Positions 1 to 64,000 of a stretch of DNA of 64,000 nt are shown piece after piece (positions within the stretch are counted from its first letter, which is position 1; each line of letters begins with the position of its first letter). Below the pieces are notes generated by a model that saw only the letters and a list, made by a program, of their open reading frames with translations, ran no database searches and had not been told where the DNA came from. Source of the stretch: Candidatus Bathyarchaeota archaeon (lineage in GTDB: Archaea; Thermoproteota; Bathyarchaeia; Bathyarchaeales; DTEX01); assembly GCA_018396635.1 (NCBI GenBank), contig JAGTQE010000008.1, positions 1-64,000 of the forward strand. Reading direction: 5' to 3'. A program made the position numbers and the translations under genes.

Positions 1-633
1 GTAGACGTCAACCCCTAAGCGTTGATCTTCAACATTAGTTTGAACGGCGATACCCCCATACTTTCCATCCCAGAACTTCTTAAATGCCTCAACCCTCCTC
101 TTGAGCTCCGCCGAATAAGTAACTTTTCCATTAGTGATCACCGCTTCCGGATCCATGCCGCAAATATTCTCGCCTATAGTGACTATTATTCCGGAGAGAG
201 CTCCGCCTATTGCAAGGCTATCCCAGTTGACCCTGGCAACTTCTGTTGAGCCGTATGCTCCTATTATGACGGGTATCTTGAGCGGTATGCCAGCAACGCT
301 TGTTTCAACATTAACATTCGGGAATAACGCTATGTCTGGATCTGGATCTATGCCTTCAGCGCCTAAAAGTCTAGCCTTAATGTTAAAGTGCGACCAGTCT
401 AATCCATAGTCCTTTAAGGAGCCAGCCGTACTCTTCCCAAACATCTTCGGATCTGGATAAAGTGCCTCACGCCCCCTAAAAGCCGACAATGAAACCTCGC
501 AGACGAAGGGGCACTCTCTAATACATAGAGGGCATAGGCCGCTAGATGGGCAGGTATCCTCAACCCTTGTTCTGGTATCAGTAGTCGACATAGAGTTTAG
601 ATATGAGGAGTTCTTCTGCACAGGGTTCGGCAT
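1..633 (-). CDS. Glutamate synthase-like FMN protein, N-terminal part (runs off left edge)
   Basis: An open frame of 211 codons on the minus strand is cut by the window edge, so only the N-terminal part is seen. Near the N terminus (about residues 28-45) is a cysteine cluster of the form C-x6-C-x2-C-x4-C-x3-C, which looks like an iron-sulfur or zinc site. After it comes sequence typical of the start of the FMN-binding glutamate synthase barrel, with motifs such as PVIIGAYGSTEVAR and a glycine-rich segment. This fits the archaeal stand-alone glutamate-synthase-domain proteins. The ATG at 633 follows a GGTGAT Shine-Dalgarno sequence (644-639), and a TATA-like CTTATATTTC lies about 45 bases upstream. 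The exact substrate cannot be told from this part. Confidence 0.75.
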   Translation of the reverse strand, partial: MPNPVQKNSSYLNSMSTTDTRTRVEDTCPSSGLCPLCIRECPFVCEVSLSAFRGREALYPDPKMFGKSTAGSLKDYGLDWSHFNIKARLLGAEGIDPDPDIALFPNVNVETSVAGIPLKIPVIIGAYGSTEVARVNWDSLAIGGALSGIIVTIGENICGMDPEAVITNGKVTYSAELKRRVEAFKKFWDGKYGGIAVQTNVEDQRLGVDVY

Positions 634-1162
634 GCATTATCACCTAATTGGCATATGGTTACCTATTACCAGCTACGAAATATAAGTTTTTCTTTGAAAT
701 GGATAAAGGGCTGCTTTACTGGGAAAGTTAAGGTTAAGTTTGGATAAGTATGGATTTCTTCCCATGTCTCGGAGGGAGTCTCTAAAAATCTAGGATCTTT
801 TTTATTGGCATTCCGTATGATGGGCATCTACCCTCTTCTAAATCTGTCCTGCAATAAAAGTACTCAATTAGGAAGATGAACCGCGCCAGAACTAAAAATC
901 TAAATCCCGGCAACCGCACCAAAATTTTTGCCCATTCTCAAAAACGAAACTTAAATAAGGTAAAGGTATTGATCTACGCGATTTCTTTTGCTAACTATCA
1001 TCTGTAAATTATTTTTTAGTCTAAGCATTTTCAACGACTCTAACATTAACCTTCATTTCCGCGGATAAAAAGAGTTTTAATGAACTTTAAAAGAGCAAAA
1101 CCCTTTTATCCCTAAACCTGAATAGAAAAGTTTAAATTTTTGGCTGGACGCTCATTTCTGCG
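634..1162. other. Intergenic region, no gene recognised
   Basis: This AT-rich stretch separates two divergent genes. It holds the TATA-like element of the minus-strand glutamate-synthase-like gene (near 678-690), an isolated TATA-like CTTAAATAAGG near 950-960 without a convincing ORF downstream, and the TATA box of rpo12 at about 1131-1138. I see no RNA gene or conserved ORF longer than about 12 codons. An unannotated small RNA behind the 950-960 box is possible but not supported by structure. Confidence 0.4.
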
Positions 1163-1333
1163 GTGAGCTGCTTGGCTGGTAATGAGGAGGCTGCCCTTCT
1201 GTATCAGTGCGTTAAGTGTGGTGCTATTGTTAAGTCGACTGATCTTGAGCTTGGCATAAGGTGCCCCTACTGTAGATATAGGGTTTTGAAGAAGATAAGG
1301 CCGCCGATCGTTAAGCGGGTCTTAGCGAGATGA
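1163..1333 (+). CDS. rpo12: DNA-directed RNA polymerase subunit Rpo12 (RpoP, Rpb12-like)
   Basis: A 56-residue zinc-ribbon protein with two CxxC pairs (QCVKCG and RCPYCR) separated by about 16 residues, followed by a basic tail ending KKIRPPIVKRVLAR. This is the pattern of the archaeal/eukaryotic RNA polymerase subunit Rpb12/RpoP, which binds one zinc and helps assemble the polymerase core. A TATA box (TTTAAAT, about 1131-1137) would place transcription start near 1160, so the GTG at 1163 would give a leaderless mRNA. The TTG at 1172 is the alternative start. It lies just upstream of the S-adenosylhomocysteine hydrolase gene. Confidence 0.9.
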   Translation: MSCLAGNEEAALLYQCVKCGAIVKSTDLELGIRCPYCRYRVLKKIRPPIVKRVLAR

Positions 1334-1399
1334 TGGTTGGTGTTTTGACGTGAGCCTTTGATTCTGAGTCTACGCAAAGTTTAGATGGGTGGTAGATTT

Positions 1400-2653
1400 A
1401 TGGATTTTAGAGTTAGGGATTTAAGTCTCTCCGAGAAGGGCGAGCTTCTTATTGAGTGGGCTTCCAGGCATATGCCAGTCTTAAATCAGATTGCTGAGCG
1501 CTTCAAGAATGAAAGGATCCTTGAGGGCTTGAGGGTAGGAGCATGCTTACATGTGACTAAGGAGACAGCCGTTCTCATTAAGACTCTAGTTGCCGGAGGG
1601 GCTGAGGTTGCGTTATGCGGCTCAAACCCTCTTTCAACTCAAGATGAGGTTGCTGCTGCCCTAGCAAAAATGGGTGTAAAGGTTTATGCCTGGCGCGGTG
1701 AGACTACTGAGGAGTATTACTGGTGTATAAATCGTGTGATAGATCATCGGCCAAATATAACCCTTGACGATGGAGCAGATCTGGTAACTACAATACATAT
1801 GTCTAGAAGAGAGGTTCTCCAGAATATCATTGGTGGAACTGAGGAGACTACGACTGGTGTTATGAGGCTTAAGGCTATGGCTGAGAAGGGTGTTCTCCAG
1901 TATCCGATAATCGCTGTTAACAACGCCTACACAAAGTATCTGTTTGACAATCGCTATGGGACTGGGCAGAGTACAATAGACGGAATCTTAAGGGCAACAA
2001 ATATTCTTTTGGCGGGTAAGAGGTTCGTTGTCTGTGGTTATGGGTGGTGCGGCCGCGGCTTAGCTTTGAGGGCTAGGGGTATGGGCGCAAACGTCATAGT
2101 TACCGAGGTTGATCCAATAAGGGCTCTCGAAGCCGTTATGGATGGATTCCAAGTTATGCCGCTAAGCGAAGCTGCAGCTGTAGGTGACATATTTGTAACG
2201 GCGACAGGCAACATAAACATTATAAGAATGGAGCATATGTTGAAGATGAAGGATGGTGCCATATTAGCTAACAGCGGGCACTTCAACGTCGAGATAAGCA
2301 TACCAGACCTAGAGAAAATATCCATATCGAAGAGGACTATTAAACCAAACCTAGATGAATACACACTTAAAGACGGAAGGAAAATATATCTTCTAGCTGA
2401 GGGGAGACTTGTAAACTTGGCTGCAGCCGAGGGACACCCGCCCGAGGTTATGGATATGTCATTCTCTAACCAGGCTTTATGTGTTGAGTATTTAGCTAAA
2501 CACCCTAAGATGGAGCCGAAAGTATATGATGTTCCAAGAGAGATTGATGAGACGGTCGCGAGACTAAAGCTTAGAGCGATGGGCATAAAAATAGATGAGA
2601 TGACTGAAGAGCAGAAGATGTATGTCAAGAGCTGGGAATCTGGAACCATTTGA
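1400..2653 (+). CDS. ahcY: S-adenosylhomocysteine hydrolase (adenosylhomocysteinase)
   Basis: The 417-residue protein matches adenosylhomocysteinase along its length. It would cleave S-adenosylhomocysteine into adenosine and homocysteine, relieving product inhibition of methyltransferases. Visible family signatures are HMPVLNQ near the N terminus, [31 protein letters not shown], the Rossmann motif [18 protein letters not shown] that binds NAD, ATGN, and NSGHFNVEI. The C-terminal region lacks the long extra segment of bacterial and eukaryotic enzymes, as is usual in archaea. The ATG at 1400 follows GGGTGGT with good spacing and is preferred over the in-frame ATG at 1385, which would overlap the Shine-Dalgarno sequence. 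Confidence 0.95.
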
Positions 2654-2680
2654 GCATTAGCCAGCTGCCGGAAGCTTGAA

Positions 2681-3463
2681 ATGAACAATTATTATTTGCC
2701 TAGGGGCATGCGCCCTTCAACTCTAGATGAACGGAGAATATTCTATACAAGCGAATTCGACCTTAATAGGGTTAGGGAGTGGTTTAGCGGCTGGAGTGGA
2801 AAGATAGTTTTTGCAGTAATAATTGGAAGACACACAAGAATCTATCCTCCAGAATACGAGGAGGACGCATCGACAACAATATTAATAGAGAATTACACAA
2901 GCTTAGAGGATATTAGAGAATGGATTCTGGAGTTTCTTCCAGAATCAGTCTACTATGACAGGAACATTTACGATGATCAAGGATGCGTTATTGGCCAAGA
3001 GATGGCCTTCGATCTAGACCCAGAAAACTTAACATGCCCAATACACGGGTCGCTTGAGGATAAGATGCGCAGGCGTCAAGGGCTAAGCTTCTGCGAAATA
3101 GAGCTCAAAATGGTTAAAGACGAAACTATAAGGCTTTATGATGAGCTCTCTAAAGCATTCTCAAACCTAAAGGTGGTTTACTCTGGTAGAGGATTCCACA
3201 TACATGTCTTGGATAAGGACGTGTTTAGCTGGAGCCGCGAGAAGCGAGGTGATTTTGCCAGAGAAGTTAAGAATAAAGGTTTCATGATAGATGAGTGGGT
3301 TACATCTGGAGATATGAGACTTATTAGGTTACCATATAGTCTTCATGGCATGGTCTCTAGAATCGTAATGCCGATAGATGCATCAGAGCTCATCGACTTT
3401 AATCCATTGGAGGATGAAAGGTGCATACCGGGATTCCTGAAGCCAAAAAAGATAACCTCTTAA
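2681..3463 (+). CDS. priS: DNA primase small-subunit-like protein (PriS/AEP fold)
   Basis: The 260-residue protein carries the three marks of the archaeo-eukaryotic primase catalytic core: MAFDLDPEN (DxD metal-binding motif, about residues 109-117), SGRGFHIHV (the SxH nucleotide-binding motif, about 165-173) and RLIRLPYSLHG (about 212-222). A Cys/His cluster (CPIHG, then a Cys some 20 residues on) sits between motifs 1 and 2, where PriS has a zinc site. Archaeal PriS is usually somewhat longer (over 300 residues), so this is either a compact PriS or a paralogue. PriL is not in the window. It starts 27 bases after ahcY and is probably co-transcribed. Confidence 0.75.
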   Translation: MNNYYLPRGMRPSTLDERRIFYTSEFDLNRVREWFSGWSGKIVFAVIIGRHTRIYPPEYEEDASTTILIENYTSLEDIREWILEFLPESVYYDRNIYDDQGCVIGQEMAFDLDPENLTCPIHGSLEDKMRRRQGLSFCEIELKMVKDETIRLYDELSKAFSNLKVVYSGRGFHIHVLDKDVFSWSREKRGDFAREVKNKGFMIDEWVTSGDMRLIRLPYSLHGMVSRIVMPIDASELIDFNPLEDERCIPGFLKPKKITS

Positions 3464-3470
3464 GCAGAAT

Positions 3471-3572
3471 CTACTTCTTTTTGGTCCTCCCGCATTCCCC
3501 CTTCTTCACTTCCTCAGCCTTCTTCTCCCTCTCACCATAGTAATAATACTTCTTTTTCTTCTCCTCCGACAT
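3471..3572 (-). CDS. Small Lys- and Tyr-rich protein (33 residues), unrecognised
   Basis: This 33-residue ORF begins MSEEKKKKYYYYGE and ends KKGECGRTKKK: about one third lysine, four tyrosines in a row and a single cysteine. I do not recognise the family. The gene setting argues it is real. The ATG at 3572 has GGAGG eight bases upstream, and a TATA-like element (CTTATATTTA on this strand, about 3606-3617) lies at the right distance for a short leader. The element is nearly palindromic and could also serve the divergent phosphatase gene at 3658. Charge and size suggest a nucleic-acid or ribosome-associated protein, but this is inference. Confidence 0.55.
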   Translation of the reverse strand: MSEEKKKKYYYYGEREKKAEEVKKGECGRTKKK

Positions 3573-3604
3573 CAAACATTCCTCCAAGAAAGGATTGTGT
3601 TCTC

Positions 3605-3618
3605 CTTAAATATAAGGG
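3605..3618. promoter_or_regulatory. Near-palindromic TATA element in a divergent promoter
   Basis: The sequence CCTTAAATATAAGG reads nearly the same on both strands. It is placed about 25 bases upstream of plausible transcription starts for both the 33-residue minus-strand gene (ATG at 3572) and the plus-strand phosphatase gene (ATG at 3658). A single TATA/TBP site may therefore serve both directions. Confidence 0.45.
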
Positions 3619-3657
3619 TTTGATTTATGGAGAGATTAAGGAAACGCTGGTGGATAG

Positions 3658-4482
3658 ATGGCTCAACCTCTCGATATACTGATCAATATTGCTAAGGAAA
3701 TTTACTCCCGCGTTAACCCGATGCTTGGAACCCCCATAGCTAGTAGGATAGTTGGTTTTGGATTTGGGGGAGATAGGAGCAGGCTGATTGATGTTGCCGC
3801 AGAGAGAGCTGCGATAGACTATCTTGAGAAGAATAACCTCTCATGCATATTTGTTGGCGAGGAGTTTGGTGTTAAAAGGATCGGCTCATCTCCAGAATTC
3901 TACCTAGTTGTAGATGGAGTTGATGGTACAAATAACGCTATTAGAGGCATAAAATTCACCTCATCCTCCCTAGCTATATCGCCTACCGAAAGGCTAGGCG
4001 ATATAGAAGCTGCGGTTGTAATGGACTTGAAGGATGGTGGGATATTTTCCGCGGAGAAGGGTCGTGGCGCCAAATATAATGGTCAGGAAATTAAACCATC
4101 GGGCATTAGCAACTTAAAGGATGCTATTGTATCCGTAGATATTTCAAGAAGTATTGAATCAATAGAGAGGACTCTACCGATAATGGGGAGGGTTAAATGT
4201 TTAAGGGCGCTTGGAGCAGCCTCCTTAGAGATATGCTATGTTGCATCTGGACTTCTAGATGCATATATTGATTTGCGAGGCATGCTTAGGACGATAGACT
4301 TCGCCGCCGGGATGCTTATAATTAGGGAGTCTGGTGGGGTATTCCTACAGCCTAGCGGGGAGGATATACCGCAAGATACTTTATTAACTGAGGTTAAGCG
4401 CTTCTCGGTGATAGCCTCAGCCAACAGAAGCCTATTTAATGAGATAATGATGCTAATTAATTCTATTAGGAAAGCCACGTGA
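3658..4482 (+). CDS. suhB: Inositol monophosphatase / fructose-1,6-bisphosphatase family (archaeal IMPase)
   Basis: The 274-residue protein has the metal-binding set of the IMPase superfamily: GEE (E68-E69), VVDGVDGTNNA (D86, D89, G90, T91) and TIDFAAG near residue 217, the counterpart of the WDxAAG motif. Enzymes of this family dephosphorylate inositol-1-phosphate and, in many archaea, fructose-1,6-bisphosphate, using two or three Mg2+ ions. Substrate cannot be decided from sequence alone; inositol-phosphate lipid synthesis or gluconeogenesis are both plausible. The next gene starts seven bases after its stop, suggesting one transcript. Confidence 0.85.
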   Translation: MAQPLDILINIAKEIYSRVNPMLGTPIASRIVGFGFGGDRSRLIDVAAERAAIDYLEKNNLSCIFVGEEFGVKRIGSSPEFYLVVDGVDGTNNAIRGIKFTSSSLAISPTERLGDIEAAVVMDLKDGGIFSAEKGRGAKYNGQEIKPSGISNLKDAIVSVDISRSIESIERTLPIMGRVKCLRALGAASLEICYVASGLLDAYIDLRGMLRTIDFAAGMLIIRESGGVFLQPSGEDIPQDTLLTEVKRFSVIASANRSLFNEIMMLINSIRKAT

Positions 4483-4489
4483 ATATTTT

Positions 4490-5359
4490 ATGGGTGAAAG
4501 AACAACGCTGCTTAAGCCTGTAAGCCCATATGCTGCCCTAATAATAGATGATGGTTCAGAGAAGACCCTAGTTATATCGGATATACATTTAGGCTGGGAG
4601 GCATCTTTATCGGAGGAAGGGGTCCACATACCATCGCAGACGAGTAAACTTTTAAGGAGACTTGAGCGCATAATATCGCTTGAGAAGCCAGACTGCCTCC
4701 TAGTCCTCGGAGATGTTAAGCACACAATAGAGAAGATTGAGATTGAGGAGTGGCGTGACGTCCCATTCTTCTTTGATAGAATCCGCGAGAAGGTCCCACG
4801 CGTGAAGGTTGTGCCGGGAAACCATGATGGAAATATTGAGGTTTTACTACCCGAAGGCGTTGAGGTTGCTCCACAAAATGGCGTGATAATAGGCTCTATT
4901 GGATTATTTCATGGGCATACATGGCCGGATATAAAGATGCTTGGGTGCGAAACCCTTGTTATAGGGCACGTTCACCCCACGGTAACCTTCAGAGATTATA
5001 TAGGCTTCCGTGTAACGAGTCAGGTTTGGGTTAAGGCCCCATGCGATAAACATGCTCTTATAGCCTCAATGCTAAAGCATTATAATGTCAGGTTTAAGAG
5101 GGACGAAGACTTGGTGGAGCTCGCTAGAACCAGGTTCTCTGTGGACGCAAAGGTTAAGAGACTAATTATAATGCCCTCATTCAACGACTTCCTTGGCGGA
5201 AGAGCAATAAATAAGGTTTCGATATCAAGAGAGGAGGTCTTTAAAGATTTTATTGGGCCGATCCTCAGATCTAGAAGCGTAGTCCTCGAGGAGGCTGAGT
5301 TATACCTTTTAGATGGAACATTCCTTGGGCCTGTGAAGACCCTAAGCATGTTAGAGTAG
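4490..5359 (+). CDS. Calcineurin-like metallophosphoesterase (COG1407-like)
   Basis: The 289-residue protein shows the full metallophosphoesterase signature: SDIHLGW (D31, H33), LGDVKH (G74-D75), GNHDG (N111-D113), HGHTWP (H141, H143) and IGHVHP (H160, H162). These residues bind two metal ions. The spacing and the xLGWE motif resemble the archaeal ICC-like phosphoesterases (COG1407), some of which are linked to DNA repair in other genomes. Here it follows the IMPase-family gene by seven bases and overlaps the 3' end of the convergent GH127 gene by nine bases. The physiological substrate is unknown. Confidence 0.8.
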   Translation: MGERTTLLKPVSPYAALIIDDGSEKTLVISDIHLGWEASLSEEGVHIPSQTSKLLRRLERIISLEKPDCLLVLGDVKHTIEKIEIEEWRDVPFFFDRIREKVPRVKVVPGNHDGNIEVLLPEGVEVAPQNGVIIGSIGLFHGHTWPDIKMLGCETLVIGHVHPTVTFRDYIGFRVTSQVWVKAPCDKHALIASMLKHYNVRFKRDEDLVELARTRFSVDAKVKRLIIMPSFNDFLGGRAINKVSISREEVFKDFIGPILRSRSVVLEEAELYLLDGTFLGPVKTLSMLE

Positions 5360-7246
5360 CTTCTCCGGCGATCTCAGCCAGACGGTCATCGGGCCCTCCT
5401 CCCTATTCGCCCACGCATAGTATGGTATCGCCGTAAAGTTCACTCTACGAGCCTCGTATTTAACATCCTTCCTTCGCGCATACAACCTTCTCCCAAAAGC
5501 ATCAGCATTTATTACAAGCCCCTCGCCACGTATAATGACAACCCCGCCCAGCAATTCCGGCGCATAGTGGGCGCTTAGTGGAGCATCATTCGGCAATATT
5601 ATATCCCAGACATCGAACCCCGGGTTATCGGCCTTTTCAAGGCAATACACTATCGGCCCCCTCTTTAGGGCGACTCTATCATTGTTCTCTATAACGCGCG
5701 GATGCGAAACAATTTTTTCAATCGGCATTGCGAGGGATATGTTAATTTTATCGCCGCTCTCCCAGAGGCGGTGAACCCTTATATATCCACGCTCAATGCG
5801 CTTAGAAATATCCTCAATCCTCTCTCCGTTAACTCTGACCTGTGCCTCCCCACACCAGCCTGGAATACGGATGAATAGGCTGAACTCCACAGGTTTTTCT
5901 GGATTAACTGAAACCTCGATATCGCCGCTCCATGGATAATCCGTCCTCTGAATTAACGTGATGCGTGCACCTTTATACTCTATTTCCGCAGTATTTCCAG
6001 CATAAATGTGGATCCATATGCCATCCTCTGACGTGCTATAAAAGTAGCCTGGCAGCGATGCTATTAGACGGGCTATGTTGGGAGGACAGCATGCACACTC
6101 AAACCACCTCTGGCGTCTATGCTTCCCCCTGTCTGCAAGCGGGTTAACGTAAAAGTAGTGTTCTCCGTCGAGTGATATGCCAGATAATATGCCATTATAG
6201 AGGGCTAGCTCCATTATGTCTGCGAAGCGCCCATCACCCGTCACTAGGAGCATGCGCCAGTTCCACATGAAGCTAGCTATAGCGGCACAAGTTTCAGCAT
6301 AGGCTCTTGCATTAGGCAGCTCGTAATCCTCGCCGAAGGCCTCGCCCTCATGCCGTGAGCCCACGCCACCAGTTATATACATTTTTCGCTCGGTCATGCT
6401 ATGCCAAAGGCGCATGAGGGCATCAAACAGTGATTTATCTCCGGTCTCGGCGTAAATGTCGGCTGCGCCACAATTCAAGTATAATGCTCTAACAGCGTGC
6501 CCAACTATCTCATCCAGCTCCCTGAAAGGCTTATGATCTACGTGGTATGGGCTGCCGCCGATCACCCCCCTACCTCTACTATCAATGAAGAAGCACGCCA
6601 AGTTCAAGTAGTCTAATTTGTCAACAGTTCTATAGAGCTCTACAAGAGCCATCTCGATCTCCGGATGCCCACAAACTCCAATCCTTCTGCCGGGACCAAA
6701 AACCCCAGCTATGTGATCCGCGAATCTACATGCAGAATCGAGGAGCTTCCTCTCCCCCGTAGCCCTATAAAAGGCTATTGCAGCCTGTATAAGGTGGCCC
6801 GCACAGTAAAGTTCATGCATATCTCTAAGGTTCTTCCATCTATCGCCCCTCCGCTCAAACGTGAAGTACGTGTTGAGGTATCCATCCTCATCCTGGGCTG
6901 CAACAACCTCATCGATTACATCCATCGCCATCTTAAGGGTTCTCTCATCCGGTTGATATGCATATGAATAGGCTGAAGCCTCAATCCACTTATAGACATC
7001 TGAGTCGTTAAAGTATAGGCCGCGGAAGCTCCCGCTAACCTTACCAGAAGCCCTACGGAAGTTAAATATGCGCCCGGTCTCCTCGAGTAGTGTGTGCTGT
7101 GAGGGTATTGTTACCTCCCGGATAATTCTCAGCCTCGGAGCCCAGAAGGCATCCTCTAAGCGAACTCTTTCGATTGGCACCGGTCGCAATAGGGCGTATG
7201 GGCTGCGTGTAGTATCAACGATATTAGTCAAGGTATTTTTATTCAA
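5351..7246 (-). CDS. Glycoside hydrolase family 127-like protein (DUF1680; beta-L-arabinofuranosidase type)
   Basis: A 631-residue protein of the GH127/DUF1680 family, whose characterised members release L-arabinofuranose from plant-type glycans. Visible marks are DAFWAPRL and GLYFNDSDVYKWIEA near the N terminus, an (alpha/alpha)6-barrel with the YAETCA motif (Glu and Cys equivalent to the HypBA1 zinc ligands) and FECACCPPNIARL, whose paired cysteines hold the catalytic nucleophile and a zinc ligand in that family. There is no signal peptide, so it should act on imported oligosaccharides. The TTG at 7246 sits seven bases after AGGAGGT. The in-frame GTG at 7255 is part of that Shine-Dalgarno sequence and is unlikely to be the start. 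Confidence 0.85.
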   Translation of the reverse strand: MNKNTLTNIVDTTRSPYALLRPVPIERVRLEDAFWAPRLRIIREVTIPSQHTLLEETGRIFNFRRASGKVSGSFRGLYFNDSDVYKWIEASAYSYAYQPDERTLKMAMDVIDEVVAAQDEDGYLNTYFTFERRGDRWKNLRDMHELYCAGHLIQAAIAFYRATGERKLLDSACRFADHIAGVFGPGRRIGVCGHPEIEMALVELYRTVDKLDYLNLACFFIDSRGRGVIGGSPYHVDHKPFRELDEIVGHAVRALYLNCGAADIYAETGDKSLFDALMRLWHSMTERKMYITGGVGSRHEGEAFGEDYELPNARAYAETCAAIASFMWNWRMLLVTGDGRFADIMELALYNGILSGISLDGEHYFYVNPLADRGKHRRQRWFECACCPPNIARLIASLPGYFYSTSEDGIWIHIYAGNTAEIEYKGARITLIQRTDYPWSGDIEVSVNPEKPVEFSLFIRIPGWCGEAQVRVNGERIEDISKRIERGYIRVHRLWESGDKINISLAMPIEKIVSHPRVIENNDRVALKRGPIVYCLEKADNPGFDVWDIILPNDAPLSAHYAPELLGGVVIIRGEGLVINADAFGRRLYARRKDVKYEARRVNFTAIPYYAWANREEGPMTVWLRSPEKLL

Positions 7247-7375
7247 ATTATTCACCTCCTCTAATAAGCAAAATTAGCGGAGCGCTTAGTAGATAAAGGG
7301 AATCCACCTTATAAGCGTAGTCTAAAGATAAAATAGGGGAGCCCCTATAAAGCTGGATGACTGGCATTTTATCCT

Positions 7376-7606
7376 CTATGGTATGCATACAGCTGTTTGC
7401 GTGTGTCGAACACCCTCTATGGCGTGTATCTGCTTTATAATGTTTTTGAGGGCGTCCAGATTATCTAGCTCAGCATAAACTATTATATCATATTGCCCTG
7501 TCACCGTATGCACTGTCTTAACGCTCTCAATCTTCGATATTTTTGATGCTATCTGCCAGGGCTCTCCCTTCTCAACCTCGACCAGAATATAGACACTTAT
7601 TTGCAT
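7376..7606 (-). CDS. Stand-alone Lrp/AsnC-type ligand-binding (RAM) domain protein
   Basis: The 76-residue protein is a single RAM/Lrp-AsnC C-terminal domain without a helix-turn-helix. It has the characteristic IYILVEVEKGEPWQI start, the TGQYDIIVYAE core and the closing GVRHTQTAVCIP strand. Such SraA/SMIA-type proteins form oligomers that bind small molecules, often amino acids, and may modulate Lrp-type regulators. The ATG at 7606 is preceded by GGTGT; an in-frame TTG at 7618 is possible. A TATA-like GATATATTTTT lies upstream. No DNA-binding partner is encoded next to it. Confidence 0.85.
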   Translation of the reverse strand: MQISVYILVEVEKGEPWQIASKISKIESVKTVHTVTGQYDIIVYAELDNLDALKNIIKQIHAIEGVRHTQTAVCIP

Positions 7607-7702
7607 TAAGCACACCAATAATATTTTTGTGACAGCAATTAAAAATATATCGCAGTTTCACCAATAAATATTTGGAAGAATTAGTTTTGGGAAGATTAAA
7701 GG

Positions 7703-8281
7703 ATGGAGGAAGAAAAACTAAAAAAGGTTGCGGAGCTAAGGGAGATTCTTGAGGAGAGGATAAGAAGCCTTGAATCTGAGGTTGAAGGCCTAAAACTAAT
7801 ATTAGAAATCGTCAATATGATATTACTGGAACGGAGTTTTAAGAGAGCTGAAGAGATTGCCCAGCTAAGGGCTGCTGAAGCCGCCCCATCAGCAACCCCT
7901 GCTCCAGCTCCCCCTGCCAGAGAAGCTACAAGGATTATACCATTGAAGACCAGCGCGGGTGAGACGCTAGCAAGCATTTATGTTGAAGATAGAAATCTAC
8001 GTGTTATACCTGAAGCCGACAAAAAATTCCATACGGACACGCCGCCGTTCGAAGCCTTTCTAATCGAGAAGGTCTTAAATAAGATGCGTGAGGTTGACCA
8101 GGAGGCAGTTAAGAGGGGGGAGCTTATGCCGGATGAGGCCTTATCCTATGAGGTTAAGGCTGAAGGAACTCTGATCCGCGAGATAGTGATTAGGAATGTG
8201 ACGCCTCAGAGGGAGCGTGAGTTGAGATCCGCAATAAGGTGGACCCTAGAGAAAATGTATGAAAAGACGAGGGGAGTTTAG
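7703..8281 (+). CDS. Conserved-looking hypothetical protein with N-terminal coiled coil
   Basis: I do not recognise this 192-residue protein as a named family. Residues 1-60 have strong heptad character rich in Leu, Glu and Lys, predicting a coiled coil. Residues 63-78 are an Ala/Pro linker. Residues 80-192 look like a compact mixed alpha/beta domain with LRVIPEADKKFHTDTPPF and a helical C terminus. There is no signal peptide or membrane segment. It stands alone, divergent from the Lrp-type gene, with AAAGG just before the ATG. A cytoplasmic, self-associating protein is likely; function unknown. Confidence 0.65.
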   Translation: MEEEKLKKVAELREILEERIRSLESEVEGLKLILEIVNMILLERSFKRAEEIAQLRAAEAAPSATPAPAPPAREATRIIPLKTSAGETLASIYVEDRNLRVIPEADKKFHTDTPPFEAFLIEKVLNKMREVDQEAVKRGELMPDEALSYEVKAEGTLIREIVIRNVTPQRERELRSAIRWTLEKMYEKTRGV

Positions 8282-8330
8282 CTCAAATCTACCAGAAACA
8301 TTCATATCTTTCTAATTGATTTTATTTATT

Positions 8331-8393
8331 GGACGATGAGGAGATCGAGGTACGTGGATGAAGAGATGACGAGCTTTTCCCGCTCCTGAGTCC
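8331..8393 (+). ncRNA. Candidate C/D box sRNA
   Basis: A 63-base segment is bounded by a GGAC/GTCC terminal stem. It has a box-C-like element (ACGATGA, 8333-8339) just inside the 5' stem and a clear box D (CTGA, 8386-8389) just inside the 3' stem. Internal ATGA and AGATGAC near 8358-8370 could be D' and C'. Size and layout fit archaeal 2'-O-methylation guides. However, box C departs from RUGAUGA at one base, and the spacers (about 18 and 16 bases) are longer than the usual 12, so this remains a candidate. Confidence 0.35.
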
Positions 8394-8636
8394 GCCTCAA
8401 CACTTTCTTTCAGAATAAAGACCCCAATGCTCTTATAGTAAACCTTAATAGAGCGTAGAGCCCGGTGAAAAGACACAAGTAAGATTTGGTTGTATTAAAG
8501 GTTTGTTGTGAAGGCGGGGAGGGAGAGGGTAAGCCCGTATAATAGGCAAAAATAACGATAATAATGGAGGCAGCATAAAAAATAATTTTAAATTTAAATT
8601 CTAAAATAAGCACCACAAAAACACAAAAAAATAGTA

Positions 8637-8714
8637 TGGTGGGCCCGACCGGACTCGAACCGGCGACCCGCGGGTTATGAGCCCGCCGCTCTAACCTAGC
8701 TGAGCTACGGGCCC
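8637..8714 (-). tRNA. tRNA-Met (CAT), elongator type, encoded CCA
   Basis: The minus strand folds into a standard cloverleaf with acceptor GGGCCCG/CGGGCCC, D stem GCTC/GAGC, anticodon arm GCGGG-CTCATAA-CCCGC and T arm with loop TTCGAGT. The discriminator is A (8640), and CCA is encoded at 8639-8637. The G1:C72 pair and GGGCCCG acceptor are typical of archaeal elongator tRNA-Met, not the A1:U72 initiator. The gene has no intron, unlike the two other tRNA genes in the window. Confidence 0.93.
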
Positions 8715-8811
8715 TCACAAACCTCAAAAATATTTCTAGCACATTTTCCTATTTAAGAATATTGCTCAATCCGATATAAAAATGGTTTTAAAAGAAAATC
8801 CTCAACTTAAA

Positions 8812-8820
8812 CTTTAAATA
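8812..8820 (+). promoter_or_regulatory. TATA box of the tRNA-Asn gene
   Basis: CTTTAAATA lies about 27 bases before 8843, which would be the transcription start. That places the start about 33 bases before the perfect acceptor strand at 8876 but right at an earlier near-copy of it (GGCGCCGCC, 8844-8852). Confidence 0.5.
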
Positions 8821-8875
8821 CCTCGGTGAATATTCAAAAATATGGCGCCGCCAGAAACGGGAAGATGCCGAACGG

Positions 8876-9015
8876 GCCGCCGTTCACGCGCCCAATGGTG
8901 CGTGGACGAGAGCTCAGTTCGGTAGAGCAGCGGGCTTTAAGGGGGTTGAAAGCCCCTTTAAAGGCTGAGGCTGTTAACCCGTTGGTCGACGGTTCGAGTC
9001 CGTCCGGCGGCGCCA
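8876..9015 (+). tRNA. tRNA-Asn (GTT) with two introns, encoded CCA
   Basis: The mature tRNA can be assembled from three exons: 8876-8883, 8911-8936 and 8973-9012, giving 74 bases plus encoded CCA (9013-9015). It has acceptor GCCGCCG/CGGCGGC, D stem GCTC/GAGC, anticodon arm GCGGG-CTGTTAA-CCCGT and T arm GACGG-TTCGAGT-CCGTC. Intron 1 (27 bases, 8884-8910) lies between T8 and A9 and forms the hairpin CACGCGCC/GGTGCGTG. Intron 2 (36 bases, about 8937-8972) lies just 5' of the anticodon; its exact cut is ambiguous because GGCT is repeated at both borders. Both positions are non-canonical for archaeal tRNA introns, whose usual site is 37/38. A possible third intron is discussed in the findings. Confidence 0.85.
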
Positions 9016-9807
9016 CAACTCTGTCCCCCAATACCTTCCCCCTTACGTAATCTACTTATTGTAAAAGTTATCCGCATTCTCTTCATGTTTTCTGTAGGTC
9101 TCAAAAATAATTAGAAATTTTTCAGCTTGAAATGTTTTCACTCCGCACTATAGATCTATGCCCTAAAATGGTACGTTCATGAAAGATCTGAACTATAAAT
9201 GACCTCTCCTCTTTATTGGCAGAAGGATTAGTGAAGTAGAGACCTTTGGTTGAGCGCAATATAGCATCGTCCTTGGTAATAAATGATTTCTGGCGCAGCG
9301 ACTGGTAGAGTGCAAATAAAATATTTCTCATCCTGATCGATTCTGAACGTGGCTGGCCTATTAGAATGATAAACACTGGTTTAGGGGTCCTCGCCTTCCC
9401 AAGGATAAAGGAGTCGAGCCTTCCCTCTCCACCAGCGGTCGGGTTGCGAAGACAAGCCCAAAGATGCCAGTTCCATCAATGCTTGCCGAATGGCAAAATC
9501 AACTATTTCCTGCATTCCTGTAGCATATTTATAATCCATAGGTTACCATCTACTTGCCACCAGTCACGATCAATTTGTGGCATAAAACCCTCTTAAAAAT
9601 GTAATAAGGGTTGGCACATATAAAGGATGGATTTTATGGCTTTTGGGAGCATGCATTTTGCGTTTTAGCCAGCTTCTTAAGGTCGTTAAGAGGTCTAGTG
9701 TTTTGGCGTAATGAGTCTTGATAAACCTTAGAGAATAAAATCTTTAAACCATTAAGCGGAAGATGTTTTAGTGTAACATATTGGAGTAGTGGAGGAGTGA
9801 TCCCTTA
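9016..9807. other. Long gene-poor stretch, possibly a decayed gene
   Basis: No intact gene is recognised here. On the minus strand an 84-codon frame (9376-9122, containing GQPRSESIRMRN and STKGLYFTNPSANKEE) has protein-like composition. Further 5' on the same strand the sequence continues in other frames, for example MPQIDRDWWQVDGNLWII at about 9581-9528, interrupted by stops. This could be an eroded gene on the minus strand, but no family was recognised. The promoter of the gene at 9808 lies at the right end. Confidence 0.3.
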
Positions 9808-10650
9808 ATGAAGATTTCATTCAGCACTTTAGGCTGCCCTGAATGGGATCTTGAGAAGATTATTAGGAGCGCTGCTAAGATGGGCTATGAGGGTATTGAG
9901 TTCCGTGGCTTGCTTGAAGATTTGGATATAAGTAGGCGCCAGGAGTTTACGGCAAACCTTAATAAAACAAAGAAACTGTTGGCAGATTATGGTCTCTCGG
10001 TCTCCGGCATATCAATATCCGCTAGGTTTGCAGTCGTAGATCCTGATGAAAAGAGGGAGCAGTTCGATGAGACCAGACGAAACATGGCGCTTGCTGCAGA
10101 TCTAGGAGCCCCAATAGTTCGCATATATGGTGGTAGAATACCGAGGGGCTTCACTCACGAGACAATAATGCCAATAATTGTACAGAATTTAAGGGAGATC
10201 GGTGATGAAGCTGAAGACTATGGTGTGACCTTGGCTCTGGAAACTCATGACGACTGGGTTGACACTTCGCTATGCGCCAAACTGATGAGGGAAGTTAATC
10301 ATAAACGTGTACGGATACTCTGGGACCTTCATCATCCATATCGCATGAGAGGTGAGAAGCCTGAGGAAACCTATAAGAACATCGGCCAATACGCTGTCAG
10401 CGTACATATTAAAGACTCCATAGTGGAGAACAATAAAGTAAAGTATGTTCTGTTAGGAGAGGGAGACGTCCCAATAAAAGAGATGCTTGAGCTACTAATA
10501 AAAGGGGGCTACGATGGATACGCCATAGTTGAGTGGGAGAAGAGGTGGCATCCAGAACTCTTAGACCCTGAAATAGTTTTCCCACAATACCTGCATAAAA
10601 TACGGGAATGGCTAAACGAGATCAGATCAGGCATAGTAGTAAAAGGCTAA
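9808..10650 (+). CDS. Sugar phosphate isomerase/epimerase family (xylose-isomerase-like TIM barrel)
   Basis: A 280-residue TIM-barrel protein of the AP-endonuclease-2/xylose-isomerase-like superfamily. Metal-ligand motifs are seen in order: LALETHD (Glu, about residue 146), ILWDLHHP (Asp/His, about 172), SVHIKD (His, about 198), LLGEGDVP and AIVEWEK (Glu, about 241). The family covers sugar isomerases, epimerases, myo-inosose dehydratases and related enzymes, so substrate is unresolved. An AGTGGAGGAGTGATCC segment upstream supplies the Shine-Dalgarno sequence for the ATG at 9808. It stands upstream of the catabolic region and may belong to it functionally. Confidence 0.85.
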   Translation: MKISFSTLGCPEWDLEKIIRSAAKMGYEGIEFRGLLEDLDISRRQEFTANLNKTKKLLADYGLSVSGISISARFAVVDPDEKREQFDETRRNMALAADLGAPIVRIYGGRIPRGFTHETIMPIIVQNLREIGDEAEDYGVTLALETHDDWVDTSLCAKLMREVNHKRVRILWDLHHPYRMRGEKPEETYKNIGQYAVSVHIKDSIVENNKVKYVLLGEGDVPIKEMLELLIKGGYDGYAIVEWEKRWHPELLDPEIVFPQYLHKIREWLNEIRSGIVVKG

Positions 10651-10808
10651 AAGGCAATAAGGCCCAGAGTTATATCAAGTTCCCGAACAATAGTCAATCT
10701 TATCTAACAATACTAAAATAGGGGGAATTTACGGAAAACCTGCTCTGCAAATATATTTCCAGAAATGTTAACTGTTAGAGACATGAAATGAAGATAAGCG
10801 AACATAAT

Positions 10809-11438
10809 TTACTTGGGCTGCGCAACTCCCTCTTCTGGTGCCTTTAGTGCTGGTAGCTCTGGGAACCTCTCCTTCATTCTTGTCTCTGCGACTATGGCTG
10901 CTTCGTTGAGGATCTTTTGGGCTTCTTCGCTTGCAGCCTCGAAGTCCGGTGTCATCCCCACAGCTTGGCTTGCCTCAATCATTATCTCATCCAACAGCGT
11001 CGTTATCTCGCCTAGCTCACGCTCAGCAGCCGGGAATACTCCAGCTATGCCAGTGCGGACGCTCTGCAGGACTCGGCCGACTGGTGCCAGGACTGCAGCG
11101 ACGTTCCCAACCTCTGTCACGGTTTTAAGCCTTAAGGCAACCCTCTCAAGCGCTAGCTCCGCGTTCATCATGAAGTTAGCCATCTTCCTAATCTCAGCGA
11201 GCTCATTAGCATAAACGCTTGCCCTCTTCATGTCATGCTTAGAGTAGGCGTCAACAACCTTCTGGAAAAGCGCCTTATCCCTCTGCGTTAGGAGGCTTAT
11301 AGCACCATTCAGATACTGGATCTGAGCCTCAATACGCCTAGCAGCCAACTCAATCTTATGCCTAAGCGGAGGACCAGGCCTCAAAGTAGCGGCGATGCCA
11401 GTCCTATACTCAGACCACTCCCTATCAAACCTAGACAT
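10809..11438 (-). CDS. cdvB: CdvB-like ESCRT-III protein (Snf7 family)
   Basis: This 209-residue, largely helical protein has the layout of archaeal CdvB/ESCRT-III. A basic N terminus (residues 1-40) is followed by long amphipathic helices with ELAEIRKMANFMMNAELALERVALRLKT-type sequence and an acidic C-terminal half. The C terminus carries a Pro-rich ERFPELPALKAPEE stretch resembling the MIM2 motif that recruits the Vps4-like ATPase CdvC. ESCRT-III polymers drive membrane constriction at cell division or in vesicle budding. Neither CdvA nor CdvC is in this window. The ATG at 11438 follows GGAGGTGGAAGG, with an AT-rich TATA-like region near 11470. Confidence 0.82.
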   Translation of the reverse strand: MSRFDREWSEYRTGIAATLRPGPPLRHKIELAARRIEAQIQYLNGAISLLTQRDKALFQKVVDAYSKHDMKRASVYANELAEIRKMANFMMNAELALERVALRLKTVTEVGNVAAVLAPVGRVLQSVRTGIAGVFPAAERELGEITTLLDEIMIEASQAVGMTPDFEAASEEAQKILNEAAIVAETRMKERFPELPALKAPEEGVAQPK

Positions 11439-11723
11439 ACACCTTCCACCTCCACTAAGAGGTGCTTAAAAAGCATTTTTAAATGATTGTATCATTCTAA
11501 TGTTTATCGGTTTATTATGTTGAGTCGAAAGAACCCGTCAAATAATAGTTACAATTAACTTTGCCGCATCAGGTCTATGCATAGTATGGCTAAGATAAAG
11601 ATCATTTAAAGGCTAAAATATGCGGGGGCTCCAATCTCGGAGATAAACAGAGAAGAATATGCGAAGCGAGGAGCTAAAAAGTTAGATGGGCTTACACGGG
11701 ATTAAATCAGTCCAATACCTGGA

Positions 11724-13007
11724 TTAAATATATTTTTCTGCAGCCTCAGAAGCTATTCTCGCCCACTCCCATAGACGTTGGGGCTGATAGTTTACTGTGC
11801 TTATATCTTTTAGGTGAATTTCAATTATGCAGCCGTACTCTCTGGCCATCTTTAGCTTCTCCTCGATATCTCTCCTAACGGATTCCGGATCCCATATTGA
11901 AGTGGCGAGGACCGCCGGATTCGGCTTCCAAGCTATCACAAACTCGTCCCGAATATTTTTAACAGCCTCCTTAAAGTCTGCAAACGGGCTTATGGAGATC
12001 TTCCTCAACCTTGGAACATTCCTCCTCAATATATCAACCTTATGATGTAGGGGTTCGCAGCAGCCATAATAGTTATATCCCCACCTCTCATACCATGGCC
12101 TCTCATGCTTTAGAGCGAATTCTTCATGCATTGCCGGAGACGTTGCAGCAAAGACTTGAGCTGTTTCCACCCCCCAGAGTCTCATCGGATCATCTCTAAG
12201 TAGACCAAGCCTTATGTACTGATCTAGCCGATGTAACCAAGCCTCAACCATCCTATCTATGAGCCTATGAACATACTCTGGTCTACGAAACATGTCTATG
12301 AGGATCTCCTTCACTCCAGTCCATTGCACAATTTCATCCCATGGTGCAAACCAGAAGGAGGATACTCCACGTCTCTCCACGGGCAGAATGTCCTCAAATA
12401 TGTCGCAGAGTATCTGGTAGTCTCTCTCAGCCCCCTCATAATCAAACGTTATTTTTGGCATTTTAATCTTCTCAATATCTTCTTCACTTCTTATCTGCAC
12501 ATGGTAGCGGTGAGACACTATTGGATTCATTTCATCTCTTCTCACGATGTCCTCTTTAACCTGAATGCCGTAACCTGAATCATGAATATAGTCCTGAACT
12601 GGCTGTATAATTACTGGCTCTAAGCCGGGATAAGTGAACCTCGGATCATCTATGGGCGCTCCGAGACCGTGATTCCACTTATATATTATACGCTTTAGTC
12701 TCTCCTCATATATACGACATAACGGATGCTTCGTCCTGAGATCAAGCTCACCGTAAATGTTCACTTCATGCCATGGGATCTCATAAATGTATACTATTGG
12801 CTTAACTATCTCCAATCTATTTATGCTCTTCTGCAACTCAACATATTCCTCATTAACCTTCGATGTAGCGATTTCAAAAATCTTCCTGCCAAGTTCCCGC
12901 AGAACTTCCTTATCGCCCTGACTAACTTCTCCGATTTTAGAGTCGTGCAGGCCCCTATTACCTCCAAATTCAGGAAAATTTGCCTTTAGGGTAAATTTTT
13001 TAGTCAT
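11724..13007 (-). CDS. Uroporphyrinogen decarboxylase-like protein (MtaA/CmuA-type), first of a pair
   Basis: The 427-residue protein falls in the uroporphyrinogen-decarboxylase fold family (URO-D-like). Family-like features include FWFAPWDEIVQWTGVKE, GCCEPLHHKVDILRR (with tandem Cys and paired His), ISPFADF and a C-terminal LKDISTV segment. Without haem genes nearby, a true URO-D role is unlikely. Members of this family in anaerobes often act as methyltransferases between a methyl donor, a corrinoid protein and a thiol acceptor. The CC/H residues could bind zinc as in MtaA. Its start ATG at 13007 directly follows the stop of the upstream family member, so the two are translationally coupled. 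Confidence 0.8.
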   Translation of the reverse strand: MTKKFTLKANFPEFGGNRGLHDSKIGEVSQGDKEVLRELGRKIFEIATSKVNEEYVELQKSINRLEIVKPIVYIYEIPWHEVNIYGELDLRTKHPLCRIYEERLKRIIYKWNHGLGAPIDDPRFTYPGLEPVIIQPVQDYIHDSGYGIQVKEDIVRRDEMNPIVSHRYHVQIRSEEDIEKIKMPKITFDYEGAERDYQILCDIFEDILPVERRGVSSFWFAPWDEIVQWTGVKEILIDMFRRPEYVHRLIDRMVEAWLHRLDQYIRLGLLRDDPMRLWGVETAQVFAATSPAMHEEFALKHERPWYERWGYNYYGCCEPLHHKVDILRRNVPRLRKISISPFADFKEAVKNIRDEFVIAWKPNPAVLATSIWDPESVRRDIEEKLKMAREYGCIIEIHLKDISTVNYQPQRLWEWARIASEAAEKYI

Positions 13008-14093
13008 TTATCTCTCAATCCCGAATCTCTTCTTAACAATGCTTATATACTCCACGTAGTTATGGAATGGCACATCAGCTGAAACTGCGTGATCCACGCT
13101 CACTATATACCCTCCGCTCTCAGTAAGCGCGATTTTCCTCTCAACCTCTTTCCTTAGAGCCGATCCGCCAGCCGTGAGGGTACGCTTATCTACATTTCCT
13201 ATCATCAACAGCTTCTCACCATACTTATCTCTGAGTTTTAGAGCGTCCATGCCAGCAGCAGCCTCAAGCGGATATAGGCAGTTTACGCCGCCCTCTATAA
13301 ATAGGTCATTTATAATTTCATGGTTCCCATCCGTATCCACCATAATTATTTCAATTCCCTTACTCCTAAGGAAGCCCGTAAGCTTCTTATAACATGGTAG
13401 CATGAATTCCTCGAAGAGCTTCGGCGATATTAATGGTCCTCTGCTGTAGCACATATCTTCCCATATGCTGACGTAGTCTAATCTTATCTTCTCCACTATT
13501 TCCCTATTGGCCTCTATCAAGAAATCCGCCCAGAAATCCATTATCTCATGAATTAATCCCGGATCCTTATAGAATGATAGGAGGAGCCTCTCTAAACCCA
13601 TGAAGTGCCTGGCTTGGCCGAAGAATCCGGGCATAGATAAGCCAATAACTCTATCAGTCTCTTTATAATACTCTATAAGTTCAGGGCTCCAGGTTTTGGG
13701 ATATCTCCTGATGTCTCTAGGATCAAATCTCTCCTTAATCCTAATCCAGTCAGCACGGCCCTTAACCGGAAAATCTATAAATGTGGGCATAGATGTTGAG
13801 GTCTTTAGAATCTTCATGGTTATGCCCATATCGTTAACTTCAATTCTATACCTCTCGTTTTCTACAATAGTTTTAGGAATGAACCTTGGTATGGGGCCGT
13901 AATCCATGGGGAAGCCTTCACGTTTATCGAAGCCAAAATAATCATATACGTCTACGCCTGCTGGAAGCCCCTCACCCCTCCACCTATTTATTGTCTCAGT
14001 CCAGAAGCCTAGAAATTCGTAGAATGGGGGTCTATCAACATCCTTAAACCTCATATACCTATTGAAGCGCTCTCTAAAAGTTAAAGTAGCCAA
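13008..14093 (-). CDS. Uroporphyrinogen decarboxylase-like protein, second of a pair
   Basis: The 361-residue protein is a second URO-D-fold member, transcribed first in the pair. It has the family start TFRERFNRYMRFKDVDRPP, the central VSIWEDMCYSRGPLISP (a typical URO-D-like substrate-pocket segment), VDTDGNHEIINDLF and GNVDKRTLTAGG, followed by GGYIVSVDHAVSADVPF. It is closer to a standard-length URO-D-like methyltransferase than its neighbour. Its stop codon abuts the next ATG (TAA-ATG). No corrinoid protein or corrinoid activator is adjacent, so the methyl acceptor, if any, must be encoded elsewhere. Confidence 0.82.
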   Translation of the reverse strand: MATLTFRERFNRYMRFKDVDRPPFYEFLGFWTETINRWRGEGLPAGVDVYDYFGFDKREGFPMDYGPIPRFIPKTIVENERYRIEVNDMGITMKILKTSTSMPTFIDFPVKGRADWIRIKERFDPRDIRRYPKTWSPELIEYYKETDRVIGLSMPGFFGQARHFMGLERLLLSFYKDPGLIHEIMDFWADFLIEANREIVEKIRLDYVSIWEDMCYSRGPLISPKLFEEFMLPCYKKLTGFLRSKGIEIIMVDTDGNHEIINDLFIEGGVNCLYPLEAAAGMDALKLRDKYGEKLLMIGNVDKRTLTAGGSALRKEVERKIALTESGGYIVSVDHAVSADVPFHNYVEYISIVKKRFGIER

Positions 14094-14324
14094 CTCTCAT
14101 CCCTACCAGCATGCGCTGAAGGTATTATACGGTTTTTCTCTCATAAGTTTTTCCTAATCTTGCAAATGTACTATTATTGCCGAAAATTCTAATTGATGCA
14201 ATCTGGAAGAAAAATCAAACTCGCCTGTTGTGTGCATCAACAAATATATTGGTAATCAATGCTTTAAAGATTAGGAAGAGTTAAAGAATCTCTAAGGTAA
14301 ATCATCTCTTATGGAGGTAGCCAG

Positions 14325-15395
14325 ATGTCGTTGAGAGAAGAGAAGCAGGAATATGATATGATAAGAGATATACGAGAAACCCCCGCTGCACTAAGATCAA
14401 TTACAAGAGCACTTAATAGGATGAATGAGCTAGCCGACCTTGCCCATAAATTCAAAAAGATTTTCTTTATAGGGTGCGGCTCATCCTACTACGCGGCTCT
14501 CTTTGGCTCTTGGCCGCTGGCGAAAAGCAGTAAAGTTTTAGCTTATGCGTTACCCTCGTCTGAGCTGATATTCCACTTCGCAGATATCATAGACAGTAAT
14601 AGTTTGGTTGTTGGAATCTCTAGATCAGGAAGAACTGCAGAAACAATTGCTGCCCTCAATATATGTAGGAAGAAGGGTGCCTATATTATTGGCTTTTCAA
14701 TTGAAGAAGAAAGTAGCATGTTAGATGTTGTGGACGATCTTGTGGTATTGGATATTGGCGGTGAAAGAAGCATCATTATGACGAAGAGTTTCTCTACCCT
14801 CTCTCTAGCCACGTCCGTTTTTTCCAGCATTCTGAATGAGAGGGTTTTCAAGGAGAAACAACCCCTCATAGAGGAGAGTAAAGTAATGCCGAGCTTAGCT
14901 GAAAGGCTTCTGAAGAATGAAAGCATGGTCGCAGACATATCAAAGAGGCTTATTGACGAAAATATTGAAAGGTTTATTTTCCTAGGTTCAGGCCCCTCTT
15001 ATCCAATAGTTCTTGAGGGCGCATTAAAAGTGAAGGAGACATCATATGTTGCGACAGAAGGTTTGCATCTACTCGAGTTTAGACACGGCCCCATGGCGAT
15101 GGTAGGCGAGAAGTTTTCACTTGTGATCTCATGCTTTCTTAATGAGAATAATGTTCACTTGAAGAATTTCATCTCAGAATTCGCTAATAAGAATGTAGAT
15201 ATGATTCTAATAACAGACACGGCTTTTAACGGGCCTAAAGAAACTGTTATAGAGATGCCTATAGAATATAGCGGTGAGTGCAAAGCGCTTTTATCGATTA
15301 TACCAATGCAGATTCTGGCATACTATTATGCGGTGGGTAAGGGTAGGAACCCAGATAAACCTAGAAACCTTTCAAGATATGTGCAGAGGTTTTAA
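14325..15395 (+). CDS. SIS-domain sugar isomerase/deaminase (GlmS isomerase-domain type)
   Basis: A 356-residue protein with two SIS domains and no glutamine amidotransferase domain. Motifs are IGCGSSYYAALFGSW (first SIS phosphosugar site), GISRSGRTAETIAAL (loop that binds the sugar phosphate), and, in the second half, LGSGPSYPIVLEGALKVKETS with the GlmS-type ATEGLHLLEFRHGP segment. This matches GlmS-like isomerases and the AgaS/FrlB group, which deaminate or isomerise amino-sugar phosphates. The next gene is a BadF/NagK-type sugar kinase starting one base after its stop, which supports an amino-sugar catabolic pair. GGAGGTAGCC precedes the ATG. Confidence 0.85.
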   Translation: MSLREEKQEYDMIRDIRETPAALRSITRALNRMNELADLAHKFKKIFFIGCGSSYYAALFGSWPLAKSSKVLAYALPSSELIFHFADIIDSNSLVVGISRSGRTAETIAALNICRKKGAYIIGFSIEEESSMLDVVDDLVVLDIGGERSIIMTKSFSTLSLATSVFSSILNERVFKEKQPLIEESKVMPSLAERLLKNESMVADISKRLIDENIERFIFLGSGPSYPIVLEGALKVKETSYVATEGLHLLEFRHGPMAMVGEKFSLVISCFLNENNVHLKNFISEFANKNVDMILITDTAFNGPKETVIEMPIEYSGECKALLSIIPMQILAYYYAVGKGRNPDKPRNLSRYVQRF

Positions 15396-15396
15396 A

Positions 15397-16386
15397 ATGT
15401 TCATCCTCTGTATGGATATAGGTAAAACGAAGACCTTAGCTGTCGCTTTAAATGATAGGGGAGATGTTCTCGGGAAATTCATTTCTGGACCGTCTGGAAT
15501 GTGGTTAAAGGAGGAGACCGTAATTAAAAATGTTAGGGAGGCGATTAGCGGCTGCCTCTCTATCTCTAAGCTATCATTGAAGGATATAGGTTTGATTTCA
15601 ATAAGTTGGGCTGACCTTGACACTCCAGAAGATTGGAAGAATGCTTGGGGGGTCGTAGAGAAAATTGGTATTGAAAGAGATAAGGTTTTAATTGAGCACG
15701 ATGCCGTTGCAGCATATTACGCCGTGACCCTTGGAGAACCTGGCGTAGCTGTTATAGCTGGAACTGGAAGTATTGGCTTTGGAATTAATAGAAGAGGCGA
15801 AAGGATGAGATCAAGCGGCTGGGGATGGCTTATTGGAGATGAAGGGAGCGCATACTGGATAGCTGTGAGGGCGCTAAATGCTGTCTCAAGAGCCTATGAT
15901 GGTAGAGGCGAAAAAACCATTCTGTCAAAAATGATTTTAGAGTACTTTAACATTGAGAGCGAGCTTGAGATCCTAAATAAGGTTTATAAGGAATTGGGGT
16001 GCGATCCGACAGAGATATCTAGAATCGCTAAGATCGTTGATGAAGCAGCTTCTAGAGGCGATAAGGTCGCTAGGCGCATATTAAGGGATGCTGGAAGGGA
16101 GCTAGCCTTAACGGCGCTGTGTGTTATTAGGGGGCTTGACATGGAGAATGAGAAGATAATTGTTGGCGGATTGGGAAGCGTCTTTAAATCGAAGATTGTT
16201 AAAGATAGCTTTCTTACTTTCATTAGGAAGTGGGCTCCGAATGCTATAGTGAAGGAGCCTTTAGTCGGAGAAGAATCGATTCTCGGACCAATAGTAATAG
16301 CCTTTAAAAAGCTTAAATTGAATATTTCAGAGGAAAATTTAAGGGTAATCCTTGATAAAATAATCGCTAACAGTCGCAAGGCATAA
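15397..16386 (+). CDS. BadF/NagK-type sugar kinase (N-acetylglucosamine kinase-like)
   Basis: The 329-residue ASKHA-fold protein starts with the phosphate-1 motif CMDIGKTKTLAVAL, has IEHDAVAAYYA, the phosphate-2 motif AVIAGTGSIGFGINRRG, SSGWGWLIGDEGSAYWI and the adenosine motif VGGLGSVF. These are the marks of the BadF/BadG/BcrA/BcrD ATPase group that contains eukaryotic-type GlcNAc kinases. The ATG at 15397 follows GAGGT and begins one base after the SIS gene stop, so the pair is coupled. The C-terminal region is complete. Likely substrate is an amino sugar or its N-acetyl derivative, by context. Confidence 0.85.
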   Translation: MFILCMDIGKTKTLAVALNDRGDVLGKFISGPSGMWLKEETVIKNVREAISGCLSISKLSLKDIGLISISWADLDTPEDWKNAWGVVEKIGIERDKVLIEHDAVAAYYAVTLGEPGVAVIAGTGSIGFGINRRGERMRSSGWGWLIGDEGSAYWIAVRALNAVSRAYDGRGEKTILSKMILEYFNIESELEILNKVYKELGCDPTEISRIAKIVDEAASRGDKVARRILRDAGRELALTALCVIRGLDMENEKIIVGGLGSVFKSKIVKDSFLTFIRKWAPNAIVKEPLVGEESILGPIVIAFKKLKLNISEENLRVILDKIIANSRKA

Positions 16387-16429
16387 ATACTATGTTACAC
16401 ATACAGTCTTTCGGGAGGAAAGGGCAGTC

Positions 16430-17134
16430 TTGCGAGAATTATATAGTAAATTATGTACATTAGTTTTCTCTAGCATAATTCTGCTGTCAATAATTGCTGC
16501 ATCTATCTATACGGTTGCGTTAATACCGCAGCTCATGGTTTTAGAGTGGTCGACTGAGTGGTCAAACGGCAAAGTAACGCTTAACGTAATCCCGCAAGGA
16601 GACAATTCAAACGAAACTGGAGACTTTAAGCTGCTTCCATTTAAATGGAAGATAACGGCGAATTTTTGGATAAATCCATCTAATAAGTATGGTCTCCCAG
16701 CAAATAGTGTTATTGAGGCCATAATTACTGCCGCCAATACGTGGGATAGTCAAACATCATTCCAAGTCTTCCAATATATGGGGATAACGACAAGGACTGC
16801 TGGTAAATTTGACGGCTATAACGTTATCTCATGGGGGTCTTATAGGGTTGGGGTTATAGCAGTCACGTACATATGGTATATAGATGATACAATCATTGAG
16901 ACTGACACGAGGCTAAATACATATTATAAGTGGAGTTTAACCGGAGAGCCGAAGAAGATGGATGTTCAGAATATTATGACCCATGAGTTTGGACACTGGT
17001 GTGGGCTAGATGACCTATATGATGACAGCGACTACTGGCTCACAATGTATGGATATGCGAGCTACGGTGAAATATATAAGCGGACCCTTGGGCTTGGCGA
17101 CATCTTAGGACTGCAGGCGAATTATGGCAAATGA
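16430..17134 (+). CDS. Secreted matrixin-like zinc metalloprotease
   Basis: The 234-residue protein begins with a hydrophobic segment (about residues 11-34) that should act as a signal peptide or membrane anchor. The rest would be outside the cell. It carries the metzincin zinc motif THEFGHWCGLDDLYD (HExGHxxGLxD; about residues 184-198), followed by the LTMYGYASYGE segment that supplies the Met-turn. The region in front (NAANTW-like, residues 90-150) matches the matrixin beta-sheet. No propeptide cysteine switch is obvious. It may degrade extracellular protein as a nutrient source. The TTG start is supported by GGGAGG upstream but spacing is loose. Confidence 0.78.
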   Translation: MRELYSKLCTLVFSSIILLSIIAASIYTVALIPQLMVLEWSTEWSNGKVTLNVIPQGDNSNETGDFKLLPFKWKITANFWINPSNKYGLPANSVIEAIITAANTWDSQTSFQVFQYMGITTRTAGKFDGYNVISWGSYRVGVIAVTYIWYIDDTIIETDTRLNTYYKWSLTGEPKKMDVQNIMTHEFGHWCGLDDLYDDSDYWLTMYGYASYGEIYKRTLGLGDILGLQANYGK

Positions 17135-17176
17135 AAATAAACAAACTAAAAATATATTCAAAAACAAGTAGGGCAA

Positions 17177-17335
17177 GTGTTGTTGATCTTGTCTCTCAAA
17201 TGTCCATTCTGCAACGAGGTTTTCAGTAACTGGGAGACTATAAATGAACATATTAGAGTTAAGCATAGGGATAAAGTTAAGCTCGTTAGACTTGAGCACC
17301 CTGAAGCCAAAGGAAAGCGTTACCCCTCTACTTAA
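17177..17335 (+). CDS. Small single C2H2 zinc-finger protein
   Basis: A 52-residue ORF contains one classical zinc finger, CPFCNEVFSN...H-x4-H, with spacing C-x2-C-x12-H-x4-H, followed by a basic tail (KLVRLEHPEAKGKRYPST). A TATA-like AAAAATATATTC (17146-17157) suits a leaderless GTG start at 17177. TTG at 17180 or 17183 is equally possible. Single-finger proteins of this type occur widely in archaea and are often adjacent to other regulatory genes; here a ribbon-helix-helix gene lies convergent just downstream. DNA or RNA binding is likely; target unknown. Confidence 0.65.
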   Translation: MLLILSLKCPFCNEVFSNWETINEHIRVKHRDKVKLVRLEHPEAKGKRYPST

Positions 17336-17373
17336 GTATTCCGGATCTGTAGGCCTTTAAGTGAGTAGACATC

Positions 17374-17595
17374 TCACTCCTCTTCTTTAGTAGACTTCTT
17401 AAGCTCCTCTAGACGCTTACGCTCACGCTCAATCTTTTCTAGGCAGGCTTCACGTACAAAGGCTGATCGGCTAGGCCAGTATCCCAGTCCCTCAATCAGC
17501 TCATCAATCTCCACAAGTATGGATTTAGGTATAGAGACTGCACTAAATTCAACCCTACGCTTGCGCCTTCTCTCACCAGTAAACTTGGAAGCCAA
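17374..17595 (-). CDS. Ribbon-helix-helix DNA-binding protein
   Basis: The conserved part reads VEFSAVSIPKSILVEIDELI, then a Gly-Tyr turn and SRSAFVREACLEKIERE: a beta-strand plus two helices of the CopG/Arc/MetJ fold, followed by a charged helix. Such proteins dimerise and bind operator DNA through the strand. The TTG at 17595 gives a 73-residue protein. A longer frame from TTG 17646 is open, but that codon lies inside the TATA-like ATATATAAA (17647-17655), whose predicted start is near 17624, so the shorter form is preferred. No toxin partner is adjacent. Confidence 0.7.
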   Translation of the reverse strand: MASKFTGERRRKRRVEFSAVSIPKSILVEIDELIEGLGYWPSRSAFVREACLEKIERERKRLEELKKSTKEEE

Positions 17596-17785
17596 TATTC
17601 TACAATTCCCCTTAAAGTTTAACTTCAAAGTAATATGAAACTGCAAATATATAAATATTTTTATAAAGATTAATAATTACATATATAAAAAATGAGCCAT
17701 AATCTGGAGATAATGCAATAGCCTAAGTGTCTTTAAAGCAAGCGTTTTATAGAGACAAATTATAATTCAAAGGCTGGTGAGCTAT

Positions 17786-18961
17786 ATGAAAATAATAGAT
17801 GTGCGCTGTTTTAAATTACGTGAGGAGAAGGGGGTAATTCCTGAGGGCTTCTGGGAAGCCCGTCTCGTCAGACCAGTAGATATCTACGAGAGGTTTAGAA
17901 GCGAAGGCCCTGAAGTTATTGGGGGCCGCCATACCTTTGAGCAGCTATTTCTGGAAATCTTATCGGACGATGGATTAAGAGGCGTATTCGGCCCAATTTC
18001 CGGCAACATAGCTCATATTATACTTAGAAGTCTTAAGTATCTGATCATAGGGGAGGATCCTTTCGCAGTAGAGAAAATATGGGATATTATGTATAGACAT
18101 CAGGTTCATGGGCGAAAAGGGGAATGCATGATGGCAATAAGTGCGATTGACTCCGCCATCTGGGATCTTATTGGGAAGGCTAAGGAAGAACCTGTTGTCA
18201 GATTGCTTGGGGGGCCAGTTCAAGATAAGGTTCCAGCGTATGCTAGTATGCTCGGCTTCTCCGTGGAACCCGAAAAAGTGTCTGAGAGATGTTTGCAAAT
18301 GGTTGAAGAAGGCTTTAGGGCTATGAAATGGTTCTTTCAATATGGACCTGAGAGTGGCGTATATGGCATGCAAAAGAATATTGAGCTCGTGAAGACGGTT
18401 CGCGATACTGTTGGATATGATATAGATTTAATGCTTGACTGTTGGATGAGCTGGTCATTTGATTATGCAGTTAAAATGGTTAAGAGGCTTGAGAGATATG
18501 AACCAAAGTGGATTGAGGAGCCTTTCATGCCCGATGATATTGATAGTTATGTTAGGCTTAAGAGGATGACGGATATACCGATAGCTGGTGGCGAGCATGA
18601 ATATACTAGATGGGGTGCGAGAGAGATCTTAAAGCGCGGTGCAGTAGATATATTGCAGATGGATGTACTGTGGGCTGGAGGTATAACCGAGATGAGGAAA
18701 ATTTGTGCATTAGCATCCTCAGAGGGCGTTCCAGTCATCCCACATGCAGGCTGGACTGAACCCTCTCAAGCCATTATATTCTCGCATCCACAGTATGTTT
18801 GCCCGATGATCGAATATTTGGTGAAGCATGCCTTCATCCAACAAGCTTTCAATAAGGATAAGCTGAGGCCAATAAAAGGATACTTCTATGCGCCAAGAAA
18901 GGTAGGGCTCGGATTCGAGCCAGACATGGAAAAATTGGTTCCAGGAGAGGTATTTGTTTAG
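17786..18961 (+). CDS. Enolase-superfamily sugar-acid dehydratase (L-rhamnonate dehydratase-like)
   Basis: The 391-residue protein belongs to the mandelate racemase/muconate lactonizing subgroup. Catalytic and metal-binding residues can be followed: RAMKWFFQYGP (Lys loop), MLDCWMSW (Asp ligand), WIEEPFMPDD (Glu ligand), IAGGEHEYTRW (Glu ligand), LQMDVLWAGGITE (Asp of the His-Asp dyad) and VIPHAGWTEP (His). The KWFF..GPxxG and LDCWMSW segments are closest to L-rhamnonate dehydratase, though other acid sugars are possible. The ATG at 17786 follows GGTGAG. Its end overlaps the convergent dehydrogenase by four bases. The product would be a 2-keto-3-deoxy sugar acid, a fitting substrate for the PfkB kinase at 20075. 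Confidence 0.85.
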   Translation: MKIIDVRCFKLREEKGVIPEGFWEARLVRPVDIYERFRSEGPEVIGGRHTFEQLFLEILSDDGLRGVFGPISGNIAHIILRSLKYLIIGEDPFAVEKIWDIMYRHQVHGRKGECMMAISAIDSAIWDLIGKAKEEPVVRLLGGPVQDKVPAYASMLGFSVEPEKVSERCLQMVEEGFRAMKWFFQYGPESGVYGMQKNIELVKTVRDTVGYDIDLMLDCWMSWSFDYAVKMVKRLERYEPKWIEEPFMPDDIDSYVRLKRMTDIPIAGGEHEYTRWGAREILKRGAVDILQMDVLWAGGITEMRKICALASSEGVPVIPHAGWTEPSQAIIFSHPQYVCPMIEYLVKHAFIQQAFNKDKLRPIKGYFYAPRKVGLGFEPDMEKLVPGEVFV

Positions 18962-19986
18962 ACTTCAATCTGCACTTTAATCGGGTTCCCAATCTTATTT
19001 ATATGCACATTAAAGCCATCCAATATTCTTTCGAGAGGGAAAACATGCGTAACTAAGGACTTTACGTCAACTTTCCCAGACGAGACCAGCCTAATGGCTG
19101 TTGGAAAAACATTCGCATACCTGTGTACACCCCTAATGTCCAGCTCCTTCATCAGAATAATGTCAATAAATATTGGGACCTCAGTTAACGGATAACCAAC
19201 TAGCACTACGCGTCCTCCAGGCTTAACGACATCTAATGCCTGCTGAAGGGCCTTCGGTGAGCCTGAAGCCTCAATAACTACGTCAACTCCCTTATTATTT
19301 GTGAGTTCCATGACCCTCCTTACAGGATCCTCTTTTGAAGCGTTTATGGCGAACTCGGCTCCCATTCTTGAGGCGTATTCAAGCCTATATTCTATTACGT
19401 CTATAGCGTATGTCTCAATCGCCCCATGGGATTTAGATGCCTGCAGGGCCAGTAACCCTATTGGTCCAGCACCAAACACAGCAACGCTATCATGGACTGA
19501 AATATTCCCCCTCTTGGCCGCCATAAGCCCTACGGCTAGAGGCTCTATCATCGCTCCCTCCTCATAAGTCATGTTTTCCGGCATAGGGTAAACGTTCTCA
19601 GCCGGAGCCGAAACATATTCTGCGAAGGCGCCATTATATGGAGGAGCACCATAAAAACGGACGCTTGGACATAAATTATAGCGTCCGGATCTGCAATGCT
19701 CACATATGCCGCATGTAAAGCCTGGCTCTATTACAACCCTCTCACCGACGCTGACCCCTTTAACATCTTCGCCAACTTTTACAACCTCACCTGAGCACTC
19801 ATGCCCCAATATTATTGGTCGATCAACAACAAACGCGCCTATCTTACCATGACAATAGAAATGTACATCAGATCCACATATCCCAACGCGCTTCACTTTA
19901 ACCAAAACTTCTTTAGCGCCAATCTGTGGAGGTTCAACTTCCTCAACTCTCATATCGAATGGTTTGTATAAGACTGCAGCCCTCAT
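18958..19986 (-). CDS. Zinc-dependent sorbitol/threonine-type alcohol dehydrogenase (MDR family)
   Basis: The 342-residue medium-chain dehydrogenase has the catalytic zinc set VGICGSDVHFY (Cys), GHECSGEV (His-Glu), the structural zinc lobe CGICEHCRSGRYNLC (four Cys) and the nucleotide motif VAVFGAGPIGLLALQ. These features match polyol dehydrogenases and L-threonine dehydrogenase. In this setting, next to a sugar-acid dehydratase and a PfkB kinase, oxidation of a sugar or polyol is most likely. It is encoded convergently with the dehydratase and divergently from the kinase gene. Cofactor preference cannot be read with certainty. Confidence 0.87.
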   Translation of the reverse strand: MRAAVLYKPFDMRVEEVEPPQIGAKEVLVKVKRVGICGSDVHFYCHGKIGAFVVDRPIILGHECSGEVVKVGEDVKGVSVGERVVIEPGFTCGICEHCRSGRYNLCPSVRFYGAPPYNGAFAEYVSAPAENVYPMPENMTYEEGAMIEPLAVGLMAAKRGNISVHDSVAVFGAGPIGLLALQASKSHGAIETYAIDVIEYRLEYASRMGAEFAINASKEDPVRRVMELTNNKGVDVVIEASGSPKALQQALDVVKPGGRVVLVGYPLTEVPIFIDIILMKELDIRGVHRYANVFPTAIRLVSSGKVDVKSLVTHVFPLERILDGFNVHINKIGNPIKVQIEV

Positions 19987-20074
19987 AAATCAACCCCAAA
20001 ATCTTATTGTCAATAAATAGAACACTCAAGATAAATAAAGCTTTAAAATATTATTTTACACTTTATAAAATGCA

Positions 20075-21034
20075 ATGAGTGTCTTAACAATAGGCGAAAT
20101 GTTAGTTGAGGTTATGCGTAAGGAGAAGAACGTTCCGTTTAATGTTCCAGCAGAGTTTTTAGGTCCTTATCCTAGTGGTGCTCCAGCGATATTTGCTGAC
20201 GCTGTTGCCAAATTAAGTCTTTCTTCCTCGATAATTGGGGCTGTTGGGGACGATGAATTCGGTATGCTTGTACTTAATAGACTGAAAAGTGACGGTGTCG
20301 ATGTTAGTCACGTCAAGATTTTAAGGAATTATCTTACTGGCATAGCGTTTATATCGTATTTTTCAGATGGCTCTAGGAAATTTATATTTCATCTTAAGCA
20401 ATCGGCTTCGTCAAAGATATCTGCAAAGGATATTGACGCGGACTACGTAGCAAGTTTCAAGCATTTACATATTATGGGCTCGGCGCTTCTAATATCCAAG
20501 AGCGTCCGTGAAGCATGCTATAAGGCAGCGGAAATAGCTCATGATGCTGGAATAACAATCTCTTTTGACCCTAACGTCAGGTTGGAGCTCATGTCTATAC
20601 AGAGAGTGAGGAAAATATGTGAGCCGATTATCGAGAAGGCTGATATAGTTATGCCGAACGCTGAAGAGGTAAGGGCGCTCATGGATGAGTACGACCTAGA
20701 TTTAGCCTGCAGTAAACTATTAGATAGAGGAGTAAGTATTGTTGCTTTAAAGATGGGGAGACTCGGCTCAACGATATACGGGGAAGGCTGGAAAAAGCAT
20801 ATTCCAGCATTTAGCGTGGAAGAAGTTGACCCAACGGGAGCTGGAGATGTTTATGATGCTGCTTTCATAGTAGGGTTGCTTAGGGGCTGGAGCGCTGAAA
20901 AATCTGGGCACTACGCCAATGCTGCTGGTGCAATCGCTGTAACAAAGTTTGGACCGATGGAGGGCTGCCCAACCCATAGCGAGATAATGGATTTCATAGG
21001 AAAGAAGAATCCCGAGCTCCTGAGGATGTTTTGA
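20075..21034 (+). CDS. PfkB-family carbohydrate kinase (KDG kinase-like)
   Basis: The 319-residue ribokinase-fold protein has the N-terminal GEMLVEVMR, the sugar-binding GAVGDDEFG, and the C-terminal PfkB signature DPTGAGDVYDAAF with the catalytic Asp. It resembles 2-keto-3-deoxygluconate kinases. The genomic setting, beside an enolase-superfamily dehydratase that would make a 2-keto-3-deoxy acid, supports this. A TATA-like element (CTTTAAAATA near 20040) and a very short leader suggest its own promoter in the divergent region shared with the dehydrogenase. Fructokinase or other sugar kinase activity is the alternative. Confidence 0.85.
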   Translation: MSVLTIGEMLVEVMRKEKNVPFNVPAEFLGPYPSGAPAIFADAVAKLSLSSSIIGAVGDDEFGMLVLNRLKSDGVDVSHVKILRNYLTGIAFISYFSDGSRKFIFHLKQSASSKISAKDIDADYVASFKHLHIMGSALLISKSVREACYKAAEIAHDAGITISFDPNVRLELMSIQRVRKICEPIIEKADIVMPNAEEVRALMDEYDLDLACSKLLDRGVSIVALKMGRLGSTIYGEGWKKHIPAFSVEEVDPTGAGDVYDAAFIVGLLRGWSAEKSGHYANAAGAIAVTKFGPMEGCPTHSEIMDFIGKKNPELLRMF

Positions 21035-21125
21035 GAGCAAACCCGGCATGTACTATCTGATGTCGTCCAGAGAAAGGGAGAAGCCTTTATGTAGTTCATA
21101 ACATTTTGTGTTATGTGATTTAGAG

Positions 21126-21740
21126 ATGACTGGTTTAGAGGAGGTTGTTGAGGGCTTCACTGTAGCCATATTCGGCTCAGCTAGGATAGAGCGTGGCAGC
21201 AAAATATACTGGGAGATATATGAGCTGGCTAGGATGATAGGTGAAGCTGGAATGAATATAGTAACTGGAGGTGGGCCGGGTTTAATGAACGCTGCCAGCG
21301 AGGGCCACAAGGCTGGGCGGAAAAGCAGCGAGGCTAAAGTCATAGGCTTAAGAATTAAGCTGCCATTTAAGGAGGTTGAGTCAAGCCACCTAGACATCAA
21401 GAAGGAGTTTGATAGATTCTCCCACCGTTTAGATGAATTCATGAGCATAGCAAATGTGGTTGTTGTTGCACCGGGCGGGATTGGAACGCTCCTCGAACTC
21501 GCCTACACATGGCAGCTCCTACAAGTCAAGCATATATCAAATATTCCTGTGATATTATTGGGCGATATGTGGCTGGACTTTCTAGAATGGGTTAGAAGGT
21601 GGCCTCTAAAGCACAATCTGCTAGACCCAGAAGATGTTGCTCTACTCCATCCGGCCAGAAGCATCCATGAAGCCTTCAAGATAATAATGGAGACGGCCAG
21701 AAAATATGCAAATATGAATACTGATGAAAACAAAGTTTAA
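21126..21740 (+). CDS. LOG-family nucleoside 5'-monophosphate phosphoribohydrolase-like protein
   Basis: The 204-residue Rossmann protein has the two family signatures GGGPGLMNAASEG (about residues 51-63) and VVAPGGIGTLLELAYTW (PGGxGTxxE, about 117-133). These belong to the LOG/TIGR00730 family, often mislabelled lysine decarboxylase. Known members release ribose-5-phosphate from nucleoside monophosphates. In archaea the role is not settled. The ATG at 21126 is chosen; an in-frame GTG at 21108 would add six residues. It sits about 90 bases after the PfkB kinase. Confidence 0.82.
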   Translation: MTGLEEVVEGFTVAIFGSARIERGSKIYWEIYELARMIGEAGMNIVTGGGPGLMNAASEGHKAGRKSSEAKVIGLRIKLPFKEVESSHLDIKKEFDRFSHRLDEFMSIANVVVVAPGGIGTLLELAYTWQLLQVKHISNIPVILLGDMWLDFLEWVRRWPLKHNLLDPEDVALLHPARSIHEAFKIIMETARKYANMNTDENKV

Positions 21741-22052
21741 CGCTCAACAAGGCTTATATAATGTTTTCCTAAACACTGTCATGATTAAAGGTTACAGCGA
21801 GCTAGATCAAAGAGAGCGAGTATGAAAAGAAAACACTAAAAATCTATCGACAAGATTATGGAAGACCTAAAAGCGATAGAGAAAACTTTCGGAATAAACC
21901 TTGGACCCCTAAAACTCTATCACAGAGAAAACATGAAAACTTTGTAAATAATTTTCTCATATCCTATATTGAAACGATGCTCCTAGCGCATCATCCTCCC
22001 TTCTGGAGGCGGCTAAAATCAGAAAAAGTCTGGGTAACATTGGGATTTAACA
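21741..22052. other. Intergenic region with a short ORF remnant
   Basis: A TATA box (CTTATATAA, about 21754-21762) is followed by a tiny frame (ATG at 21781, 14 codons). In a different frame the segment 21840-21947 encodes KSIDKIMEDLKAIEKTFG and a further 16 residues ending at a TAA. The pair of frames looks like a small gene broken by a frameshift, perhaps an antitoxin-like protein, but no family is recognised. The rest is AT-rich and empty. Confidence 0.3.
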
Positions 22053-23000
22053 TTATCTATGGTTCAAAATTGCTTCTTTAATCGCTCTATGGCTTTCCAT
22101 AATCGGCGCGGACGTGTTCACAATGTAGATTTCTTCTATTGAGTGGAAGAATTCTCCGAAGAATTTTCTCCTCATGTTTGTTTTACGTTCATCTTTTACA
22201 AGTAGATGCGGATTGCAAAAGCTGGCGAATTCCACATATCTTAATGCTTCACTAGGCGAAATCTTACTGATTATTGACCTGTCCTCTGGATCCCGCTTAA
22301 GCAGTATAGCCTTCTTCAATGTTGTCATTGGTAGAACCCTCCCTTTCCCCACAATCCATCTTATATTTACGACAGCCCTACCCATAGAGTCGAACTCCGC
22401 CTTATCTGCAAGCCTCTGATACTCACCCCAAACATTGGCTATATCCGCCTGAATATAGAAATTCTTTTCAGAGGCGAATGCTATAGCTCTATTGCCCATT
22501 AGGCGCACAAAGAACCAGTCGTCTGAGATAACTCTTACGCCTTCAAGCCTCATAAGCCCATATGTATGTGTGGTCTTACCTGTCCCGGATGGAGCAATTA
22601 AACATACGCCCCGACCATCTATGTCTACGCATGCGCCGTGAACAGAGTTTATGCCATGCTCATCCTCAAGTATATCTCCCGCAACACTTAACGCTATAGA
22701 TTTAATCCAACCGTAATAGTCTACATTAACTAGGAAAGCTGTTTTAGAAAACGGGTCATAAAGGATTTGCTGCCCCTCACCAGTCTCGTTTGTGACGATC
22801 AGCCTTCCATGGGAGCGGATGCTTGCCGACATGGGATAAAAACTCTCTTCCCAGCGCTCCTTAACATGCTTTATGTCGGTTAGGAGCTTAATGCAGCACC
22901 CATATATGTCAGCCCTCTCCTCATAGAGAAATCGGTCACCATACTTCTCCATTAAAGCGTCTTTCTCCTCAATGGAAATCAACTTAACTTCATACTTCAA
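22053..23000 (-). CDS. HPr kinase/PEP-carboxykinase-like P-loop protein
   Basis: A 315-residue protein with a Walker A loop CLIAPSGTGKTTHTYG (about residues 133-148), preceded by VHGACVDIDGRG, and a DD motif VISDDWFFV about 12 residues after it. This arrangement of a P-loop entered from GxxVxxxGxGVxL and followed by a nearby SDD is that of the HPr kinase/phosphorylase and PEPCK-like fold. The C-terminal third is rich in Lys/Arg. The substrate is unknown: archaea lack the classical HPr target, so a small-molecule or protein kinase role is inference. It has no operon partner here. Confidence 0.65.
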   Translation of the reverse strand: MKYEVKLISIEEKDALMEKYGDRFLYEERADIYGCCIKLLTDIKHVKERWEESFYPMSASIRSHGRLIVTNETGEGQQILYDPFSKTAFLVNVDYYGWIKSIALSVAGDILEDEHGINSVHGACVDIDGRGVCLIAPSGTGKTTHTYGLMRLEGVRVISDDWFFVRLMGNRAIAFASEKNFYIQADIANVWGEYQRLADKAEFDSMGRAVVNIRWIVGKGRVLPMTTLKKAILLKRDPEDRSIISKISPSEALRYVEFASFCNPHLLVKDERKTNMRRKFFGEFFHSIEEIYIVNTSAPIMESHRAIKEAILNHR

Positions 23001-23521
23001 CCCTAAAACTCCCCTAAAATCTTCTATGTTTTAAGACATTTATAGATATGCTTCAGCCAAGTATCCATATATCATTCTATGGAAGCCCCTTACGTGCCAA
23101 CTAAAGACAATCTACAAAACCCATTCTCACAGAACCCCTCTGCGATTACAATAACCAATAGGTAGCGCTGTCATAACAAGACTTTTAGTTAAGGCTCCAG
23201 GCGACGTAGTTATATTTGGGTTATTGACGCTCTTCATGCGGGTCTTGCTCTTACGAAGCAGGTTCTACATAGGATTTATAGCATTATTGCCATTGGCATG
23301 CTTCATTTTGGGATAATCGATGTGCCCTATTTATTCTCGCCCCCAAGGTTTCACGCCAACAAGATATGAAGAACACTATTTGTGGCGAGTATGGGCAACA
23401 TTTTCATACAGCAAAATAATAGAGGTAATATCTGTGATGCGGTCTATTTCCCCTAAACCTTTTAAATAAATGTATTCATCTTTTACCGTAGGATGCTAGA
23501 TGAATTGTGGTGCCATAATTT
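23001..23521. other. Intergenic region, possible decayed mobile-element fragment
   Basis: Two overlapping plus-strand frames between about 23155 and 23370 look protein-like. One contains RRRSYIWVIDALHAGLALTK, ending at the TGA near 23369. The other encodes a hydrophobic stretch ending FIALLPLACFILG. The YIWVID segment recalls the first Asp of DDE transposases, but the frame is short and no terminal repeats are seen. The TATA box (CTTTTAAATAA, about 23459-23469) near the right end should drive the ferredoxin/AOR operon at 23522. Confidence 0.3.
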
Positions 23522-23935
23522 ATGAGGATTGAGTTTAATGGGGATAAATGCGTTTGGTGCCGTAGCTGTGAGCTTATTTGCTCATTATATCATGAGGGGG
23601 GCTGTAGCCCAGAGCTTTCAAGGATAAAAATCTCCCTAAAAATTTTTGAGGCTGAGGCTGAAGCCTACGTATGCAGGCAATGCGCTGACCCTGAGTGTGC
23701 TAAAGCCTGTCCAACTGGAGCCATAAAATTTGATGAAAAATCCAGCGTATACTTCATCGATGAAAGTGAATGTAAGGGTTGCGGGCTGTGTGCCGAGGCG
23801 TGCCCATATAACGCTAAGAAAAACATAGTTGTCTTTAACCCTATAAGAAAGGTTTACGTGAAATGCGATCTATGCTTCGGCAACCCTCAGTGCGTGCAGA
23901 TATGCCCCTCCCAAGCCCTTAAAGTAGTCAGGTGA
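23522..23935 (+). CDS. Polyferredoxin-type 4Fe-4S protein, AOR partner
   Basis: The 137-residue protein has four cysteine clusters of the HycB/CooF-type electron-transfer family: CVWCRSCELIC, CRQCADPECAKACP, CKGCGLCAEACP and CDLCFGNPQCVQICP. It would hold up to four [4Fe-4S] clusters. Its gene ends eight bases before the AOR-family gene, whose Shine-Dalgarno sequence overlaps its stop codon. It is therefore almost certainly the electron acceptor of that oxidoreductase in the cytoplasm. A matching gene follows the second AOR at 42247. Confidence 0.9.
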   Translation: MRIEFNGDKCVWCRSCELICSLYHEGGCSPELSRIKISLKIFEAEAEAYVCRQCADPECAKACPTGAIKFDEKSSVYFIDESECKGCGLCAEACPYNAKKNIVVFNPIRKVYVKCDLCFGNPQCVQICPSQALKVVR

Positions 23936-23942
23936 TGTGGGT

Positions 23943-25799
23943 ATGGAGATTTATGGCTGGGTTGGAAAAATACTCCGCGTGAATTTGACAACTGGAAGAA
24001 TAGAAAAGATAGACACGATGAAGTATGCGGAGAAGTTCATAGGTGGGAGGGGCATTGCGGCCGCTATAGCCTGGGAAGAGATGCCCTTCGGAGCCAACCC
24101 CCTCAGCCCTGAGAACAAGTTGATAATGATGACGGGGCCATTAACTGGAACAATTGCGCCGACGTCAGGCAGAATGGTCTTTGCGGGCATAGCGCCACAA
24201 GCCTATCCCAAACCACACTACACGAGGTCTAATATGGGCGGATATTTCGGAGCTGAGTTGAAGTATGCGGGTTATGATGGAATAATTATTGAGGGGAAAG
24301 CCGAGAAGCCAGTATACTTATGGATCAATGACGGAGAAGTCGAGATTAGAGATGCCGTGGATCTTTGGGGGCTTGACACATTTGAAACTCAGAAAAAGTT
24401 GATGAAGGAGCATGGAGAAGATTCGCAGACAATATGCATAGGTCCCGCAGGAGAAAACCTGGTTAGAATAGCCACTATTCATCATGGTTTAGAAAGCGCA
24501 GCAGGTCAAGGAGGCTTCGGGGCCGTAATGGGGTCGAAAAATCTAAAGGCGGTCACTGTGAAAGGATCTGGGATGGTGAAAGTTGCAAGGCCGAAAGAAC
24601 TCATGGAAATCTGCAAATACTTTCGGAAAATAAGAAATGAAAGGATCTTAAAGAGGCGTGAGCAAAACCTAAAAGTGTGTAGCTTAGCATGTAATGCGTT
24701 ACCATGCGGGATGATCGTCTACAGAGATGTTGAAGGCAAGCACCATTCTAAGCGGTACACTGGCGCTGTACACTGCTGCTCCCCAATATATCTGAGGTTT
24801 AAGCCTTGGGAAGCTGGCTTCGAGGCAGCTGAGATCGCTGATAGGCTGGGTTTAAATCATTGGGAAATCGTTTTAGGCTTCACCGGCGTCGGCAAATGGC
24901 TCGATAACTGCGTTAAGGTGGGGCTAATTACTGAGGAAGATTTAGGCATGCCGATAGACCTCGAAAGCGGAGTTTTCTGGAGCAAGCTGCTTGAGAAGAT
25001 AGCGTATAGAGAGGGTGTTGGCAAAGTGCTTGCAGAAGGGGTTCCAAGAGCAATAGACATGCTCGGAAAAGGACAAGAGTTCTCACCGCACGTCGCACAC
25101 GGCTTCGAAACACACTGGGATGGGCGGCTGTTTGGGGCGCCAAAATATCCATACTGGATTGTCGCAGCGCTACAATGGGCTATGGATTCCAGAGACCCGT
25201 TAGTGCATTGTTACGCTCAAAATATAACGTATTGGGTTATGAGGCCCGACGCACCTATCTCAGTGGATAAGCTTAAAGCTATCGGCAAACGCCTCTATGG
25301 TTCTGAGGTTGCAGTTGACCCTGAAAGCGGCTACGAATATAAAGCACAGCCAACAATATGGCATCAAAATAGGCTTGCTGTTGATGACTCCCTTCTTGTA
25401 TGTGATCAATCTTTTCCTATAATTTTTAGTCCCTCCTCACCAGATGGCTTTGGCGACACAGGTTTAGAGGCAAAGATGCTTTCAGCAGTAACTGGAATAG
25501 ACATTACTGAGGAGGAACTGGATTTCATTGGCAGTAGAATATATAACCTTGAAAGGGCAATAATGGTATTGGAGGGAAGAACAAGGAAGGATGATGAAGC
25601 AGTAATACCATACTTTCAGAAACCCGACGTGAATGGAATAAGGCTTGACGTGAATAGATTCAAGGAGCTTATGGATGAATTTTATCGTCTTAGAGGATGG
25701 GATCCGAAGACAGGCTGGCCTAAAAGAGAAACCCTAGAAAAACACGACTTAAAGGAAGTAGCAGATAAATTAGAGAGCGTTGGAAGGCTTCCTGAATAA
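23943..25799 (+). CDS. Aldehyde:ferredoxin oxidoreductase family protein (tungsten/pterin), divergent type
   Basis: The 618-residue protein matches the AOR family from end to end: GWVGKILRVNLTTG at the start, GGRGIAAAI, MMTGPLTGTIAPTSGR, GGYFGAELKYAGYDGIIIEGKA and GFGAVMGSKNLKAV, which build the bis-pterin tungsten site. The cluster ligands are unusual: CSLACNALPC (C246, C250, C255) gives Cx3Cx4C instead of the normal Cx2Cx3C, with a fourth Cys in DSLLVCD (C487). It may belong to an AOR subfamily with a different substrate, such as the BamB-like or uncharacterised groups. The ATG at 23943 follows GGTGAT. Confidence 0.88.
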   Translation: MEIYGWVGKILRVNLTTGRIEKIDTMKYAEKFIGGRGIAAAIAWEEMPFGANPLSPENKLIMMTGPLTGTIAPTSGRMVFAGIAPQAYPKPHYTRSNMGGYFGAELKYAGYDGIIIEGKAEKPVYLWINDGEVEIRDAVDLWGLDTFETQKKLMKEHGEDSQTICIGPAGENLVRIATIHHGLESAAGQGGFGAVMGSKNLKAVTVKGSGMVKVARPKELMEICKYFRKIRNERILKRREQNLKVCSLACNALPCGMIVYRDVEGKHHSKRYTGAVHCCSPIYLRFKPWEAGFEAAEIADRLGLNHWEIVLGFTGVGKWLDNCVKVGLITEEDLGMPIDLESGVFWSKLLEKIAYREGVGKVLAEGVPRAIDMLGKGQEFSPHVAHGFETHWDGRLFGAPKYPYWIVAALQWAMDSRDPLVHCYAQNITYWVMRPDAPISVDKLKAIGKRLYGSEVAVDPESGYEYKAQPTIWHQNRLAVDDSLLVCDQSFPIIFSPSSPDGFGDTGLEAKMLSAVTGIDITEEELDFIGSRIYNLERAIMVLEGRTRKDDEAVIPYFQKPDVNGIRLDVNRFKELMDEFYRLRGWDPKTGWPKRETLEKHDLKEVADKLESVGRLPE

Positions 25800-26117
25800 A
25801 AAACAAGCATCTGGCAAAACCGACCAATCAACCTTTATAGTTCTATTTTTTATCGAGACTGTTGCTTATTGCATATTTTTATGCTATCTTTAAAAGAATT
25901 AGTTTTACCGCTTCTTTTCTTTTTGCTAGGTCGAGGAGGGTGTTTATTAGCCTTTTTCTAGATGCGTCCATCACCTCAACATACAGGAGCCATCCCCCCA
26001 GACCTCCCGCGGATAATATTCTAGATTTGTTAATCTCCGTTTAATCCTCTGGTTTTAAGCAGGAGGAAGCAGCAGGAAACAGGGAACATTCCCTGTTTCA
26101 TTCTCTCATCAGTAAAA
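25800..26117. other. Intergenic region between AOR gene and tRNA-Leu
   Basis: No convincing gene is seen. A minus-strand frame of 30 codons (ATG near 25970, MDASRKRLINTLLDLAKRK) follows GAGGTG directly and might be a remnant or a microprotein. The right end contains the inverted repeat listed separately. Confidence 0.3.
26076..26099. repeat. Perfect 11-bp inverted repeat
   Basis: GAAACAGGGAA, a 2-base spacer (CA), then TTCCCTGTTTC form a perfect inverted repeat. It lies 19 bases beyond the CCA end of the tRNA-Leu gene (transcribed toward it). It could be a processing or termination hairpin or a protein-binding site. No T-run follows it on the tRNA strand, so a simple archaeal terminator is not evident. 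Confidence 0.6.
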
Positions 26118-26271
26118 TGGTGCGGGGGGTGGGATTCGAACCCACGAACCCCTACGGGACGGGATACCCCATCTATCTCAGACCTTGAGTCCTACGCGCA
26201 TATGGTGTGTTCACCATATGCTCCGCGCATTTGGCCGGATTTTTCTATTGACCTGGCTCTGCCACCCCCGC
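26118..26271 (-). tRNA. tRNA-Leu (CAA) with three introns, encoded CCA
   Basis: Four exons give a complete 85-base class II tRNA: 26271-26248, 26230-26223, 26191-26184 and 26165-26121, followed by encoded CCA (26120-26118). The assembled molecule has acceptor GCGGGGG/CCCCCGC, D stem GCA/TGC with the usual GGTCAAA loop end, anticodon arm CGGGA-CTCAAGA-TCCCG, variable arm CCCGTAGGG and T arm GTGGG-TTCGAAT-CCCAC. Intron 1 (17 bases) is in the D loop. Intron 2 (31 bases, with a 10-bp hairpin GCATATGGTG/CACCATATGC) splits the 5' anticodon stem. Intron 3 (18 bases) is at the canonical 37/38 site. Removing fewer introns breaks the D stem or anticodon stem. Confidence 0.88.
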
Positions 26272-26379
26272 TTTTCATTACTTTTATCGTTTGTTACGTA
26301 ATTATATCCTTTACTCTCTTTGCGTAGATGGCAAACGCTAATATGTTAATTCCTATTGAGGATATATTTGGTGATAGTG

Positions 26380-26694
26380 ATGCCAATAGATCCTGATTTT
26401 CAGAAGAAGAGAAAGGTTGTTGATAACCATAGGGGGCATGCTGTTTGGGGACCTATTGAACCTCCAATAAAGTTTGGGATTCATGGAACAAATGTTGCTG
26501 TTGACTGGGATATATGTGAGGGCTGTGGAACGTGTATAGATGTCTGCCCTGTAGGCGTGTATGAGTGGGCTGAGGCTCCAGGCCACCCAGCTTCAGAGAA
26601 GAAATCAGACCCTGTAAGGGAGACAGAATGTATACAATGCTTAGCATGCGAGACACAATGCCCAACGCAGGCAATAAAAATCACTCCACCATAA
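26380..26694 (+). CDS. Ferredoxin, two [4Fe-4S] clusters, extended N terminus
   Basis: The 104-residue protein has two complete cluster motifs: CEGCGTCIDVCP and CIQCLACETQCP, each Cx2Cx2Cx3CP. The N-terminal 45 residues (VDNHRGHAVWGPIEPP and similar) match the extension of archaeal zinc-containing or Sulfolobus-type ferredoxins. There is one His (H19) that could take part in such a site. It would act as a soluble electron carrier for the AOR enzymes and other ferredoxin-linked reactions. The ATG at 26380 is preceded by GGTGAT; GTG at 26377 is an alternative. Confidence 0.88.
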   Translation: MPIDPDFQKKRKVVDNHRGHAVWGPIEPPIKFGIHGTNVAVDWDICEGCGTCIDVCPVGVYEWAEAPGHPASEKKSDPVRETECIQCLACETQCPTQAIKITPP

Positions 26695-27220
26695 AAACAC
26701 TTTCAGTGGCAGCCTCAGAGTATTTGTCAATTAAATTAGGGCGAACGCTAAGAGCCTAGTTAAGGCAGCTGCTTATACAAGTATCAGGAATAACACACAT
26801 ATTCGCTTCCCTATTTCTGGTAGTATCTTTTATGCTGCTGGATGAGATTCATTACGTATAAGTTTATCGCCGATGAGCGCAGTACTGCTCATTTCCTATT
26901 ATAGGATCTACCTTTCAGGAAAAGATTCTTAGAAAAAAGGATTCTTAGAAATGATTATGATGGGTCTTGGAACAGCCCATCTAACTTTCCCTGTAGGCTT
27001 TCTTGTGAGAATGTTTCTGAAAATTCAATGTTTTAAGGGAAAAAGGGCTTCATAGTTAGTCACTGATCCTGGACACTTTTGACTATTATCCTTTCCTCAT
27101 TCCTATAGCGGCAAGTAGCTATTGAGATTTGAGGGCGGGTATGAAATTCGCCGTGAAAACAAGCTTAAAAATTACTGAAATACCCCTCAAAGATTTGCCG
27201 TGGTTTAAATCAGCTACCTT
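26695..27220. other. Intergenic region, no gene recognised
   Basis: About 525 bases between two convergent genes. Short frames are interrupted; one encodes a hydrophobic peptide (ITHIFASLFLVVSFMLL) near 26790-26840 without a start. A 12-base direct repeat, GATTCTTAGAAA, occurs at 26924 and 26940. I see no RNA gene or promoter that is clearly functional. Confidence 0.35.
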
Positions 27221-29053
27221 TTAGGGATACGATACGAGCTCTTTTACTTTTCTGACCATGCCAGCCGCATCTATTCCCTGCTCAGCCATGAGCTCTTCCG
27301 GTCTCCCGGAATGCGGCATCTTTCTAACTGCCAATATATGCGTTTTTATTCCCAATGATGCCACAGCCTCTCCAAGCCCGCCTTCCGGATAATGATCTTC
27401 AACTGTTATTATATGTTTTGTCTCCTCAGCGGCTCTGACCAAAGTTTCAACATCTAACGGTTTGACCGAATATAAATCTATAACCCTAACATTGATGCCG
27501 TCTGCCTTCAGCTTTTCATAAGCCTTTAGGGCTTCATGGACCGTTATCCCAGCCGCTACAATAGTTGCCTCATCATTCCTGCTACGTCTAAGAACTTTTG
27601 AGCCTCCAATATGGAACTCCTCTTGATTATCGTAGATAACAGGGGTTCTAGGTCTAGTTGTTCTAATGTAGGATATGCCCTCATAATTTGCCATAGCGCA
27701 TGTGAGTTTTTCGCAGCTCACAGCGTCACATGGATATAGGACGATGCTTCCATATATTGCGCGGAATAATGCGAGATCCTCCAGCCCCATCTGGGACGGC
27801 CCATCCTCTCCTATCGATACTCCTACATGTGAGCCAGCTATCTTTAGGTTCGCCCTTGAATAGGCAGCCATCCTTATTTGATCATGAGCCCTTGATAGAA
27901 AGCATGCGAAGGATGAGAGGAAGACGTCAAAGCCATGTGTCTGGAGCCCTATAGCGATTCCAACCATGTTTTGCTCCGCAATATAGCATTGTAAGCTCCT
28001 TTCCGGGAATTTGTTAAAGAAGTATATTGTGAATGTGGAGTTTTTGACATCACCATCCAGGACAATCATCTTCTCGTTCTGTTCACCGAGCTTAACGAGG
28101 GCTCTGCCAAAAGCTTCTCTTGTCGCGATCATCTCGCCAACTTTATACTCGGTTCTAATTGAGTACTTTTTACGTGATTCAATCGGAACCTTAGCCTCTA
28201 TAAAGTTTTGTGGCTTAAAGTTAATGTCTTTTATTTTTGGGAGTATTTCCTTCTCAGCTCTGCTTAGCTCCTCCTCACTAAGAGCAGTTCCATGTCTTCC
28301 ATCAACATTCTCGAGGAAGCTTACCCCCTTACCTTTAATGGTTTTCGCAATTATAAAGAATGGCTTATCGGATTTCTTCGCCTCGTCGAAAGCCCTCAAC
28401 AAGTCCTTAACGTCATGTCCATTACACACGGTAACATTCCAGTCAAAGGCTTCAACCCTCTTAGCATATGCCTCCCAATCCCATTGGAACATTGTTGGCT
28501 CGCTTTGACCCAGCCTATTCATATCCAGTATGGCAATAAGATTTGATAGTTTAAGCTTACCTGCCAGGTTAAGGGCCTCCCAAACCGAGCCCTCAGCAAC
28601 CTCCCCGTCGCCGAGAAGGACATAAACCTTTCTATTTATACCTAAGAGTCTCTTGGCATAAGCCATACCTAAGCCTATAGATAATCCTTGACCCAGAGAT
28701 CCTGTTGCAACCCTTATTCCCTTAACTCTGGGAACAGGATGCCCCTCAAGCTCGGAATCAAACTGCCTCAACGTCATAAGCTTCTCTTTTGGGAATACCC
28801 CTATTTCAGCAAGGGCTGCGTATAGAATTGGAGCTGCGTGGCCTTTAGATAAAATGAGCTCATCATTATCCAAGTAATCTATGTGTTTTGGATCTATGTT
28901 CATAACGCTGAAGAATAATACCGCCATAATTTCGGCACTTGACAAACAGCTCGTTGGATGGCCAGATCTAGCCCTTGTGGTTGATCTAATACTATGTAGT
29001 CTCAATATATTTGCAATAGTTTCAAGCCCCTTTCCAACGTTTTCCTCAACCAT
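27221..29053 (-). CDS. tkt: Transketolase, single full-length chain
   Basis: The 610-residue protein contains both transketolase halves in one chain, whereas most archaea encode them as two genes. The N-terminal part has SGHPTSCLSSAEIM, LSKGHAAPILYAAL, GSLGQGLSIGLGMA and the thiamine-diphosphate motif LLGDGEVAEGSVWEAL. The C-terminal part has IAEQNMVGIAIGL (catalytic Glu) and VEDHYPEGGLGEAV. It moves two-carbon units between sugar phosphates and would supply pentose and erythrose-4-phosphate, the latter needed for the aromatic pathway that feeds the trp operon. The ATG at 29053 is the first clear start. Confidence 0.93.
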   Translation of the reverse strand: MVEENVGKGLETIANILRLHSIRSTTRARSGHPTSCLSSAEIMAVLFFSVMNIDPKHIDYLDNDELILSKGHAAPILYAALAEIGVFPKEKLMTLRQFDSELEGHPVPRVKGIRVATGSLGQGLSIGLGMAYAKRLLGINRKVYVLLGDGEVAEGSVWEALNLAGKLKLSNLIAILDMNRLGQSEPTMFQWDWEAYAKRVEAFDWNVTVCNGHDVKDLLRAFDEAKKSDKPFFIIAKTIKGKGVSFLENVDGRHGTALSEEELSRAEKEILPKIKDINFKPQNFIEAKVPIESRKKYSIRTEYKVGEMIATREAFGRALVKLGEQNEKMIVLDGDVKNSTFTIYFFNKFPERSLQCYIAEQNMVGIAIGLQTHGFDVFLSSFACFLSRAHDQIRMAAYSRANLKIAGSHVGVSIGEDGPSQMGLEDLALFRAIYGSIVLYPCDAVSCEKLTCAMANYEGISYIRTTRPRTPVIYDNQEEFHIGGSKVLRRSRNDEATIVAAGITVHEALKAYEKLKADGINVRVIDLYSVKPLDVETLVRAAEETKHIITVEDHYPEGGLGEAVASLGIKTHILAVRKMPHSGRPEELMAEQGIDAAGMVRKVKELVSYP

Positions 29054-29247
29054 ACGAACACCGCGCTATATAATTTTCGAGAAGAATTTAATCTTTACTT
29101 AACACAAAAACTTATTTATTATCTCTGTCATATCCCTAGGAATTCGTGGTGATCTTTGAGGCCTATTAAGGAATTTTTAGCCAGCCTCTCTTAAATTTTA
29201 AATATTAGCCGGCGCCTATAATTAGAGTGTATTTGGAGGTTGAAAGA

Positions 29248-29370
29248 GTGAAGTGTCCAGTCTGTGGTCAGGAAGCGAAGCTTGTAAAAGAATGGGATTT
29301 GGGTCCTAAGGTTCACATAAAGCTCTATGAGCACTGTGGCAAGAAGTTTCGTGAATATGTGAAGAAATAG
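29248..29370 (+). CDS. Small CxxC protein (40 residues), Cren7-like in part
   Basis: A 40-residue ORF reads MKCPVCGQEAKLVKEWDLG, then PKVHIKLYEHCGKKFREYVKK. It has one CxxC pair and a third Cys. The order EAxLVxxW-L-PK-I-LY-GKxFR resembles the crenarchaeal chromatin protein Cren7 (an SH3-like barrel), shortened and with an added zinc-knuckle-like start; this is my visual comparison, not a search. The GTG at 29248 sits seven bases after GGAGGT, and a TATA-like TTTTAAATAT (about 29195-29204) lies upstream. It may bind DNA or belong to another small zinc-ribbon family. Confidence 0.7.
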   Translation: MKCPVCGQEAKLVKEWDLGPKVHIKLYEHCGKKFREYVKK

Positions 29371-29450
29371 CGCCAGCAGCTACTTCTATAAAGGACATTA
29401 ATCTAAAATAGTTTCAAATTTTATTTACCTTAAATTAGTGTTTAAGAAAA

Positions 29451-30362
29451 ATGGGCTCCGGATCAGCTCTAAAAATCTCCGTTACTGACATATTAAATAC
29501 TTCATTCTCTGTTTACTTAAGCAAAATGAAGTTTTCATTTATAGTTTTCTTGGCTATGAACTCCATTAACACTATTCTAACAAGCTTTATTACGAGTTTT
29601 TTGCAGCGTTTCAACCCGCCTTACAGTCCTGAGAGCAACTCTTTCCCTTGGCTAGTTGATTATGTAGTTTCAGCTATACCGGCTTTTTCCATATTTTTTC
29701 TCACAACCTGGGTTTTGACAAATTTGGGTCTTAGCTTGATTGTTAAATGGGCTTCAGATATCTTTGAGGGCAAAGAGGTGGATATAAAGAGTGGCTTATC
29801 GCTAATATTTAGGTTGCTTAAGGATATAATTAGTGTGAGCTTTCTAACTGGCGCACTCATAATGCTAGGGTTAATTCTTCTTGTTCTTCCAGGCGTTATT
29901 TTAGCCATAATCTTCAGCTTATCCATTCCAGCGCTAATAATTGAGCGCCTTAAGGTCTTTGGAAGTTTAAAGAGAAGTAAGGATCTGACGGATGGAACGT
30001 GGTGGAAAATTTCCCTCCTTCTTCTTGCAATACTAATATTGTTTGCAGCGGCTTATTTCTTTGCAGAACTGGCTTCTTCATTTTTCCGTCAGAAGTTTGC
30101 CGGAGCAATAATTACTATAGTGGCCGTTTCCCTCATTGAGCCAGTTTATCCTATATCAATAACCTATCTTTATTATGTTCTTAGAGGGCAGAAACCCGCT
30201 TATCGGCTTGTAGAGGCGAGGGCGAAATATGTGCAGCCAACTCGTAAGTTAGAGGTGAAGTTTTGCTATAGTTGCGGACAGGTTTTACCATATGACGCTA
30301 TATATTGCCCTAATTGTGGAGCAAGGGTTGCAGCGATCTCAGATAATCTTTACGATACCTGA
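29451..30362 (+). CDS. Polytopic membrane protein with C-terminal zinc ribbon
   Basis: The 303-residue protein has about five or six hydrophobic segments (roughly residues 22-45, 65-95, 125-160, 185-210, 215-245). It ends with a cytoplasmic zinc ribbon CYSCGQVLPYDAIYCPNCG (two CxxC pairs). The membrane part resembles the glycerophosphoryl-diester-phosphodiesterase membrane-domain/DUF975-like families, with a cytoplasmic amphipathic LKRSKDLTDGTWWKI loop between helices. No enzymatic motif is seen. A role in membrane organisation or signalling is inference. It has its own upstream region and no clear partner. Confidence 0.7.
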   Translation: MGSGSALKISVTDILNTSFSVYLSKMKFSFIVFLAMNSINTILTSFITSFLQRFNPPYSPESNSFPWLVDYVVSAIPAFSIFFLTTWVLTNLGLSLIVKWASDIFEGKEVDIKSGLSLIFRLLKDIISVSFLTGALIMLGLILLVLPGVILAIIFSLSIPALIIERLKVFGSLKRSKDLTDGTWWKISLLLLAILILFAAAYFFAELASSFFRQKFAGAIITIVAVSLIEPVYPISITYLYYVLRGQKPAYRLVEARAKYVQPTRKLEVKFCYSCGQVLPYDAIYCPNCGARVAAISDNLYDT

Positions 30363-30487
30363 CTAAAATACAAGTACATGTAAACTGTTTTGATTAGAGC
30401 CTGAGTCTATTTTTGCTTATCCTTTAAGCTAAAGATAAATTTAAGCAAAAGGTAAACTATAGATGATTGGGGAGGATACCTCAGATA

Positions 30488-32251
30488 ATGGAGTACTCTC
30501 TTGTCACAGAAGTATATGAGAAGATTGAAAGTACAACGAAGAGACTTGAAATGACCGATTATTTAGTTGATTTGTTCAAAAAGACCCCAAAAGATGTTAT
30601 AGATAAAGTGGTGTATCTAACTCAGGGCAAACTATACCCGGATTATATGGGTATAGAGCTTGGCGTGGCGGAGAGACTTGCATTGAGAGCTCTAGCTAAA
30701 GTTTCGGGGAGAAAAGAGTATGAAATTGAGGAAGATCTGGCTAAAACCGGGGATTTGGGTGAGACTGCGCAGAACTTCCTAGAGAAGAGGCGCCAGGTTT
30801 CATTCTTTAGGAAGCCGTTAAATGTGGAAAGAGTTTATCAGACGCTTGATAGAATCGCAAGAGCTACTGGAGAAGGCTCTATGGATTTGAAAGTGAATCT
30901 TTTGGCGGGGCTTTTGGCGGATGCATCACCAAAAGAGGCAAAATATATCATTAGAACGGTAACTGGTAAGCTGCGCCTTGGAATAGCGGATATGACTATT
31001 CTAGATGCGCTGGCAATAGCCTATGGTAAGGGGAAAGCTATGAGGGATATTATTGAAAGGGCCTACAATATATCTTCGGACTTAGGCAAAGTTGCTAAGA
31101 CCCTCGCCGAGGGAGGCATTGAGGCCCTTAAAAGCTTTCGCATCTCAGTTGGTAATCCAATTAGACCGATGCTGGCTGAAAGGCTCAGCTCGCCAGCTGA
31201 GATACTTGAGAAGCTTGGCGGCAAATGCATAGCTGAGTATAAGTATGATGGGGAAAGATTGCAGGCCCATAAATCTGGCGATAATGTAGTACTCTTCTCT
31301 AGGAGACTTGAGAATATTACGAGTCAGTACCCTGACGCCGTTGAGCTGATCAGGGACCATGTGAAGGCTGGAGACGCAATTATTGAGGCAGAATGTGTTG
31401 CTGTGAACCTTGATACTGGTGAGATGATGCCCTTCCAAGAGCTCATGCATAGAAGACGCAAATATGATATTGAAAAGGCTGCAAAAGAGTATCCCGTATC
31501 CCTCTTCGCGTTTGATGTCCTCTATGTTGATGGGAAAGACTTAACATTGGAGCCGTACCCTGTGAGACATAAGGTTCTTGAGGAGATAATTGAGCAGAGT
31601 GACAGATTTCAGATAGCAAAATACATAATTGTTGATAATGTGGATGATTTAGAACGCTTCTTTGAGGAGGCTGTGGAAGCTGGGTGTGAGGGGCTTGTTT
31701 GCAAATCGCTAAGCAGCGATGCAATCTATCAGGCTGGGGCTAGAGGTTGGCTCTGGATAAAATATAAGCGGGATTATAAGAGCGAGATGACGGATACCGT
31801 TGACTTAGTGGTTGTTGGAGCATTCTATGGCAGGGGGAAGAGGGCTGGAACATACGGGGCGCTGCTCTTAGCGGCCTATAATCATGAGGATGATACTTTC
31901 GAAACAGTATGTAAGTGCGGATCTGGCTTCACAGATGAAGATCTTCAGAATCTTCCGAAAATGCTTGAACCATATAGGATTGACCATAAGCATCCAAGAG
32001 TAGAATCAAATCTTGAGGCAGACGTATGGTTCCTGCCAAAAATGGTAATAGAAGTTATTGGGGCGGAGATAACTTTAAGCCCAATCCACACATGCGCTAA
32101 AGACATAATAAGGAAAGGAAGTGGATTAGCCATAAGATTCCCAAGGTTCACGGGAAGATATCGCACTGACAAGTCTGCGGAGGACGCTACAAGCGTAGAT
32201 GAGATAGTGGAAATGTATAGGAGACAATTGAAGAAAATAGAGGCCGAGTAA
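30488..32251 (+). CDS. lig: ATP-dependent DNA ligase
   Basis: The 587-residue protein is a typical archaeal replicative DNA ligase. An N-terminal DNA-binding domain (TKRLEMTDYLVDLFKKTP, YLTQGKLYPD) is followed by the adenylation domain with the nucleophile motif EYKYDGERLQAH (Lys about 252). Further nucleotidyltransferase motifs are FSRRLENIT, EAECVAVN, EGLVCKSL and WLWIKYKRDY, and an OB-fold domain ends the chain. It seals nicks during replication and repair. The ATG at 30488 is preferred over the upstream in-frame TTG at 30467. The stop codon is the first base triplet of a large palindrome. Confidence 0.95.
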   Translation: MEYSLVTEVYEKIESTTKRLEMTDYLVDLFKKTPKDVIDKVVYLTQGKLYPDYMGIELGVAERLALRALAKVSGRKEYEIEEDLAKTGDLGETAQNFLEKRRQVSFFRKPLNVERVYQTLDRIARATGEGSMDLKVNLLAGLLADASPKEAKYIIRTVTGKLRLGIADMTILDALAIAYGKGKAMRDIIERAYNISSDLGKVAKTLAEGGIEALKSFRISVGNPIRPMLAERLSSPAEILEKLGGKCIAEYKYDGERLQAHKSGDNVVLFSRRLENITSQYPDAVELIRDHVKAGDAIIEAECVAVNLDTGEMMPFQELMHRRRKYDIEKAAKEYPVSLFAFDVLYVDGKDLTLEPYPVRHKVLEEIIEQSDRFQIAKYIIVDNVDDLERFFEEAVEAGCEGLVCKSLSSDAIYQAGARGWLWIKYKRDYKSEMTDTVDLVVVGAFYGRGKRAGTYGALLLAAYNHEDDTFETVCKCGSGFTDEDLQNLPKMLEPYRIDHKHPRVESNLEADVWFLPKMVIEVIGAEITLSPIHTCAKDIIRKGSGLAIRFPRFTGRYRTDKSAEDATSVDEIVEMYRRQLKKIEAE

Positions 32252-32396
32252 TATTGCCAAGTCGGGTCTAAGCCTTGGGCTCCGTCCGGCCCGTTTAAGC
32301 AAAGTCTTTATCGCACGTCAGCCTTCAGCCGTTTCGACTGACGTGCTCTTTGCTTAAACGCGGGCCCAAAGCTTGCTTCCCGACTTGGCAATATAA
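32250..32396. repeat. Large imperfect palindrome (about 147 bp) with 16-bp terminal arms
   Basis: The ends AATATTGCCAAGTCGGG and CCCGACTTGGCAATAT are inverted copies. Inside, AAGCCTTGGG pairs with CCCAAAGCTT, GGCCCG-TTTAAGCAAAG with CTTTGCTTAAA-(CG)-CGGGCC, and GCACGTCAG with CTGACGTGC around a 16-base central loop. The whole would fold as a long branched hairpin. It begins within the ligase stop codon (TAA 32249-32251). It could be a MITE-like element, a structured RNA or a strong 3'-end structure. No second copy is present in the window. Confidence 0.8.
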
Positions 32397-32473
32397 TATT
32401 GCTTGAATTAAGTTTATAAGATTTTTTGCACAAATTTTTAAGTTTAAAGATTAATATTTTTTGGAGGATTGCT

Positions 32474-33130
32474 TTGAAGCGGTCTGTTGAGCAATTTGAG
32501 GAAGATTTGAATTTCATCACAAATAAGCTTTGTAATGGTGAGAGTGAAAGGGTTTGTCGGCAAATTTTGAGATTGAGGGATAAGCTAATCTCCCTTTATG
32601 AAAGGAATCTCGTTAAAATAAATCATTCCGTTATGGAGCTTATATGCGCCAAGTACCTTATTTTAAGCGGGTATCAGGTTGATGTTGAGTATGCCCTTGA
32701 TGGCATATCATGCGACATATATGCTTTAAAGGGTTTAGGTAGCCTTATTGTTGAGGTTGAAACTGGATATGTTCCTCCGGAGCATGCCGTTGATCCAATG
32801 ACTTACTGTTTAGTTAGGGTGACGAGTAAAATAGTTAGGTATAGTAAATATGCGGAGAAATTTGCCTTAGCAACACCGCCATATTATACCCTGTGTTTTT
32901 CGCCAGCATTAATTAAGCCACCGCGATATAGAACGCCAAGCGAGATTAGAGAAATTAAAGCCTTATGTGACCTATATTATACTAATCCCCCCGTTACTAT
33001 TGATGAAATAAGAAATGCTCGGCTTCACGTAATATATATAATTGATGTGGATAAGGGTATAGTTAGAGAGACGGATCCAAACACTTATTTTGAGAAGGCG
33101 AGAGAAATTTATGAGTGGTGGGAAATTTGA
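32474..33130 (+). CDS. Hypothetical protein with a possible PD-(D/E)xK nuclease-like core
   Basis: I do not recognise a named family. The 218-residue protein has a helical N-terminal region (1-50) and then ELICAKYLILSGYQVDVEY, GISCDIYALKG and SLIVEVETG. The order Glu, then Asp on a strand, then a ExE strand (IVEVETG, about residues 95-101) is like the PD-(D/E)xK nuclease core, with Glu where Lys is usual. Activity is therefore uncertain. The TTG at 32474 follows GGAGG by seven bases. It overlaps the rhomboid gene start by four bases, so the two are coupled. Confidence 0.6.
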   Translation: MKRSVEQFEEDLNFITNKLCNGESERVCRQILRLRDKLISLYERNLVKINHSVMELICAKYLILSGYQVDVEYALDGISCDIYALKGLGSLIVEVETGYVPPEHAVDPMTYCLVRVTSKIVRYSKYAEKFALATPPYYTLCFSPALIKPPRYRTPSEIREIKALCDLYYTNPPVTIDEIRNARLHVIYIIDVDKGIVRETDPNTYFEKAREIYEWWEI

Positions 33131-33762
33131 AGAAGGCAACTTTGTCACTTATCGCCCTCTGTATACTTATGACGTTTATCTATTTAGTCTTTAATGAAAA
33201 TCCCTTGCTAGATACTTTATGTTTTAGTGGTGAAAACTTTATGAGAGGTTTTTTCTGGACCCCGATAACCTCCCTGTTTATACATGCAAACTTAATGCAC
33301 TTAATTGGAAATATTCTTTTCTTATATATTTTTGGGGGCACATTAGAGAGGGAGGTTGGATCTGCTAAAACAGTTCTAGTTTTTCTTTTAGGCGGAGTAC
33401 TATCTTACGCTATAGGCCTACACTTTTATGGTTTTAGTGTTAGAATGATTGGAGCATCTGCAGCGATCTTTACGCTAGTATCGGCAGTTATGTTGATTAA
33501 GCCGCTCAAATTTTCTTGGTTATTTCTAATGCCTTTAGGGCTTGTCGCAGCCATATACTTCTTATACAATCTATTTGCAGTCTACTATTCTATTGGAGAG
33601 ACTAATGTAGGTTATTTCGGACATATCGCAGGCTTTCTAATAGGCATACCCTTTGGCATTCTTTGGAGTCATGGTAAATGGAAAAGGAATCTCTTGATTA
33701 CAATAGCGCTCCTAATATTTTACTTGCTGATAGTCTCATTGTGCATGAAGATGCTTTATTAA
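33127..33762 (+). CDS. Rhomboid-family intramembrane serine protease
   Basis: The 211-residue protein has six hydrophobic segments and the rhomboid catalytic features. FIHANLMHLIGNILFLYIFG contains the HxxxN element (about residues 52-71). MIGASAAIFTLVSA carries the GxSxxxF serine (about 113-126), and GHIAGFLIGIPFG carries the catalytic His (about 173-185). It should cleave transmembrane substrates in the cytoplasmic membrane. The start is taken as TTG 33127, overlapping the upstream stop (TTGA) and preceded by GGTGGG. A GTG at 33115 would extend it by four residues. Confidence 0.88.
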   Translation: MKKATLSLIALCILMTFIYLVFNENPLLDTLCFSGENFMRGFFWTPITSLFIHANLMHLIGNILFLYIFGGTLEREVGSAKTVLVFLLGGVLSYAIGLHFYGFSVRMIGASAAIFTLVSAVMLIKPLKFSWLFLMPLGLVAAIYFLYNLFAVYYSIGETNVGYFGHIAGFLIGIPFGILWSHGKWKRNLLITIALLIFYLLIVSLCMKMLY

Positions 33763-33836
33763 AGCCTTTTTTCCAAAAACGTTAAGAGCAGTATCAACAA
33801 ACTTTCGAGTAGATTTATTCCCAATATAACCTCTCG

Positions 33837-35063
33837 ATGCCTCTTGAAGGGGGGCTTAGACATACGACTAGGGTTTACTTTGGGGTATGCGGTATTGGGC
33901 TTGGCCATGCTGGAAGGTGTATACCAATAGCCGATCGGCTCAGGGAGCTTAATGCCGAAATATTATTCTCAACCTACAAAGATGCAGTCGAATATATCAG
34001 AGGGAAGGGGTATCCAGTTGTCGAGCCCCCCTCAATGGATGTTATGGTTAAGCCTGATGGAACGATAGATTTTAGGCAGACCATTGTTAATCCGGGGCCA
34101 TTTCTAGCAGCCTTCATATTTACCAAGCAGGTTGAGACTGAAATCAGATTCATTAAAGCATTTAATCCAGATGTTGTGATCTCAGATTCACGTGTCTCCC
34201 CCATCATAGCTGCGAAGTTTCTTAACATTCCAAGCGTCTGCATAGTCAACCAATTCAAAATAATAATACCGAGAAGAAAGAGGCTCCTTAGGCTTGCAAA
34301 GATCACAGAGACTGGTGGATTAGCAATAATCGGTAAAATTTGGGTTAGCGGCTCAACCCCGCTCTTAATCCCCGACTTTCCGCCACCATACACCATTTCC
34401 GTTGAGAACCTTAAGATGCCAATGAAATATTATAAGCGTGTAAAGTTCATCGGTCCAATCCTACCAATTTATCCAGAGGAGCTGCCAAGCAAAGAAGAGA
34501 TACGAGAAAAACTTGGACTGGATCCTGAGAAACCGCTGATATTTGCGCCTATAAGTGGACCTCTCAAGGAGAGAGCCTATATTATTGACGTTTTGAAGGA
34601 GATTTTTAAGAATTTCCCCGAGAAATACCAGGTAGTTATGTCTACTGGAAGTCCGAGCAATCCAATTCAAGTAACTAAGTATGGGCATAATTTTGTGGTC
34701 TATAGCTGGATTCCAAATAGATTTGAATATTTAAAGGCCTCAGACCTGGTGATTTCGAGAGCTGGGCATGGTACATTGACACAGAACATTTATTATGGTA
34801 AGCCTATGGTGCTAATACCGACGCCAAGCCATACTGAGCAAATGAATAATGCTATTAGAGTTAGGGAGATGGGTATAGGAGAGGTTATAGAGCAGAGCGA
34901 AGTTAGCGTGGAAACGCTCATAAAAGCCATAGATAAGATATTATCGGATGACGCATATAGGAGGAGGATTGAGGAAATAAGAAGTAAGATAGCCAAAATA
35001 AATGGGTTAAAAACAGCGGTGGAAATTATCTTAGATATTTTGGAAAAGAAGGGCATTAATTAA
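33837..35063 (+). CDS. Glycosyltransferase, MurG/GT28-like (UDP-sugar-dependent)
   Basis: The 408-residue GT-B-fold protein begins with a glycine-rich FGVCGIGLGHAGRCIPIADRL loop and contains the C-terminal nucleotide-sugar segment VISRAGHGTLTQNIYYGKPMVLIPTPSHTEQ. Such a segment (AGHGTxxExLxxGxPxVxxP) is typical of GT1/GT28 enzymes. It would transfer a sugar from a UDP donor to a lipid or glycan, probably at the inner face of the membrane. Acceptor unknown; archaeal homologues are often linked to surface glycan or glycolipid synthesis. It ends five bases from the convergent RlmE gene. Confidence 0.83.
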   Translation: MPLEGGLRHTTRVYFGVCGIGLGHAGRCIPIADRLRELNAEILFSTYKDAVEYIRGKGYPVVEPPSMDVMVKPDGTIDFRQTIVNPGPFLAAFIFTKQVETEIRFIKAFNPDVVISDSRVSPIIAAKFLNIPSVCIVNQFKIIIPRRKRLLRLAKITETGGLAIIGKIWVSGSTPLLIPDFPPPYTISVENLKMPMKYYKRVKFIGPILPIYPEELPSKEEIREKLGLDPEKPLIFAPISGPLKERAYIIDVLKEIFKNFPEKYQVVMSTGSPSNPIQVTKYGHNFVVYSWIPNRFEYLKASDLVISRAGHGTLTQNIYYGKPMVLIPTPSHTEQMNNAIRVREMGIGEVIEQSEVSVETLIKAIDKILSDDAYRRRIEEIRSKIAKINGLKTAVEIILDILEKKGIN

Positions 35064-35068
35064 TCTAT

Positions 35069-35674
35069 CTATCCCCTATAGCTTAATCCCAGCACATATA
35101 TTTCTGCACTCTCCTTTCTGCTTGCCTTAGGCTTAACGATTTTCACCTGGTGGAAATACTCTTTAACTTTGCTTAAGAATTCGTGAAACATATCGCCTTG
35201 GAAAACTTTTGTGAAAAAGTTTCCACCCCTCCTGAGAGTGAGGATGGCTATATTTAGAGAGGACTCTGCAAGCTCTATTTGGCGCGCATGGTCGAGCTCC
35301 CATATGCCAGATATGTTTGGTGAGACATCTGATATTACAACATCAGCTGGTCTCGGTAAAATCTCTCTTATCTTACTTATTACCTCAGGGTCTCTGATGT
35401 CACCAACAATTGTATGGACATTGTTGAAGTTTAGCGGCTCTATCTCTTTGAGATCTATGCCTAAAATGAACCCCTTATCTCCTACAATCTGCCTGGCGAC
35501 TTGCAGCCATCCGCCTGGAGCTGCACCTAAATCTATAACTACATCACCACTTTTTATGAAGCCGTACTTTTCTACTGCTTGAATAAGCTTATATGCTGCA
35601 CGCGACCTATAATTTTCTTCTTTTGCCCTCCTATAATAATAGTCTCTTTTTCTCAGGAGCCACTGGTTGGGCAA
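35069..35674 (-). CDS. rlmE: rRNA 2'-O-ribose methyltransferase, RlmE/FtsJ family
   Basis: The 201-residue protein has the SAM-binding motif VVIDLGAAPGGWLQVA (about residues 45-60) and the FtsJ catalytic K-D-K-E tetrad: SRAAYKL (Lys), ISDVSPN (Asp), FFTKVFQG (Lys) and KESAEIYVL (Glu). It should methylate a 2'-OH in the large-subunit rRNA (U2552 equivalent) or another RNA. Its start overlaps the end of the RPC34-like gene by 22 bases, so both are on one transcript. Confidence 0.92.
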   Translation of the reverse strand: MPNQWLLRKRDYYYRRAKEENYRSRAAYKLIQAVEKYGFIKSGDVVIDLGAAPGGWLQVARQIVGDKGFILGIDLKEIEPLNFNNVHTIVGDIRDPEVISKIREILPRPADVVISDVSPNISGIWELDHARQIELAESSLNIAILTLRRGGNFFTKVFQGDMFHEFLSKVKEYFHQVKIVKPKASRKESAEIYVLGLSYRG

Positions 35675-36045
35675 TTTGTATCCACCCTGGAGTCTGTCTC
35701 CTCATCTTTAAGTATCCATTGCGTCAACTTTTCGCAATTGTTTGGCGAAATCTTTCCACCGGCGCCGCACTTTGAGCTCTCCTCACATGATATGCAGGGG
35801 CAATCTATGATTGAATCTATAGAGACCGGGTGGCGCTTAGGGTAAAGCCTATACGTCCATCGCCCCTTTGAAATCTCTGGTTCACGATAAATCAGCCCCT
35901 TATTCTCAAGCCTAATTGATATCCTAGACCCTTCCCTACTTGTAGCATTAATTTCGCGCCAGAGATCCGATTGCAATATGCCCTTCTCACCACTCCTCAT
36001 TATTATTTCAAGCGCTTTTTGCTCAAGGTCGCTCTCCTTCGGCAT
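35653..36045 (-). CDS. RPC34/hRPC39-like winged-helix protein with C-terminal Fe-S motif
   Basis: The 130-residue protein has an N-terminal winged helix (residues 1-70, EKGILQSDLWREINATSREGSRIS) and a cysteine-rich C terminus DCPCISCEESSKCG followed by GGKISPNNCEKLTQWIL. That tail matches the cubane [4Fe-4S] signature of human RPC39 (CxxCPxxxxCxxGGxISPxxC). RPC34/RPC39-like proteins with this cluster are known in several archaea and belong to the RNA polymerase III/TFE-beta group, so a transcription-initiation role is likely. It is coupled with rlmE. The archaeal TFE-beta subunit is the main alternative name. Confidence 0.85.
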   Translation of the reverse strand: MPKESDLEQKALEIIMRSGEKGILQSDLWREINATSREGSRISIRLENKGLIYREPEISKGRWTYRLYPKRHPVSIDSIIDCPCISCEESSKCGAGGKISPNNCEKLTQWILKDEETDSRVDTNCPTSGS

Positions 36046-36150
36046 AAGCTCTCTCCTCTTAAGAAAATATTGTTCACCAAAAATAAAAGCATATCATGTG
36101 ATGTGACGTGATAAACTACTGATTTTTAAGAGAGCCTTCTCTCAGTATAA

Positions 36151-37164
<1,014 letters not shown>

Positions 37165-37210
37165 TTTTGAGTATAAGCGTATAGAGAAGATGTTATTGGG
37201 ATGAGGTGCA

Positions 37211-37849
37211 ATGGGAGTTTTAATAAAGAAGGGTGCTGAAGCAAACATTTATCTAGAAGATTGGTGCGGCAGGAAAGTCATATTTAAGAGGAGGAACCCA
37301 AAGAAGTATCGTATTCCTGAACTTGATAAGATGATCCAGATTCAAAGGACTAAGCATGAGCCGCAGATGATTCATAAGGCTAAGGAGGCTGGGGTCCCTA
37401 CACCAATAATATTTATGGTTGACCTTAACGAGGCTACGATCATTATGGAGTATGTTGAGGGTAAGCAGGTGAAACAGATACTTAACGATTTGCCGAGCGA
37501 TGAGAGGATTAAAATATGCCAGCAAATAGGTAGGCTCGTAGGTAAGCTACATAAGAATGGTATAATACATGGCGATCTGACAACATCAAACATGATCTTA
37601 ACAGATCATGGAAACATCGTTTTCATAGATTTTGGTTTAAGCGAGCAGAGTATGGATATTGAGGAGAGGGGCGTAGACCTTCACCTAATGAAGAGATCTT
37701 TAGCTAGCACGCATTATCAGTATGTTGACGAATGTTTTAACGCCATTATGGAGGGCTATGAGGAGATAATGGGTAGCGAGACTGCGAAAGAGGTCTTGAA
37801 AAGGGTTAGGGAAATAGAGAGGAGAGGACGCTATATATCCGAGAGGTGA
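37211..37849 (+). CDS. bud32: Bud32 kinase/ATPase, KEOPS subunit
   Basis: The 212-residue minimal protein kinase starts GVLIKKGAEANIYLED and has VIFKRRNPKKYR (Lys in VIFK), the catalytic loop IIHGDLTTSNMIL (HGDL..N) and the metal-binding IDFGLS. The C terminus ends RGRYISER, as usual for Bud32 where a basic tail contacts tRNA. It pairs with Kae1 just upstream in t6A synthesis. The next gene begins five bases after its stop. Pcc1 and Cgi121 are not in the window. Confidence 0.95.
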   Translation: MGVLIKKGAEANIYLEDWCGRKVIFKRRNPKKYRIPELDKMIQIQRTKHEPQMIHKAKEAGVPTPIIFMVDLNEATIIMEYVEGKQVKQILNDLPSDERIKICQQIGRLVGKLHKNGIIHGDLTTSNMILTDHGNIVFIDFGLSEQSMDIEERGVDLHLMKRSLASTHYQYVDECFNAIMEGYEEIMGSETAKEVLKRVREIERRGRYISER

Positions 37850-37853
37850 GAGA

Positions 37854-38450
37854 TTGCAGAGTGGAAGAAAATTCCCTTACGGCAAGCTGATATTCTTTGT
37901 GACTGGAAATATTCATAAGTTTAATGAGGCTAGGAGAATTTTGGCTGAACATGGAGTATCTGTGGCAATGCTTAAAGTTAAGACGGTGGAAATTCAAGAT
38001 AATGAGATAGAGAATATTGCGAAGATGAGCGCATTAAATGCTGTACGGGAAGTTAACCTACCATTAATTGTTGAAGACGCCGGCCTCTTCATAGAGGCGT
38101 TAAATGGTTTTCCAGGGCCATTCTCCTCCTATGTCTATAGAACGATAGGTCTAAGCGGAATACTTAAGCTTCTGGATGGCGTGGAGAATAGGAGGGCGCA
38201 GTTTAAGTCCGCTGTAGTTTTCTGTGATCCAAGCGGCGAGTTAAGGTGTTTTGTAGGAATATCTAATGGCAGGATTGCTGAAAAACCTAGGGGGACTAGC
38301 GGCTTTGGCTTTGACCCAATATTTGAGCCAGAAGAGCAACCAGCGAAGACCTTCGGCGAAATGAGCATTGAGGAAAAGAACCTATTTTCTCATCGCGCAA
38401 GGGCCCTAAAGAAGTTTGCTGAATGGTACAGAAACTTTTTGGGTGCTTGA
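37854..38450 (+). CDS. rdgB: XTP/dITP diphosphatase (RdgB/HAM1 family)
   Basis: The 198-residue protein has the family signatures FFVTGNIHKFNEARR (phosphate-binding, about residues 14-28), LIVEDAGLFIEALNGFPGPFSSY (about 70-92) and RGTSGFGFDPIFEPE. It hydrolyses non-canonical purine nucleotides (ITP, dITP, XTP) to monophosphates and keeps them out of DNA and RNA. The TTG start at 37854 follows GAGGTGAGAG that overlaps the end of bud32, indicating translational coupling. The chain is of normal length. Confidence 0.94.
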   Translation: MQSGRKFPYGKLIFFVTGNIHKFNEARRILAEHGVSVAMLKVKTVEIQDNEIENIAKMSALNAVREVNLPLIVEDAGLFIEALNGFPGPFSSYVYRTIGLSGILKLLDGVENRRAQFKSAVVFCDPSGELRCFVGISNGRIAEKPRGTSGFGFDPIFEPEEQPAKTFGEMSIEEKNLFSHRARALKKFAEWYRNFLGA

Positions 38451-38529
38451 GAAAACCCAAAAACCGAAAAATATATTTTTGTCTATTTGCCCTTGTTGAT
38501 TCAATAGGCTTTAAAGGGTTTGAGAAACG

Positions 38530-38691
38530 ATGCCAATAGTCGATCCATTGAAGAGGAGTATAGCGCAGAGAAAGAGGTTATACTTGAAGATATGTAGAGA
38601 TTGTGGTGTTAGAAACGCTCCAACAGCTGAAAAGTGTAGAAAATGTAGAAGCAGGAATCTTAGGTGGAAGAAGCGGGAGAAGACCCGATAG
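38530..38691 (+). CDS. rpl40e: Ribosomal protein eL40
   Basis: A 53-residue basic protein with two CxxC pairs: ICRDCGVRNA and EKCRKCRSRNLRWKKR. It begins MPIVDPLKRSIAQRKRL. This is the archaeal eL40 zinc-finger protein of the large ribosomal subunit. A TATA-like AAATATATTTTT (about 38468-38479) may give it its own promoter in addition to read-through from the kae1-bud32-rdgB operon. Confidence 0.93.
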   Translation: MPIVDPLKRSIAQRKRLYLKICRDCGVRNAPTAEKCRKCRSRNLRWKKREKTR

Positions 38692-38694
38692 TCT

Positions 38695-39453
38695 TCAAGA
38701 ACCTAGTTTAAGTATTACTTCTACCTGACAGTCAGGCGGTATCTTCATTCTTTCAATCCATTCATCTCCGACAGCAATCATGGCGAATATGCCCGCCGTT
38801 TCAGCCCTAGCCTTATAAACAAGATTTAACAATGCATTCTGCGTTTCGCCGCTCTTTATAATATCATCAACTATTAGGACGCTGTCACGCTTCTTAATGG
38901 AATCCCTTGGGATATATAGTGTCAGGGTGTATCCCGAATTACTCAGAACATACGTTTCCTCAAGGAACGATGGAACCCCCACCTCTTTACTTGACTTCGC
39001 GATAACCAAGTTTACGCCTAGAGCATTAGCAACCATTGTTGCGAGGGGGACTCCATCAACGGCGGCAGTTAAAACCTTAGTTATTCTTTTTCCAGCGAAC
39101 TTTGCTATCGCGTAATTTGCAGCCTGTCTCAAAAGCACTATATCGCTTATGAGAAGAGTATTATCAAAATATCCGTCCTTATTGAACCTTAACCTTCTTT
39201 TAAACTCATTCTCTAGGCCAATAATCTTCGATAATGCATTCCAGAGTTGGCGCGCTCTATCCTTATTCGGAAGAACATGACCTTTAGCATACCTACTCAA
39301 AACTGTTACTGGCAAGTCGGTCTTTGCTGAGAGTTCCCTGTAAGTGAAATATTTTTTGGCGGTTCGAAGCAATTCAACTGTTGCTAAACGAAACTTTAAA
39401 TCTTCGGCATGGGTTGAAACTTTAACCTCATCAGATGATAAATCATGAAGCAT
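38695..39453 (-). CDS. gfcR: GfcR-like transcription regulator (HTH plus phosphoribosyltransferase domain)
   Basis: The 252-residue protein has an N-terminal helix-turn-helix (about residues 20-70; FTYRELSAKTDLPVTVLSRYAKGHVLP). A type I phosphoribosyltransferase domain follows, with the PRPP motif VLIVDDIIKSGETQ (about 203-216). This is the architecture of archaeal GfcR/PyrE-like regulators, which control sugar or nucleotide genes in haloarchaea. The ATG at 39453 follows GGAGGAG by five to six bases and matches a TATA-like ATCTATAAACT upstream. An upstream in-frame extension to 39663 has a hydrophobic, unlikely composition and is rejected. Confidence 0.88.
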   Translation of the reverse strand: MLHDLSSDEVKVSTHAEDLKFRLATVELLRTAKKYFTYRELSAKTDLPVTVLSRYAKGHVLPNKDRARQLWNALSKIIGLENEFKRRLRFNKDGYFDNTLLISDIVLLRQAANYAIAKFAGKRITKVLTAAVDGVPLATMVANALGVNLVIAKSSKEVGVPSFLEETYVLSNSGYTLTLYIPRDSIKKRDSVLIVDDIIKSGETQNALLNLVYKARAETAGIFAMIAVGDEWIERMKIPPDCQVEVILKLGS

Positions 39454-39842
39454 AATTTCTCCTCCGTATACAATAGCGGTTATCAGCAGTTTATAGATAA
39501 TTTTACTTTTCATTCCTCTTTTTAGTAGTTCGAAGAACAATCTTATAAAACGGAAGAAGAAAAGGGAGAAAATTGTTGAAATAAGATGGGTTATTGCCCG
39601 TTTCCGCGGTTGGGGTGGAAGGCGAAAAGACATTTGGCAAAAACGCTTAAACTTGCAGAGCATTATGTTTCCATAATAATTAACAATTCTTTTGATACCT
39701 TTCTCTAAAGGTGTTTTATGGCATTAAAGATTTTAGGGGAATGGTAAAGAAAATATGCTGGAAATTTCAGGAAAATATTTTAGGAGAAAAGGTTAGCTGG
39801 TAGTAATTTACTTAGAACTTAAAGTGAGGGTTTAGTGAATTT
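39454..39842. other. Intergenic region with gfcR promoter
   Basis: It contains the promoter of gfcR on the minus strand and, at its right end, AT-rich sequence before the hypothetical gene at 39843. No other gene or RNA is seen. Confidence 0.4.
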
Positions 39843-40277
39843 ATGAGCGGCGAACAAACTTCGAGGCGAGGTAAGGTTAAGATCATATATAGGCCAGCTA
39901 AAGAGATAGTTATACTTGACTACTTCCAATTCTCTAGAGACGCGTTAGATCAAATGTTCGCTAGACTCATTCACTCAGGCATGCCCGTTATAGCGCAGTG
40001 GGCTGAGGGGCTCATATTTATATACTTCCCTTTAACGCCAGACACCAACGAGTTAATGGAGAATTATCTTAGGGGTAGAGTTTTCTGGAGCTCCGTTAAC
40101 TTCGCCTTGATGCCAAAGTACTCTCCATCAATTAAGGTTGGCGGATTAGAGATACCTGTGCTAGATGTTTCTGATCACCCAATATTGGCGGAGGTTGCGC
40201 GATGGCTGAAGAAACATGCTAGGCCAGACGTTAAGTCTCAGACAGGCATTATAAGAGGGGATCAAATAACGCAATAG
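39843..40277 (+). CDS. Hypothetical protein upstream of an AOR gene
   Basis: I do not recognise this 144-residue protein. It has no signal peptide or clear membrane helix. Aromatic and hydrophobic strands (YRPAKEIVILDYFQF, GMPVIAQWAEGLIFIYFPL) suggest a compact alpha/beta fold, and the C-terminal tail is basic. It lies 76 bases before the AOR gene with no terminator seen, so a link to AOR maturation or substrate handling is possible, but this is inference from position only. Confidence 0.6.
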   Translation: MSGEQTSRRGKVKIIYRPAKEIVILDYFQFSRDALDQMFARLIHSGMPVIAQWAEGLIFIYFPLTPDTNELMENYLRGRVFWSSVNFALMPKYSPSIKVGGLEIPVLDVSDHPILAEVARWLKKHARPDVKSQTGIIRGDQITQ

Positions 40278-40353
40278 TGGTACATATGAATAATAAACAA
40301 TAAATATTTCCTCCACTTTAATTCTTCTAATTCCTCAAAGGGAGGATAGGTAA

Positions 40354-42207
40354 TTGTTTGGTTATGCTGGTAGAATTCTTAGGGTAAATCTGACAACCGG
40401 GAAGACTACACTTGAGCCGCTGAAGGAGGAGATGGCTAAAAAATATATTGGCGGTATAGGTTTAGGTATAAGGCTGCTAATTGACAATTCTAGGCCTGGC
40501 GTCGACCCCCTAAGTCCAGAAAACCCATTAATATTGACGACTGGACCATTGAGCGGCACAATCGCGCCCACAGGCGGTAACGGGCATGCATTTGTCGCTA
40601 AATCTCCGTTAACCAACGGCGTTGGTGAGGCTAAGTCCCATGGCTTCTTTGGGGCGGAGCTGAAGAGGGCTGGCTATGATGCGGTTATTTTTGAGGGCAG
40701 GGCTGAGAAGCCAGTTTATGTGTGGATAGACGATGATAGCGTCCAAATAATGGATGCCAAGCACCTTTGGGGCAAATCTCCTCAGGAGACTGAAGATGTT
40801 ATTAGGGAGGAGCTGGGCGACTACTATATTCGTGTGGCAGCTATAGGTTTAGCTGGCGAGAAGCTCTCTCGTATAGCATGCATAATAAACGATAAGACAA
40901 GGGCAGCTGGGAGATGCGGTTTAGGCGCTGTTATGGGCTCAAAGAATCTCAAGGCTATAGCTGTCAGGGGAACTAAGGATGTTCCAGTAGCTAAGCCGGA
41001 GGAGTTCCTAGAGTTCGTTAAGGTTTTACATGAGAGGATGAAAGGTCCCGCAACCGTTAAATATAGAACCCTTGGAACCCCACAAAACGTTTTAGTCCAT
41101 AACTCTCTAGGCTGTCTACCAACAAGAAACTTCACTAATGCTGTTTTTGAGGGGGCTGAGAAGGTTAGTGGCGAGTACTTGAATATGCGTTTTGTTACAA
41201 AGATTATCGGTTGTTCCTCATGTGCGATGAGATGCGAGCATATAGCAGTCGTACCTGAGGGCCCATATAAGGGGACTATGGCTAGGGTTGAGTATGAGCC
41301 GCTATGGGCCTTTGGTCCGCACTGCGGCGTGGATCGAATGGATGCTATAATTAAGGCTATAGACCTATGCAATTACTATGGTATGGACTCTATATCTGCG
41401 GGCAATATTGTTGGCTTTGCAATGGATTGCTATGAACATGGAATATTGACGAAGGATGATACTGGTGGGTTAGACTTAAGGTTTGGTAATGCTGAGGCGA
41501 TGGTTAAGGTTGTTGAGATGATGGGCAGACGTGAGGGTTTAGGCAATATATTAGCTGAGGGCGTTAAGAGGGCTGCTGAGATTATCGGTAAGGGCGCTGA
41601 GAAGTTCGCCAATCATATTAAGGGTCTTGAGATGACGGGATATGATATCAGGGGGCTAAAGACTGCTGCCGTGGGCTATGCGGTCTCATTCCGAGGAGCC
41701 GACCACAATAGGCATGGGGCATACGCCTTAGACATAGCTGGTAAAGTTGATAGGTTCAAGTTTGAGAAGGGGCGATCTAAGCTTGTTATCGAGATAGAGG
41801 ATCTCTACACGATAATTGACTCCCTTATAGTCTGCAAGTTCTCTAGGGGCGTCTACTATAAGGGATTTGAAGACCTAGCAAAATACTATACTCTTGTCAC
41901 GGGGATAGAGATGACGGCTGAAGAGCTGAGGAGGACTGGTGAGAGGATAAATAATCTGGCAAGACTATACAATATTAGAGAGGGCTTTACTAGAAAAGAC
42001 GATCACCTGCCAATCAAAGTTATGACAACACCAATTCCAGATGAAACTGTATCAAAGGGCAGCTACATAACCCAGGAGGAGCTGGACTTCATGCTAGATG
42101 ACTACTACGCGCACAGAGGTTGGACAAGGGATGGTGTCCCAACGCTTGAAAAGCTTAAGGAGCTGGATCTGGAGGATCTAGCCTACATAGTTAAGGATAA
42201 GCTTTAA
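40354..42207 (+). CDS. aor: Aldehyde:ferredoxin oxidoreductase (canonical cluster ligands)
   Basis: The 617-residue protein matches the tungsten AOR family throughout. It starts FGYAGRILRVNLTTG and has GGIGLGIRLL, LTTGPLSGTIAPTGGNG and GFFGAELKRAGYDAVIFEG. Cluster ligands are GCSSCAMRC (C287, C290, C294) and DSLIVCKFSRG (C494), almost the same positions as in the Pyrococcus furiosus enzyme. RCGLGAVMGSKNLKA lines the pterin site. It would oxidise aldehydes to acids and reduce ferredoxin. The TTG start follows GGGAGGATAGG. A polyferredoxin gene follows 39 bases downstream. Confidence 0.93.
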   Translation: MFGYAGRILRVNLTTGKTTLEPLKEEMAKKYIGGIGLGIRLLIDNSRPGVDPLSPENPLILTTGPLSGTIAPTGGNGHAFVAKSPLTNGVGEAKSHGFFGAELKRAGYDAVIFEGRAEKPVYVWIDDDSVQIMDAKHLWGKSPQETEDVIREELGDYYIRVAAIGLAGEKLSRIACIINDKTRAAGRCGLGAVMGSKNLKAIAVRGTKDVPVAKPEEFLEFVKVLHERMKGPATVKYRTLGTPQNVLVHNSLGCLPTRNFTNAVFEGAEKVSGEYLNMRFVTKIIGCSSCAMRCEHIAVVPEGPYKGTMARVEYEPLWAFGPHCGVDRMDAIIKAIDLCNYYGMDSISAGNIVGFAMDCYEHGILTKDDTGGLDLRFGNAEAMVKVVEMMGRREGLGNILAEGVKRAAEIIGKGAEKFANHIKGLEMTGYDIRGLKTAAVGYAVSFRGADHNRHGAYALDIAGKVDRFKFEKGRSKLVIEIEDLYTIIDSLIVCKFSRGVYYKGFEDLAKYYTLVTGIEMTAEELRRTGERINNLARLYNIREGFTRKDDHLPIKVMTTPIPDETVSKGSYITQEELDFMLDDYYAHRGWTRDGVPTLEKLKELDLEDLAYIVKDKL

Positions 42208-42246
42208 TAGCAAATTAATGATGGAATCTTAGAAGGAGGAAATTAT

Positions 42247-42732
42247 ATGTCAATACATGCAAGGAAGTTTGTTTCAGCCGACCCAGATAAATGTGTCGGA
42301 TGCAGCGTATGCGAATATATATGCTCATTTGAGAAGGAGAAAGTCTTCAACCCACTTAAGTCGCGTATAAGGGTTGTTAGATTAGACACTGTTGTGAACA
42401 TGTCTATTGCGTGTAGACTGTGTGAGGATGCTCCCTGCGTGGCAGCATGTCCACGTGACGCACTTAGGCAGTCTGAGGAGACTGGCATAATTATGGTTGA
42501 TGAGGACAAGTGCAATGGCTGTGGATGGTGCATTGAGGCATGCGATTACGGCGCAATAATGCTCCACCCAGACAAAAAGGTCGTATTTGTATGTGACACA
42601 TGTAATGGAAGCCCAAAGTGTGTGGAATGGTGTCCGGAGAAGGCTCTTGACTTCATCACAAAAGATGTACTGGCTCAGAAGTCGAGGATAGCCGCAGTAA
42701 AGAAGCTGTTCCATGAAGTATTGAGAACATAA
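42247..42732 (+). CDS. Polyferredoxin-type 4Fe-4S protein, partner of the second AOR
   Basis: The 161-residue protein has four cysteine clusters: CVGCSVCEYIC, CRLCEDAPCVAACP, CNGCGWCIEACD and CDTCNGSPKCVEWCP. They would hold up to four [4Fe-4S] clusters in the HycB/CooF-like fold. It is preceded by AGAAGGAGGAAATT and follows aor on the same strand, so it is the likely electron acceptor. It is somewhat longer at its C terminus than the related protein at 23522. AOR-ferredoxin pairing occurs twice in the window, with opposite gene order. Confidence 0.9.
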   Translation: MSIHARKFVSADPDKCVGCSVCEYICSFEKEKVFNPLKSRIRVVRLDTVVNMSIACRLCEDAPCVAACPRDALRQSEETGIIMVDEDKCNGCGWCIEACDYGAIMLHPDKKVVFVCDTCNGSPKCVEWCPEKALDFITKDVLAQKSRIAAVKKLFHEVLRT

Positions 42733-42791
42733 AGTTTACGCTTCTCCTCGACTTTTATCCTTTTGTTAAGACAATTTTTTATGTAACTTTT

Positions 42792-42814
42792 TGTACAAGA
42801 AAGATTTAAATAGT
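42792..42814 (+). promoter_or_regulatory. trp operon promoter with TGTACA (TRP-box-like) element
   Basis: The TATA box TTTAAATA (42805-42812) lies about 27 bases before the predicted transcription start near 42835. TGTACA, the consensus TRP box bound by TrpY in Methanothermobacter, stands at 42792-42797, just upstream of the TATA box. A one-mismatch copy, AGTACA (42812-42817), overlaps its downstream end. TrpY-like binding here would block TBP/TFB. No trpY-like gene is in the window. Confidence 0.5.
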
Positions 42815-42841
42815 ACATTTATTACAATTTCTGATCATTGC

Positions 42842-42886
42842 ATGCGGTGGTGCGTAATGGGTGACTTAGTTTGGCGTACTGTGTGA
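42842..42886 (+). CDS. Possible Trp-containing leader peptide of the trp operon
   Basis: A 14-codon frame (MRWCVMGDLVWRTV, stop TGA 42884-42886) starts about seven bases after the predicted transcription start and ends 16 bases before the TTG start of trpE. Two of 14 residues are Trp. The trpE start lacks a good Shine-Dalgarno sequence, so translation may depend on read-through from this frame. Chance is possible, and a single-base indel would instead fuse MGDL from this frame to the open trpE frame (FGVLCDLLPKYLKEP), giving a natural-looking TrpE N terminus. Confidence 0.35.
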   Translation: MRWCVMGDLVWRTV

Positions 42887-42902
42887 TCTTCTGCCGAAAT
42901 AC

Positions 42903-44243
42903 TTGAAAGAACCCATAAAGTTTAAGAGCTTTCCGGAGAATAAACCGATTGAAGTCTTCTTAAGACTTTGCGATGAATATGAGCGTGCTTTTCTTTTCGA
43001 GTCTGTGGGTGATGGCGGAGATAGTTCTAGGTTCTCTTTCTTGGGCTTTGATCCGGAGGTTACTGTGACAGTTAAAGATTGTGTTGCGTACATTGATGGT
43101 GAGCGCCTAGAAATCGATGATCCACTAGATGTTATTAGGGCTTTGGTAAACGAGATCAGGGTCTTTGATAGCTCTCATAGATATGTTGGCGGAGCCGTTG
43201 GGTATATATCCTATGATGCCGTGCGCTATTGGGAGAAGCTTCCAAACATAGCCGTAGACGACTTAAGATTACCCGATATCGAGATGAGTATATTTGATGA
43301 TGGCATAGTTTTCGATCACGCAAGTGGTAAAGCATTTTACTTTTATAGGGGCAGAGACAGATACTCCGAGATCGCAAGGAGGATTAATAGAAATTTAAGT
43401 ATACCGGATCTATCTTTCACAACCCCGAGAGTAAATATCGACAGGGATAAATATGATAGAATAATCGAGAGGGCAAAGGAGTATATTTTCTCCGGAGACA
43501 TTTTGCAGGTAGTTTTGTCAAAGAGATATAGCTCGAGCTTTACCGGGGGCCTCCAAAAATTTTACTTGAACTTGAGGAGGATTAATCCATCACCATACAT
43601 GTACTTCCTTAAGGCTGGCGACCTTTTTATAATTGGGTCGAGCCCCGAGACTCTTGCCAGGGTTGAGGGCGGCATTATTGAGACGTGCCCAATAGCTGGA
43701 ACTAGACCGATGACCGGGGATCAAGAGAAGGATAAGGCTCTCGAAGAGGAGATGCTTAATGATCCGAAAGAGCTTGCCGAGCACATAATGCTTCTAGACT
43801 TGGCTAGAAATGATCTTGGAAGGGTCTCAGAGTTCGGCACAATTAATGTTATTGAGCTCATGAAGGTTAAAAAGTACAGTCATGTTCAGCATCTGGTTTC
43901 TAAGGTTACTGGTAAGCTGAGGAAAGACTATGATTGCTTTGATGCCTTGAGAGCCGTCTTTCCAGCCGGCACGGTGTCTGGTGCACCGAAGGTTAGGGCT
44001 ATGGAGATTATTGAGGAGCTTGAGCCTGCTCGCAGGGGGCCTTATGCTGGCGCTGTAGGATACTTCTCATGTAATGGTAACATGGATTTTGCTATAACGA
44101 TACGCACCTTATTCGCTAAAGATAATAGGTTGCATATACAGGTTGGTAGCGGCATAGTCGCTGACTCCACGGCTAGGGGGGAGTGGCTTGAGACCGAGTT
44201 TAAGGCTAGGGCTTTAATGAAGGCTCTGGAAGAGTCTGAATAA
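42903..44243 (+). CDS. trpE: Anthranilate synthase component I
   Basis: The 446-residue protein is TrpE, the chorismate-binding subunit that makes anthranilate with TrpG. Seen are the N-terminal AFLFESVG (the LLES-like feedback site for Trp) and SFLGFDPE. The catalytic C-terminal domain has FSGDILQVVLSKRY, GSSPETLARVEGG, CPIAGTRPMTGD, LLDLARNDLGRV, FPAGTVSGAPKVRAMEII and YAGAVGYFSCNGNMDFAITIRT. The TTG at 42903 is the first possible start in frame, but homology-like sequence (DLLPKYL) extends a little upstream of it. It is the first gene of trpEGDCFBA. Confidence 0.95.
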   Translation: MKEPIKFKSFPENKPIEVFLRLCDEYERAFLFESVGDGGDSSRFSFLGFDPEVTVTVKDCVAYIDGERLEIDDPLDVIRALVNEIRVFDSSHRYVGGAVGYISYDAVRYWEKLPNIAVDDLRLPDIEMSIFDDGIVFDHASGKAFYFYRGRDRYSEIARRINRNLSIPDLSFTTPRVNIDRDKYDRIIERAKEYIFSGDILQVVLSKRYSSSFTGGLQKFYLNLRRINPSPYMYFLKAGDLFIIGSSPETLARVEGGIIETCPIAGTRPMTGDQEKDKALEEEMLNDPKELAEHIMLLDLARNDLGRVSEFGTINVIELMKVKKYSHVQHLVSKVTGKLRKDYDCFDALRAVFPAGTVSGAPKVRAMEIIEELEPARRGPYAGAVGYFSCNGNMDFAITIRTLFAKDNRLHIQVGSGIVADSTARGEWLETEFKARALMKALEESE

Positions 44244-44264
44244 TTGTTCTGGAGGCTAAAGAGA

Positions 44265-44861
44265 ATGAAGGTTCTTATAATAGATAATTACGACTCGTTC
44301 GTATATAACCTCGTTCAATACGTTGGTGAGCTGGGCGGAGAGCCAATAGTTTGCAGAAATGATAAAATAACTTTGAAGAAAGCTGCAATGATCAACCCGG
44401 ACAGAATAATTATATCGCCCGGTCCAGGCAACCCAGCTGACAGAAAGTATTTTGGAATATGCTCCGACGTATTGTTGACGCTAAGCGTAAAGGTGCCGAC
44501 TTTAGGCGTTTGCCTTGGGCATCAAGGGATAATACACGTTTTCGGTGGCAGAATAATTCCAGCCAAGAGAGTCATGCATGGGAAAATAAGCCTAATCTCG
44601 CATGACGGAGAGGGGATTTTTAGAGGCGTCAAAAACCCATTTGAGGCCACAAGATATCATTCGCTTGTCGGCGATAAATCCTCGTTGCCAGCCTGTTTAA
44701 AGGTTACAGCTAAATCCCTAGATGATGATGAAATTATGGGCGTTAGGCATAGGCTATATCCCATAGAGGGCGTACAGTTTCACCCAGAATCTATATTGAC
44801 CCAGGAAGGTAAAAAGATAATTAAAAATTTTCTAGATTGGGGTGTCCAGCATGATAGTTGA
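44265..44861 (+). CDS. trpG: Anthranilate synthase component II (glutamine amidotransferase)
   Basis: The 198-residue class I amidotransferase begins MKVLIIDNYDSFVYNLVQYV and has SPGPGNPADRKY, the nucleophile elbow GVCLGHQGI (Cys) and GVQFHPESILT (His-Glu of the triad). It releases ammonia from glutamine for TrpE. The ATG at 44265 follows GGAGG; an in-frame TTG at 44244 is rejected. It overlaps trpD by 11 bases. Confidence 0.95.
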   Translation: MKVLIIDNYDSFVYNLVQYVGELGGEPIVCRNDKITLKKAAMINPDRIIISPGPGNPADRKYFGICSDVLLTLSVKVPTLGVCLGHQGIIHVFGGRIIPAKRVMHGKISLISHDGEGIFRGVKNPFEATRYHSLVGDKSSLPACLKVTAKSLDDDEIMGVRHRLYPIEGVQFHPESILTQEGKKIIKNFLDWGVQHDS

Positions 44862-45912
44862 ATACATAAGGAAGGTTGTTGAGGGGCGAGACTTAACTTA
44901 TCAGGAAGCATGTGAAGCGATGAGGGAAATAATGAGCGGTAATGCAACCTCGGCTCAGATAGCCGCCCTTCTAACTGCTATGAGGATGAAGGGCGAGACT
45001 GTAGAGGAGATAGCTGCCTTCGCCTCAGTGATGAGGGAGTTCTGTAATGCTATTAGACCAAACGTTAAAGGGAGAATAATAGACACGTGTGGAACAGGCG
45101 GAGATAGAATAAAAACCTTCAATGTAAGTACTCTAACAGCATTTGTGGCTGCTGGCGCCGGAGCCACTGTAGCTAAGCACGGAAACAGGTCTGTGACCAG
45201 TAAGATGGGGAGCGCTGACCTTCTGGAGCGCCTTGGATTAAACCTAAATGTCGAGCCGGGCGTCGTTGAGAAGACTATTGAGGATTTGGGTATAGGCTTC
45301 ATGTTCGCGCCCAAGTTCCATCCGGCAATGAAGTATGCTGCGGGTCCCCGTAGGGAGATTGGTATAAGGACTGTCTTTAATATTCTCGGGCCGTTAACCA
45401 ATCCTGCTGGGGTTAAAGCGCAGCTCTTAGGAGTCTTCGACGAGACTTGGCTTAAACCCATCGCGCTAGTGTTGAGGAGACTTGGCTCTGAGGAGGTTAT
45501 GGTGGTTCATGGAGTTGATGGGCTTGATGAGATCTCGATTATTGGCAAAACATCTATAGCTTGGCTAAAGAATGATAATGTAGAGTTGCTTGAGGTTACA
45601 CCTAAGGACTTTGGTATGAGAAATGCTGAAGCATCCGATTTAATTGTGCATAGCCCTGAGGAGTGCGTTGAGGAGTCGTTTAGGCTCCTATATTGTAGCC
45701 CCAAAATTGATGATCCGAAGCTTAGAATGGTTCTCATAAATTCATCGGCGGCGCTAGTTGTTGGTGGTAAGGCTGACGACTTTAAACATGGTGTTGACCT
45801 TGCATTTGAGTCTATTGAGAGCGGGTCTGCATACAAGAAGCTTAAAGAGTTGATTAAAAGATATGGCGGCGATCTCTCAAAACTGGAGGAGCTTGAAAGG
45901 AAGTATGGGTGA
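44851..45912 (+). CDS. trpD: Anthranilate phosphoribosyltransferase
   Basis: The 353-residue protein adds phosphoribose from PRPP to anthranilate. Signatures are the PRPP-binding DTCGTGGDRIKTFNVSTLTA (about residues 77-96), KHGNRSVTSKMGSADLLE, MFAPKFHPAMKYAAGPRREIG and TVFNILGPLTNPAG. The ATG at 44851 lies inside the end of trpG, and its own end overlaps trpC by eight bases. The length is normal. Confidence 0.96.
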   Translation: MIVEYIRKVVEGRDLTYQEACEAMREIMSGNATSAQIAALLTAMRMKGETVEEIAAFASVMREFCNAIRPNVKGRIIDTCGTGGDRIKTFNVSTLTAFVAAGAGATVAKHGNRSVTSKMGSADLLERLGLNLNVEPGVVEKTIEDLGIGFMFAPKFHPAMKYAAGPRREIGIRTVFNILGPLTNPAGVKAQLLGVFDETWLKPIALVLRRLGSEEVMVVHGVDGLDEISIIGKTSIAWLKNDNVELLEVTPKDFGMRNAEASDLIVHSPEECVEESFRLLYCSPKIDDPKLRMVLINSSAALVVGGKADDFKHGVDLAFESIESGSAYKKLKELIKRYGGDLSKLEELERKYG

Positions 45913-46711
45913 CTTCCTAGACCTGCTAGCTGAGGCGGCTAAGAAGAACATAGAGAATGGATACTATAAAGTCAGTCCCACGGCCAACCCTACTCAACGC
46001 TCCAGAAGAAGCTTAAAGGAAGCTATATTAGGTTGTAGGAAGGCTGCCATAATATCGGAAATCAAGTTCTCATCTCCATCATCCGGGCCTTTAAGAGTGA
46101 ACAAAGATGTTGAGGGTATATCTAGAGATATGGTTGAGGCAGGGGCTATAGGAATATCTATCTTAACTGAGCCGAGATACTTCTCAGGTTCGCTTGAAAC
46201 CTTAACTAGGGTCCGCTCATTGGTTGATGTTCCGCTGCTCATGAAAGATATAGTGTTGAGCAGCTGCCAGCTAGATGCCGCATATAGTTTCGGAGCCGAC
46301 GCTGTTCTCTTAATAATGGGGCTTTTCAGGCGGGGATACTGTGGGATGGATGTTAACGACATGATAAATTATTCCCATAGGCTGGGCCTTGAGGTGCTGC
46401 TGGAGGTTCATGATGCGGAGGAGTTTAGGCTGGCTCTATTAACCGACGCCGATATTATTGGAATAAATAATAGGGATCTTAGAACTCTTAAAGTCGACAT
46501 AAATACGACAAAAAATATTCTTGAAAGATTTAGTAAGACTGAGATTGGCGGTAGGCCTATTGTTAGTGAGAGTGGAATAAGGTCGCCGGATGATGTGCGC
46601 TTCTTGAGGAGATGTGGTGCAGACGCCTTCTTAGTAGGTACGGCTGTTATGTCTGCCGGAGACATAAGGAGGTTTGTTGCCGGTCTGGTGAACGCCTATG
46701 AGGAAAGTTAG
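45905..46711 (+). CDS. trpC: Indole-3-glycerol phosphate synthase
   Basis: The 268-residue TIM-barrel protein has IISEIKFSSPSSGPL (catalytic Glu and Lys), ISILTEPRYFSGSLE, PLLMKDIVLS, ADAVLLIMGLF, LLEVHDAEE, GINNRDLRTLKVD and VSESGIRSPDDV. These are the usual TrpC motifs, where Lys and Glu residues drive ring closure. The ATG at 45905 overlaps the trpD stop. A longer in-frame start at 45863 lies inside trpD and is rejected. Confidence 0.95.
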   Translation: MGDFLDLLAEAAKKNIENGYYKVSPTANPTQRSRRSLKEAILGCRKAAIISEIKFSSPSSGPLRVNKDVEGISRDMVEAGAIGISILTEPRYFSGSLETLTRVRSLVDVPLLMKDIVLSSCQLDAAYSFGADAVLLIMGLFRRGYCGMDVNDMINYSHRLGLEVLLEVHDAEEFRLALLTDADIIGINNRDLRTLKVDINTTKNILERFSKTEIGGRPIVSESGIRSPDDVRFLRRCGADAFLVGTAVMSAGDIRRFVAGLVNAYEES

Positions 46712-47360
46712 AGTTAAGATATGTGGGATAACTAGGCTAGAGGATGCCAACGTCTCGGTTAAGGCTGGAGCAGATTCGCTTGGCTTCATCGTCGATGTTC
46801 CTGAATCTCCGAGGAACATTTCCTTCGAGTTAGCTAAGCAGATTATGAAAGCCACCCCAATATTTGTCACAAAGGTTGCGGTCACTGTCTTTAAGAGTCT
46901 TGAGCGGACTCTTGAAATCTACAGGGAATTGAGACCAGATGCCGTACAATTGCATGGAAAACTACCCTCACTCGAAGATATCGATGAGATTTCTAGGAGA
47001 GTGCGTGTTATAGGAGCTGTAAGGGCGGATCCAGATATCGCTTTGGAGGGAGATATGCTACATCTCATAGATCGCCTCGACGCAGTATTGGTCGACACGC
47101 ATCTTCCAGGCATATACGGTGGCACAGGAATTACCCACGACTGGTCTATGAGCAGAAGGATTAGGGACACCGTGTACCCTAAGCCAATGATATTGGCTGG
47201 AGGTTTAAGACCTGAGAATGTTAGGAGCGCAATAATTACAGTCGAGCCATTCGCAGTTGATGTTTCAAGCGGTGTTGAGGCCTATCCTGGAATTAAAGAT
47301 GCTGGAAAAATATTTTCCTTTATTAGTGAGGTTAGGAGGGCTGAGGAGTGCCTAAGCTGA
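46698..47360 (+). CDS. trpF: Phosphoribosylanthranilate isomerase
   Basis: The 220-residue TIM-barrel protein has the start [20 protein letters not shown] (catalytic Cys in KICG), [45 protein letters not shown] (catalytic Asp) and [14 protein letters not shown], then [14 protein letters not shown]. It isomerises phosphoribosylanthranilate. The ATG lies 14 bases inside the end of trpC, and its own end overlaps trpB. Confidence 0.95.
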
Positions 47361-48556
47361 GCGAGTATCCGATAAACGGGAAATATGGCAGGTTTGGAGG
47401 CAGGTATGTTCCCGAAACCCTTATGTCGGCTCTCATAGAGCTTGAAGAAGCATATCTATCGGCTAAAGAGGATGAGGAGTTTCAGAGACAATTAAAGTAT
47501 TATCTTTCAGAGTTCGCTGGGAGGCCGACGCCACTATACTATGCGAAGAACCTCACCAAGAAGCTTGGCGGGGCTAAGATTTACCTGAAGCGTGAGGACT
47601 TAGCTCATGGCGGGGCGCATAAAATAAATAATACTATTGGGCAAGCCCTCTTAGCCAAGAAGATGGGTAAAAAGAGGGTGATAGCCGAAACTGGCGCAGG
47701 TCAACATGGTGTTGCAACGGCGATGGCTTGTGCTGCATTGGGTTTGAGAGCTGAGATATATATGGGCTCGGAGGATATGAGGCGGCAGAGACTGAATGTC
47801 TTTAGGATGGAGCTCCTCGGCGCTAAAGTTCATCCAGTTGAGTCGGGTTCAAAGACCCTTAAGGATGCTATTAATGAGGCCCTTAGAGATTGGGTTACAA
47901 ATGTTCGGACAACATATTATCTCATAGGCTCCGTTGTCGGCCCGCACCCCTATCCAATGATTGTCCGAGATTTCCAGAGCGTTATAGGGCATGAGATTAG
48001 GGAGCAGATTTTAGAGAAGGAGGGTAGGCTGCCAGACGTCCTGGTTGCTTGTGTTGGTGGCGGCAGCAACGCCATGGGAACGTTTTATCCATTCCTAGAC
48101 GACCTAGATGTTGAAATGTATGGTGTTGAAGCTGCTGGTGAGGGTATAGAAACTGGGAGGCATGCAGCTTCCCTCTGCGCTGGCTTAGAAGGCGTCTTTC
48201 ATGGTATGAGGACTTATGTTTTACAGGATGAGGATGGGCAAATAATGGAGACGCATAGCATTTCAGCTGGCCTAGATTATCCTGGTGTTGGGCCGGAGCA
48301 CTCTTTCCTAAAGGAGATTGGACGTGCTAAGTATGTTGCCATAACAGATAAAGAGGCTGTAGAAGCATTCATTGAGCTATCTAAGTGTGAGGGTATAATA
48401 CCTGCGCTTGAGCCATCCCACGCCCTAGCCTATGCTATGAAGATTGCGCCAAACTTAAGTAAGGATGATATAGTTGTCGTCACGTTATCTGGTAGAGGGG
48501 ATAAGGATGTTGAGGTCGTTGCAAAGTACCTAGGTGTTAGAATATGGGAACGATAG
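47348..48556 (+). CDS. trpB: Tryptophan synthase beta chain (TrpB1 type)
   Basis: The 402-residue PLP enzyme has [20 protein letters not shown] with the PLP lysine K92, [29 protein letters not shown] and [14 protein letters not shown]. This is the TrpB1 form that works with TrpA, as expected from trpA immediately downstream. It joins indole and serine to tryptophan. The GTG start at 47348 overlaps the trpF end; GAGGGCTGAGGAG supplies the Shine-Dalgarno sequence. Confidence 0.96.
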
Positions 48557-49395
48557 AGGAGAAGTTTAAGATCCTAAGTGGGCGTGGCGAAGGGGCGTTA
48601 ATAGGATATATTACTTGTGGTGATCCAACGCCGGACCATACGCTGAAGATCGCTGAGGCTTTGGTTGATGGGGGTGTTGATATGATTGAGCTTGGCATAC
48701 CCTTCTCAGACCCGATAGCGGACGGCCCAATTATACAGCGTGCAACAATGAGGGCGCTTAAAGCTGGCACTAGACCCATCATGGTGATGGAGACGGCGAG
48801 GAAAATATCTGAGAAATTTGAGAATGTGCCAGTAATCCTATTAACCTATTACAATATAATTTTTAGGATGGGTTTAGAGAATTTTTTCAGTATTGCTAAA
48901 GAGAATCATATCAGCGGAGTTATTGTTCCAGACCTATCCGTCGAGGAGGCCTTAGAGTATAAGGCTTTAGCCGAAAGATACGATATTGATACCATCTTCC
49001 TCGCCGCTCCCTCAACTTCAGATGAGCGCCTAAAGAAGATCATAGAATTCTCCTCGGGCTTCGTCTACCTGGTTTCAGTGTTCGGCGTAACAGGTCCGAG
49101 GGAGAGGCTTAGAAAGGAGAGTATTGATTTTGTGAGGAGGGTCTCCTCAATATCTAACGGTAGAATTCCCGTGGCGGTCGGCTTTGGGATATCTAAGCCC
49201 TCCCACGTGAGGAGCGTTATAGCTAATGGCGCCGATGGCGCAATAGTTGGGAGTAAAATTGTTAAGATAGTTGAGGAGAATATTGGCGAGGAGGAGAAAA
49301 TGCTCTTAAAAATAAGGAGTTTTGTGAGGAGCCTTAAGAAATCAACGTTAAAACAATCTGGCTTGACAGCTGATAGGGTGCCAGTTTCCCTTTAA
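48544..49395 (+). CDS. trpA: Tryptophan synthase alpha chain
   Basis: The 283-residue TIM barrel has [30 protein letters not shown] (catalytic Glu and Asp), [27 protein letters not shown] and [13 protein letters not shown]. It cleaves indole-3-glycerol phosphate and channels indole to TrpB. The ATG at 48544 overlaps the trpB stop by 13 bases. It is the last gene of the operon and ends 8 bases before the convergent ABC gene. Confidence 0.96.
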
Positions 49396-49403
49396 ATTCA
49401 ACG

Positions 49404-50093
49404 TTAAGCGCTTTCTATTCTTCCATCCCTCATCGTGTAGATTGTTGTGCATGCCTGTGTGACTATTGGGTCGTGGGTCACTATAATGAATGTCTGACCA
49501 TTCTTCCTATTCAATTCCTTTATTAGGTTCATTAGTGCTGTTGCCGATTTGGAGTCTAGGTCGCCTGTCGGCTCATCAGCTAAAACTATGGACGGATTAT
49601 TTGCCAGAGCCCTCGCTATCGCCACACGCTGCTGCTCACCGCCACTCAGCTCATCCGGCTTATGATCAGCCCTAGCCTCCAATCCAACCATCCTCAGGAG
49701 GCTTAGGGCCCTCTCACGCCTCTCATTCTTAGAAACTCCTGCCAATGCTAGTGGCACCTCAACATTCTCCAAGGCTGTTAGTGTCGGTATAAGATTATAG
49801 AATTGGAATACAAATCCAACCTTTCTAAGCCTGTAGTCGGCTAGCTCGCTCTCACCTAAAGTCGTTATATCGACTCCGTCGACGAATACTTTCCCGCTCG
49901 TAGGTCTATCCAGACCGCCTATAAGATTTAGTAGCGTGGTCTTACCTGAACCCGAAGGCCCCATTATGCCAACTATCTCGCCTGAGGAAACCTGCAGATT
50001 GACGTTGTTTAAGGCTTGGATGTTAACCTTGCCGCGCCTATAGATCTTACTTAAATTGAGAGTTCTAACTATAGTCTTTGTGGTCTTAGACAT
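49404..50093 (-). CDS. ABC transporter ATP-binding protein (MacB/LolD type)
   Basis: The 229-residue ATPase has Walker [17 protein letters not shown] (about residues 43-58), Q-loop [19 protein letters not shown], signature [15 protein letters not shown], Walker [14 protein letters not shown] and H-loop IIVTHDP. These match the LolD/MacB export class. It overlaps the permease gene by eight bases and is the last gene of a minus-strand operon with the permease and probably the secreted accessory protein at 51390. Confidence 0.95.
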
Positions 50094-51351
50094 GCCTAAG
50101 CGCCTCCACAGGCTTCATCCTTGAAGCACGCCAAGCCGGGTAGAGCCCGGCTAGGATCCCTACTAGTGCTCCTAGGGAGAAGCATATGGCGACGTTCATG
50201 GGTGTTATGGCTGGCAACACCAGCCTAAATGTTTGCGTAGTAGTGCCGCCCAACATTGGGTTTGTTGTTCCCGGCCTTGAGAATGGGTTTCTCATGCCGA
50301 ATGGTGAGATCCCTGTTGCGAACATCCCTGGAACCAGCATTGGGAATACGTGTGCCAGTATGCTTCCAGCTAATACGCCTACTCCGCCACCTATTAGCCC
50401 GATAAGTAGAGCCTCTGTGAGGAAGAGCTTCATTATATCGTGGCTTTTCGCCCCTATAGCCTTCAGTACGCCTATCTCGCGTGTTCTCTCGGTTACAGCC
50501 ATCATCATGGTATTCACAACTCCGAAGCTTCCAGCGAATAGGGCTACCAGGCCTATTGTGGCAAAGAACATTGTGAGCGTATTCAGCATATTTGTTGCCT
50601 GCTGTACCATGATTGTGGGGGTTGCGACCCTAACGCCGGGAACCGCTGAAGATATCAGGGATGAAACTTCGCTTACTATAGATGGATCCTCACATTTTAT
50701 AAGTACATGGGTTATACGTCCACTCTCTCCAGTGATTTCCTGAGCATCGGCTAACGCTATATAGGCTGCATACTCCTGGAAAACCATACCAGTTTCAAAT
50801 ACACCAATTACCTTAAATGTTCGCTCAGCCCCGATCTGTCCGCTGCTAAGGCTGACTGTTTGGCCTAAAGTTAAATCTAGGAATTCCATTAGGGCCTTCC
50901 CGATAACTATTTCCCCGGCGCTGTTCTCTGTTAGAAATCTTCCCTCAATGATGTTTAGTCCTCCGGTGACAATCTCATATGATGCTGGTTCAATGCCATA
51001 TATTGTGACCCTCCTACCGTTAATTGAGCCGCTGAATGAGTATTGTGGCGATAGTGCGTATACTCCTGGGATTCCGCTCAGCACATTTACTATTGATGCG
51101 TCTAGCGTGCTTGGGCTTGGAAGAAAGCCGAAGAATCCTCCAGCTCTATCTCTAAATGATGTTGAGTTGGATACTGTTATATCGGCGCCACCTAAGGCTC
51201 TGACCATGCTTCTCACCTGAGTCTCCATTCCCGAGACTAGGGATAGGAGAATTAGCATCATGCTTATACCTACAACTATGCCTGAAGCCGTTAGGGCGGT
51301 CCTCAGCTTACGCCTTCTCAGGTTCCTAATTGCTAAGCTCCAGGTGAACAT
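50086..51351 (-). CDS. ABC transporter permease (MacB/FtsX family)
   Basis: The 421-residue protein has an N-terminal membrane helix (about residues 13-35), a large extracellular MacB-like core domain (about 40-260) with FLTENSAGEIVIGKALMEF and FEYGMVFQEYAAY-like strands, then three more helices (about 265-290, 310-335, 375-405). The FtsX-type VMTEATRTEREIGVLKAIGA loop is seen here as TERTREIGVLKAIGAKSHDI. It is the permease for the ATPase just downstream, likely a mechanotransmission exporter or a lipid/protein release system. Substrate unknown. Confidence 0.92.
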   Translation of the reverse strand: MFTWSLAIRNLRRRKLRTALTASGIVVGISMMLILLSLVSGMETQVRSMVRALGGADITVSNSTSFRDRAGGFFGFLPSPSTLDASIVNVLSGIPGVYALSPQYSFSGSINGRRVTIYGIEPASYEIVTGGLNIIEGRFLTENSAGEIVIGKALMEFLDLTLGQTVSLSSGQIGAERTFKVIGVFETGMVFQEYAAYIALADAQEITGESGRITHVLIKCEDPSIVSEVSSLISSAVPGVRVATPTIMVQQATNMLNTLTMFFATIGLVALFAGSFGVVNTMMMAVTERTREIGVLKAIGAKSHDIMKLFLTEALLIGLIGGGVGVLAGSILAHVFPMLVPGMFATGISPFGMRNPFSRPGTTNPMLGGTTTQTFRLVLPAITPMNVAICFSLGALVGILAGLYPAWRASRMKPVEALRHV

Positions 51352-51389
51352 AATTTAACCCTCCACAAACAATAAAAAAGGAAAGAGGT

Positions 51390-51944
51390 TTATGGCTTGA
51401 TGCTTTCCGTACTCTTTTCAATTAGTGTTACATTAACTATAGCTATCCTGGTAACTTTCTCCGCTTTGAGGTCTATCTCAACGAAGGCTCTGCTGTCACC
51501 CTTAACTAGCAGTAGTATAACCCTATCGACTTCCATGGTTATCTGACCATTCTCTTGGACGACAAGCTTAACGTGAGCTATCCTAATGTCGCCGATATTA
51601 TAGCCCTCATTGAGAAGTTTTTGCACATCCTCGTCGCCTTCAGCTATGCTTAAAACTCTGTTCTTAAATCCCTCGCTGAGCTCCACATCTAAGCCGCGTG
51701 CCCACCTAAAACCTTTTATCGAGAAGGGTAGTCTCCAGCAGAATCTAGGAGACACCGTGATGTTTTGAGCATTACTGATGCATGATTGCGCCGGAGGAGT
51801 TATAGCTTTCTGTTCAATGCCTCGTCTAATTCCCACCGTGCCTATCGTGTAGCGCCATGCTAGGGCGCTGTATGTTGAGATAATTATTGCGCCCAGTGCA
51901 GCTAAGCCTAGGCAGAGAAGTATTAGTAATGTGCTTCTCCTCAA
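51390..51944 (-). CDS. Membrane-anchored extracytoplasmic protein beside ABC genes
   Basis: Unrecognised 184-residue protein. It has one N-terminal hydrophobic helix (residues 5-28, signal anchor). After a Cys pair separated by 14 residues, a beta-rich outer domain follows, with repeated strands such as IAHVKLVVQENGQITMEVDRV and FVEIDLKAEKVTRIAIV. The TTG at 51944 follows GGTGATGC. It is 38 bases upstream of the ABC permease on the same strand, so it may be the extracellular partner of that transporter. This is inference from position. Confidence 0.7.
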   Translation of the reverse strand: MRRSTLLILLCLGLAALGAIIISTYSALAWRYTIGTVGIRRGIEQKAITPPAQSCISNAQNITVSPRFCWRLPFSIKGFRWARGLDVELSEGFKNRVLSIAEGDEDVQKLLNEGYNIGDIRIAHVKLVVQENGQITMEVDRVILLLVKGDSRAFVEIDLKAEKVTRIAIVNVTLIEKSTESIKP

Positions 51945-52058
51945 TTTGCATCACCATGCCATAAGGAGGCATGCTGTATATAAAAGGATTTTTCATAATT
52001 ATGCCAGAATTATGCCAATTTAATTCAGCGGTCAATCTTGCCTGAAGTATTTCTGGGA

Positions 52059-52664
52059 TTACTTTAGGCTGAGGTAGAGTAGGATTATTAGTGCGGTAAA
52101 GGCGAAAATGTCTGGTAGCATGGCGAAGGGGCCTAGTCCGAAGGCTCTAAAGCCGAAGAGCATGTGCATGAATGGGTTGGATGAGAGTGTGTAGAAAAGG
52201 AGTATTAGCGAGAATATTATGAGGCCAGCAGTGAACTGGGTCTTAGTTTTACGGTAAATATCTAGGTATATTAGGAGCAGTATTGCTACAAGCGCTACAT
52301 TAACAGTTGATATTACAGACTTAACCGTGTAGAATATTTCTATATCGGGTATGAAGACGTGTGGTGGTGGAATAATATTCCAGTCTTTAAACCTTGATAT
52401 TATGTCTGCCTCTAGGCTAGTTAGGCTTATTTCGCCACGCCTATATTTCTCTACCAGCTGCTTAATCTCATCCATTTGGCTCTCTGTTAAGCCCCAACGT
52501 CTCCTAATCTGCCGCTCAGGTCCACTAATACTTAGGCTACATATCGTTGCTAGGAGAGCTACCGCTAAAAGAATAGCTATTATAAGCACTATTTTCCCAT
52601 CTTTATCCACAATTTTATTTATTTCGTTCTCCTCCTTTTCTCTTTTTTCCCAATTTTCTCCCAA
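52059..52664 (-). CDS. Polytopic membrane protein coupled to a winged-helix regulator
   Basis: The 201-residue protein has a charged N terminus, then hydrophobic segments at about residues 25-48, 115-135, 142-160 and 180-200. Between the first and second is a soluble loop (50-110) with WGLTESQMDEIKQLVEKYRRGE. The family is not recognised. The reading frame overlaps the winged-helix gene by 46 bases if the TTG at 52664 is used; the GTG at 52610, just after that gene's stop, is an alternative start. Coupling suggests that the two proteins act together, perhaps as a membrane sensor and its regulator. Confidence 0.65.
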   Translation of the reverse strand: MGENWEKREKEENEINKIVDKDGKIVLIIAILLAVALLATICSLSISGPERQIRRRWGLTESQMDEIKQLVEKYRRGEISLTSLEADIISRFKDWNIIPPPHVFIPDIEIFYTVKSVISTVNVALVAILLLIYLDIYRKTKTQFTAGLIIFSLILLFYTLSSNPFMHMLFGFRAFGLGPFAMLPDIFAFTALIILLYLSLK

Positions 52665-52942
52665 ATCTCCTCGAAGATTGCGTAGTTTTCCTCCATTATA
52701 GGCGTCAGAAAATATGTGACGCCATACTTCTCCCCGGCGGAAGTAATTATCTTGTTTTTTTCAAGGATTTCTAGATGATGTCTGACGGTTCGATAGTCCA
52801 CTCCAAGCAGATTGGCCAACTGATTGGCGTTCATCGGCGAGTCCTTCAAGGCCATGATTATCTGGGCCCTCATATATCCACCCCTAGTTCCGGCAATAAG
52901 CCAGTTAAGCACGTATTTAATCTGCTTATGGCTGTAAGCCAT
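52619..52942 (-). CDS. Winged-helix transcriptional regulator (ArsR-like)
   Basis: The 107-residue protein has a helix-turn-helix of the ArsR/winged-helix type: RAQIIMALKDSPMNANQLANLLGVDYRTVRHHLEILEKNKII (about residues 25-65), with a beta-wing GEKYGVTYFLTPI. A basic C-terminal tail KEKRRRTK closes it. No metal-binding cysteines are seen. The downstream membrane protein gene overlaps it, and the nearby ABC operon may be the target. The ATG at 52942 is the natural start. Confidence 0.83.
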   Translation of the reverse strand: MAYSHKQIKYVLNWLIAGTRGGYMRAQIIMALKDSPMNANQLANLLGVDYRTVRHHLEILEKNKIITSAGEKYGVTYFLTPIMEENYAIFEEIWEKIGKKEKRRRTK

Positions 52943-53539
52943 TAACTCAGCTCCAAAGATTCTTCAGGCATAGCAGTTATGTGGACTGAATATGGCAAAT
53001 ATTCCTATTCATGAAACATATCAAAATACTTTCCTAAATTCAATATTTTTCGCATTTCTATTTGGCATTTGGACAGCAAATCTAAGTATACCCTCTCCCT
53101 CTCTAGAGTTTCTGCCTTAAAGTTGGTATGGCTGTTTAAGATTGTATGCTTTTGCGCCGTAGAAGATTGTTGGCTGGATGCGTTTTCCTAGCCAGCTAAC
53201 CTTAAATTTTCTTTACTAATATTGATTGGGTTGTTTTCGGCCCCTTACTAACGTTCTTCTCAGCAGACCCTCTCTTAGCGCTATCTATCCTTTTCAGCCT
53301 TAGTCTCTAGAATCGTCCTTGGAAACTTTAAGAAGAATGTAGAAATAAAGTCGATGTAGACGTTGAAGGGTGTTGAGAGTTCTAGGGTAACCTTCCTTAT
53401 TAGGGTGCTTCTAGCCAGCCTAAAGATAATACATGATAACTTTTCCGTAATCCTTAGCAGCGAGAAGATGCGGGAGTTAAACCGAAAATAACCATTTTTA
53501 ATTTGTTTTTTATAGTATTTTGCTGTGTGGTGGTTTCCC
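52943..53539. other. Intergenic region, possible gene remnant
   Basis: About 600 bases without a confirmed gene. On the minus strand a frame from 53541 to 53281 has a protein-like second half (RSTLIRKVTLELSTPFNVYIDF) that ends TKAEKDR, but its start overlaps the divergent oxidoreductase start and the family is unknown. It may be the 3' remnant of an old gene. AT-rich sequence near 53490-53515 should hold the promoter of the gene at 53540. Confidence 0.3.
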
Positions 53540-54550
53540 ATGGCTAAGGATAAGGTGCGTATATGCTTTATAGGGTGTGGACGCCACTCAATGGAAAGTC
53601 TCCAACCAGCTGTTTCGCTAATCCCGCAGGTTGAGTATGTGGCTGCTTGCGACCTGATTGAAGAGAGGGCTAAGGAGGCTGTTAGGCGCTTCGGGGCTAA
53701 GAGGTGGTATACGGATTATAATGAGATGATTGATAGGGAGTCCCCTGATGGGGTGATAGTTGTCGGACCCCCTCAGATGCATGAGGAGGTTGGGGTTGCA
53801 TGCCTGAAAAAGGGATTGAATGTGTTTGTGGAGAAACCACCGTCCCTAACGCTTGAAGGCGCTAGGAGGCTCTACGAGGCGATGAAATCCTCTGGAAAAA
53901 TCTGTATGGTTGGAACCCACTGGCGTCACATGCCTATACATAAGGCGCTGAAGAACATCTCTGAAAGGGAGGATTTCGGGGAGGTTTTCCGGCTGGAGGC
54001 AACATATATTGCGCCTGATACTAGGGGTGCTTGGAGCCAGCCATACGTGTGGGGCTTTATGCTCAACCAGGCAATTCACCCGATGGATTGCCTACAATTC
54101 CTCGGCGGGAGGGTTGTTGAGGTTCATGCAAGTGGCGTAGCTGTTGAGGGGAGGGGACTTGCCATAATAGCTAGTCTCCGCTTCGCTTCAGGAGCAGTTG
54201 GATCGCTAGTTCTGGGCGGGTGTTCGCCGATCTTCTATGAGCGTATTGGTGTTCAGGGCGCGAATGGTTGGGCTGAGGCTGAGCAATTTAAGAGGCTGAA
54301 ATATGCCTGTAGGAGGGGGTGGATGGAGCCGACTGATCCGACAGCCATACAGATGATGATCTTTGAGCATGGAAGCCATTATAGGGGCGTATCCCGCCCA
54401 GGCTATGTGGAGGAGCTAGAACACTTCGCGCAATGTGTCCTTTCAGGCTTGCATCCACATGCAGATGCTGAAGACGCATACTACGCTATGAAGACGTTAG
54501 ATGCCATAGTTAGAAGCGTTAACACTGGCGAAGGGATTCGAATCGACTGA
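53540..54550 (+). CDS. Gfo/Idh/MocA-family oxidoreductase
   Basis: The 336-residue protein has the Rossmann start VRICFIGCGRHSMESLQPAV, then the family motif NVFVEKPPSLTLEGARRL (EKP) at about residues 93-110. The C-terminal beta-sheet domain has GTHWRHMPIHKAL, MLNQAIHPMDCLQFLGG (the H..D pair of the substrate site) and GYVEELEHFAQCVLSG. Family members use NAD(P) to oxidise or reduce sugars and inositols. The ATG at 53540 follows GGTGG. A TIM-barrel isomerase gene follows 42 bases downstream, indicating a carbohydrate pair. Confidence 0.9.
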   Translation: MAKDKVRICFIGCGRHSMESLQPAVSLIPQVEYVAACDLIEERAKEAVRRFGAKRWYTDYNEMIDRESPDGVIVVGPPQMHEEVGVACLKKGLNVFVEKPPSLTLEGARRLYEAMKSSGKICMVGTHWRHMPIHKALKNISEREDFGEVFRLEATYIAPDTRGAWSQPYVWGFMLNQAIHPMDCLQFLGGRVVEVHASGVAVEGRGLAIIASLRFASGAVGSLVLGGCSPIFYERIGVQGANGWAEAEQFKRLKYACRRGWMEPTDPTAIQMMIFEHGSHYRGVSRPGYVEELEHFAQCVLSGLHPHADAEDAYYAMKTLDAIVRSVNTGEGIRID

Positions 54551-54591
54551 TTTGGGTAAAGTTTAAGACAGCTTGGAGTGAATGTAATATC

Positions 54592-55452
54592 ATGTTTAGG
54601 AATCTTAGTCCATACGCTATAGGAATCCGTAAGACACTCGAAGAAAATGTCAGGTTAGCTAAGCTTGGGGATTTCCAGGGCGTCGACGTAAATATTGTTG
54701 AAGTCTCCAGAATTGTTGGAGAGAAATCCTTAGAGTATTTGAGAAGAATATTTTTAGAGGAGGGGATAAGGCCCGGCGGATGGTGGCTGCCCTTCGACTG
54801 GCGTGGTGACGTAAACGTTTATGAGAGGGGGCTAAACGATTTAAGGCGTTTGGCCCCTCTAGCAGCAGAAATAGATTGTAGAAGGGCTCTTACATTTATC
54901 CTTCCATTCTCAGATGATAAGCCGTTTGATGAAAACTTTAGATGGCATGTGTCTAGGCTTAAGCCGATAGCTGAAATTCTACGAGAAAGCGGCTGCATGC
55001 TTGGGTTAGAGTTCGTTGGAACAGAGTCGCTCAGAGCTGGGCGCAAATACACGTTTATATATAATTTAGATGGGATCCTATCCCTCTGCAGAGCTTTGGA
55101 GTCTGAGAATGTAGGGGTCCTCCTAGATAGCTGGCACTGGTATGCTTCAGGAGGGACCCTAGAGGATCTGATGAAGCTTAAGGGTAAAGATATTGTATAT
55201 GTTCATGTGAATGATGCTCCGCCGAATGTGCCGCTAAGTAAGCTCATAGATAATGTTAGATGCTTACCCGGCGAGACCGGCATAATCGATTTAGTAGGCT
55301 TCCTTAGAGTGCTGAAGAATCTGGGGTATGATGGGCCGGTGACACCCGAACCCTTCAGTGAGAAGGTTAATAGGATGAAGCCTGAAGACGCTGTGAGGGT
55401 TACTGGTGAGGCGCTGAAGAGCGTTTGGAGGAGGGCTGGTTTAGGGAATTAA
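54592..55452 (+). CDS. Sugar phosphate isomerase/epimerase family (xylose-isomerase-like TIM barrel)
   Basis: The 286-residue TIM barrel of the AP-endonuclease-2 superfamily has metal-ligand motifs CMLGLEFVGTESL (Glu, about 143), VGVLLDSWHWYASGG (Asp/His, about 180), VYVHVNDAPP (His, about 206) and VTPEPFSEK (Glu, about 257). It differs in sequence from the relative at 9808. Encoded right after the Gfo/Idh/MocA oxidoreductase, it may act in inositol or rare-sugar breakdown. Substrate unknown. Confidence 0.85.
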   Translation: MFRNLSPYAIGIRKTLEENVRLAKLGDFQGVDVNIVEVSRIVGEKSLEYLRRIFLEEGIRPGGWWLPFDWRGDVNVYERGLNDLRRLAPLAAEIDCRRALTFILPFSDDKPFDENFRWHVSRLKPIAEILRESGCMLGLEFVGTESLRAGRKYTFIYNLDGILSLCRALESENVGVLLDSWHWYASGGTLEDLMKLKGKDIVYVHVNDAPPNVPLSKLIDNVRCLPGETGIIDLVGFLRVLKNLGYDGPVTPEPFSEKVNRMKPEDAVRVTGEALKSVWRRAGLGN

Positions 55453-55469
55453 GCCCGCGTGCTCCTAGG

Positions 55470-56153
55470 CTAGGTTATGCTCTGGATTAGCGTAGATAGT
55501 AGAAAGCCTATTCCAACCCTCAGTCTAGTGGCTGCAGGCGATAGTGAACCACCATACAAGGATCTTCCAGCCTTAATAGCCTTCTTAACGCCATCCTCAA
55601 TCGAACTACCATTTAAATCCACAATAGTGTATGCATTTCCAACATCCGCAGGCTTATGGGCGTCGCTCCCCCCAACGCTGGCGACGCCGAGCGCCGAAGA
55701 TAGCCTTAACCCCCTCCTAACGAAATAATTGAGTGGATACAGGGAGTTTAGAACTTCAACCGCATCCGGCTTATTTCGCATCCATTTATCCATCTTAAAC
55801 CTTTCGGTGGCTGGATGCGCCAGTATGGATAGCCCGCCATTAAGCCTAACCCAATCCACAACCTTGCTGTATAATGCCATCCCTGAAGACTTGATGCTGG
55901 GCGGCAGATACTCCTCTAATCCTATCACCAGCATATGCCCTGCGTCGGTTGAGACCTCGTAGCCCGGCAGGATGATTAAGCGGCTGCTGTAGGATTTAGC
56001 CTCAAAGTATCCGTCAAGCATATTATGGTCTGTTATCGCTAAACCATCCAACCCCTTCCTCTCGGCAACTTCAATTACCTCCTTTACAGACCCGGATCCG
56101 TCAGAGTAGGACGTGTGAACGTGAAGGTCTATCTTTAGGCGCAAACCCTGCAC
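55470..56153 (-). CDS. PHP-domain metal-dependent phosphoesterase
   Basis: The 227-residue protein shows the PHP metal sites: KIDLHVHTSYSDG (H and D), AITDHN (DH), PGYEVSTDAGHML (Glu and His), ILAHPATERF (His) and VGGSDAHKPADVG (D-H). It would bind two or three metal ions and hydrolyse phosphoesters such as oligonucleotides, nucleotides or histidinol phosphate. The GTG at 56153 is taken as start; TTG at 56144 is an alternative. It is convergent with the isomerase gene. Confidence 0.87.
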   Translation of the reverse strand: MQGLRLKIDLHVHTSYSDGSGSVKEVIEVAERKGLDGLAITDHNMLDGYFEAKSYSSRLIILPGYEVSTDAGHMLVIGLEEYLPPSIKSSGMALYSKVVDWVRLNGGLSILAHPATERFKMDKWMRNKPDAVEVLNSLYPLNYFVRRGLRLSSALGVASVGGSDAHKPADVGNAYTIVDLNGSSIEDGVKKAIKAGRSLYGGSLSPAATRLRVGIGFLLSTLIQSIT

Positions 56154-56183
56154 TCTGCCAATTAAGATAATGGTCGCCCTTAC

Positions 56184-57449
56184 CTACGTCTTTACTCCCA
56201 CGCCGAGTAGACACCCTCTTGAATATCCGCCGTGGTGGTGTCCTCCGAGCCAGGCGTAATCCCTGTTTAAGATAAGCCTACTCTTTCCTGGCTCGCCATC
56301 TGCCGGAGTTATCTTCCAACAATTATAGTAGTTTTGGTAGGTTTTGCCCTCAGAGTCCTTGTACCAGCTGCCGATCACAATCCTACCCCCTGCGACTATC
56401 GGCTTACAGCAGCATGCCATCTGATAGACTGGCTCCGAGACATATAATACTTCGCCAGATCTATAATCTATAAAGAATAGCCTGTTCCTGTTAATGGAGA
56501 ATGGGGACTCAGACCCCTCCGGGAGATTATTTCTACCTAGAATAATGAAGATGCCGTCAACTGCAGCCCCTCCAGCATAACCCCACGGATCGTTACATTC
56601 GGCGGAGGCATAGCCGAGATCCTTAAAATCGAGCCTCCACAGCTCCGTACCGCTCTCAACATCGAGGCAGAAGAAGACGCCATCGGTTGTCCATATTATT
56701 ATCCTACCATCATGAGTCAGCGTTCTAGGCCCGCCGCTTAAAGGATCTTGCTCCTCACCCCCATAGACGACAGCCGGAAACTCCTTCATCCACCTCTTTC
56801 TACCAGAACCCCTGTCCAAAACAACAACGTGTCTTCTGCATATTAGCACAATATAGCCGGACCATATTTGTGGGCATGAGTATGTTGTTGGCGGGGATGG
56901 CAGGCTAATCGAGCGGATCTTTGTGCCATCCGCATCATATGCTACCAGCCCATTCTCAGCCATCGGCCGGCAGACCCAAAGGACTCCAGCCTCATCATCA
57001 AATGTAGGCTCCTGCCCCTTAGGGGTTTCTTCTGGGCTCCACTCATCGCTCCATAAAATCTTACCAGTAGCCTTGTCTATTATAGATATGCCCCTCGGAT
57101 ACTGAATAGCTAAACATTTATCCCAAGCCTCGACAATGGCCTCAGCTATGAAATCGCCTAAACCACTGTTCGTCTGCCACACAACGCTTCCATCATGCGT
57201 AAATTTTGTCACGTATCCTCCAGTTGATGCTCCATAGACACCCGATTCATCTACAAGCGGGGCACCCCAAACATTACCCGGCATACAATATCTTTTCAAT
57301 ATAGCTCCAGATTCAGGATCAACTTTCCAGAACTCATTCCTAAATGTGGGCGCAAGATATAGGTAGCCGCCCACATAAACGCCGTGTTCAGCTGGTCCGA
57401 CGCCTACACCTAGCCTCCAGATATTGGTAACATTCACCTTTAAACCCAA
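56184..57449 (-). CDS. PQQ-like beta-propeller repeat protein, cytoplasmic
   Basis: The 421-residue protein is made of repeated four-stranded blades with Trp and Gly motifs, such as DGSVVWQTNSG, TGKILWSDEW, SGRKRWMKEF and SGTELWRLDF. This is the PQQ-binding-like/pyrrolo-quinoline-type beta-propeller. No signal peptide is present, unlike most such proteins. A His-rich GGHHHGGYSRG segment near the C terminus might bind metal. The TTG start at 57449 follows GGTGATTT. Function unknown; it could be a scaffold or a carbohydrate-active enzyme. An AmrS-type gene is 36 bases upstream. Confidence 0.78.
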   Translation of the reverse strand: MGLKVNVTNIWRLGVGVGPAEHGVYVGGYLYLAPTFRNEFWKVDPESGAILKRYCMPGNVWGAPLVDESGVYGASTGGYVTKFTHDGSVVWQTNSGLGDFIAEAIVEAWDKCLAIQYPRGISIIDKATGKILWSDEWSPEETPKGQEPTFDDEAGVLWVCRPMAENGLVAYDADGTKIRSISLPSPPTTYSCPQIWSGYIVLICRRHVVVLDRGSGRKRWMKEFPAVVYGGEEQDPLSGGPRTLTHDGRIIIWTTDGVFFCLDVESGTELWRLDFKDLGYASAECNDPWGYAGGAAVDGIFIILGRNNLPEGSESPFSINRNRLFFIDYRSGEVLYVSEPVYQMACCCKPIVAGGRIVIGSWYKDSEGKTYQNYYNCWKITPADGEPGKSRLILNRDYAWLGGHHHGGYSRGCLLGVGVKT

Positions 57450-57484
57450 TTTAAATCACCATCCATTAAAGTATTAAACTAGGA

Positions 57485-58561
57485 TTAAATTATTGAGTAT
57501 GGGAATGAGGGCCCGATCCTATGATACTTGCCCCTTATTGCTATCTTATGTCCGCAGCTCGGGCATCTCATATCTTCGGTTAAATTCCATCTTATAATGT
57601 CGAAGCCCAACCTCCTTATCACCATTTCACGGCATTTTGGGCAATAGGTGTTCTCATACTTATGTCCGGGAACATTTCCAAGATAAACGTAGTTTAAGCC
57701 AGCCTCCTTGGCAGCTTCATAAGCCTTTTCAAGAGCTCTAATCTCAGTTGACGGTATGTCCGTCAATTTATAGTCTGGGTGGAATCTTAGTAGGTGAAGT
57801 GGTGTGTCCTCGCCAAGATTCTCTTTAATCCATGAGGCCAGCTCCCTTATCCTTTCGAGGGAGTCGCCGATCTTAGGCACGACAAGGTTCGTCACCTCTA
57901 CATGTATATTTTTTCTCTTCATCTCTTTAAGCGCCTCAAATATCGGCTCAACAGATGGAACCATAGAGTACTTCTTATAGAATTCTGGGTCACCCCCGCC
58001 CTTAAAGTCGACTGTGGCAGCGTCAAGATATGGTGCAATAGCCTCTATTGCCTCGGGAGTCATATAGCCATTTGTGACAAAGGTGTTAAATAAACCATGT
58101 TTATGGGCTAGGACAGCCGTATCATACGCGTACTCAAAAAATATTGTCGGCTCAGTATATGTGTAGCTTATTCCCTGACATCCATGCCTTATCGTAGCCT
58201 TAACAACATCCTCCGGCGGGAAATCCCTGCCAACTATATCCCTCTCCTGACTTATGCTCCAGTTATCGCAGAATTGGCACCTGAAATTACATCCGACGGT
58301 TGCTATAGACATCACTAGGGCTCCGGGATGGAAATGTGAGAGCGGCTTCTTACCTATTGGATCAACGTTGGCGGCGCAGGCCACCGCATAATTTAGCGCA
58401 TATAATCTTCCACCCTCATTCTTCCTAACCCCGCAGAATCCCATCCCGCCATCAGATATTATGCACCTGCGGGCGCAGATGTTGCACCTAACCCTATTGC
58501 CCTGAAGAGCCTCATATAACATTGCTTCACGTTTAACCATTAGGTGAAAACCTTCCTCCAC
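57485..58561 (-). CDS. amrS: AmmeMemoRadiSam-type radical SAM enzyme (AmrS)
   Basis: The 358-residue protein has VRCNICARRCIISDGGMGFCGVR (a Cys-rich N-terminal zinc-like motif), the radical SAM triad GCNFRCQFCDNWSISQ (C91, C95, C98), the SYTYTEPTIFFEYAYD segment and a C-terminal zinc ribbon (YCPKCREM, RCPSCGHK). This fits the AmrS group linked to the AMMECR1 and Memo proteins, neither of which is in this window. The chemistry is unknown. GTG at 58561 or ATG at 58540 may start it. Confidence 0.87.
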   Translation of the reverse strand: MEEGFHLMVKREAMLYEALQGNRVRCNICARRCIISDGGMGFCGVRKNEGGRLYALNYAVACAANVDPIGKKPLSHFHPGALVMSIATVGCNFRCQFCDNWSISQERDIVGRDFPPEDVVKATIRHGCQGISYTYTEPTIFFEYAYDTAVLAHKHGLFNTFVTNGYMTPEAIEAIAPYLDAATVDFKGGGDPEFYKKYSMVPSVEPIFEALKEMKRKNIHVEVTNLVVPKIGDSLERIRELASWIKENLGEDTPLHLLRFHPDYKLTDIPSTEIRALEKAYEAAKEAGLNYVYLGNVPGHKYENTYCPKCREMVIRRLGFDIIRWNLTEDMRCPSCGHKIAIRGKYHRIGPSFPYSII

Positions 58562-58569
58562 ACCTATCC

Positions 58570-59616
58570 TTAACTATATTTAACGCCCAATTTAATCGTT
58601 TCCTCCGGCTTCTCATCGAGTAACCTATAGGCCTCAACAACATCATTGAAGTGGACTTTTGGCGAAAGCATCCCATCGACCCTCAAAAGCTTCCGCCTAA
58701 ACAAGTTTATTACAGTTTCATAAACCCTCCTTCTATCCCATAATGGGTAGTCCCTGTAGGGTTCGCTCTCAACCCGCGCACCTGAAACCATTATCTGCCT
58801 ATTGAAATGCCATTCTTCGCCCAGATTCAGTCCCTTTGCTTCACCATGATACCATGAGACCGGCACTATTGTTCCACCATACCTTGTTCCTCTAATTGCT
58901 TGGTGTAGCGCCGAATAAGATCCGCTAGTCTCTATAGATATGTCCACCCCCTTCCAGCCTGTAGCCTTCCTAATCTCTAAGCCAGCGTCGCATTCCCTTG
59001 GATCTATAACTACGTCCGCTCCATAGCGCTTAGCTAATTCTCTCCTCCTTTCTATGGGCTCCACGCCTATTACTAGCATGGCTCCAGAAAGCTTAGCCAT
59101 CTGGACTGTCATAAGTCCTATAGCGCCAAGCCCGAAAACCGCAACGGTATCGCCGAGCCTAACATGCCCCTCGCGGACAGCCATTAAGGCGACGGCAGCG
59201 GGGTCAATGCAGACTATCTCCTCATCACTGAGCTCAGGTGGGGCCAGATTTATCTTATCTTCATCAACTGTATGCGTCTCACGGATCGGTAGGTAGCCGT
59301 AAACCCTATCCCCCAACTTAAACCTTTTAACCTGACTCCCAACCTCAATCACTACGCCGACAGTCATGTTGCCCAGCTTAATTGGGAATGAGACTGTCCA
59401 ACCTTTACCCTCACATTTAGGCATAAATAGCCCAATGTCCGGGTCAAAGGCCTTTTCAGAAAAAGGTGATAGCCCCCTGTAAATCAGCAATGTAGTTCCA
59501 TGCTTCTCCGCAGAGAGGATGCTCTTAATTCTTACTTGATTCGGTTTGAGAGGGGGCTCCTCATACTCTACTAAAACTGGCTTTCTCGGCGCTACAGCTA
59601 ATAGTTCCCTTGGCAA
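58570..59616 (-). CDS. Medium-chain dehydrogenase/reductase lacking the usual catalytic zinc Cys
   Basis: The 348-residue protein has the MDR fold, with nucleotide loop VAVFGLGAIGLMTVQMAK (about residues 156-173), IETSGSYSALHQAI and GGTIVPVSWYHGEA. At the catalytic zinc site, where zinc enzymes have GxCGSD, the sequence is SAEKHGTTLLIYRG, and no four-Cys structural zinc lobe is present. It is therefore probably a zinc-independent reductase or dehydrogenase. The TTG at 59616 follows GGTGGAAG. It is encoded 8 bases before the AmrS gene and 12 bases after UPF0147. Confidence 0.83.
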   Translation of the reverse strand: MPRELLAVAPRKPVLVEYEEPPLKPNQVRIKSILSAEKHGTTLLIYRGLSPFSEKAFDPDIGLFMPKCEGKGWTVSFPIKLGNMTVGVVIEVGSQVKRFKLGDRVYGYLPIRETHTVDEDKINLAPPELSDEEIVCIDPAAVALMAVREGHVRLGDTVAVFGLGAIGLMTVQMAKLSGAMLVIGVEPIERRRELAKRYGADVVIDPRECDAGLEIRKATGWKGVDISIETSGSYSALHQAIRGTRYGGTIVPVSWYHGEAKGLNLGEEWHFNRQIMVSGARVESEPYRDYPLWDRRRVYETVINLFRRKLLRVDGMLSPKVHFNDVVEAYRLLDEKPEETIKLGVKYS

Positions 59617-59628
59617 TCTTCCACCACT

Positions 59629-59907
59629 CTAATCCTTTATTCCCTCAAGAAGGCTCATCACATTCCATAGCCTTACTCGCGTGTAGGGTGGCATATTCGG
59701 ATCCTGCAATATTTCGTCTATCACGGATATAGCATTTGAGGCCCTGACGCCGAGCGTGTATTGAGTTGATTGAAGTATGTTCATGGCTTCTTTGGCGGTT
59801 CTCCTAATATTTCTTGGGGTTGTAGTGTCCTCTGAAACCTGACTTAAGATCGCCAGAGCCTGCTTTATCCTCTCCTCATACTCCTGAATCTTCTTTTTAC
59901 TCACCAT
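59629..59907 (-). CDS. UPF0147 family protein
   Basis: A 92-residue helical protein with the UPF0147 core QVSEDTTTPRNIRRTAKEAM and TLGVRASNAISVIDEILQDPNMP, ending TRVRLWNVMSLLEG. This family is found almost only in archaea; its function is unknown. The ATG at 59907 follows GGGGGG and is preferred over an upstream GTG at 59925. It heads the minus-strand group that includes the MDR and AmrS genes. Confidence 0.92.
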   Translation of the reverse strand: MVSKKKIQEYEERIKQALAILSQVSEDTTTPRNIRRTAKEAMNILQSTQYTLGVRASNAISVIDEILQDPNMPPYTRVRLWNVMSLLEGIKD

Positions 59908-60013
59908 GCCAACCCCCCAGAACACGACTGTTTATCCTAATTCCACTAGTTTACCTCAAGAATATTTTAAGGATGTTCACGCTATTACGCTTTACGCCTA
60001 ACAGACACTTGGG

Positions 60014-60970
60014 TTAAGCGAGTAGGATCGCCCCGCTCGGTTCATAAGCGCCCCTAATCTCATAGCCAGTTAAATCTGCAATGCTACGCGCAAACTCCTC
60101 AACATCCTTCATGTATGGCATAGCCTCCCTCGGCAGCCTCACGCGGCTCTGGCCAACCCACTCATATGCCTTAACCTCAATGAATTTCGGCTTGCTCACC
60201 TCAACCATCTTCGAGTAACCCTCAAAGTTATGTGTATTCCAGCCCTTAATGACGGTGAACCTCAAGACCTTACGTGTATCGAGGCTTGGGAGGAGCTCTA
60301 ATGTTCTGTTCAAGCGCTCCCAAGCATCCCTTATAAGCGGTCTAGCCAGCTTAATGTAGGTCTCTTTATCGGGCGCCAGGACACTAACATATAGCTGGAA
60401 AGGTAGAGGATCCATCCTCTCCAGAGCCTCTGGCATTGTTCCATTAGTTACTAGGAATGTTATCATCCCTCTCTTCCTCGCTTCAACTATCAGATCTGAG
60501 ATTCTCGGGTAGAGGGTTGGCTCACCAGTTAAGCTCATGGTCATCATAGTTGGCCTTAACGCCTCCTCAAACTTCCTCTTATCAACATTAGGGTTTCCCC
60601 TCCAGCCTGAGAGCAGCTCTCTTCTCCTCTCTATTAATTCACTAATGATCTCAGCTGGCTCATCGAATTCATCGGTCTCTAAAGGGAACTCCTTCCAGAC
60701 GAGCCCTTCCCTGTCCCCGGAGTGCATTCTCCAGCAGTGCAGGCAGTGGCAGTTGCAGCCGAAGTAGGGGGTCATCTGCATACATCTATGGCTTTGTACT
60801 GGCGGATACCAAAGCTCCTTATAGCATACCCTATTAGATCTGAGGCTCTCCTTAGTCCACTGGCATATCTTCACGGCGCTGTGGAGATGTCTCCCAGCGA
60901 ACCTATAGCCCTGCCTATAATAGGCTCTAACCACCTCGGGCCTAATCGGATATGTCAGGCTCTCTGCCAT
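60014..60970 (-). CDS. taw1: tRNA 4-demethylwyosine synthase (Taw1/TYW1)
   Basis: The 318-residue radical SAM enzyme has FAGRHLHSAVKICQWTKESL, then MTPYFGCNCHCLHCWR with the CX3CX2C triad (C72, C76, C79). Three earlier Cys (C36, C49, C63) would bind the second cluster as in archaeal Taw1. LTGEPTLYPRISDLI and VLRFTVIKGWNTHNFEGY complete the family pattern. It builds the tricyclic base of wyosine on tRNA-Phe position 37. Archaeal Taw1 lacks the flavodoxin domain of yeast TYW1, as here. Confidence 0.94.
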   Translation of the reverse strand: MAESLTYPIRPEVVRAYYRQGYRFAGRHLHSAVKICQWTKESLRSNRVCYKELWYPPVQSHRCMQMTPYFGCNCHCLHCWRMHSGDREGLVWKEFPLETDEFDEPAEIISELIERRRELLSGWRGNPNVDKRKFEEALRPTMMTMSLTGEPTLYPRISDLIVEARKRGMITFLVTNGTMPEALERMDPLPFQLYVSVLAPDKETYIKLARPLIRDAWERLNRTLELLPSLDTRKVLRFTVIKGWNTHNFEGYSKMVEVSKPKFIEVKAYEWVGQSRVRLPREAMPYMKDVEEFARSIADLTGYEIRGAYEPSGAILLA

Positions 60971-60995
60971 GAAATAAACCCCAATTCACTAAAAT

Positions 60996-61592
60996 CTACT
61001 TAGACGGTTGATTATAATCTTTCCTTCCACCCTTGCCTAACTCAACCTCCAGCTCCCTTATCCTTCCATCGATATTAGAGATGAGGTTATTTATCAAGTC
61101 GCTAATGCGCTTAAGGCTTGCTCTAAAATCTTTCAGGAACTCTATTTTCTCCTTTGGAGTAGCCTTCTCCCCTAGAAGTATGATCTTTAATGCACGCTGG
61201 ATAATTTCTGGAGATGCCTCATAATCACCAACCGTATGTAGCGGCGCAATGTTCTCGAAGAGCCATTTCCTAATAGCTGATGCTAGGCTGAAATGCTTCT
61301 CAATAACCTCCTTAAAAACCTCCTTACCCTTCTCCGTTATAGTGTAAACCTTCACCCTTCTCTTATCTCCACGCCACTCGCCAACAATAAATCCATCCTT
61401 CTCAAGCTCCCTCAACGATGGATAAAGCGAGCCGGCGCTAGGAGAGAGTAGGCCAAGCGTACTTCTATTTATTCTCTTAATCATCTCGTAGCCGTGGGCG
61501 GGCCCGCTCAACAGCGTATATAGTATCGCCAGCTTTAGGTATCCCCTCTTTAACTGCTCCTTCATAACTTCTGAGCTATCGTTCCTCGTCAT
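60996..61592 (-). CDS. PadR-family transcriptional regulator
   Basis: The 198-residue protein has a PadR winged helix: LKLAILYTLLSGPAHGYEM, SAGSLYPSLRELEKDGFIVGEWRGDKRRVKVYTITEKG (about residues 15-85). A C-terminal helical dimerisation region (120-190) with a basic tail follows. PadR repressors often control export systems; here the divergent ABC gene starts 113 bases away. A TATA-like CTATATAAAAG lies next to the ATG, so the mRNA may be leaderless, and a palindrome just upstream fits an operator. Confidence 0.92.
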   Translation of the reverse strand: MTRNDSSEVMKEQLKRGYLKLAILYTLLSGPAHGYEMIKRINRSTLGLLSPSAGSLYPSLRELEKDGFIVGEWRGDKRRVKVYTITEKGKEVFKEVIEKHFSLASAIRKWLFENIAPLHTVGDYEASPEIIQRALKIILLGEKATPKEKIEFLKDFRASLKRISDLINNLISNIDGRIRELEVELGKGGRKDYNQPSK

Positions 61593-61621
61593 GGCTTACA
61601 CAACTTTTATATAGATCCATT

Positions 61622-61668
61622 AATACATTAATGTATTGGTTTCCGATATATTAGTTTTCGATATATTA
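61622..61668. promoter_or_regulatory. PadR operator candidate and tandem TATA-like repeats
   Basis: AATACATTAATGTATT (61622-61637) is a perfect 16-bp palindrome placed upstream of the padR TATA box. It is followed by two direct copies of CGATATATTA (61644-61653 and 61659-61668), 15 bases apart. The second has the position of a TATA box for the ABC gene at 61706. The layout suits autoregulation and control of the divergent ABC operon by PadR. ATACAT/ATGTAT-type half sites are known for PadR-family repressors. Confidence 0.55.
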
Positions 61669-61705
61669 AAATCCACTCATTAACGGCCAATAATATTGCA
61701 GGAAG

Positions 61706-62476
61706 ATGGCGCGGTGGTGCGGCACAGCCTTGAGGGATGCCATCATAGAGTTGATCGATGTGAGCAAAATATACAGTGTTGGAGAGATCTCTACTACAGC
61801 CCTTAAAGACGTCACATTCAGGGTTTATAAGAGAGATTTGGCAGCTATAATGGGCCCCTCAGGCTCAGGTAAGACGACGCTGCTTAACATGCTCGGGCTG
61901 CTCGATAGGCCAACTAGGGGGAAAATATTATTTGAGGGAAGGGATATTTCAAGGCTCAGCGATAAGGATTTAGCTAACCTTAGGAATAGGAAGATCGGCT
62001 TCGTCTTTCAAACCTTCAACTTAATCAACAGGTTAACTGTCTTCGAGAATATAGAGCTTCCGCTAATACCTAGGGGTGTGCCGCGCAGCGTTAGGGCTGA
62101 AATGGTTAAGGAGGCTATACTGAAGGTTGGAGGAGATGTAAGTTGGCTTAGGAAGAAGCCAACTCAGCTCTCAGGCGGGCAGCAGCAGAGGGTTGCCATA
62201 GCCAGGGCAATAGTCGGCAACCCGCCAGTAATTCTTGCGGATGAGCCTACTGGAAACCTGGATAGGGGATCTGCTAAAATAGTTGTTGAGACATTCTTAA
62301 ACCTAAATAAGGAGGGGCACTCAATAGTTGTCGTGACCCATGACCCTGAGGTTGCAAATTGCATGGAGAAAATATATGTCATCAGGGATGGAATGATAGT
62401 TGGCGAGCATGGGGCTGATCCGAAGGAATCCCTCATAGCTAAAATGTTGGAGAGTTCTGGTGGGAGGAGAGCGTAA
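61706..62476 (+). CDS. ABC transporter ATP-binding protein (MacB/LolD type), second system
   Basis: The 256-residue ATPase has Walker [21 protein letters not shown] (about residues 51-70), Q-loop FVFQTFNLINRLTVFENIE, signature [15 protein letters not shown], Walker B PVILADEPTGNLD and H-loop VVVTHDP. It is preceded by a 12-residue extension (MARWCGTALRDA) not typical for the class; TTG at 61730 may be the real start. The gene after it encodes a large secreted protein, and a permease is expected beyond the window. Confidence 0.94.
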   Translation: MARWCGTALRDAIIELIDVSKIYSVGEISTTALKDVTFRVYKRDLAAIMGPSGSGKTTLLNMLGLLDRPTRGKILFEGRDISRLSDKDLANLRNRKIGFVFQTFNLINRLTVFENIELPLIPRGVPRSVRAEMVKEAILKVGGDVSWLRKKPTQLSGGQQQRVAIARAIVGNPPVILADEPTGNLDRGSAKIVVETFLNLNKEGHSIVVVTHDPEVANCMEKIYVIRDGMIVGEHGADPKESLIAKMLESSGGRRA

Positions 62477-62479
62477 ATT

Positions 62480-64000
62480 ATGGAATCTAAAAGAATATTC
62501 AGCAGAGTGGCGGCCCTATTCCTATTGCTAGGCGTCATACTGCCGATTCAACCCATAGTGGAGGCAACCAGTAATCAGATGCAAGAAAACTTATTCACGG
62601 TAGTCGGCATCATAGTTAGGTCTTCATCGGGGTCGCCGAAAATTTACCCTGGGAGCAGAAGGGTTAACTTAAGAATAGAGACAATGTATGGCGGCAATGA
62701 GACGGCTACAAGAGTATATGGCCATCTGAAAACAGTTTATGGCATAAATTTCAGCGCCGGAAGCGGGCCGACAGCTCAGGCCAGGGATCCCGATGGCACA
62801 ATTAAATCGAGGGTTGAGAGGGGTGAGTACGCTATCTTCAACTATTACCTTGACATATCTAAAGCGCTTACGCCAAACGTATATACATTATCCCTTAACA
62901 TAACATATGTGCTGGAGAGGAGCGACGAGATACGATGGGAGATACATTATGTGCCGATTAAGATTTCAGAGTATCCAAGTTTAGCCCTCAGCGTAATCGA
63001 CGCTTACTTAAGCCCAGCATCATATCCAGGCTCGGTGGACACAAACCTATACGTTTTGATCGAGAACTCTGGGGAATCAGATATAGTCTCAGCACGCTTC
63101 ACAGTAATCTTATCGGAAGGCTTTAGGATAAGTAACTCCAGGGCTTCGGTCGGCACGGTTTATGCTGGTGAGAGGTTTACTATAACCTTCACTGGTATAT
63201 CTGTGCCCTTGGATGCCGGGATCGGTGCACATAGCGCTACAATTCACGTCGATGCATCTATGAGAACCGATGATGGGGTGAATTATAATTCTTTAGGCGC
63301 AGTTGCTGTGGGATTTTTAGTTTCAGATGTGCCTAAAGAGAACCCAATAGTAATATCGTCCGTCTCGGTGCTATATAGGGGTTCGCCAGCGCCGTTACTG
63401 CCCTCAGCCAGAGGAGTCACGGTTAGGGTTACGTTGATCAACAGGCTTCCAGACCCTATAGGTGGGATTAGCGCTACAATAGAGCCGCCAAACGGAATTA
63501 TCGTGAGGGGTGTCTCAGGAACATACGCCAACGGCATGGCGCCAGGCGGCTCATGCTTCATAGACATAACGGTGGATGTCTCACCGGACATCAAGCCGGG
63601 GCTTGTTGAGTTCATAGTGAACCTACTATATGTTAAGATTGTTTCTGACACCTCCTATATGGGCGAACAGAGGTTGAGAGTTAACGTCGCCGTTGAGACA
63701 CCACATAGCTACGTGCCTGAGATGTCTTTGGTCTCAGCATATTGGGGCTCACCGAGCCCGACACCCGCATATAATGGATCAAGGTACGTGCCGCTAACAT
63801 TACGTTTCATTAACAATGGGAGATATGATATTATTGGAGGAATTGTTAGAGCCCAATCAGACCTACTGAGACCCATCAAAGCATCAGAGACTCTGGCGCC
63901 CAGTCTCACTCCAGGATCAAGCTCATCCGTGACACTATACTTTGACATAATGGCGGGCGGTGAAGCCCTACTCAAAATCTCTGTTGAATATATATTTGGA
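62480..64000 (+). CDS. Large secreted multi-domain protein, incomplete at the right edge
   Basis: At least 507 codons are open to the window end. The N terminus has a signal peptide (residues 5-32, FSRVAALFLLLGVILPIQPIVEA-like hydrophobic core ending at an Ala-Thr site). The mature part consists of repeated beta-sandwich domains of about 120-150 residues, each with an opening like SLVSAYWGSPSPTPAYNGS or SSVSVLYRGSPAPLLPSARG. This is the pattern of CARDB/COG1361-type S-layer or NPCBM-associated domains. Four bases after the ABC ATPase stop, it is probably the extracellular part of that exporter, linking the cell surface to the permease. Confidence 0.8.
   Translation, partial: MESKRIFSRVAALFLLLGVILPIQPIVEATSNQMQENLFTVVGIIVRSSSGSPKIYPGSRRVNLRIETMYGGNETATRVYGHLKTVYGINFSAGSGPTAQARDPDGTIKSRVERGEYAIFNYYLDISKALTPNVYTLSLNITYVLERSDEIRWEIHYVPIKISEYPSLALSVIDAYLSPASYPGSVDTNLYVLIENSGESDIVSARFTVILSEGFRISNSRASVGTVYAGERFTITFTGISVPLDAGIGAHSATIHVDASMRTDDGVNYNSLGAVAVGFLVSDVPKENPIVISSVSVLYRGSPAPLLPSARGVTVRVTLINRLPDPIGGISATIEPPNGIIVRGVSGTYANGMAPGGSCFIDITVDVSPDIKPGLVEFIVNLLYVKIVSDTSYMGEQRLRVNVAVETPHSYVPEMSLVSAYWGSPSPTPAYNGSRYVPLTLRFINNGRYDIIGGIVRAQSDLLRPIKASETLAPSLTPGSSSSVTLYFDIMAGGEALLKISVEYIFG

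Follow-up and report, generated by a model that had tools for sequence, protein, structure and literature searches.

How can an intron be spliced out of a tRNA when it lies so near the 5' end that its own splice motif uses the acceptor strand? This logic puzzle is posed by a tRNA-Asn(GTT) gene in the window, the 64,000-nucleotide stretch of DNA analysed here, which belongs to a 1.45-Mb genome of the class Bathyarchaeia in 35 contigs (G000). An ARAGORN run missed the gene, and Rfam RF00005 matched it at model positions 9-63 only. As the initial annotation had proposed, two introns of 27 and 36 bases must be removed for a proper tRNA-Asn, and their removal yields a normal 77-nt tRNA with an encoded CCA (Table 1). 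A split or permuted gene was rejected, the exons lying in normal order on one strand with one TATA-like box. A tRNA-Met gene (8637-8714, minus strand) is positioned head to head with the Asn gene, and a Met-like match occurs close to the Asn gene in several relatives too.

Table 1. Features of the tRNA-Asn(GTT) locus, in positions of the window; introns, pairing and transcription start are predictions.
Feature	Position	Strand	Remark
TATA-like box TTTAAATA	8813..8820	+	23 bases upstream of G8844, comparably spaced in relatives
Leader element TGGCGCCGCC	8843..8852	+	lies where transcription is predicted to start; complementary to the tRNA 3' end
Variable leader spacer	8853..8875	+	from the genus alignment
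tRNA-Asn(GTT) gene	8876-9015	+	two BHB introns; mature tRNA normal
Exon 1 (positions 1-8)	8876..8883	+	mature sequence, which begins at 8876
Intron 1, 27 nt, between 8/9	8884..8910	+	same position in 23 relatives' genes
Exon 2 (positions 9-30)	8911..8933	+	mature sequence
Intron 2, 36 nt, between 30/31	8934..8969	+	BHB central helix 8928-8931/8964-8967
Exon 3 (position 31 to encoded CCA)	8970..9015	+	mature sequence
Leader element target GGCGGCGCCA: acceptor 3' strand, G73, CCA	9006..9015	+	leader-paired in the predicted fold

Judged by their sequence, intron 2 is a BHB intron and intron 1 a candidate one, both at noncanonical positions and both predicted to be spliced. Intron 2 has a central helix CAGC/GCUG with all four pairs, an inner helix of 13 bp and an outer helix of 2 bp; 30/31 was the only register tested that gave a four-pair central helix, and placements at 31/32, 32/33 or 33/34 were discarded with at most one central pair each. 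The central helix of intron 1 (8878-8881/8905-8908) has three of four pairs, the fourth being a C.A mismatch; its bulges are GU^U and AG^A, its inner helix measures 8 bp and its outer helix, which includes leader bases, 4 bp. In the predicted fold the last spacer bases (8868-8875) and the D-arm (8912-8922) may make up this outer helix. A perfect central helix for intron 1, CGCC/GGCG, is present in other lineages, such as G025 and G028. In the window gene (over 8878-8908) and in relatives of family f1, a slipped, unbroken hairpin CGUU/GACG is possible and is favoured over the BHB by folding; one relative (L044) carries CGUC/GACG instead of CGUU/GACG and keeps the slipped pairing. An additional intron in the T-stem 3' strand, adjoining the acceptor 3' strand, was noticed in the tRNA-Asn genes L106 (G024), L107 (G031) and L108 (G011).

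Upstream of the gene lies the GCCGCC (8847-8852) that had been described as a partial acceptor copy. The hexamer is present, but it is the inner part of a ten-base antisense strand: the leader element is the exact reverse complement of the last ten tRNA bases, CCA included, and the GGC at its upstream end is complementary to G73-C74-C75. The position of the TATA-like box points to a transcription start near 8843/8844, in agreement with the start predicted earlier close to this first GCCGCC copy. Among eight genes aligned from the genus, the element shows no change, and the spacer differs in both sequence and length. When the 39 tRNA genes of G000 with a findable 5' strand were scored for pairing between leader and 3' end, Asn reached 29 and Arg(TCT) 27, and the other 37 genes scored 14 or less. 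The upstream GCCGCC is a real, conserved leader strand and not a chance match.

To relate the element to the 8/9 intron, Asn genes were collected by their 3' end, with a match in 103 of 256 genomes of the class and in 29 of 61 in another scan; 40 further places were fetched as regions for their leaders. From 98 distinct genes, L059 (5' part missing) and L051 (leader of N) were left out, which gave 96; the sample excludes places in G232, G241, G243, G245-G248, G253 and G255 and second copies in G126, G141 and G227. An element was scored as present when leader and 3' end shared a run of 8-12 bp that scored 22 or more. It occurs in 23/23 genes with the 8/9 intron versus 1/73 without it (Fisher 3e-21, kinship uncorrected), the single intron-free gene that carries it being the second Asn copy of G004. 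Shuffled Asn leaders reached the observed score in 6/9200 cases. Eight more intron-bearing Asn genes fell outside the pattern owing to 3' introns or other differences (L191, L230, L257, L265, L266, L289, L293 and L108 of G011), and the element was recognised by eye in each of them. Among the matches listed (at least 119 loci), 20 Asn genes have the 8/9 intron, with the element seen by eye in 20/20. In all, two Asn genes without this intron keep the element, namely L082 and L107 of G031 (most of the element, by eye), and among the Asn genes examined we saw none with an 8/9 intron that lacked it. Intron and element also co-vary within families, both being absent in G008 (f1), in several genera of f6, and in G203 and G204 (f18).

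Only one other of the 39 genes of G000, tRNA-Arg(TCT), has an intron this near the 5' end, at 9/10 with the central helix CCCG/CGGG. Its leader element GGGCCGCTGGG can pair with CCCAGCGGGCCC with one bulge; it is the complement of the T-stem plus the acceptor 3' strand and not a copy of the acceptor 5' strand. Relatives have the Arg(TCT) element in 13/13 genes with the 9/10 intron and in 0/10 without it (maximum 14). Eleven of the 13 elements form a single uninterrupted run with a score of 20 or more, and those of G013 and G024, broken by a bulge or mismatch, were judged by eye. Within genus g5, G020 has both intron and element, and G014, G016, G017, G018 and G019 have neither. One Arg pair has changed on both sides, with GGGAU and AUCCC in G000 and GGGAA and UUCCC in G011. 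Shuffled Arg leaders attained the observed score in 92/5200 cases.

Strands that likewise match the 3' strand of their own tRNA accompany 5'-near introns of Gln, Glu and Lys genes. In G087, the leaders of Glu(TTC) and Gln(TTG), both with 10/11 introns, contain GCTCCGG and AGCCCGG, respectively, and Lys, with a 9/10 intron, has a leader with GGGCCCG. The Gln 10/11-intron pattern gave eight hits over 398 genomes of the phylum; one (L432) was rejected as no tRNA, and the remaining seven are real Gln genes, all with the element, four of them outside the class (G275 twice, G296 and G422). A 9/10-intron pattern behind GGGCCCG gave 14 hits in 300 genomes. Nine have the element, seven being Arg genes of family f1 and two Lys genes (G091, and G297 outside the class); three Met(CAT)-like genes, all from a single genus (G422, G472 and G485), lack a 3'-strand element, and two hits in G371 were set aside as having no 5' intron. 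Two Lys elements, like that of Arg(TCT), are complementary to the 3' portion of the tRNA they precede and do not copy its 5' strand, so the property shared by the elements is complementarity rather than duplication. Swaps of leaders against tails among 11 genes gave a mean own score of 26.3 and 16.2 with other isotypes, and 6/90 isotype swaps reached the score of the own leader. Two further genes of G087 were left uncounted, tRNA-Arg(CCG) (L406), which has a second GGGCGGG in its leader and unfixed splice sites, and Thr (L408), which is cut by a contig end.

A strict rule that the leader pairs with the 3' strand is broken by Thr of G086 and Met of G422, G472 and G485, which have a 5' intron and a leader without a 3'-strand match. 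These leaders use another arm: each matches, over a run of 10-11 bp (scores 26-27), the D-arm/anticodon-arm strand that follows the intron. For comparison, the highest-scoring leader run with any part of the tRNA reached 21 at most in the 73 Asn genes without the intron, except for the G004 copy (33). This second form was noticed only after the 3'-strand form had failed in Thr and Met, and it therefore counts as a lead.

An intron at 8/9, 9/10 or 10/11 draws tRNA bases 3-6, 4-7 or 5-8, respectively, into its central helix, so that the BHB and the acceptor stem are mutually exclusive. We folded 24 non-Asn genes at 37 and 65 C with and without the element, removing the entire leader in the Met genes. 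Without it, the acceptor-stem state lay within 0.5 kcal/mol of the whole ensemble in 24/24 genes and the BHB 2.2-11.8 kcal/mol above the ensemble; with it, the BHB cost dropped in 24/24, to 0-4.9 kcal/mol. Seven Asn genes with a perfect central helix behaved in a like manner, their predicted BHB cost falling from 5.0-9.8 to 0-4.0 kcal/mol with the element (37 C). For the window gene and its family, the leader altered the acceptor stem only: the predicted BHB cost was independent of the leader, the slipped hairpin CGUU/GACG was predicted to beat the BHB with or without it, and the acceptor stem of the window gene cost 19.4 kcal/mol with versus 6.0 without the leader at 37 C, and 13.1 versus 2.5 at 65 C. 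A protonated A.C pair or the enzyme may decide between hairpin and BHB. By these predicted energies, the leader would disfavour the acceptor stem and, in genes with a perfect BHB, shift the balance towards the BHB.

The sequences themselves show the candidate introns and the complementarity, along with the conservation of the latter and its link to 5'-near introns. We consider it likely that the anti-acceptor strand of the leader is a placeholder that lets a 5'-near intron be spliced. The primary Asn transcript would start with the leader carrying this strand. The splicing endonuclease would recognise the 8/9 intron only if positions 3-6 pair with the 3' end of the intron, and the element would hold the acceptor 3' strand and CCA, so that the BHB is not displaced. 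The element would probably also keep RNase P off until the intron is removed. After splicing, the true 5' strand would have to replace the leader strand, and RNase P would then cut before 8876. RNase P RNA is present in G000 (RF00373 at G000:C12:765-1060, 222 bits), G087, G275 and G422, and none was found in G028. In E. coli, pairing between a 5' leader and the 3' RCCA slows RNase P (PMC9433436), which would fit splicing first.

By folding, the release step would be less simple than a return to the cloverleaf by stability. Even after splicing, the predicted stability of the leader helix exceeded that of the acceptor stem in 23/23 Asn genes, by 1.6-17.2 kcal/mol, and so lends no support to an acceptor stem that simply wins. 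On these energies, release must be aided by tertiary folding, modification, a helicase or RNase P, or else the model is incomplete. A leader that rebuilds an intact acceptor/T minihelix was also dismissed as a general account, since the Arg element extends over the T-stem 3' strand as well.

Of the other explanations, the one that fares best, although we regard it as unlikely, is that the leader mainly blocks RNase P and 3'-end enzymes until splicing and does not aid the BHB. It would account for the coverage of G73 and CCA by the Asn element and for a folding effect that, in the window's family, is confined to the acceptor stem, and it has a parallel in the slowed E. coli RNase P (PMC9433436). 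It agrees less well with an Arg element that lies over the T-stem and inner acceptor but not over CCA, with Thr and Met leaders that leave the 3' end free, and with the lack of an element in genes with introns elsewhere. Considerably less probable is a functionless relic, an extra strand left over from a copying or rearrangement of the 5' end when the intron was gained. The element stays constant while the spacer drifts, one Arg pair has changed on both sides, the Arg and Lys elements are antisense and no copies, and most intronless genes have no element, all of which speaks against a relic, even though many elements resemble copies of the acceptor 5' strand and two intronless genes still carry one.

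The initial annotation had also raised a third intron within the acceptor stem, 8853-8881, which would place the mature 5' end at 8847. GCCGCC does stand at both sites, and the predicted start lies just upstream of the first copy. BHB prediction around 8852/8882, however, gave a full central helix of four pairs with an inner helix in 0/8 registers; two registers reached three central pairs, both without an inner helix. Comparison with related genomes retained TGGCGCCGCC as a conserved leader element and lent nothing to a third intron, the second GCCGCC copy being conserved as well. Moreover, the Arg and two Lys elements are antisense rather than acceptor copies, and the copies are 1 base apart in Gln of G422 and 0 bases apart in Lys of G087, leaving no space for a BHB intron. 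We thus hold a third intron to be very improbable. Least credible of all is a chance repeat within a plain 33-nt leader: the leader stands, and short matches come easily with GC-rich acceptors, but chance is opposed by the 39-gene control from the same genome, the shuffled Asn and Arg leaders and the conservation of the element in the genus.

With the placeholder strand as the preferred reading, we lean towards a general cis-acting class in Thermoproteota, in which an intron whose 5' splice site lies within about 10 bases of the tRNA 5' end needs such a strand in the leader. The strand would pair with the acceptor 3' strand or the D/anticodon arm and switch the RNA between the splicing fold and the cloverleaf. 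The literature (PMC4090602, PMC4033280 and PMC3218864) describes noncanonical introns, split and permuted tRNAs and the complementary leaders of split halves. Noncanonical archaeal BHB introns, in Thermoproteales and others, likewise occur two in one tRNA (PMC4033280, PMC4090602), and the portions of these reviews consulted connect no leader element with 5'-near introns. Nor was such an element found in the portions consulted of PMC3218864, PMC3293823, PMC7714728 and PMC12397907, in a search that mostly lay outside subscription papers.

The split tRNAs of Nanoarchaeum equitans, Caldivirga and Aeropyrum also use a GC-rich complementary leader to present a BHB, and in them the intron-like helix is itself built from a leader and a trailer that belong to two transcripts (PMC3218864, PMC4090602). 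The Asn gene, in contrast, makes one transcript, and its leader would engage the mature 3' strand, at a site outside the BHB. In the E. coli case, too, a 5' leader pairs with the 3' end of its own pre-tRNA, through two bases adjoining the cleavage site (PMC9433436), whereas the archaeal pairing reaches up to 12 bp, involves the far end of the leader and is tied to an intron. If the reading as a class is true, the leader, besides the endonuclease, would decide which intron sites are possible, and some of the substrate information for archaeal tRNA splicing would sit beyond the tRNA, in leader sequences overlooked by annotation. The element could then help gene finders to recover missing tRNAs, and the locus would offer a simple in vitro system of an RNA that has to be unfolded for splicing and refolded for use. 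A rule of gain and loss is also suggested, by which the element may outlast the intron, the Asn intron without the element not having been seen.

Two other tRNA loci of G000 drew attention. On the minus strand of contig C23, at about 32600-32440 (L142, L453), a tRNA-Arg(GCG) looks circularly permuted, its 3' half (CCA end 32548) preceding its 5' half (from 32516) by some 31 bases; pairing of the outer flanks, CTCCAG/TTGGAG and CGCA/TGCG, may give a BHB near 37/38. Permuted archaeal tRNAs of Thermofilum pendens are joined at 59/60 (PMC3218864). A 3' half of tRNA-Thr(CGT) lies near a contig end (G000:C1:197612-197635, minus strand) with no 5' half before it, and the only 5' half of this type found belongs to the intact Thr on C33. 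Within the window itself, positions 10809-11438 (minus strand) encode a 209-aa protein that resembles the ESCRT-III/CdvB type.

Follow-up and report, generated by a model that had tools for sequence, protein, structure and literature searches.

Three predicted introns in a tRNA-Leu(CAA) gene and a probable permuted tRNA-Arg(GCG) gene in a bathyarchaeal genome

The window analysed here is a 64,000 nt stretch of contig JAGTQE010000008.1 from a Candidatus Bathyarchaeota archaeon. It contains what is almost certainly a functional, single-copy tRNA-Leu(CAA) gene with three bulge-helix-bulge (BHB) introns, whose excision is predicted from the sequence, in a genome (G000) rich in tRNA introns. A stranger and more surprising object than this gene is found outside the window: a tRNA-Arg(GCG) gene that is probably circularly permuted at 37/38. 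With about 33 introns in 38 parsed tRNA genes, three introns each in Leu(CAA), Lys(CTT) and Ser(GGA), and the permuted tRNA-Arg(GCG), the genome probably belongs to a previously unrecognised Bathyarchaeia lineage of extreme tRNA gene disruption. No earlier archaeal permutation would then be on record in the anticodon loop, and multi-intron and permuted tRNAs would then occur together outside Thermofilum.

The tRNA-Leu(CAA) gene, on the reverse strand, has GCGGGGG and CCCCCGC-A-CCA as its ends (26271-26118); its parts are given in Table 1. The joined exons form a complete canonical cloverleaf of 85 nt, with an acceptor stem of 7/7 pairs, a D stem, a T stem of 5/5, a variable region of 14 nt, the anticodon CAA and an anticodon stem, CGGGA/TCCCG, of 5/5. 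The first-pass annotation had proposed introns of 17, 31 and 18 nt and this mature length; its junctions are identical to the best set found by our solver (see below) and are backed by alleles of related genomes which lack the introns. It also held that any retained intron breaks a stem. This is true only of the 29/30 intron, the other two lie in loops, which they merely enlarge.

Table 1. Location of the tRNA features described in the text. Positions without a contig label (C) refer to the window; the others refer to contigs of G000.
Feature	Position	Strand	Basis and remarks
tRNA-Leu(CAA) gene, unspliced, 151 nt	26121-26271	-	Mature length 85 nt; sequence, solver, relatives
3' CCA, genome-encoded	26118-26120	-	Sequence
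Exon 1 (positions 1-21)	26248-26271	-	Sequence, solver; empty alleles in relatives
Intron 1, 17 nt, position 21/22	26231-26247	-	Solver, relatives, folding
Exon 2 (positions 22-29)	26223-26230	-	Sequence, solver
Intron 2, 31 nt, position 29/30	26192-26222	-	Solver, intron alignment, covariation, folding
Exon 3 (positions 30-37)	26184-26191	-	Sequence, solver; anticodon CAA at 26187-26185
Intron 3, 18 nt, position 37/38 (canonical)	26166-26183	-	Solver, relatives
Exon 4 (positions 38-73)	26121-26165	-	Sequence, solver; anticodon-stem 3' strand, variable arm, T arm, acceptor
tRNA-Asn(GTT), two introns	8876-9012	+	
tRNA-Lys(CTT), introns at 30/31, 37/38, 45/46	C15:10185-10345		Solver; locus L030
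tRNA-Ser(GGA), three introns	C31:59033 region		Solver; locus L071
tRNA-Arg(GCG), permuted at 37/38	C23:32586-32477	-	Locus L125/L177
tRNA-Arg(GCG) 3' half (38-73 + CCA)	C23:32586-32548	-	
tRNA-Arg(GCG) 5' half (1-37)	C23:32516-32477	-	

All three sites have 3-nt bulges and 4/4 central pairs, with site 1 relaxed. Intron 1 has the central helix GGUC (exon)/GGCC (intron) and the bulges AA^U and AA^A; in the window copy the predicted inner helix is absent and the outer helix has 2 bp. Having no inner helix, it is a relaxed, loop-type BHB, and would therefore depend on a permissive splicing endonuclease (EndA). In intron 2 the central helix is GCGC/GCGU and the bulges are GG^A and AG^G; the inner hairpin has 10 bp (GCAUAUGGUG/CACCAUAUGC). 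Intron 3 pairs CUCA (C32-U-C-A35) with UGGG, with bulges AG^G and GU^A, and uses the anticodon stem as outer helix.

Neither of two standard searches finds the gene: ARAGORN calls a single tRNA in the window, a different one, and the Rfam scan at gathering thresholds misses the gene at 26271-26118. Such omissions affect the counts of "missing" tRNAs in Bathyarchaeia MAGs. We have used a purpose-written solver, which removes up to four insertions, scores each by BHB geometry (a 4-bp central helix between exon positions -6 to -3 and intron positions -6 to -3, and 3-nt bulges with the cut behind the second base) and scores the product by cloverleaf features. The best answer has introns at 26247-26231, 26222-26192 and 26183-26166, with a score of 26.8. 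These are the junctions of the first-pass annotation, each with 4/4 central pairs. The runner-up (24.1) gives an identical mature sequence. When the gene interior is shuffled 160 times, the best score is 23.9, below that of the real gene, and when the exons are fixed and letters are shuffled within the introns, all three 4-bp central helices are kept in only 2 of 200,000 trials.

Related genomes contain many versions of this gene. All 81 relatives searched match it at least in part, mostly in the T arm and acceptor, which are common to other tRNA-Leu genes; a pattern for the anticodon region catches Leu(CAA) in 44 of the 81, and these were parsed with the same solver. Odd-junction parses outside the host's family (L162, L164) and a second, chimeric copy in G012 were left out of the counts. 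Every clean parse gives the same 85-nt cloverleaf. All three introns are found in G000, G001, G002, G005 and G006, which belong to one genus; only the 37/38 intron in G004 (host's genus), in G014 and G018 (host's family) and in further families; 21/22 and 29/30 without 37/38 in G011, G012, G013 and G020 (host's family); 21/22 and 37/38 in G024 and G031 (another family); and only 21/22 in several families. G023, G030, G042 and G071 have no intron. Empty alleles thus exist at all three sites, in intron-free or intron-poor orthologues whose exon joins are those predicted for the window gene. For intron 1, GGTCAA is joined to ATGCG in G014 and G018, and TTGGTCAA to ATGCG in G004. The excluded G012 copy (L171/L152, C21:2900-3300) is an apparent chimera, in which the 5' half of another tRNA-Leu is joined to intron 2 and the 3' part of Leu(CAA), by recombination or misassembly; a normal copy is found on C44 of the same genome.

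The 29/30 intron is restricted to the host's family, being found in 9 of 257 Bathyarchaeia genomes in a class-wide pattern search. Alignment of these nine introns shows seven inner-helix pairs changed on both sides, with a covariation of 0.276 (0.136 ± 0.027 in shuffled alignments, 0/500 reaching the observed value; at most 0.111 in slid controls). The 10-bp hairpin noticed in the first pass is real, and it covaries. Related genomes show at least five intron combinations, of which a single genus has two, and the three introns appear to have been gained and lost separately from one another. The triple state would have been assembled within the host's family, since the 37/38 and 21/22 introns are spread across the order and the 29/30 intron in this family only; this reading is drawn from distribution rather than from a tree. 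With so many combinations, a single gene makes it possible to trace how tRNA introns are gained and lost and in what order they are assembled. As a lineage marker, a use proposed earlier, the triple state holds only loosely, because it is found in five of the six host-genus members where the gene was found, and relatives from within the family are without one or two of the introns.

Another reading accepts just one or two of the insertions as introns, and has the D-loop insertion kept as a long mature D loop. Intron 1 is indeed the weakest BHB, as its helices show. Nevertheless, relatives with otherwise near-identical exons lack it, and across about 25 copies its length (12-25 nt) and sequence vary, yet in most of them the 3'-end tetramer, two bases before the junction, pairs with the exon GGUC. 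We consider a retained D-loop insertion very unlikely. A decayed pseudogene with random insertions would agree with the silence of ARAGORN and of the Rfam gathering scan. It is extremely unlikely, given perfect acceptor, anticodon and T stems, the CCA, three insertions which are all BHB-compatible, orthologues with the same three sites in four other genomes, and further genomes whose versions are intron-free. Nor was another Leu(CAA) gene found in the G000 genome, where a second, intact copy, named in the first pass as evidence against the proposal, was searched for.

The genome has 1.45 Mb in 35 contigs and, by the estimate given with the bin, is 99% complete and 3.3% contaminated. A Thermoproteales gene or contig in the bin, for which this contamination leaves some room, has a practically negligible probability: The adjoining transketolase (27221-29053, reverse strand), at 82-88% identity along most of its sequence, is most similar to those of Candidatus Bathyarchaeota MAGs, one of which has its own three-intron Leu(CAA), and genomes of the same genus share the three-intron gene. 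In that MAG (JAGTQL010000017, QZM_A2_bin_23; L086) the tRNA gene is, as in the window, on the same strand as the transketolase and downstream of it; the distance in the MAG is about 2.5 kb. The transketolase matches and this synteny indicate that the host is a member of Bathyarchaeia, not of Thermoproteales. We should also note contig C27 (3.3 kb), on which tRNA-Val(TAC) and tRNA-Ser(GCT) occur as second, diverged copies in addition to those on C9 and C7; these duplicates are probably a strain variant within the bin.

As for splicing, the Leu(CAA) precursor would fold into three BHB-type sites, at 21/22, 29/30 and 37/38, and we infer that all three introns are excised. Folding of the full precursor at 37 °C gives the central helices of sites 1 and 2 a probability of about 0.85 each, lower at 75 °C, so that computation predicts both to form together. 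The BHB of site 3 is absent from the predicted ensemble in every splicing state examined. For tRNA anticodon arms, however, energy models that take no account of modification or tertiary contacts can be wrong. Intron 2 would most likely leave earlier than intron 3 or at the same time, because site 3 has an outer helix of only 3 bp while intron 2 is present; thermodynamic folding neither backs nor contradicts this order for site 3.

G000 contains two PF01974 (EndA) proteins, and its relatives usually have two as well. The one at C12:53889 (189 aa) is the catalytic paralogue, with the EHAPY motif; the one at C23:34634 (193 aa) lacks the catalytic histidine when aligned to 1a79. The C12 protein aligns end to end with Aeropyrum pernix EndA alpha (PDB 3p1z; E 9e-45), and its crenarchaea-specific loop, YGKPLGIPKPKSPDF, aligns without gaps to YGQPLDVEKPRGADF of A. 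pernix, with K42 opposite K44. Two paralogues, one of them without the catalytic histidine, and a loop lysine beside the active site are consistent with an (alpha-beta)2 enzyme, predicted to be a heterotetramer able to cut relaxed BHBs. This type is associated with non-canonical introns (PMC6379350, PMC4090602), and the earlier suggestion that the gene marks the EndA type agrees with the two paralogues. On the other hand, no match to the ligase RtcB (PF01139) is found in the assembly, nor is there one to TIGR01209, a family of RNA ligases. Of 121 sampled Bathyarchaeia, 110 do have RtcB, among them four members of the host's genus, so its absence from G000 is likely to be an assembly gap, the alternative being another ligase.

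Interrupted tRNA genes are common elsewhere in this genome. Among the 38 parsed genes, 19 have no intron, 8 have one, 8 have two and 3 have three; this census is solver-based and uncurated, some of the genes were read manually, and several isoacceptors are absent from it. The three-intron genes are, according to the solver, Leu(CAA), Lys(CTT) and Ser(GGA). By eye, introns of other tRNAs show no obvious similarity to those of Leu(CAA). In the window, tRNA-Asn(GTT) has a 27 nt intron just after position 8 and a 36 nt intron near 37/38 with a 13-bp hairpin; Rfam gives only a partial match to it, at 8911-9004. tRNA-Trp(CCA) (L037, C1:174807 region, reverse strand) has two introns, and the 60-nt one, at 37/38, contains GATGA- and CTGA-like motifs, a candidate likeness to guide RNAs. 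Archaeal tRNA-Trp introns can double as C/D guide RNAs. Finally, a tRNA-Thr(CGT)-like 3' half (L124, C1:197626, reverse strand) lies about 190 nt from the contig end, preceded by sequence which does not complete a tRNA; it may be an integration remnant, a long intron or a split half.

In the tRNA-Arg(GCG) gene the 3' half lies upstream of the 5' half, with a spacer of 31 nt. A perfect BHB spans the ends, with CUGC/GCAG as central helix, bulges GG^A and AA^A, and an inner helix GUUGGAG/CUCCAGC. The permuted gene is found in 13 of the 257 Bathyarchaeia genomes, ten of them in the host's genus (10 of its 11 members) and three in a sister genus of the family. Spacers range from 9 to 34 nt, and the mature tRNA has 76 nt in each of the 13. 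Inner-helix cells are 95% paired, with compensatory changes, vs. at most 52% when slid. Relatives G007, G011, G012 and G073 have a contiguous, normal gene. The 3' half on C23 was first read as part of a split tRNA. This is disfavoured, and permutation favoured, because the complementary 5' half lies 31 nt downstream and the 9-nt spacers in relatives leave no room for a promoter.

Archaeal tRNAs with three introns have been documented, as have introns at 29/30 and at 37/38 (PMC4090602, PMC4390854, PMC8450103), therefore the kind is known and the lineage is new: The three-intron Leu(CAA) is a known anatomy, in a lineage without a report in the literature searched. This search, which took in only a minority of subscription papers and so falls short of proving absence, gave no account of either tRNA introns or permuted tRNAs for Bathyarchaeia. 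The earlier statement that such genes are rare outside Thermoproteales is fair against the published record, but the host belongs to Bathyarchaeia and its genome is itself rich in tRNA introns. Our results extend this richness, with a matching EndA type, to a large, mostly uncultured archaeal class.

Known three-intron cases are tRNA-Glu(UUC) of Pyrobaculum calidifontis and tRNA-Pro(UGG) of P. islandicum (PMC4390854). As in Thermoproteales, up to three BHB introns are found per gene, at canonical and non-canonical sites mixed, and intron density is similar: About 0.87 per gene in G000 (parsed genes, solver-based) vs. a Thermoproteales average of 0.84 (PMC8450103). The class and the tRNA are different, and the likeness drawn here is one of gene anatomy. 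Caldiarchaeum subterraneum, also outside Thermoproteales and rich in tRNA introns, likewise has multi-intron tRNA genes, with introns in the D arm and elsewhere whose presence varies among close relatives as it does here (PMC3293823). The genes listed are Leu(UAA), Glu(CUG, as printed) and Thr(GGU), the last of which has two introns; in our genome it is Leu(CAA), with three. The predicted bathyarchaeal EndA resembles that of A. pernix (3p1z) in the EHAPY histidine of the catalytic subunit and in the position of the loop lysine. Archaeal permuted tRNAs have been described only from Thermofilum pendens, in two genes, at 59/60 (PMC3218864, PMC3978253). The tRNA-Arg(GCG) gene shares with them a 3' half before the 5' half, a short spacer, a BHB at the joint and an intron-rich host (PMC3218864), but its joint is at 37/38, not at 59/60.
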